Shown piece by piece: positions 1-22,794 of a stretch of 22,794 bases of DNA. Every line of letters starts with the position of its first letter. Position 1 is the first letter of the stretch. The position numbers and the translations under genes are program-made. Source of the DNA: a virus; the IMG/VR virus record IMGVR_UViG_3300033571_003639, positions 1-22,794 of that record, one strand, 5' to 3'. Below the pieces are notes generated by a model, which had not been told where the DNA came from, did not search any database, and saw only the letters and a list, made by a program, of their open reading frames with translations.

Positions 1-1380
1 AAGCAGGAGCAGCAGGCCCTGTCAGCAGGCGCCACGCAGGAGGAGCTGAGCCGCAGCAAGTCGGAGTTTGACCTGGGCCTCGCCAAGTTGGAGCGGGCGG
101 TGCTGCGGTCCATTGAGACGAGCAACGACCGGGTGGCCGTCCACGAAATGTTGTTGCATTTGATCGTGAGCGGGAACGCTTTGCTGTACGTGGGCGAGAA
201 GGGGCTGCGCTGCTTCCACTTGAACCGCTACGTGGTGCGCCGCGATCCGATGGGCAACCCGATGGAAGCGGTCGTCTGCGAGGAGCTGGAAATGGACAGC
301 CTGCCCGAGAAGGTGCGGGCGGTGCTGGATGACGAGGACAAGGCCAAGGGGATTGCTGAGGAGGAGGAGGACTACCGGCCCGCCAGCGCCAGAACGATCC
401 GGCTCTACACCCACATCGAATGGGAAGGCGGCAACGTCAAGTGGTATCAGGAGGTGAAGGGCAAGGAGATCCCCGGCACCGCCGGCAAGGCGCCGCTGAA
501 CGAATCACCGTGGCTGCCGCTTCGCATGTACCGCATTGACGGGCACGACTACAGCCCCGGTTACGTGGAAGCCGCCTGTCTGGCGGACCTGCAAACGGCC
601 GAAGCGTTGAGCCAGGCCGTTGCCGAGGGATCGCTGGTCAGCGCACAGGTGAAGCATCTTGTGAAACCCAGCGGTGTCACCAACGCCAAGAAGCTGGCCG
701 ACGCACCGAACGGCGCCTTTGTGCCTGGCAACCCGGATGACGTGACGACGATCCAGGTGAACAAGGCGATGGATCTGCGGGTCGCCATGGAGGGCTTGGC
801 CAGGGTGGAGGCCCGGCTGACCGCAGCGTTCATGCTGGCCGACGTGCGGGACTCTGAGCGCACCACCGCCGAGGAGGTGCGACTGCACGCCCTGCAGATC
901 GAGAACAGCCTGGGCAGCATCTACAGCATCCTGACCACTGAGTTTCAACAGCCGTATGTGGCGCGGAAGCTGGCCCTGCTGATGCGCCGGGGCAAGTTGC
1001 CCAAGCTGCCGGAAATGGTGCAGCCCGTGGTGTCGGTGGGCCTGGCGGCAGTGGGCCGCGGCAACGATCTGGAGAAGACCGCACGGTTCATGCAGATCCT
1101 GCAGCAGACGCTGGGGCCAGAAGGCATCACCACCTACGTGATGCCGCCAGAGCTGATCAGACGGCTGGCTGCATCCATGGGCATGGACATCATCGGCCTC
1201 GTCAAGAGCGACGAGCAGCTTGCTGCTGAACAGCAGCAGGCGCAGCAGATGGCGATGGCGCAGCAGGCGATGGCTGCAGGCATGGCCGATCCCCAGAAGC
1301 TGGCGAACGCCGCGGCCATCGGCCAAGACATGGCGGCACCGCCGGAAGAACAAGCACCCCCTGAACCCCAACCGCAATGA
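1..1380 (+). CDS. Portal (head-tail connector) protein, T7 gp8-like, 5' partial
   Basis: The portal forms the dodecameric ring at one head vertex through which DNA is packaged and ejected, and on which scaffold, internal core and tail assemble. The reading frame is open from base 1, so the N-terminus lies outside the window. About 459 residues are visible, and the first in-frame ATG inside (88) is internal. Recognisable T7 gp8-type stretches are a helical ERAVLRSIETSNDR region, the segment LLHLIVSGNALLYV followed by a basic HLNRYVVRRDPMGN strand, and later VRDSERTTAEEVRLHALQIE, which is typical of the portal stem and crown. The last 50 residues are Gln/Ala/Pro-rich and probably disordered. 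The T7-like order portal-scaffold-capsid supports the call. The stop overlaps the next start (ATGA), which suggests translational coupling. Confidence 0.92.
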   Translation, partial: KQEQQALSAGATQEELSRSKSEFDLGLAKLERAVLRSIETSNDRVAVHEMLLHLIVSGNALLYVGEKGLRCFHLNRYVVRRDPMGNPMEAVVCEELEMDSLPEKVRAVLDDEDKAKGIAEEEEDYRPASARTIRLYTHIEWEGGNVKWYQEVKGKEIPGTAGKAPLNESPWLPLRMYRIDGHDYSPGYVEAACLADLQTAEALSQAVAEGSLVSAQVKHLVKPSGVTNAKKLADAPNGAFVPGNPDDVTTIQVNKAMDLRVAMEGLARVEARLTAAFMLADVRDSERTTAEEVRLHALQIENSLGSIYSILTTEFQQPYVARKLALLMRRGKLPKLPEMVQPVVSVGLAAVGRGNDLEKTARFMQILQQTLGPEGITTYVMPPELIRRLAASMGMDIIGLVKSDEQLAAEQQQAQQMAMAQQAMAAGMADPQKLANAAAIGQDMAAPPEEQAPPEPQPQ

Positions 1381-2243
1381 CCGCAACCCCCACGACCGAG
1401 CCCACATTTGACGCCCGCAACATGGTCGGCCCCGGCCAGGAGGGGGCGCTCGACGACTTCCTGCAGGAGCTGGAACAGCGCGATACCGAGGCCCAGCCGC
1501 CAGTGGAGGAGGAGCCCAAGCTGCTGGCCGGCAAGTACAAGTCCGCCGACGATCTGGAGAAGGCGTACCAGGAGCTGGAGAAGAAGCTGGGCGAGCGGCA
1601 GCCCCAGCAGGCCGAACCTGAACAGCAGGCACCGCCAACCCGTGAGCAGCAGATCGAAGGGTATGGCGAGTTCATCGTCTCCGCTGCCGAGGAGGAGGGG
1701 CTGGATCTGGCGGCATGGGAGGCAGCCGTCCGCAAGGGAGAGGACACCGCTGAGCAGCGGGAGAAGCTGGCGGCCAAGACCAACATCCCGGCCCAGTTGA
1801 TCGAGCAGTACGAGGCAGCGTTCCGGCCCCAGCAGCAGCAGAGCAGCGAGCCAACCAGCCAGGGCCTCACCGACAGCGACGTGACGGAGCTGAAGGAACT
1901 GGTCGGTGGTGATCAGGAGTTCAGCAGGCTCAGCACGTGGGCCAGCGCCAACCTCTCTGCGGACGAGCTGGCCGACTACAACGAGGCCGTGGACAGCGGC
2001 AACAAGGTGGCGGTGCGGCTGGCGCTGCGGGCCATGCAGGCACGATTGACCAGCAGCACACCGGGCGAACCGGAGCTGATCAGCGGTGGCAGGCCCGCGC
2101 AGGCAGACGTGTTCAAGAGCCAGCAGGAAGCGATTGAGGCGATGCGGAAGGTCGATGGCCGGGGCCGCAACCTCTACCGGCAGGACACCAAGTACCGCGA
2201 GTGGTTTGAGAAAACACTTGCGCGATCCAGTTTCCCCGCATAA
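1377..2243 (+). CDS. Capsid assembly scaffolding protein, T7 gp9-like
   Basis: The 288-residue scaffold directs capsid protein into a closed procapsid and leaves before or during packaging. The protein is acidic and Gln/Glu-rich, as expected for a largely helical, extended scaffold. Family signatures are LLAGKYKSADDLEKAYQELE around residues 49-68 and a C-terminal segment FKSQQEAIEAMRK followed by YRQDTKYREWFEKTLARS, which resembles the capsid-binding end of T7-type scaffolds. The ATG overlaps the portal stop by four bases. It is followed by a 107-base gap before the capsid gene. Confidence 0.9.
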   Translation: MTATPTTEPTFDARNMVGPGQEGALDDFLQELEQRDTEAQPPVEEEPKLLAGKYKSADDLEKAYQELEKKLGERQPQQAEPEQQAPPTREQQIEGYGEFIVSAAEEEGLDLAAWEAAVRKGEDTAEQREKLAAKTNIPAQLIEQYEAAFRPQQQQSSEPTSQGLTDSDVTELKELVGGDQEFSRLSTWASANLSADELADYNEAVDSGNKVAVRLALRAMQARLTSSTPGEPELISGGRPAQADVFKSQQEAIEAMRKVDGRGRNLYRQDTKYREWFEKTLARSSFPA

Positions 2244-2244
2244 T
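2218..2244 (+). promoter_or_regulatory. Possible sigma70-type promoter ahead of the capsid gene
   Basis: TTGCGC (2218-2223), a 15-base spacer and CATAAT (2239-2244) lie at the end of the scaffold gene. The spacer is shorter than the usual 17 bases and the -35 match is moderate. The position fits the need for extra capsid transcription (T7 has phi-10 here). This rests on sequence match alone. Confidence 0.3.
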
Positions 2245-2260
2245 GGGGGCATGAGTACGT

Positions 2261-2274
2261 CTGCACTGATGTAG
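2261..2274 (+). promoter_or_regulatory. Palindromic element CTGCA-CTGA-TGTAG (copy 1)
   Basis: Five-base arms with one G-T wobble flank a CTGA spacer, 77 bases before the capsid ATG. The core TGCACTGATG is identical to the copy at 20901. The element also overlaps a seven-codon mini-ORF (2251-2274). It is one of a recurring set found near late-gene starts; the function is unknown. Confidence 0.45.
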
Positions 2275-2278
2275 TTGA

Positions 2279-2305
2279 CCGGGCCTTCTGCGGGAGACAC
2301 CCCGG
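2279..2305 (+). other. Capsid gene leader with possible hairpin
   Basis: The 107-base gap 2244-2350 has no credible gene. Besides the palindrome at 2261, CCGGG (2279-2283) can pair with CCCGG (2301-2305), or CGGG (2291-2294) with CCCG (2301-2304). No T-run follows, so it does not look like a terminator. Only a weak AGG lies just before the capsid ATG. Confidence 0.25.
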
Positions 2306-2350
2306 CCTCAGCGCAATCAAGCGGCAGAGGGCTCGCAACCCATTAGGCCC

Positions 2351-3601
2351 ATGGCCACTCTTACCAGCCTCGACCGTCTTGGTCAGATCAAACAGGCAGG
2401 GGATGTCGATGCCCTGTTCCTGAAACTCGGCATGACCGAGGTTCTTGACGCCTTTGACCGCCAATGTGTGTTCAAGGGGAAAGTCAAGGAGCGCAACATC
2501 CGCGGCGGCAAGTCCGCTGCCTTCCAGATGAGCGGTCGCAACACCGCTGCGTACCACGTTCCCGGCCAGCCCATCCTGGGCGACACCGCAAACCCCACTC
2601 TGGCTGGCGACCGCAACGAGCGGATCATCAACCTGGATGGCTTGCTGGTGGCATCCGAGGTGATCTACTCCTTGGATGAGCTGAAAAATTACGTGGATGT
2701 CAGGCAAGACACCACCCATCAGCTTGGGCAGGCCCTTGCCCGTGAATGGGACGCCCGTGCCGCTCGCGTCATCTATGGCGCTGCGAAGACCACCACCGAG
2801 CCGTTCAACGCCTCCGGTGCTGTGGTGACCGGCTCGATCGCTACCACCACCCTGACCGTTACCGCGGTCACCAGTGGTCGCATCTATCCCGGCGCAGTGA
2901 TCAGCGGTACTGGCGTCACCGCCGGCACCACTGTCGTTGCCCAGCTCACTCAGACCAGTGGTGATGCCCCTGGCTTCCGTGGCACCTACACGGTGTCCGC
3001 CAGCCAGACCGCTTCCTCCACCACCATCACGGCGGTGGGCGGCCCCAACGTGGGTCGCATCGGTCAGAGCCAGACGCTGAGCGCCAACTACGCCAGCGCC
3101 ACTTCGGCTGCCAAGGGTGATGAGCTGATTGCCAACATCTCCGCCCTCAAGGTGAAGATGCAAGGCAAGGATGTGCCGGTGGATCAAATGATCTGCGTGG
3201 TCCCTCCTGCTGAGTACGACAACCTGCTGGACTCCACCCGCGCCATCAACGCGGACTTCAACGGTGCCAGCGGTGAGAACGGCTCCTTCGCCAGCGGTCG
3301 CGTGCTGCGCGTCAAAGGCATCCCGGTGATCATGTCCAACCATGTCACCCAGCCGGCCTACACCAACGTCTCGGGCTACGACAACAACACTGCTTACCAG
3401 CAGGATCTGTCGAAGTGCCGGGCGATCATGTTCCAGCGGGACGCCATTGGCGTTCTGACCCTCCGGGACATTGGCCTGCAAGTGACGGCTGAAGGCGGGG
3501 ACTTCAACATCATGTACCAGTCCACGCTCATGGTCGCCCGTATGGCGATCGGCATGGGGATTCTCCGTGCTGAGTGTGCTGGCGTGATCGAACTGCCGTA
3601 A
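2351..3601 (+). CDS. Major capsid protein, T7 gp10-like, with inserted beta-rich domain
   Basis: This is the HK97-fold shell protein. Residues 1-145 closely follow the T7 gp10 pattern: LFLK near the N-terminus, [20 protein letters not shown], then [18 protein letters not shown], then YDVRSEYTSQLG-like text (here [17 protein letters not shown]) leading into the spine-helix region. Residues about 255-416 continue the fold and end in a T7-like [19 protein letters not shown]. Between them, residues about 152-230 (nt 2805-3040) form a Thr/Ser/Gly-rich insert with [12 protein letters not shown] and [17 protein letters not shown] motifs. Without it the protein would be about 340 residues, close to T7 gp10A (345). 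The insert is probably exposed on the capsid surface. The gene is followed by a strong terminator. The ATG at 2351 is chosen because homology starts at once. Confidence 0.95.
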
Positions 3602-3623
3602 GCTGAACAGGGGAAAGCTCCTG

Positions 3624-3653
3624 AGCCCCCACTTGGAGAGGTGGGGGCTTTTT
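3624..3653 (+). terminator. Rho-independent terminator after the capsid gene
   Basis: AGCCCCCAC (3624-3632) pairs perfectly with GTGGGGGCT (3641-3649). With TT/AG pairs added, the stem reaches 11 base pairs around a GGAG loop. It is followed by TTTTT (3649-3653). It lies 22 bases after the capsid stop, the same place as T-phi in T7, and would reduce transcription into the tail genes relative to capsid. Confidence 0.93.
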
Positions 3654-3675
3654 CATGCGCCCGATAGCATGTGGG

Positions 3676-3689
3676 CTGCACTGCTGCAG
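3676..3689 (+). promoter_or_regulatory. Palindromic element CTGCA-CTGC-TGCAG (copy 2)
   Basis: This is a perfect five-base inverted repeat between the capsid terminator and the gp11-type gene, ending five bases before the ATG at 3695. Its right arm runs into the AGGG that would serve as ribosome binding site, so a folded hairpin could mask translation initiation. ATAGC lies upstream, as at the copy near 18368. Confidence 0.45.
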
Positions 3690-3694
3690 GGCTC

Positions 3695-4351
3695 ATGGGG
3701 ATCGCCAACCAGGCCGCCACGCCGGGGCGCACCACCCTGCTGGAGGCTGTCAACGTCTGCCTGGCCAACATCGGTGAGCAGCCGGTCAACACGCTGGAGA
3801 CGCAGCAGGTAACGGAAGCGGGGATGGCTGAGCGGACGATCCTGGAGATCCACCGCGAAGGGCAGACCCGCGGCTGGAGCTGGAACAGCGAGTACGGATA
3901 CGTGTTCCAGAAGGACAGCAACAATCAGATCGTGGTCCCGGCCAACGTGGTGAGCTGGGCGACCGATCGCTACCGCTGGGCTGGGCGGTTTCAGTTGCGG
4001 GGCCAGAAGGTCTACGACCTGCAGGAGCGGACGACCTCGCTGGGCAGCGACATCAGCAACCTGGAGGCCGACGTGGTGTGGCTGCTGGCGTGGGATGACT
4101 GCCCCGAGGTCTTCAACCGTTACTGCACCATCCGGGCGGCCAGGGTGTTCTCTGCCCGGACGCTGGGGGATGGCAACAGCGTGCGGTTCACAGCGCTGGA
4201 CGAGAGCCAGGCGCTGACCGAACTGCAGCGTGTGGAGATCGAGCAGAGCCAGCCGAACAGCTTGACGGGTGGGCCGGGGCTGCGGCCCTTCCCGACCTTC
4301 TCGCCGGGGCTGGGGCTGATCGGCCGCAACAGGGGGTGGAACCGTGGGTGA
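3695..4351 (+). CDS. Tail tubular protein A, T7 gp11-like (adaptor)
   Basis: This is the adaptor ring joining the portal to the tail nozzle. The 218-residue product from ATG 3695 contains the family pattern LLEAVNVCLANIGEQPV, then ERTILEIHREGQTRGWSWN, then VYDLQERTTSLGSDI, and a conserved DDCPEVFNRYCTIRAAR, parallel to T7 gp11. An in-frame GTG at 3671 would add eight residues that cross the palindrome. I prefer ATG 3695 because AGGG lies four bases upstream and homology begins just after it. The C-terminus is Gly/Pro-rich. It overlaps the next gene by eight bases. Confidence 0.9.
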   Translation: MGIANQAATPGRTTLLEAVNVCLANIGEQPVNTLETQQVTEAGMAERTILEIHREGQTRGWSWNSEYGYVFQKDSNNQIVVPANVVSWATDRYRWAGRFQLRGQKVYDLQERTTSLGSDISNLEADVVWLLAWDDCPEVFNRYCTIRAARVFSARTLGDGNSVRFTALDESQALTELQRVEIEQSQPNSLTGGPGLRPFPTFSPGLGLIGRNRGWNRG

Positions 4352-6851
4352 GCTTGTCAGCTATGCCATCCCCAACCTTGTGCAGGGGGTGAGCCAGCAG
4401 CCGGATGCACAGCGCGACCCCAGCCAAGGGGAGGTGCAGATCAATGCCGTCAGCTCAGCAGCCGATGGACTGCGGAAACGTGAGGGGACGAGGTGCGTGG
4501 CGAAGGTCAGCACCAGCCTGTTCGGTGATGTGACGTTCCATCAGATCCAGCGCGACACCGACGAGCAGTATCTGGTAGTGATCAGCAAGACCGCGATCCG
4601 GGTCTTCGATTTGGCGGGGGTGGAGAAGACCGTGACGGCGGCGAGCGGGGCCTACAGCTACCTGTCATCGGTGGTCAGCGCACAGGCCGACATCAGGGCG
4701 GCGACGATTGCGGACTACACCTTCATCAGCAACACCAAGGCGGTGCCTGCGATGAGCGCCAGCCTGGCCCCGGCAACGGCCCGGCCGGCAACCAACGAGG
4801 CGCTGGTGTGGGTGAAGGCCGCGAACTACGGGCAGACGTACCGGGTCAACGTCAACGGCACGGTGGCGACGGTGACAACCGCCGTGGCCCCGGTGATCAC
4901 CAGCGGCTCGACAGTGACCGAGAACCGGATCAGCGCGGCGGACATTGCCGAAAGCATCAGGACCGCACTGGCAGGGGTGACGGCGGTGACGATCGTGCGC
5001 AGCGGGTCGGTGCTGCATCTGACCAGCAGCAGCGCCATCACGATTGCGGCAACTGATGCACGGTCCAACGCCGACATCACGGCGATCACCAACACGGTGC
5101 AGAGCTTCACCGATCTGCCGACCATCGCGCCGGCCGGGTATCAGGTGGAGATCACCGGGGATCCCGGCAACCAGTTCGATGGCTACTACGTCCAGTTCAC
5201 TCCGCGATCCGGGACGTTCGGAGAGGGGGCGTGGGAGGAGACGGTTGGCGCCGGGGTGAAGTACCAGCTCGACCAGGCAACGATGCCCCATCTGTTGGTG
5301 CGGCTATCGAACGGCACCTTCTGGTTTGGCCCGGCGAACGGCAGCACGCAGAGCGGCACCACGATCCCAAGCTGGGGCAAGCGGTCGGCGGGTGACGAGG
5401 ACACGGCGCCGGATCCGGGCTTCATCGGCAACCCGATCCAGGATGTCTTTGTGTTCAGGAACCGGCTGGGTTTCCTGGCCGACGAGAACATCATCCTTAG
5501 CAGGGCGCGGGACTTTTTTGAGTTCTTCCCCGAGACGGTGACCACCGTGCTCGACTCTGACCCGATTGATCTGGCGGCATCGAACAGCCGGGTGTCGGTG
5601 CTGCGCTACGCCGTGCCGTACCAGGACGAGCTGATCGTTTTCTCGGATCAGATCCAGTTCCGGTTCAGTTCGGCCGATGCGGTGCTGACGCCCAGCTCAG
5701 CACAGATCACGGTGCTGACGCAGTACGAGATGGATCCGGGCTGCAGGCCCATCCCGGTGCAGGGCACCATCGTGTTCGCGCAGGCCAACGGGCAGTGGGA
5801 ACGGTTCCGAGAGTTCAGCGTCCGTGGCGCTGGCACCGCGCTGGTGGCCGATGCGGAGGATCTGTCGGGCCACGCCAGTGGGTATGTGCCGAATCAGGTG
5901 ACGAGGCTGACGCAGAACGACACGGGGAATGTGTGGTTTGCGCTGTCCACCAAGACCGGGTACACCAAGCGGCTGTACGCCTACAAGTATTTCGTGCGAA
6001 GCACGGGCGCCGGGGCGGAACGTGCGCAGGCGAGCTGGAGCTACTGGGAGCTGAACGGCGCTGACCGGATCCTCAGCGTGCTGTGCGTGGAGGAGACGCT
6101 GTATCTGCTGGCCGAGTACGGCACGGAGGTGTGGCTGGAGAAGGTGGCGGTGGCCGATCGCATCAGCGATGCCTCGCCGGCCCCGTACCCGCTGCTGCTG
6201 GATCGGGTGGTGAGCACCACCACCGACACGCCGAGCGCGATCCGGGTTGCCACCGGCACCTTCAACGCCGCGGCGAACACGACGACCTGGACGCTGCCGT
6301 ACACGGTGAGGGCAACGACGCAGGCATGGTCGGGTTATGGGCCATCGAGCAATGGCGGGGTGCTGCTGGGCCAGGTGACAAGCGGCAACACGATCACCGC
6401 CCGCGGCAACTGGGCGACGGGCACACCGCCGATCTGGTTTGGCGAGCGATTCAACTTCCGCTTCCGCTTCAGTCGGTTCAAGCTCTACCGCGACATCGGC
6501 CAAGGGAAGGCGGCGGCGAACGCGATGCGGACGCAGGTACGTCACGCCAAGCTGCGGTATCACGACACCCGTTTCTTCCGCGTGTCAGTGCAGGCCGAGG
6601 GCCGCACCGCGGCCACGTACACGTTCGACGGCACGATCCTGAACAGCCGGGATTCGGTGCTTGGCACCAGCCTGCCCAACGGCTACGACACCGAGAACGA
6701 TCGGTACTACGAGGGGGTGTTCCGCATCCCGATCTTCAGCCGGGGCGAGAACGCGATCATCGAGCTGCAGAACGACACGCCGCACCCCTGCCAGTTCAGC
6801 ACGTGCGAGTGGGTGGGGCTGATCACTGGCCAAGCCAGGAGCCTGCAATGA
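4344..6851 (+). CDS. Tail tubular protein B, T7 gp12-like (nozzle)
   Basis: This 835-residue protein should form the hexameric tail nozzle that tail fibres attach to (T7 gp12 is 794 residues). The N-terminus IPNLVQGVSQQPDAQRDPSQ followed by INAVSSAADGLRKREGT matches the T7 gp12 opening. Further family features are IQDVFVFRNRLGFLADENII and ILSRARDFFEFFPETVTT near residues 370-400, then a beta-rich C-terminal half. The start is GTG 4344, with AGGGGGTGGA just upstream, inside the end of the gp11-type gene. Residues about 150-260 are Thr/Val/Ala-rich and look like an added beta domain. The stop overlaps the next ATG (ATGA). Confidence 0.92.
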   Translation: MGELVSYAIPNLVQGVSQQPDAQRDPSQGEVQINAVSSAADGLRKREGTRCVAKVSTSLFGDVTFHQIQRDTDEQYLVVISKTAIRVFDLAGVEKTVTAASGAYSYLSSVVSAQADIRAATIADYTFISNTKAVPAMSASLAPATARPATNEALVWVKAANYGQTYRVNVNGTVATVTTAVAPVITSGSTVTENRISAADIAESIRTALAGVTAVTIVRSGSVLHLTSSSAITIAATDARSNADITAITNTVQSFTDLPTIAPAGYQVEITGDPGNQFDGYYVQFTPRSGTFGEGAWEETVGAGVKYQLDQATMPHLLVRLSNGTFWFGPANGSTQSGTTIPSWGKRSAGDEDTAPDPGFIGNPIQDVFVFRNRLGFLADENIILSRARDFFEFFPETVTTVLDSDPIDLAASNSRVSVLRYAVPYQDELIVFSDQIQFRFSSADAVLTPSSAQITVLTQYEMDPGCRPIPVQGTIVFAQANGQWERFREFSVRGAGTALVADAEDLSGHASGYVPNQVTRLTQNDTGNVWFALSTKTGYTKRLYAYKYFVRSTGAGAERAQASWSYWELNGADRILSVLCVEETLYLLAEYGTEVWLEKVAVADRISDASPAPYPLLLDRVVSTTTDTPSAIRVATGTFNAAANTTTWTLPYTVRATTQAWSGYGPSSNGGVLLGQVTSGNTITARGNWATGTPPIWFGERFNFRFRFSRFKLYRDIGQGKAAANAMRTQVRHAKLRYHDTRFFRVSVQAEGRTAATYTFDGTILNSRDSVLGTSLPNGYDTENDRYYEGVFRIPIFSRGENAIIELQNDTPHPCQFSTCEWVGLITGQARSLQ

Positions 6852-7300
6852 ACTGGGAGGAGGCGACTCCTGCAAGGGTGCAGCGAGTGGCGCAACGGAT
6901 GCGGCACCAGGACCGGCTGGAAGTGCTCTACAGCCACCAGTGGACGCCAGAGGAGGCGGTGCGGGAGAGCATGGCCCGCAGCTCTATCCAACGCTGCATC
7001 TGTGGGGATAATGGGCAGGCAGTCGGGCTTTGTGGAGTGGCGGAAGGCACGGTGATCTGGCTGCTGGCAACCGATGAGTTGTTGGCCACCGCGAGCCATC
7101 GCCGGCAGTTCATCCGTGGCGCCATGGAGTGGGTGAACGGGTTGCTGGAGAGCAATGAGTTTGAGGTGCTGGAGAACTGGGTGCTGGCAAGCAACACGGT
7201 GTCGCTGCAGTGGCTGCAGCATCTGGGCTTCAGGGTTGACGTAGCGGCACCGCTGGGCCGCAGCGCCCAACTGTTCTGCCACGTCTGGAGGGCCTTCTGA
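6848..7300 (+). CDS. Internal virion protein A, T7 gp13-position protein, GNAT-like
   Basis: This 150-residue protein sits where T7 has gp13. The C-terminal third, WVLASNTVSLQWLQHLGF, resembles the end of GNAT acetyltransferase folds, where an Asn precedes a helix ending in GF. The acetyl-CoA loop (Q/RxxGxG/A) is not evident: the nearest match is GQAVGLCGVAEG at residues 56-67. Structural use of the fold, as in gp13-type proteins, is therefore more likely than catalysis. The frame is open far upstream, but that part runs through the gp12-type gene in a shifted frame. The ATG at 6848, overlapping the gp12-type stop by four bases, is the sensible start. Confidence 0.75.
   Translation: MNWEEATPARVQRVAQRMRHQDRLEVLYSHQWTPEEAVRESMARSSIQRCICGDNGQAVGLCGVAEGTVIWLLATDELLATASHRRQFIRGAMEWVNGLLESNEFEVLENWVLASNTVSLQWLQHLGFRVDVAAPLGRSAQLFCHVWRAF
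6870..6883 (+). promoter_or_regulatory. Palindromic element CTGCA-AGGG-TGCAG (copy 3, inside a gene start)
   Basis: This perfect five-base inverted repeat begins 22 bases after the ATG of the gp13-type gene. It differs by one base from the copy at 20491. It is weaker evidence than the intergenic copies because it lies in coding sequence. Confidence 0.25.
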
Positions 7301-8109
7301 TGATCATTCCTCTCTGGGCGGCTGGCGCTGCGATGGGCGCCGTGCAAGGCGGCCTAAGCCTCTTTGGCGCCTCTCAGCAAAACAAGGCAGCGCAGCAGGA
7401 CTACGCCAACCAACTGGCCTACCAGAACGCCAGCACGCAGTTTGCACGCTGGCAGGCAGGCTTCAACGCCAAGGTGGCCGATGCCAACTCGCAATACAAC
7501 TACTGGCAGGAGACGGTCAACTACAACCAGAACCTGGCCTATGCCAAGAGCCTGCGGAACTACGAATCGCTGAAGGCCATTGCCCAGGCCGATCTGGTGG
7601 CGCAGACCCGCACGGCGGCCGGCGCGTCCTTTGTGCAAGACAGCGAGGCCATCAGCCAGTCCGCCGCAGAGATGGCGATGCGCGATGCCGTGGCATACCA
7701 GCAGTATCAGGTGGCAGCGCTGAAGGCCCGTGGGAGGGCGCTGGCGACTGAGCAGGAGGGATCGTCAGTGGATCGGCTGATTGCCGACTACGCCCGCCAG
7801 GTAGGCGACTACCAAACGATCCAGCAGATCAGCGAAGGTTTCCGGCAGCGGCAGTACACCCGCGAGCAGGCGGGCCAGGTGGCGCAGTACCTGAGCCGAT
7901 ACAACTCCCAAGCGTTCTACCAGGAGCAGCCGTACATGGAGCCGATCGCGCCGTTTGCCCCGCTGCCAGCGCTGCTGGAGGCTCCAGCCCCAACGATGAC
8001 CGGCACCGGCCCGAGCGGTGGCGCTGCGGCGCTGCGGATGGGGACGGCGGCGATGGGCGGCATCCAGACCGGCCTGAGCACCTATTCCACGCTCAAGAGC
8101 ATCGGCTGA
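7300..8109 (+). CDS. Internal virion protein B, T7 gp14-like
   Basis: This 269-residue protein belongs to the internal core that in T7 is ejected and inserts in the outer membrane. It has an N-terminal Ala/Gly-rich hydrophobic stretch (about residues 5-23). A long helical region rich in Gln, Ala and Tyr (25-200) includes AQTRTAAGASFVQDSEAI and EQEGSSVDRLIADYARQ, the latter close to the T7 gp14 motif EGSSMDRI. Residues 215-269 are Pro/Gly-rich, with a small Ala/Gly-rich segment. The start overlaps the previous stop by one base (TGATG). Confidence 0.87.
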   Translation: MIIPLWAAGAAMGAVQGGLSLFGASQQNKAAQQDYANQLAYQNASTQFARWQAGFNAKVADANSQYNYWQETVNYNQNLAYAKSLRNYESLKAIAQADLVAQTRTAAGASFVQDSEAISQSAAEMAMRDAVAYQQYQVAALKARGRALATEQEGSSVDRLIADYARQVGDYQTIQQISEGFRQRQYTREQAGQVAQYLSRYNSQAFYQEQPYMEPIAPFAPLPALLEAPAPTMTGTGPSGGAAALRMGTAAMGGIQTGLSTYSTLKSIG

Positions 8110-8110
8110 C

Positions 8111-11100
8111 ATGGCACGCGACGACCTGCAGCAGAACCAGATTGTTCCGGCCGCCAGGCCGGTTGGGGCGTTCATCCAGCCTGCTCGACAGGACGTTGGC
8201 GCACCAGCCGCACCGCAGATTCTGCCCAACCCAAGGGGCATCAGCATCATCGGGCAGGGCAGCGGCCCCAATGTTCAGGGTGTCAATCAGTTCTCGGAAC
8301 TGGCAGAAGCGCTGGCGCCGTTCACGCAGAGCGTGACGCAACTGGCGACGACTGGTCTGAAGTTCTACGCCGAGCAGCAGTATCAGATAGGCCAGAACGA
8401 GGTCATCAAGGCGCAGGTACTGGCAAACCAGCAGATCCTGCAGTCACAGGGCGAGTACGCGAGGGAGAACCGCCGGCTGGCAAAGGCCGACCCGATTGGC
8501 GCCGTGATGATGGATCGGGTCAACCCGTTCCGTGAGGCAGGCAGGCAAAACCGGCTGGCACGGATAGCAGGGGCTGAGATCGTTCCGGCGGTGATGAGAC
8601 GCTACCGCTCAACAGCCGGCGTTGAACAACTGGCGCCTGAAGCGCCCGAGCTGGCGCAGCTCAAGGCGCAGGCAATCGAGGAGGTCGCCAGCAAGTACAG
8701 GCTCAATCCATCATCCCCCGGTTTTGCGGAGTACGTCTTGCCGCAGATTGGGCAGGCAGGGCAAAAGCTGACCGAGACGCATTACGACGACCGTGCCAAG
8801 TACCAAAAGAACATGGCGTGGCGCCTAGCCGCCGATGAGGGATTCCGGGTGTATCAAGGGGCCCGCGAAACCGGCGGCATCGAGTGGGAGGAATACAGCG
8901 CTGCCGGGGTTCCGACCCGATACTTTGCGGAGCTTGGCAAAGATCCTGCCGCTTGGCGGCGTGGGGTACAGGTGAAACTGTCGCAACTTTCCGAGAGGTT
9001 GGCCAACGAGACTGGCATCCCCGGCGAGACGACGCAACTGCGTGAGCAGATGATCCAGCGACTGTATGAAATGTCAGTCACTGGGAAGAATGACGATCTG
9101 CGTCAGATTCTGCTTGGGGTTGAGGTTGGCCCACCGGGCAAGGATGGCCGCCGAGCACTGGCCGGCAGTTTGTTTGGTCTTGAGATGGATGAGGCTGGCT
9201 ACAAAGTTGAACAGCGGCAATGGCAGCGGCAGCAGCAGAACAACGAGCAGGGACTGCAGAACTTTGACAGCGAGCTGGCAGATGTCACCTATGGGATCCC
9301 TGATGGACCGGATAGGGGGAAAAAGATTAAGGCGCTGACTGAAAAGTATGCCGCCATGGGCATCCCGAAAGGGAAACTCATGGAGCGGGTGTCAAGCATG
9401 AGCAAGACGCTCGATGACGTTGCTGGGCGCAGTTTCAGCACTGATGGGATGGACTCGCTGCTGCAGGGCATACAGGCGCGTGTGGGTTCCGACTGGGATG
9501 CGCGGACAGCGGATCAGGAGGTGGAGTCGATGCTGTCCACCGTCGCGCCTCAGGATCGCGCCAAGTACCGCGAGCAGTACGCGGCAATCCGGCGGCGGCA
9601 GGAAGCGGAGAAAGATGACATGCCGCTGCAGCTCATCAACCCGCTGCTGGCGGCAAAGATGAAGGCCAACCTGTTGCAGCATTACCCGCAAGACGTGACG
9701 GAGGCCGCGCTGCGCGGCGCTGACGTGACGCAGATGATGGCCTGGGGAGATGCCGACGTTGCCAAGTCGGCTCAGCTCCAACGGCTGGCGTACATGAAGC
9801 ACGTTGCGGCAAGGCTACGCGAGGCCGCGGCAAAGAAGGGCGAGAAGCTCGATCCAGCAGAGATCACCGACGTGGCGGGTCGTGCCATGGAGGAATACGG
9901 CACCAAAGACAAGGGAGCGTTTGAGAGCATGTTCCCCGGCTCTGGGATAACCAACGCGCCATCGGTTGGTGGTAAGCCGCGGCCTCCCGCCCTACCGGCC
10001 GGTGGAGGGCCTGCTGCAGCGGCTCCAGCGGTCTTCCCATCGGGGCAGCTTGACAACATGCCAAATCGCTCGCAGCGGCTGCAGAGCGGTGCTGCAGTGC
10101 TGGCACGGCCCAGCGCTCAAGAGGAGATCCAGCGGGTGCTGAGCGGTCAGTCGCCAAGCTCAGCGGTGCGGCGTGCCGCCAAGGATGCGGGATACGGCTC
10201 ACGGGTTGGGGAATGGCTGCTCAAGCAGCTCGACCAGTATCCGGGCGGCCCGCAGTCGGTCCCCCCTGCAGCGCGGCGGCAACTGTTGCTGAGCACCCGC
10301 GGGGCACAAGGGACTGCCAACGCTTGGTACGCATCCGCAGCGCCAGCCAGTGCCGTGGCGCGTGCCGGGAGTTGGTTTGTTGATGCGCTGCTGGGCACCA
10401 GGCCAGCTTCGGCCATCACGCTGGACTCGACCATGCGGATGCCTCGCAGCAACTTTTCTGGTGGTGGCGGTGGTGGCCGCTGGGAACAAGGCCCCGCCAT
10501 CGCAGCCTCCCACCCGGACACAGGCAACGGCTACACGATCCCAGGTGCCCTTGATGCAAACGGTCGCCCGGCTGTGTTCAGTCGGTCTGCGGCCAATGCG
10601 TTTGCAGCCATGGTGCGCGATTCCGGCGGCGTGGTGAAGCCCCGCGACATTGCCAGCGCTCAACGGTCCAGAGGCAAGAACGCAGCCGTGGGCGGCGTTG
10701 CGGGATCGCAGCATCTGGGCGGCAACGCCATGGACATTCACGGGGCTTCTCACGATTGGATCGCAAAGAATGGCGCCCGCTACGGCTGGTATCTGAACCG
10801 CTACGGAGGCGCCAAAGACCACGGCGGCCACTTTGAGTTCCGCGGCGGTGGCGGCGCCAGCGAGGCGCCAACGACTCGACGTGGCGGCGGCATGACGGGC
10901 ATCGCCACGTACTACACCGGCAGCGGCGGCAGCGATGGCGTGGCGGGTGGGCCGACTGCCAATGGCGAGCTGTACGACCCCAAGAAGATGACCGCCGCAG
11001 TGCAATGGTCGCTCCGAGGCAAGTACCTGAACAAGTGGGTGACGGTGGAAGACTTGGATACCGGCAAGTCGGTGAAGGTGTGGGTGAACGACGTTGGGCA

Positions 11101-11233
11101 AATGGGTGGCTCACGCATGGAGGTGAACAAACAGGATCCGCGTTTGATTGACCTGTCACCGGCTGCGTTTAAGCGGCTGTTCGGCAGCACGCAACGCGGC
11201 ACCGGCCGTATCCGTATCCGGGGGGTCAACTGA
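8111..11233 (+). CDS. Large internal virion protein (gp15 position) with M15 peptidase and RlpA-like C-terminal domains
   Basis: This is a 1040-residue protein in the gp15 position (T7 gp15 is 747). Residues 1-750 are mostly helical, Gln-rich core-protein sequence. A Pro/Ala-rich linker lies near 630-650, and a Gly-rich linker (GGGGGG) near 785. Residues about 805-912 look like an M15/VanY-type D-Ala-D-Ala peptidase: SQHLGGNAMDIHG supplies His868 and Asp875, and GGHFEF supplies His907, the expected zinc triad. Residues about 928-1038 look like an RlpA-type double-psi beta-barrel: GIATYYTG, PTANGELYDPKKMTAA, then VWVNDVGQ (Asp994) and RLIDLSPAAFKRLF. The His that follows TAA in active RlpA is Val964 here, so glycan cleavage by this domain is uncertain. 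It probably helps breach peptidoglycan during ejection. It starts two bases after the previous stop. Confidence 0.82.
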   Translation: MARDDLQQNQIVPAARPVGAFIQPARQDVGAPAAPQILPNPRGISIIGQGSGPNVQGVNQFSELAEALAPFTQSVTQLATTGLKFYAEQQYQIGQNEVIKAQVLANQQILQSQGEYARENRRLAKADPIGAVMMDRVNPFREAGRQNRLARIAGAEIVPAVMRRYRSTAGVEQLAPEAPELAQLKAQAIEEVASKYRLNPSSPGFAEYVLPQIGQAGQKLTETHYDDRAKYQKNMAWRLAADEGFRVYQGARETGGIEWEEYSAAGVPTRYFAELGKDPAAWRRGVQVKLSQLSERLANETGIPGETTQLREQMIQRLYEMSVTGKNDDLRQILLGVEVGPPGKDGRRALAGSLFGLEMDEAGYKVEQRQWQRQQQNNEQGLQNFDSELADVTYGIPDGPDRGKKIKALTEKYAAMGIPKGKLMERVSSMSKTLDDVAGRSFSTDGMDSLLQGIQARVGSDWDARTADQEVESMLSTVAPQDRAKYREQYAAIRRRQEAEKDDMPLQLINPLLAAKMKANLLQHYPQDVTEAALRGADVTQMMAWGDADVAKSAQLQRLAYMKHVAARLREAAAKKGEKLDPAEITDVAGRAMEEYGTKDKGAFESMFPGSGITNAPSVGGKPRPPALPAGGGPAAAAPAVFPSGQLDNMPNRSQRLQSGAAVLARPSAQEEIQRVLSGQSPSSAVRRAAKDAGYGSRVGEWLLKQLDQYPGGPQSVPPAARRQLLLSTRGAQGTANAWYASAAPASAVARAGSWFVDALLGTRPASAITLDSTMRMPRSNFSGGGGGGRWEQGPAIAASHPDTGNGYTIPGALDANGRPAVFSRSAANAFAAMVRDSGGVVKPRDIASAQRSRGKNAAVGGVAGSQHLGGNAMDIHGASHDWIAKNGARYGWYLNRYGGAKDHGGHFEFRGGGGASEAPTTRRGGGMTGIATYYTGSGGSDGVAGGPTANGELYDPKKMTAAVQWSLRGKYLNKWVTVEDLDTGKSVKVWVNDVGQMGGSRMEVNKQDPRLIDLSPAAFKRLFGSTQRGTGRIRIRGVN

Positions 11234-11274
11234 TGGTCGCCAAGCAAATGCCGCCCACCACTGCAAGGAGGTAA
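11233..11274 (+). CDS. Possible 13-codon coupling peptide
   Basis: ATG overlaps the stop of the preceding gene (TGATG), and the frame reads MVAKQMPPTTARR before TAA at 11272-11274. The stop lies at the end of the ribosome binding site of the next gene. It may serve only to carry ribosomes to the next start; no separate function is visible. Confidence 0.3.
   Translation: MVAKQMPPTTARR
11265..11272 (+). promoter_or_regulatory. Strong ribosome binding site AAGGAGGT
   Basis: This is an eight-base perfect complement to the 16S rRNA 3' end, eight bases before ATG 11281. It is the best such site in the window and fixes the start of the following gene. Confidence 0.85.
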
Positions 11275-11280
11275 CCAGCC

Positions 11281-14200
11281 ATGCCCCAAGAGCTGAAGAA
11301 AGTGAATGGCCAATGGGTCTGGAGTGGCAGCCAGCGCAGCACTGATCTGGTGCCGCATACTCCGCCCCCGAAACAAGGCAGCACCAGCACGGCCAAACCC
11401 AAGCCCAAGCCGCCGCCGCGCCCGTGGTGGTCCCGCGCCCTGAATGATGCTCAGTACGAGGCGAACCGGCTGCGCACTGCTGCAGCTCGGGGGAACCTCA
11501 GCGGCGAACTGATGACCGGCATCGGCCGGGCCACCAGCAGCGTGCTCGGCACTGCCCAGCAGGTTCGGCGGCTGCCAACGCAGCAAGTTGCGATTGGCAC
11601 CATCGGTGCTGTTGATAACGCAGCCAAGATGGGCTACTCGCTGTATCAGCGGCACGTCCAGAAAAAGCCCAAGGCGGATCCGACCAGCGGCCGGTTCGGC
11701 AACGCTTTGGATCAGACCGTCGAGAACGTCTACCGGACGTATGGCGCCACGCCGCCATCACAGATGAGCCAGGGTGAGAGACAACTGGATTCGTTCCGCC
11801 GCTCGGTCTATCTCAATGTCGGGGTTGCTCCGCTGACACCAGCGCTGGGGTTTCTGCGTGCTGCGCCACTGCTTCGGGGCGGCGCCCAGTTCGCCATCAA
11901 CGAGCTGCTGTCCAACTACCTGGACGACAACACGGGTGGCAACATCGTCAACCTGATCAATGACACCACCGGGGCGAAGCTGCCAGGCGCGGTGAACGTT
12001 GGCCAGGACGACATGGTGACGGCAGGCAACAAGTCGCTGGCGCCCAACGCTGCGGCAGGCGTGGCGCTGGGCGCTGGGGTTGGCGCTGCCATCGGGGCTG
12101 GCAGGAACATCCGACGCAACATCAGGGCGCATCGCGCCATGCAGCGGGAAGTGGCGGAACGCGCCAAGCAGGAGTCGATGGGGCTGCTGCAGAAGGACGA
12201 GGCCGATGGGCTGAGCTTCACGCAGACAGCGCAGCAGCCGGTTCAGCCGGCCCCGGCGCCTGCTGTTGCCAAGACCCCCGCCGAGGAGTTCCAACAGGCC
12301 AACGCCGCCATGGAGGCCAAGCTGGGCATGACGCCCAAACCAGAGGAGCCTCCTGCCGCTGCAGCGCCTGTAGCGCCTCCGGAGCCCCGGCAGATCCCAT
12401 CGGTTGAGAACGCCACCACTGAGACGTTCGCCAAGCCGCGTGACGCCTCACAGCCCCTCCCAGAGGCCGATCCGACAGAAGACGTATGGGCCGACTGGGA
12501 TCCATCGCTGCCCGAAAGCACAGCGCTCGGGAAGGTGGTGGGCGACATGAGCGATGCGGAGTTGCAGACGGCGCTCAGCAGCCCCGGCGTGCCGGTGGTG
12601 GATCGCGTCAACCAGATCGTGGAGGCCAGGGCTGCGGTGGATGCGCCACCGCCATTGGCCGCGCAGATGGTCATGGCGCCAGCGGACCGACTGGCAGAGG
12701 ACTACCTGGCAGGCGTCACCCGCAAGCTCGGGGGAAGGGAGGACTGGGAACTGCGCCCGCTGTTCGACCCGGATACCAACCCTGGCCTGTGGAGCCGGGC
12801 GCAAGCCATCACGGGCGTGGACTCTCCGGCAGACATGAGCAAAGCCGACATGCTCGACACCCTCACGGCAGTGGCGGCAGAGGACGGTCAGGTGCCGATC
12901 GTGAACCGGATGATGGGCACGCAGATGATGCCCGCGGCGGAGATCACTCCTGCCCCACAGGTGTTCCAGTACAAGGGCGGCACCAACGATGCCGGCGAGC
13001 AGATCGGCAACTCGCTGTCAGGTGTGGAGCGCTGGGATCCCAACGCAGAAGGGATCGTTCAAGTTTGGCGTGACGCCAAGGGCGAGATTGGCGATGCCGG
13101 CAGGGTCTACGTGGTCAACGGCCACAACCGCCTGGCGGCGGCCAATCGCATGGGGATCCCGTCCCTGCGGGTGGAGTTTCTGGATGCGCCCACAGCGGCC
13201 GAGGCCCGGCTGCAGGGGGCGGTGGCAAACGTCAGTGACGGCAAGGGCACAGTGTTCGATGCCGCCAAGCTGGCCCGCGAGTACGGCATCACCGACCCGT
13301 CGCAGCTCAAGGCTCTGGGCAAGCCGGGCGCCAGCGGTTTCTGGAAGGAAGGCATTGCCATGGGCCGGCTGCCTGAGGACGTGTTCCTGGCGGCGGTAAA
13401 TGAGCAGATCCCGCTGCGCCGCGCCGTGATCATTGGTGAATCGGGGACTGACGAGGAAACCATGCGGTCGGCCTACCGCTACCTAGTGCAGCAGGGGCCC
13501 GAGAACGTGAAAGAGGGGAGCCTGAGGGAGATGCTGGCGATGGCCCAGGCTTCACCCGCTGCGTCATCCGCTGATGCCGGCCGCCAAGGCGATCTTCTCT
13601 CCGGGACTGAATGGGGCCAGAGCTTCAACCAAGGGATGCTGGCCAAGGCCGACCTGGCGGCAGCAGTGCGGAAGATGCTGAGCAGCGAGAAGAAGCTGTT
13701 TGGCACGGTCGGCCGGCAAGCCGGGAAAATTGAGCGGGTGGGCCAGGTGGATGCCGGTGCCGCCAAAGAGATCAGCGGCGAGGCCGGGAGGGCGCTCAAC
13801 ATCTTTGATGACCTGAAGTACCAGACCGGCCCCGTCAGCGATCTGTTAAACGAGGGAACGCAGCGGGTGGTCAATGGCGAGGATCCGGCAGCGGTCGCCA
13901 ATGGGATCAAGAACCGGCTGGCCGCAGCGATCAATGAGGCGATGGGCAAGGAGGTCGCCGCTGCCACTGACGTGGTGCAGGAGGACATGTTTGGTGGCGC
14001 CGCCAAACAGGCCGACACGCCAGCCGAGCTGAGCGCTGATCAGCGGCTGGCAGCGGAAGCGCAGTTGCTGCAGGAGGCCATCGCCAATGGCGAGGTGCGC
14101 CCACCCGATGCGCCGATCCCTGATCTGCCAGAGCCGGCCATGGTGCGGCTCGATCAGATTGACCCGGCTGAACCCATCACCCCCGGCAGCAAGGCTGCGC

Positions 14201-14868
14201 AGGCTGCTGCAGACGAGCTGCGGCTGGCCGTTGAGCACGCGCAGAGCGATGCGGCGATGAAGTGGGAGACGAAGCAGGCCGTGAGGGATGGCACCGACTA
14301 CGAGGCGCTGACGTTTGAGCAGAAGAAGCAGCAGGGCCTGGCGCAGGGGGTGGACAAGCCCGCAACGCAGGACATGCCGCAGGCAGCAGCAGCCTCTGAG
14401 GCGAGCATTGCACCGCCTCCACAGCGGCCTGAACCGCTGCGGGTAACAGAGCAAGAAGCTGCGCCGCGGGTGATTGAGATTCCGGCCGCGGCCGACAAGA
14501 AGCTGTATGTGAACAACATCAAAGATGCCGCCACTTTCCTGATGAGATGGGCAAACGCGGGCCTGCCCGAAAACAGATGGCCAATCAAGTCATTTGATCA
14601 AGCCCGTGCGATTGTCCAAGCAAAGGGCCGCCGGCTGTGGGCCGAGAACGTCCCAGGCATCGACCTGGATCAGGCCATGAATGACATGGCGATGGGTCGT
14701 AACAGCCAAGCCGTGCAGGACGTGTCCAGCGCCTACCGGCAGTTCTACGGGGTCAGCGATCCGACCCCGCCGCCCAAGGTCGCTTTACAGCGGCAGCAGC
14801 GGCAGATTGACGCCATTGACCAACAGATGGCGGACCTTCGCCAAAAAGCCGAACAGGAGGGCTGCTGA
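11281..14868 (+). CDS. Very large internal virion protein (gp16 region) with ParB-like segment
   Basis: This is a 1195-residue protein in the gp16 region (T7 gp16 is 1318). Residues 37-58 are Pro/Lys-rich. Residues about 253-275 are an Ala/Gly-rich hydrophobic segment able to cross or insert in a membrane. Residues 300-400 are Gln/Pro/Glu-rich and probably disordered. Residues about 560-700 resemble the ParB/Srx nuclease-like fold: a VYVVNGHNRLAAANRMG core (Gly614, His615, Arg617) and a helical tail containing ANVSDGKGTVFDAAKLAREY. Residues 800-1195 are acidic and helical, with repeated ADQRLAAEAQLLQ-type heptads. I see no lytic transglycosylase motif. The role of the ParB-like part (DNA contact, nucleotide binding, defence evasion or scaffold) is not shown. 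Strong ribosome binding site at 11265. Confidence 0.75.
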   Translation: MPQELKKVNGQWVWSGSQRSTDLVPHTPPPKQGSTSTAKPKPKPPPRPWWSRALNDAQYEANRLRTAAARGNLSGELMTGIGRATSSVLGTAQQVRRLPTQQVAIGTIGAVDNAAKMGYSLYQRHVQKKPKADPTSGRFGNALDQTVENVYRTYGATPPSQMSQGERQLDSFRRSVYLNVGVAPLTPALGFLRAAPLLRGGAQFAINELLSNYLDDNTGGNIVNLINDTTGAKLPGAVNVGQDDMVTAGNKSLAPNAAAGVALGAGVGAAIGAGRNIRRNIRAHRAMQREVAERAKQESMGLLQKDEADGLSFTQTAQQPVQPAPAPAVAKTPAEEFQQANAAMEAKLGMTPKPEEPPAAAAPVAPPEPRQIPSVENATTETFAKPRDASQPLPEADPTEDVWADWDPSLPESTALGKVVGDMSDAELQTALSSPGVPVVDRVNQIVEARAAVDAPPPLAAQMVMAPADRLAEDYLAGVTRKLGGREDWELRPLFDPDTNPGLWSRAQAITGVDSPADMSKADMLDTLTAVAAEDGQVPIVNRMMGTQMMPAAEITPAPQVFQYKGGTNDAGEQIGNSLSGVERWDPNAEGIVQVWRDAKGEIGDAGRVYVVNGHNRLAAANRMGIPSLRVEFLDAPTAAEARLQGAVANVSDGKGTVFDAAKLAREYGITDPSQLKALGKPGASGFWKEGIAMGRLPEDVFLAAVNEQIPLRRAVIIGESGTDEETMRSAYRYLVQQGPENVKEGSLREMLAMAQASPAASSADAGRQGDLLSGTEWGQSFNQGMLAKADLAAAVRKMLSSEKKLFGTVGRQAGKIERVGQVDAGAAKEISGEAGRALNIFDDLKYQTGPVSDLLNEGTQRVVNGEDPAAVANGIKNRLAAAINEAMGKEVAAATDVVQEDMFGGAAKQADTPAELSADQRLAAEAQLLQEAIANGEVRPPDAPIPDLPEPAMVRLDQIDPAEPITPGSKAAQAAADELRLAVEHAQSDAAMKWETKQAVRDGTDYEALTFEQKKQQGLAQGVDKPATQDMPQAAAASEASIAPPPQRPEPLRVTEQEAAPRVIEIPAAADKKLYVNNIKDAATFLMRWANAGLPENRWPIKSFDQARAIVQAKGRRLWAENVPGIDLDQAMNDMAMGRNSQAVQDVSSAYRQFYGVSDPTPPPKVALQRQQRQIDAIDQQMADLRQKAEQEGC

Positions 14869-14870
14869 CC

Positions 14871-17800
14871 ATGACCGCCAACAACTGCGATGACGTGTTC
14901 AAGCAGCTCCAAGAGCTGCAGCAGGACAAGCAAAAGCTGCAGGACGAACTTCAGGACATGGAGCGGCAGCTTGCTGCGGCTGGCATCCGCCGCCAGCCAC
15001 CCGCCACAGAAGGCGGCGTGGTGCTTCCGGGGCGTGATGGCAGGCCCCGCGAGCTGAGCGGCAAGGACATCGAGCAGGGGTACAAGCAACTCGTCAGCAC
15101 CCTTTCCTCAACTGAGGTGGACGAGCTGGTGGACCGTGGGTTTGAGATCTTGGCCAGGCCGGTAGGCAGCGAGGGCCGGTTCCAGAACTACGACCGCATC
15201 CTCCGCGAAGTGGACGTGAGCACGATGGAGGACTACGCCAGGTTGGCGGAAGCGCTTGGCATCACCCGCGAACGGATTGCTCCAGAGGACTACCACTTCA
15301 TCACGCAGAAGTACGGCCGGGAGCGGCTACTGAGCGTGGTAGAGACGTACTACCGCGAGCTTGGCGCCAGCGATGCCGAGCTGCTCGCCAAGGCTGCCGT
15401 CAAGACCGCGCCGTTCATCAACGCCGTGGAAAACAAGACGTGGCTGCGTTTCATGGCAGACCGCACGTTGCGGATGTATCTGGATTCCGCCGAGGCGATC
15501 ACCGACTTCATGCGGGCGGCCCCCAACTTTGACGTACCGGACGCCCTGAAACAGGAAGCGTTCCGCAACTACAAGCTGGCGCTGGTGCTGACACGCCACG
15601 ACAGCCTGGCCAACCGCAGGGTGGCACAGGCACTGCGCAGCCAGCAGGAGGAGATTCTGGGCCTAGAGCAGTTCCAGCTGGATTTGGGCGATGAAGGCGA
15701 GGAGAAGCTGCGAGAGGCAATCGGCATGACTGCCAAGGATCTGGACAAGGACGAGCACTTCAGCCGGGTGCTGCAGGCGATTGATGACAACGACGTGACG
15801 CAGCTTGATCTGGTGATTGATACCGCAAAGATGGATGGCCTGGATCCAAAGTCCAGCTTGAAGAAGGATTGGTTCAACACCCACATGCGGATGGCCACCG
15901 CACTGGTGAAGGACAGCCAGCTCGGGAACCTGCAGACGCAAGCCCTAAACGCAGAGAGCAACACTGCCATGTTCTTCTTTGGGCCGCTGCAGCAGACGGT
16001 CTACAACGGCTTCCGGCTGACTCCTGTTGCCACCAGCTTGACGAGGGGGCCGCTGCTGGAGGCGGCTGAGATCACGTCAGGAGCGTTCAGGTATGCGCTG
16101 GATACCTTCCGCGCCACATGGAAACGGGATCTGCAGCGGGTGTTCCAAACAGGCGTCAGCCATTACAGCGGCAACCTCGACACCTACGGGAAGAACCTGC
16201 TGACGAACAAGCAGGAACTGGATGACATGCAGGCAATCCTCGACATGCCATACCAGCAGACAAGGGGCAAGTACACGCAACTGCTGCACCCTTACAACCA
16301 CGCGATCTTCACCAACAAGTTGCAGGCTGCGGCAAGGATTCTGGCGCTGACCAAGCCCAGCGGTACTGCCAAAACCGGCATGAGCCGGATTGAAGCAGCT
16401 TGGGCGGCGCTTGGTATTGATCGCGGCCAAGGGGTACAGCGTATCCGCGCCCAAGACATTGACATGTACGTGCCATGGAAGCCCTTTCTGCGGGGCATGG
16501 CGGTCATTGACGAGGTAAGCGGCAAGTTTCAGTACCTGTTCAAGCTCAAGGCTGACTTGGAAGTAAAGGCCCGGCTGGAAGGAGCGCAGCTTGGCCTGTT
16601 TGACAACAAGGATCGAGCAGCATGGGTGCAGCAGCAGCTTGATGATGCGATCTATCAGGCCACACCCTCTGAGAACGACATCAAGGCGTTCAGGAAGCAG
16701 CACGGCATCAAAGGCAGCGACATGACGGACGATCAGATTGCCGAGCACTTGGCAGAGCAGAATCTGGAGGGCGCCGCAACACTGGCCACGCAGGAGTCCA
16801 TCAATGCCTTGGATTACTCAGCAGGGATGCGATTCCAAAATGCACCAAAAGAAGGGTTCGGCAAGTTGGCCGATACCTCGATGATGGGCCTAAGGAAGAA
16901 CTGGCTTGTTGATCGCTACCTGATGCCCTATTGGCGCTCGCCATGGATGGGGATGCTGTTCGACCATCGGCTGGCAACCTTTGCGATCTGGGACACGGCC
17001 AGAGTGTTTGGCGGCAAAGACCCATCGCCAGAACTGGTGGCCCGCACCAAGGCGGCGTGGGCGATGAGCGGTGCGGTGCTAGGCGTGTTCGGGATGCTGG
17101 ATGCTGCAGGGCACGTCCGAGGCAGCACGGATTCTGACGTGAGCAAGCGCAACACACTCTTTGGCATCAGGCTGGCTGGCGTGCCGGTCCTCAACACGCT
17201 GTTCTTGTGGAAGGACATTCTGGAGACTGGCAAGGCTTCGATCAGCAATGAGTACGACGGCCAAGAGCTTGCGACGGCTTGGATGAAAGTGATGACGGGG
17301 CACATCATGCGCCAGACCGGCATCGCTCAAATCCAGCTTCTGACGGACGCCATGCTGGACGGCACCCAGCGGGGCGGTGAGAAGCTGCGCAAGCTGGTGG
17401 CGTTCATGGGGTCAGGGCAAATCCCGTTCATTGGTGCCGAGAGGAACCTGGAACGAGCAACCGGGACAGATCGCAACAGCTTCTACCGCGATGCGCCTGA
17501 CACGGCACAGCAGCAGTATCTGCTGGGCAAGGACGATCCGTTGGCCAAGATCGAGCAATCGCTGCGGGAGCTTGCCTATGACTCCATGCCGGCTGTGGCG
17601 GCCTTCACGCAAGGGCAGCGGAAGCTGACCGATCACCTTGGCACTCCGATCGGCCACATCAACGGAGTGGATCTGTCCAGGGCCATCCCTTTCTTCCCGG
17701 TGGCTTGGCCAAAAGGGAAAGTCAACGAGGTGGTGTATGGCGAGCTGGACGCCCAGGACATGCTCGATCCCCCTCCAGCGCTGCTGAGCCGCACACTCAA

Positions 17801-18365
17801 TGGCGTTGCGATGTCCGATCAACTCCAGCAGGAGTACAACGGCATCATCGGGAGCATCAAGGGGGATCCGAAACTGCCGCCCAGCGCACGCCTCAACCTG
17901 GCCGGCAAGACGCTCCAGGTGCGCATTTCGATGCCCGTTGAGACGGTGACGGCGCAGGGCGTCCGCATCCGCAAGGACGGAGGGGCGTCCCTGCCGCTGG
18001 CTCAGATCCTCGACAAGGCGACAAAGGGCCGCACCCGAAAGGAAGCGCTCTACGCCCTGTTTACCAGCCCGCAGTACCAGCAGTTTGAGGACGACCCCTC
18101 AACGATGGCGAATCCGCCTGGAGGGCTGCCCAAACCGATGCGCAGGCAGCGGGTGGCCCAGAAGCTGATCCGCGGCATCACGGACTACTACGACCTGCTG
18201 ACACAGGACGAGCTGGAGCGCCGCGCTGCTGATGGCCGCAGCCAGGCCGCCAAGGAGTACAGCCAGGCACTGACAGGTATGAGCAGGGCTGCAATGGAGC
18301 AGGGGTTGGAGCAGATCAAACCCACGGCGCGAATCTTGAGCAGTCCAGCAAGTCCGGCAGAATAG
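14871..18365 (+). CDS. Very large internal virion protein, gp16-like C-terminal partner
   Basis: This is an 1164-residue protein read two bases after the previous stop, with GAACAGGAGG upstream. It starts with a short coiled coil (residues 8-38, KQLQELQQDKQKLQDELQDM). A long helical body follows, and a hydrophobic Ala/Gly segment AWAMSGAVLGVFGMLDAAG lies near residues 725-745. No enzyme motif is recognised. Its size, helical nature and place between the internal proteins and the tail fibre suggest a core or ejection protein corresponding to part of T7 gp16. Whether it and the upstream gene arose by splitting one gp16-type gene cannot be told from this sequence alone. Confidence 0.7.
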   Translation: MTANNCDDVFKQLQELQQDKQKLQDELQDMERQLAAAGIRRQPPATEGGVVLPGRDGRPRELSGKDIEQGYKQLVSTLSSTEVDELVDRGFEILARPVGSEGRFQNYDRILREVDVSTMEDYARLAEALGITRERIAPEDYHFITQKYGRERLLSVVETYYRELGASDAELLAKAAVKTAPFINAVENKTWLRFMADRTLRMYLDSAEAITDFMRAAPNFDVPDALKQEAFRNYKLALVLTRHDSLANRRVAQALRSQQEEILGLEQFQLDLGDEGEEKLREAIGMTAKDLDKDEHFSRVLQAIDDNDVTQLDLVIDTAKMDGLDPKSSLKKDWFNTHMRMATALVKDSQLGNLQTQALNAESNTAMFFFGPLQQTVYNGFRLTPVATSLTRGPLLEAAEITSGAFRYALDTFRATWKRDLQRVFQTGVSHYSGNLDTYGKNLLTNKQELDDMQAILDMPYQQTRGKYTQLLHPYNHAIFTNKLQAAARILALTKPSGTAKTGMSRIEAAWAALGIDRGQGVQRIRAQDIDMYVPWKPFLRGMAVIDEVSGKFQYLFKLKADLEVKARLEGAQLGLFDNKDRAAWVQQQLDDAIYQATPSENDIKAFRKQHGIKGSDMTDDQIAEHLAEQNLEGAATLATQESINALDYSAGMRFQNAPKEGFGKLADTSMMGLRKNWLVDRYLMPYWRSPWMGMLFDHRLATFAIWDTARVFGGKDPSPELVARTKAAWAMSGAVLGVFGMLDAAGHVRGSTDSDVSKRNTLFGIRLAGVPVLNTLFLWKDILETGKASISNEYDGQELATAWMKVMTGHIMRQTGIAQIQLLTDAMLDGTQRGGEKLRKLVAFMGSGQIPFIGAERNLERATGTDRNSFYRDAPDTAQQQYLLGKDDPLAKIEQSLRELAYDSMPAVAAFTQGQRKLTDHLGTPIGHINGVDLSRAIPFFPVAWPKGKVNEVVYGELDAQDMLDPPPALLSRTLNGVAMSDQLQQEYNGIIGSIKGDPKLPPSARLNLAGKTLQVRISMPVETVTAQGVRIRKDGGASLPLAQILDKATKGRTRKEALYALFTSPQYQQFEDDPSTMANPPGGLPKPMRRQRVAQKLIRGITDYYDLLTQDELERRAADGRSQAAKEYSQALTGMSRAAMEQGLEQIKPTARILSSPASPAE
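18336..18363 (+). promoter_or_regulatory. Possible sigma70-type promoter ahead of the tail fibre gene
   Basis: TTGAGC (18336-18341), 16-base spacer, CAGAAT (18358-18363). It lies at the end of the preceding gene, and T7 has phi-17 at the equivalent position. Transcription would start inside the palindrome at 18365-18384. Confidence 0.33.
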
Positions 18366-18384
18366 CGCTGCACCTCTGCAGCGC
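18365..18384 (+). promoter_or_regulatory. Palindromic element with 8-bp arms (copy 4)
   Basis: GCGCTGCA-CCTC-TGCAGCGC is a perfect inverted repeat of eight-base arms with a four-base loop. It begins at the last base of the preceding stop codon and ends four bases before GTG 18389. No ribosome binding site is visible between them, so the hairpin itself may control or position initiation. Confidence 0.55.
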
Positions 18385-18388
18385 GACC

Positions 18389-19825
18389 GTGCCCTACTCC
18401 TACGTCCAATACGCGGGCAGCGGCACCACGGGGCCCTTCACAGTGTCGTTCCCGTACCTGCTGCAGGAACATGTGAAGCTCTACAGGGGCCTCGATCTGC
18501 TGGCGGGCACCTACACGCAGTTGCTGGTGAGCGGCACGGACTACACGTGGACGAGTGGTACACAGGTGCAGCTCACCAGTGCGCTGGTGAATGGCACCAC
18601 GCTGACGATCCGGCGTGAGACACCGACCACCACCAGGCTGGTGGACTGGAGTGATGGCAGCAACCTGAACGCCGCTGACATGGACACGGCGGATCTGCAG
18701 AACTTCTACGCGATCCAGGATCAGCAGGACAAGAACGAGGTCGTCACCGCAGCGGGGATCACCACCGCCGCCAATGCAACGGCAGCGCTGAACGCCGTGA
18801 ACGCCGCCTTGCCGTATGCGGCGATTGGAACTGTTGCCGGGATCCCGGCCGGGACCAATGGCGCCAGGATCGAAGTGGCGAATAGCACGGGCATCGAAGC
18901 GTTCAGCCCGCTTGCAGGACGGCCTGCGGGCTTTGTGGGCAGCTCGCAGATCCGGGTGCGGCTGACGTACACCACGGCTGGCAGCACGTGGAACTGGGTG
19001 GACTATGCCGTTGCGGATCCCGATGGCCGGTACGTTCGGCAGTCGAACATCAGCAGCAGCGTCAGCAGCACGTCCACCACAACGGTGGCGGCATCGGCGG
19101 CAGTGAAGACCGCAAAGGATGCGGCAGATGCTGCGCAGAGCACGGCCAACAGCAGGGCCCCGTTGGCATCGCCAACATTTACAGGGACCGTCACGATTCC
19201 GGCTGGGGCGAGTATCAGTGGGTTTGCCCCTCTGGCATCGCCGACTTTTACGGGCACCCCAGCGGCACCAACGGCGACCGCAGGGACCAACACCACGCAA
19301 CTGGCGACAACGGCATTTGCGAATACAGCCGCTGCCAATGCGTCCCTGCCGCTCGGAGCGGTTATTCCGTTCGCCGGTGCCACTGCTCCGGCTGGATGGT
19401 TGAAAGCCAATGGCGACACCCTTCCGAACGGCTCCGGCACGGTGCAAGGGATTACGGCCGATTTTTCGGCGCTGTACGCAATCGTGGGTGCCACTTACGG
19501 AGCGGCTGGCCGGTTGCCGGACTTGCGCGGTGAGTTCGTCCGAGGCTGGGATGATGGTAGAGGGGTTGATGCAGGCCGAGTTCGTGGTTTACCGCAGACG
19601 GATCTGATTAAGCAGCACTATCATAATACCGTAGCGGGCGACAATGGCGGCAACAACGATAATACTAACTCCCAAGCGCAAACTGACCCTTCCGATTTTT
19701 CGCAGAGTGGATTTAATACACGCAGTACCGGCTGGGACGGTGCAAACTACCTAGGAGGTGAAACCCGGCCTCGCAACATCGCGTTGCTGTACTGCATCAA
19801 GTACACTTTTTTTTTGACCACGTAG
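18389..19825 (+). CDS. Tail fibre protein: T7 gp17-type N-terminus, tail-collar C-terminus
   Basis: This 478-residue fibre should attach to the tail nozzle and recognise the host. Residues 1-120 match the T7 tail-fibre attachment domain: PFTVSFPYLLQEHVKLY, GTDYTW, LTIRRETPTTTRLVDWSDGS and LNAADMDTADLQNFYAIQD. A short helical neck (about 225-255) follows, then two copies of APLASPTFTGT (near residues 258 and 281), which are trimeric-fibre repeats. Residues about 325-395 are a phage tail-collar domain: GAVIPFAGATAPAGWLKANG, then LYAIVGATYGAAGRLPDLRG. The end is the usual RPRNIALLYCIKY. The start is GTG, without a clear ribosome binding site. The last 80 residues have lower GC than the rest. The T9 run six codons before the stop may allow a longer product (see 19807-19815). 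Confidence 0.9.
   Translation: MPYSYVQYAGSGTTGPFTVSFPYLLQEHVKLYRGLDLLAGTYTQLLVSGTDYTWTSGTQVQLTSALVNGTTLTIRRETPTTTRLVDWSDGSNLNAADMDTADLQNFYAIQDQQDKNEVVTAAGITTAANATAALNAVNAALPYAAIGTVAGIPAGTNGARIEVANSTGIEAFSPLAGRPAGFVGSSQIRVRLTYTTAGSTWNWVDYAVADPDGRYVRQSNISSSVSSTSTTTVAASAAVKTAKDAADAAQSTANSRAPLASPTFTGTVTIPAGASISGFAPLASPTFTGTPAAPTATAGTNTTQLATTAFANTAAANASLPLGAVIPFAGATAPAGWLKANGDTLPNGSGTVQGITADFSALYAIVGATYGAAGRLPDLRGEFVRGWDDGRGVDAGRVRGLPQTDLIKQHYHNTVAGDNGGNNDNTNSQAQTDPSDFSQSGFNTRSTGWDGANYLGGETRPRNIALLYCIKYTFFLTT
19807..19815 (+). other. T9 slippery run; candidate -1 frameshift site
   Basis: Nine T in a GC-rich gene, including T-TTT-TTT in the fibre's zero frame (19807-19813). A -1 ribosomal slip, or a polymerase slip adding one U, bypasses the TAG at 19823 and reads FDHVVGGGGGGSGGEP straight into the downstream ORF. 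The predicted fusion is about 658 residues. GG-repeats downstream (19828-19857) could form a stimulatory structure. Confidence 0.55.
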
Positions 19826-19860
19826 TTGGCGGTGGCGGTGGCGGTAGCGGTGGGGAACCG

Positions 19861-20364
19861 ATGCTTGCCTTCAGCGGCGGAACATCACTGGCCTGGGACA
19901 TTGACTACGTGTGGTTCTACGGGTTTAGCTTTACACTTGCATCAGCCAAACAGATTAAGGCGGTTGGCTTCTACGATGCTGGCGGCAACGGCCTTGGCTA
20001 TGACTACGAGATTTGGGTGATTAGTGGTTGGAGTGGTTCAGGTTATGGTACGGCCCGTAAGCTCACGACAGACAACGATGAATATATCTATGTCATGGGT
20101 GGCACCCAATCTGCACTTGACGGAGTGTGGCGCAAATCCACAATTAGCAATGGAGCAACGCTTGCGGCGGGAACCTATGCCGTCATCGCTACAAGGGAGT
20201 ACGGGATTTACGGCGACAATGACCCAATGATTACAAACGCCAGCAGTGTTACGCCATTATCGGGTGTGACCATCAATGGAGCCTTTGCGCTTGACTATAA
20301 CGGGAACGTGATTGATACCAGCGGCGACAGCAACGGCTACTTTGGTCCGATGCTGTTCTTCTGA
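19861..20364 (+). CDS. Adhesin-like domain ORF, possible C-terminal extension of the tail fibre
   Basis: This 167-residue ORF is rich in Gly, Tyr, Thr and Asp. The text FSFTLASAKQIKAVGFYDAG, then GLGYDYEIWVISG, then ATLAAGTYAVIATREYG resembles beta-sandwich domains of the DUF4082 kind found in secreted and surface proteins (recalled pattern, moderate certainty). It has no signal peptide or catalytic motif. Its frame is open upstream through a glycine-rich linker to the T9 run at the end of the tail fibre gene, so it may be made as part of that fibre. Separate initiation at ATG 19861 after GGTGGGG is the alternative. Its base composition is clearly more AT-rich than its neighbours, which suggests recent exchange. 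It probably contributes to host binding. Confidence 0.65.
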   Translation: MLAFSGGTSLAWDIDYVWFYGFSFTLASAKQIKAVGFYDAGGNGLGYDYEIWVISGWSGSGYGTARKLTTDNDEYIYVMGGTQSALDGVWRKSTISNGATLAAGTYAVIATREYGIYGDNDPMITNASSVTPLSGVTINGAFALDYNGNVIDTSGDSNGYFGPMLFF

Positions 20365-20503
20365 TCCGAACCGGGAAAACTGCAACAGATCAAGTGATCG
20401 GCTAATTGATTGGCAACGATTCAGACAAAAGCACGGTTTGTCGCTGTTAGCCGTGTCAAGCCTTGCCTCTGACCTAGAATAGCCGCAGCTCTACAAGGGT
20501 GCA
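20365..20503 (+). other. Non-coding gap between fibre and lysis-type genes
   Basis: This is 139 bases without a credible gene. It holds an inverted repeat GATCA-AG-TGATC (20388-20399), a hairpin CACGGTT (20432-20438) / AGCCGTG (20449-20455) without a T-run, and a -10-like TAGAAT (20475-20480) with no good -35. It may be a promoter or attenuator region; nothing is decisive. Confidence 0.4.
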
Positions 20504-20504
20504 G
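20491..20504 (+). promoter_or_regulatory. Near-palindrome CTACA-AGGG-TGCAG (copy 5)
   Basis: One base differs from the copy at 6870 and from a perfect repeat. It overlaps the GTG start at 20504 and contains the AGGG ribosome binding site. AGAATAGC lies just upstream, as before the copy at 18365. Confidence 0.35.
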
Positions 20505-20710
20505 TGGGCGTTGCCGAATCCCTGGCCTTGGCGGGCCTTGGTCTGACAGTCCTGGGCTTTGCCGGGACCACCGTGGCCAGCGGGGTCAAGGCGCTCTGGG
20601 CCATCAGCAAGGGGCTCGGCACCTTTGAGGGCAAGATTTTGGAAATCCTCGCCCGCCACGAAACCACCCTTGACGACCACGAAGACCGGCTGCGGGCCGG
20701 CAAGCTCTGA
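20504..20710 (+). CDS. Small membrane protein, holin candidate
   Basis: This is a 68-residue protein with one hydrophobic helix (residues 6-31, including LALAGLGLTVLGFAG), then a charged amphipathic tail with GKILEILARHETTLDDHEDR and a basic end. Size, topology and position after the tail fibre match T7 gp17.5, the class II holin, but no sequence signature proves it. GTG start with AGGG five bases upstream. It overlaps the next gene by one base, as holin/partner pairs often do. Confidence 0.5.
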   Translation: MGVAESLALAGLGLTVLGFAGTTVASGVKALWAISKGLGTFEGKILEILARHETTLDDHEDRLRAGKL

Positions 20711-20898
20711 TGGCCTGGTTCACCGCTGCCCTGGTCGCCTCCTACATCGGGATCTGCGAGTTTCGGGCGCCAACCCCCTGGCAGACGTGTGATTCACGCT
20801 GGAACTGGGCCCTCGGCGTGCTGGTGCCCAGTCCGTTGCCCGCCATGGCCAAGCTGGTCAGGCGCCGCCGACCGCAGGACGAGGCCCCCACTTCCTAG
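20710..20898 (+). CDS. Small membrane protein, possible lysis partner
   Basis: This 62-residue protein has a hydrophobic N-terminus (WFTAALVASYIGICEF) and a second, weaker hydrophobic segment (WALGVLVPSPLPAMAKL), followed by a basic RRRRPQDE tail. Two Cys lie in the loop region. ATG overlaps the preceding stop (TGATG), so the two are probably co-translated. It could be an antiholin or an accessory membrane protein. No spanin lipobox or endolysin motif is visible. Confidence 0.45.
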   Translation: MAWFTAALVASYIGICEFRAPTPWQTCDSRWNWALGVLVPSPLPAMAKLVRRRRPQDEAPTS

Positions 20899-20900
20899 CA

Positions 20901-20914
20901 CTGCACTGATGCAG
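20901..20914 (+). promoter_or_regulatory. Palindromic element CTGCA-CTGA-TGCAG (copy 6)
   Basis: This is a perfect five-base inverted repeat two bases after the preceding stop. It shares the core TGCACTGATG with the copy at 2261. It is followed by CAGAAT and GGGAGG and lies 34 bases before the next likely gene start. Confidence 0.5.
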
Positions 20915-20989
20915 CAGAATGGGAGGACAGTGATGGTGTGCCCTGCCAATGACTTCGACGTTTGGCAAATGGCCAGTCTGTGGGCCTGA
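20909..20989 (+). CDS. Possible short overlapping ORF with a good ribosome binding site
   Basis: GGGAGG (20921-20926) sits six bases before ATG 20933, which opens an 18-codon frame (MVCPANDFDVWQMASLWA) ending at 20989. The same frame is open from ATG 20909, the wider span given here. It overlaps the start of the next gene in another frame. It may be a leader that couples translation, or the start of the next gene may be misjudged. Confidence 0.25.
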   Translation: MQQNGRTVMVCPANDFDVWQMASLWA

Positions 20990-21500
20990 CGGCGGCCCTG
21001 TACCCGTTGCAGTCAACTCCAAGGCGTACCGCGCTGCGGTCACGATCACCAGGCCCAGCAACACGACCGCCTACACAACAGGCGATGTGGTGGGTGACAC
21101 CGCCGGCAGCGCGATCATCACCTTGCCCAGCATTGGCCCCAGCGGCGGCTACGTGCTGCTCCAGTCGGTGCGGCTGATGATCGGCAACACCAGCATCCCG
21201 AGCGGGATGGCTGGCTTCCGGCTGCACCTGTATACCGCCAGCCCGACCGCAATCGCCGACAACGCGGCGTTTGATCTGGCCAGTGGCGATGTGGCCAGTT
21301 ACGCCGGATTCATTGATCTGCCAACACCGCAAGACCTTGAATCGACGCTGTTCACACAGACCGATTACTGCGGCACCGCCATCAAGCTGGCGACCGGCCA
21401 AAGCAGTCTATTTGCTCAGCTTGAAACCCGCGGCGCCTATACCCCTGCCAGCGGCACGCTCTACAACTTGCGCGTGATGACCCTGGAGGCGGGCCTGTGA
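20949..21500 (+). CDS. Conserved phage structural protein, beta-rich, function unknown
   Basis: This 183-residue protein contains ITRPSNTTAYTTGDVVGDT, then IITLPSIGPSGGYVLLQS, then LMIGNTSIPSGMAGFRLHLY, followed by AIADNAAFDLASGDVASYAG. I recognise this pattern from structural proteins of many tailed phages, though without an assigned role. It is probably a beta-sandwich head or tail decoration. The start ATG 20949 is the only in-frame choice after a stop at 20931, but the good ribosome binding site at 20921 is 22 bases away and points to another frame. It overlaps the next gene by four bases (GTGA). Confidence 0.7.
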   Translation: MTSTFGKWPVCGPDGGPVPVAVNSKAYRAAVTITRPSNTTAYTTGDVVGDTAGSAIITLPSIGPSGGYVLLQSVRLMIGNTSIPSGMAGFRLHLYTASPTAIADNAAFDLASGDVASYAGFIDLPTPQDLESTLFTQTDYCGTAIKLATGQSSLFAQLETRGAYTPASGTLYNLRVMTLEAGL

Positions 21501-22543
21501 GCCTGGCACTGACGGCTTGCCGGGCAGTCCTGGCACCCGGCCCGTGGGTCAGGAATGAACTGTGGAAACGCGCCCGCGCCGTACCGTCTCTCGACCTGCG
21601 CTTTGCTCATAACAAGTCCCTGGTGGATGCGGTCAGTGGGCAGAACTTGATCACTTTCACCCGCGCCAGTTCGGCGACGTTCATTGATTCCACGGGGACG
21701 CTGCAGACGGCTGCGACGGATGTGCCCCGCTTCGATCACAACCCGACCACCGGGGAGAGCCTGGGGCTGTTGGTGGAGGAGCAGAGGACGAATCTGCTGC
21801 TTAACAGCGCAACGCTGGCAACGCAATCGGTCACGGTTGCGGCAGTTGCCCACACGCTGTCTTTCTACGGCACCGGAACTGTGACGCTTAGCGGAACAAG
21901 CACAGCGGGCCCCGCCGTTGGCAGCGGTGCTTTCCCGGCGCGAACAGTGCTGACGTTTACCCCTACGGCTGGATCATTGACGTTGACAGTTTCGGGATCA
22001 GTGACCAGCGCCCAGCTAGAAGCCGGATCCTCTGCCACCAGCTACATCCCCAACACCACCGCAGCCACTACCAGAGCGGCGGATGTTGTGAGCATCACGG
22101 GCACGGCGTTCAGTTCGTGGTATCGGCAGGATGAGGGGACGGTGTTTGCAAAGGTTGTGCCTAATGGCATTGCCTCCCAAAACTATTTAATGGCCCTGCC
22201 TTCTGGCACTACTTTTAACAATAGCCACCTTCTGTATGCGGTCAGCGGAGCCCTTAGGGGTGAAACATTTGTCGGAGGCGCGCAGCAATCTAGTGTTAAC
22301 ATTGGCTCTATTGCGGTTGGGCAAAAGCAAAGCGCCACTTATGGGTACAAACTCAACGATTTTGCCGCTGCTCGCAATGGTGTATTGGGTACGCCAGACA
22401 CATCCGGCTCGCTGCCATCACCAGATCGTCTTATGATTGGCTGTGCTTTTGCAAGCGGGCAACAGTTGAGCGGCACCATTGAGCGCTTAACTTTCTGGCC
22501 CCGCCGCCTTGATAACTCTATTCTGCAATCCCTTACCCAATAG
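21497..22543 (+). CDS. Lectin-like surface protein (carbohydrate-binding, fibre or decoration)
   Basis: This is a 348-residue protein. Residues 30-105 carry a pattern common in phage surface proteins: LDLRFAHNKSLVDAVSG, then ITFTRASSATFIDSTGTLQ, PRFDHNPTTGESLGLLVEEQ and RTNLLLNS. Residues 105-195 are a small beta domain ending in SAQLEAGSSATSYIPNTTA followed by TTRAADVVSI, a usual carbohydrate-binding linker. Residues 200-348 resemble a concanavalin A/LamG-type sandwich with a C-terminal IERLTFWPRRLDNSILQSLT, the typical closing strand. It probably binds cell-surface or mucosal glycans. GTG start overlapping the previous stop. The last third is more AT-rich than the first. Confidence 0.75.
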   Translation: MSLALTACRAVLAPGPWVRNELWKRARAVPSLDLRFAHNKSLVDAVSGQNLITFTRASSATFIDSTGTLQTAATDVPRFDHNPTTGESLGLLVEEQRTNLLLNSATLATQSVTVAAVAHTLSFYGTGTVTLSGTSTAGPAVGSGAFPARTVLTFTPTAGSLTLTVSGSVTSAQLEAGSSATSYIPNTTAATTRAADVVSITGTAFSSWYRQDEGTVFAKVVPNGIASQNYLMALPSGTTFNNSHLLYAVSGALRGETFVGGAQQSSVNIGSIAVGQKQSATYGYKLNDFAAARNGVLGTPDTSGSLPSPDRLMIGCAFASGQQLSGTIERLTFWPRRLDNSILQSLTQ

Positions 22544-22545
22544 CC

Positions 22546-22794
22546 ATGTACTGCTACCGCTTCCCATCTCAGGCCACCTTCCGCAAGCTCGCCGCCGCCG
22601 AGGGCCTGGTCGTTACCGCCGAAGATGGCTCCGAAAGACTCCGCACCGCCGATCATGGCTGGGCTCTCGATGAGGTTGGCCTGCTGTACTCAGGCGGCAG
22701 CTACGACCCCGAGTCTGGCGAAGTGCTCGACCCGCCCGTCGCGCTGGAGGGCTGGCATGTGAACACACTGGGCCTGGCCCCGGAAGCGTGGGAC
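22546..22794 (+). CDS. Small conserved phage protein, 3' partial
   Basis: The frame from ATG 22546 runs open to the window edge, giving 83 residues so far. It begins MYCYRFPSQATFRKLAAAEG and contains LEGWHVNTLGLAPEAW, a GWHVN...P..W motif that I recall from small proteins next to phage tail or fibre genes. The function is unknown; an accessory or assembly role is a guess. It starts two bases after the previous stop, so it is probably co-translated. Confidence 0.65.
   Translation, partial: MYCYRFPSQATFRKLAAAEGLVVTAEDGSERLRTADHGWALDEVGLLYSGGSYDPESGEVLDPPVALEGWHVNTLGLAPEAWD

Follow-up and report, generated by a model that had tools for sequence, protein, structure and literature searches.

The tail fibre gene of a T7-type podophage and the 167-aa open reading frame (ORF) that follows it could be two halves of one modular fibre gene, lying one base out of frame across a run of nine T, with slippage at the run giving mixed short and long fibres; we hold this reading tentatively. 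The underlying observation is real and non-random, and the proposal that the two ORFs belong to one fibre gains independent support from comparison of sequences and is plausible, albeit unproven.

The phage and its probable host

The analysed window, a viral record of the IMG/VR type with 22,794 bases, carries T7-type podophage genes for the portal, capsid, tail tube, nozzle, large internal virion proteins, and tail fibre. Of the isolated phages, the freshwater Synechococcus phage S-SRP02 is the nearest (78% identity of the nozzle protein), and therefore the host is probably a freshwater picocyanobacterium. S-SRP02 encodes a T7-type RNA polymerase (PF00940, 4.3e-50); the window itself contains no polymerase gene. 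A presumed internal virion protein of 1164 aa (14871–18365) has relatives only in AP013547, among phages, and in contig L002, and gave no match above threshold in Pfam, PHROG, or NCBIfam. Motifs resembling CTGCAAGGGTGCAG were considered as regulatory elements and rejected, since those at 6870 and 20495 read as a Shine-Dalgarno sequence plus a start codon.

In the annotation of S-SRP02, the fibre (L201:771-860, MW822601) is split into two overlapping genes, since a 30-nt tandem repeat has one copy that is short of two bases. This break could be an error of short-read assembly or a second slippage-type frame break in the fibre family.

The fibre gene and the T9 run

The tail fibre gene (18389–19825, plus strand) encodes 478 aa as assembled and was delimited by matches to PF03906 (1.8e-23) and PF07484 (3.4e-12) and by comparison of its end with 117 relatives. 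The Phage_T7_tail and Collar domains scored 83.4 and 46.5 bits, respectively, above the curated cut-offs of 25.2 and 24 bits. The T7 tail fibre N-terminal domain and the collar domain are followed by a CIKY motif at 19793–19804, the residues TFFLTT, and a stop codon at 19823–19825, the 3′ sequence being CTG TAC TGC ATC AAG TAC ACT TTT TTT TTG ACC ACG TAG. The run indicated by the original prediction comprises exactly nine T (19807–19815, plus strand) and is exceptional for this DNA: the second-longest homopolymer in the window has six bases, and a dinucleotide model predicts 0.0035 runs of at least nine T. The stop had been placed six codons after the run; six is the number of residues after CIKY, but only two full codons follow the run itself.

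Together with the homopolymer statistics, simulation of run lengths identifies the run as a slippage-prone joint of two reading frames. Runs of 7 and 10 T yielded joined products of 657 and 658 aa, and runs of 8, 9, 11, and 12 T yielded short fibres of 475–479 aa. The expected pair of a short fibre (478 residues) and an extended one (about 658) was thus reproduced, a single additional T being enough to give one 658-aa protein.

The −1 frame and the downstream ORF

The −1 frame was expected to lead without a stop through a glycine-rich linker into the downstream ORF, and this is what the sequence contains. It is open from 19762 to 20361, ends with TGA at 20362–20364, and reads FFFDHVVGGGGGGSGGEP followed by MLAFSGG. 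The linker, DHVVGGGGGGSGGEP (Gly6-Ser; 19816–19860, plus strand), is in the same frame as the 167-aa domain and open through the T run; in the joined reading the residues across the joint of fibre and linker are KYTFFFDHVVGGG. The openness of the linker is by itself weak evidence, as the 45-nt stretch is open in 60% of dinucleotide shuffles. Six consecutive glycines in the linker frame were found in none of 5000 shuffles; because (GGCGGT)n is a repeat, the placement of the linker in the glycine frame is really only about a one-in-three event.

It had also been argued that such a linker would be needless unless the frames join. This is partly right, but in contig L007 an independent downstream gene contains VVGGGGGGG. 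This gene (L007:3107-4090), located directly 3′ of a collar fibre and overlapping the region of the fibre stop, is Gly-rich and has the motif YIVVGGGGGGG; its arrangement as a separate gene resembles the linker of the window.

The 167-aa ORF (19861–20364, plus strand), with an ATG at 19861, has a coding log-odds of +39.8 bits in its own frame and negative values in the remaining frames. It is presumed to be the C-terminal module of the long fibre, and its family is unplaced. No convincing relatives were found in phages, plasmids, viral contigs, genome contigs, PDB sequences, or about 400 genomes of one phylum. The sole hint, a match to DUF4082 (PF13313) of 13.3 bits, lies below the curated cut-off of 28.4, and a search for DUF4082 in 118 genomes recovered true members and left the window domain unplaced. 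A structure model from the single sequence was beta-rich, with a mean pLDDT of 42.6, too poor for a fold search. The earlier description of this domain as adhesin-like is unproven, no family having reached threshold; a role in host binding is suggested by its position at the end of the fibre.

Collar fibres normally end at CIKY

In all 117 relatives with a readable end (76 viral and 41 genome sequences) the stop codon stands at the end of the CIKY motif, a term that here covers CIKY, CIKF, CIKI, and similar endings, as well as IVRAA in a Pectobacterium group. Unusually, the window fibre has no stop after CIKY and runs on as TFFLTT. The conserved fibre fold thus ends at the Tyr codon at 19802–19804, and the window has lost the stop that follows it in the relatives.

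Collar proteins lacking a stop at CIKY were sought with a pattern that misses extensions whose first codon begins with T; of the 20 contigs returned, five have a single extra residue, and the rest continue in frame past CIKY into further domains. One lineage of collar fibres (L208, L209, L214–L218, and L221) carries two or three tandem collar domains or further domains, each joined by a Gly/Ser-rich linker after CIKY. As proposed for the window, an extra domain is joined after CIKY in L208, L209, L217, L221, and others, but these have a continuous frame, no T run, and unrelated added domains. One extended lineage shares with the window a Gly-rich linker a few residues beyond CIKY (CIKYQATSAGGGGGSLSN and CIKYQSTSSGGGAGVAF; CIKYQATSAGGGGGS-type, that is, QATSAGGGGGS-type), while another lineage reads CIKYATDAAVNYLG and one further fibre CIKYTQIQA. 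With ten T the window would read CIKYTFFFDHVVGGGGGGSGGEP, the layout of the Gly-linked lineage with a different added domain.

No T run after CIKY was found in collar fibres among the matches listed, nor in 91 further stretches; the few entries flagged in this search were, on inspection, not collar proteins. Likewise, glycine runs soon after TGCATHAARTAY occurred in 80 stretches, all of which except L209 represented other genes in another frame.

A cassette at the position of the lost stop

Searches with the preceding gene and the fibre N-terminus revealed no closer relatives in viral contigs; a sibling, contig L002, was found through the collar. Its identity to the window is 60% across 720 aa of the virion protein encoded before the fibre, 65% in the fibre N-terminus, and 61% in the collar. 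Its fibre ends with CIKY-TGA, and the next conserved gene, located about 60 nt downstream, is the counterpart of the window gene at about 20500, both sharing GLG.FE and DHEDRLR. This small gene (about 20500–20710 in the window), kept 3′ of the fibre in L002, has a product with a single hydrophobic segment and a C-terminus that is charged (DDHEDRLRAGKL) and is possibly a holin- or spanin-type lysis gene.

Comparison with L002 and a drop in G+C content delimit a cassette of about 0.65 kb that is present in the window and absent from L002 (19805–20485, plus strand; the right border is approximate). It starts exactly at the position of the lost fibre stop. The G+C content falls from 0.60–0.67 to 0.485–0.57 over 19500–20500, and the domain may therefore have been acquired together with the linker and the tip of the fibre.

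The two ORFs are regarded as halves of one gene mainly because a free-standing gene need not remove the fibre stop. The loss of the stop, the position of the cassette, and the in-frame Gly-linked precedents all fit the view that the linker and domain resemble a C-terminal extension that is to be joined to the fibre. Recombination would have attached the Gly-linker and the 167-aa domain directly to the final codon of a T7-type collar fibre in place of its stop, leaving the two halves of a modular fibre gene one base out of frame across the T9 run.

How the two frames might be joined

The long form would most likely be made by slippage adding one T/U, chiefly by a presumed T7-type phage RNA polymerase during late transcription. 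Short chains (475–479 aa) would then occur beside long ones (about 658 aa), and one form of the fibre would be locked whenever the run changed its length in the DNA, as it might occasionally do. The option of transcriptional slippage raised by the original prediction proved well motivated. Since the nearest isolate encodes a polymerase of the type known to slip heavily on T runs, this route fits better than a ribosomal frameshift. T7 RNA polymerase slips on four or more T, and on T runs its insertions rescued −1 reporters at up to 50% of the in-frame control, compared with about 10% for the Escherichia coli enzyme on T7/T8 runs (PMC6260861). The window resembles this system in that its run is long enough and one added base joins the frames, but the slippage was demonstrated with reporters under T7 RNA polymerase, not with cyanophage polymerases or the present gene. 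T7 RNA polymerase also deletes T efficiently (PMC6260861); here, deletion would give only short fibres, and this counts against slippage. So do the finding of no second phage with the T run, hence no conservation, and the odd FFF within the linker; moreover, the nine T may have been called wrongly or represent a minority, and a separate protein could start at ATG 19861. The specific proposal of a standing mixture of short and extended fibres, produced by slippage of the phage's own T7-type polymerase on a T9 run located exactly at the natural fibre end and giving mixed virion tips with no genetic switch, is graded as doubtful.

Other explanations place the cause elsewhere. The genome itself, or the majority of the population, may have a T10 run, the consensus being miscalled or a minority variant, and the gene would then encode one plain 658-aa fibre. 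Just one apparent frame break was noticed in the window, and it does coincide with the longest homopolymer; the in-frame Gly-linked extensions at the same joint in other phages need no slippage. However, nine-base runs are usually called correctly in a short-read consensus, with the reservation that the platform behind this record may differ, and we consider T10 rather unlikely. Less probable again is independent translation of the 167-aa ORF as its own gene from ATG 19861, with the linker as an ancestral leftover or a product of the repeat. The separate VVGGGGGGG gene adjoining the collar fibre in L007 is a precedent, and GGUGGGG just 5′ of the ATG could pair with the anti-Shine-Dalgarno sequence with an energy of −6.2 kcal/mol, close to that of the window gene at 20949; but 22% of random sites bind as well, and the loss of the fibre stop and the continuation of the open linker frame across the run into the fibre would be left unexplained. 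Also unlikely, and slightly more so, is heritable phase variation, in which changes of the T run during replication switch between short and long fibres. Run length does decide the frame, and receptor-binding proteins that vary in phase through polyG tracts are established in Campylobacter phages (Sorensen 2021, cited in PMC10579305 and PMC10877375), so that there, as in the window, homopolymer length sets the form of a host-binding protein. In contrast to those tracts, the window has a T9 run at the joint to an added domain and showed no length variants, the searches having yielded no further copy of the locus; nine T is also short for a hypermutable tract.

Programmed −1 ribosomal frameshifting, also put forward in the original prediction, is very improbable as the source of the long form. 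The slippery heptamer T TTT TTT (X XXY YYZ) is indeed present in the right frame at 19807–19813, and T7 and T3 shift by −1 near the end of gene 10 (PMC3276506), giving gp10A and gp10B, a short and a C-terminally extended virion protein much as envisaged here. Yet gp10 is a capsid protein and its shift ribosomal, whereas the window gene encodes a fibre with no signs of a ribosomal signal: the downstream RNA is ordinary for the window and shows no stability beyond that of shuffled sequences (z +1.3 and +0.3), an upstream Shine-Dalgarno sequence is absent (duplex of −0.2 kcal/mol), and the site is not conserved, no relative with the run having been found. A transcription terminator closing the fibre transcript is the least credible explanation and can be given almost no weight. 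A 6-bp hairpin (TGTACT-GCATCA-AGTACA, 19788–19805, plus strand) does lie one base 5′ of the nine T, but it is weak (−6.0 kcal/mol, only two G-C pairs), its stem is largely dictated by the conserved codons TAC TGC ATC AAG TAC, the terminator scan was negative, and neither the sibling L002 nor S-SRP02 has a T run there.

Implications for fibre evolution

Switches of a comparable kind have already been described in other phages, and for a broken poly-A tract in a methyltransferase gene of a Campylobacter phage, rescue by transcriptional slippage has been suggested (PMC2853527). The open-access literature yielded no report of slippage extending a tail fibre. Should the true run be T10, an error of a single base in a homopolymer call conceals from annotation that the fibre has two modules. 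If, as in the slippage reading that we tentatively prefer, the long form is made, two fibre tips would be obtained from one gene via a slippage-prone run at a module joint. A newly acquired domain could thereby be tested, or its use limited, at little cost, and homopolymers at module joints would then be worth seeking in other fibre genes.
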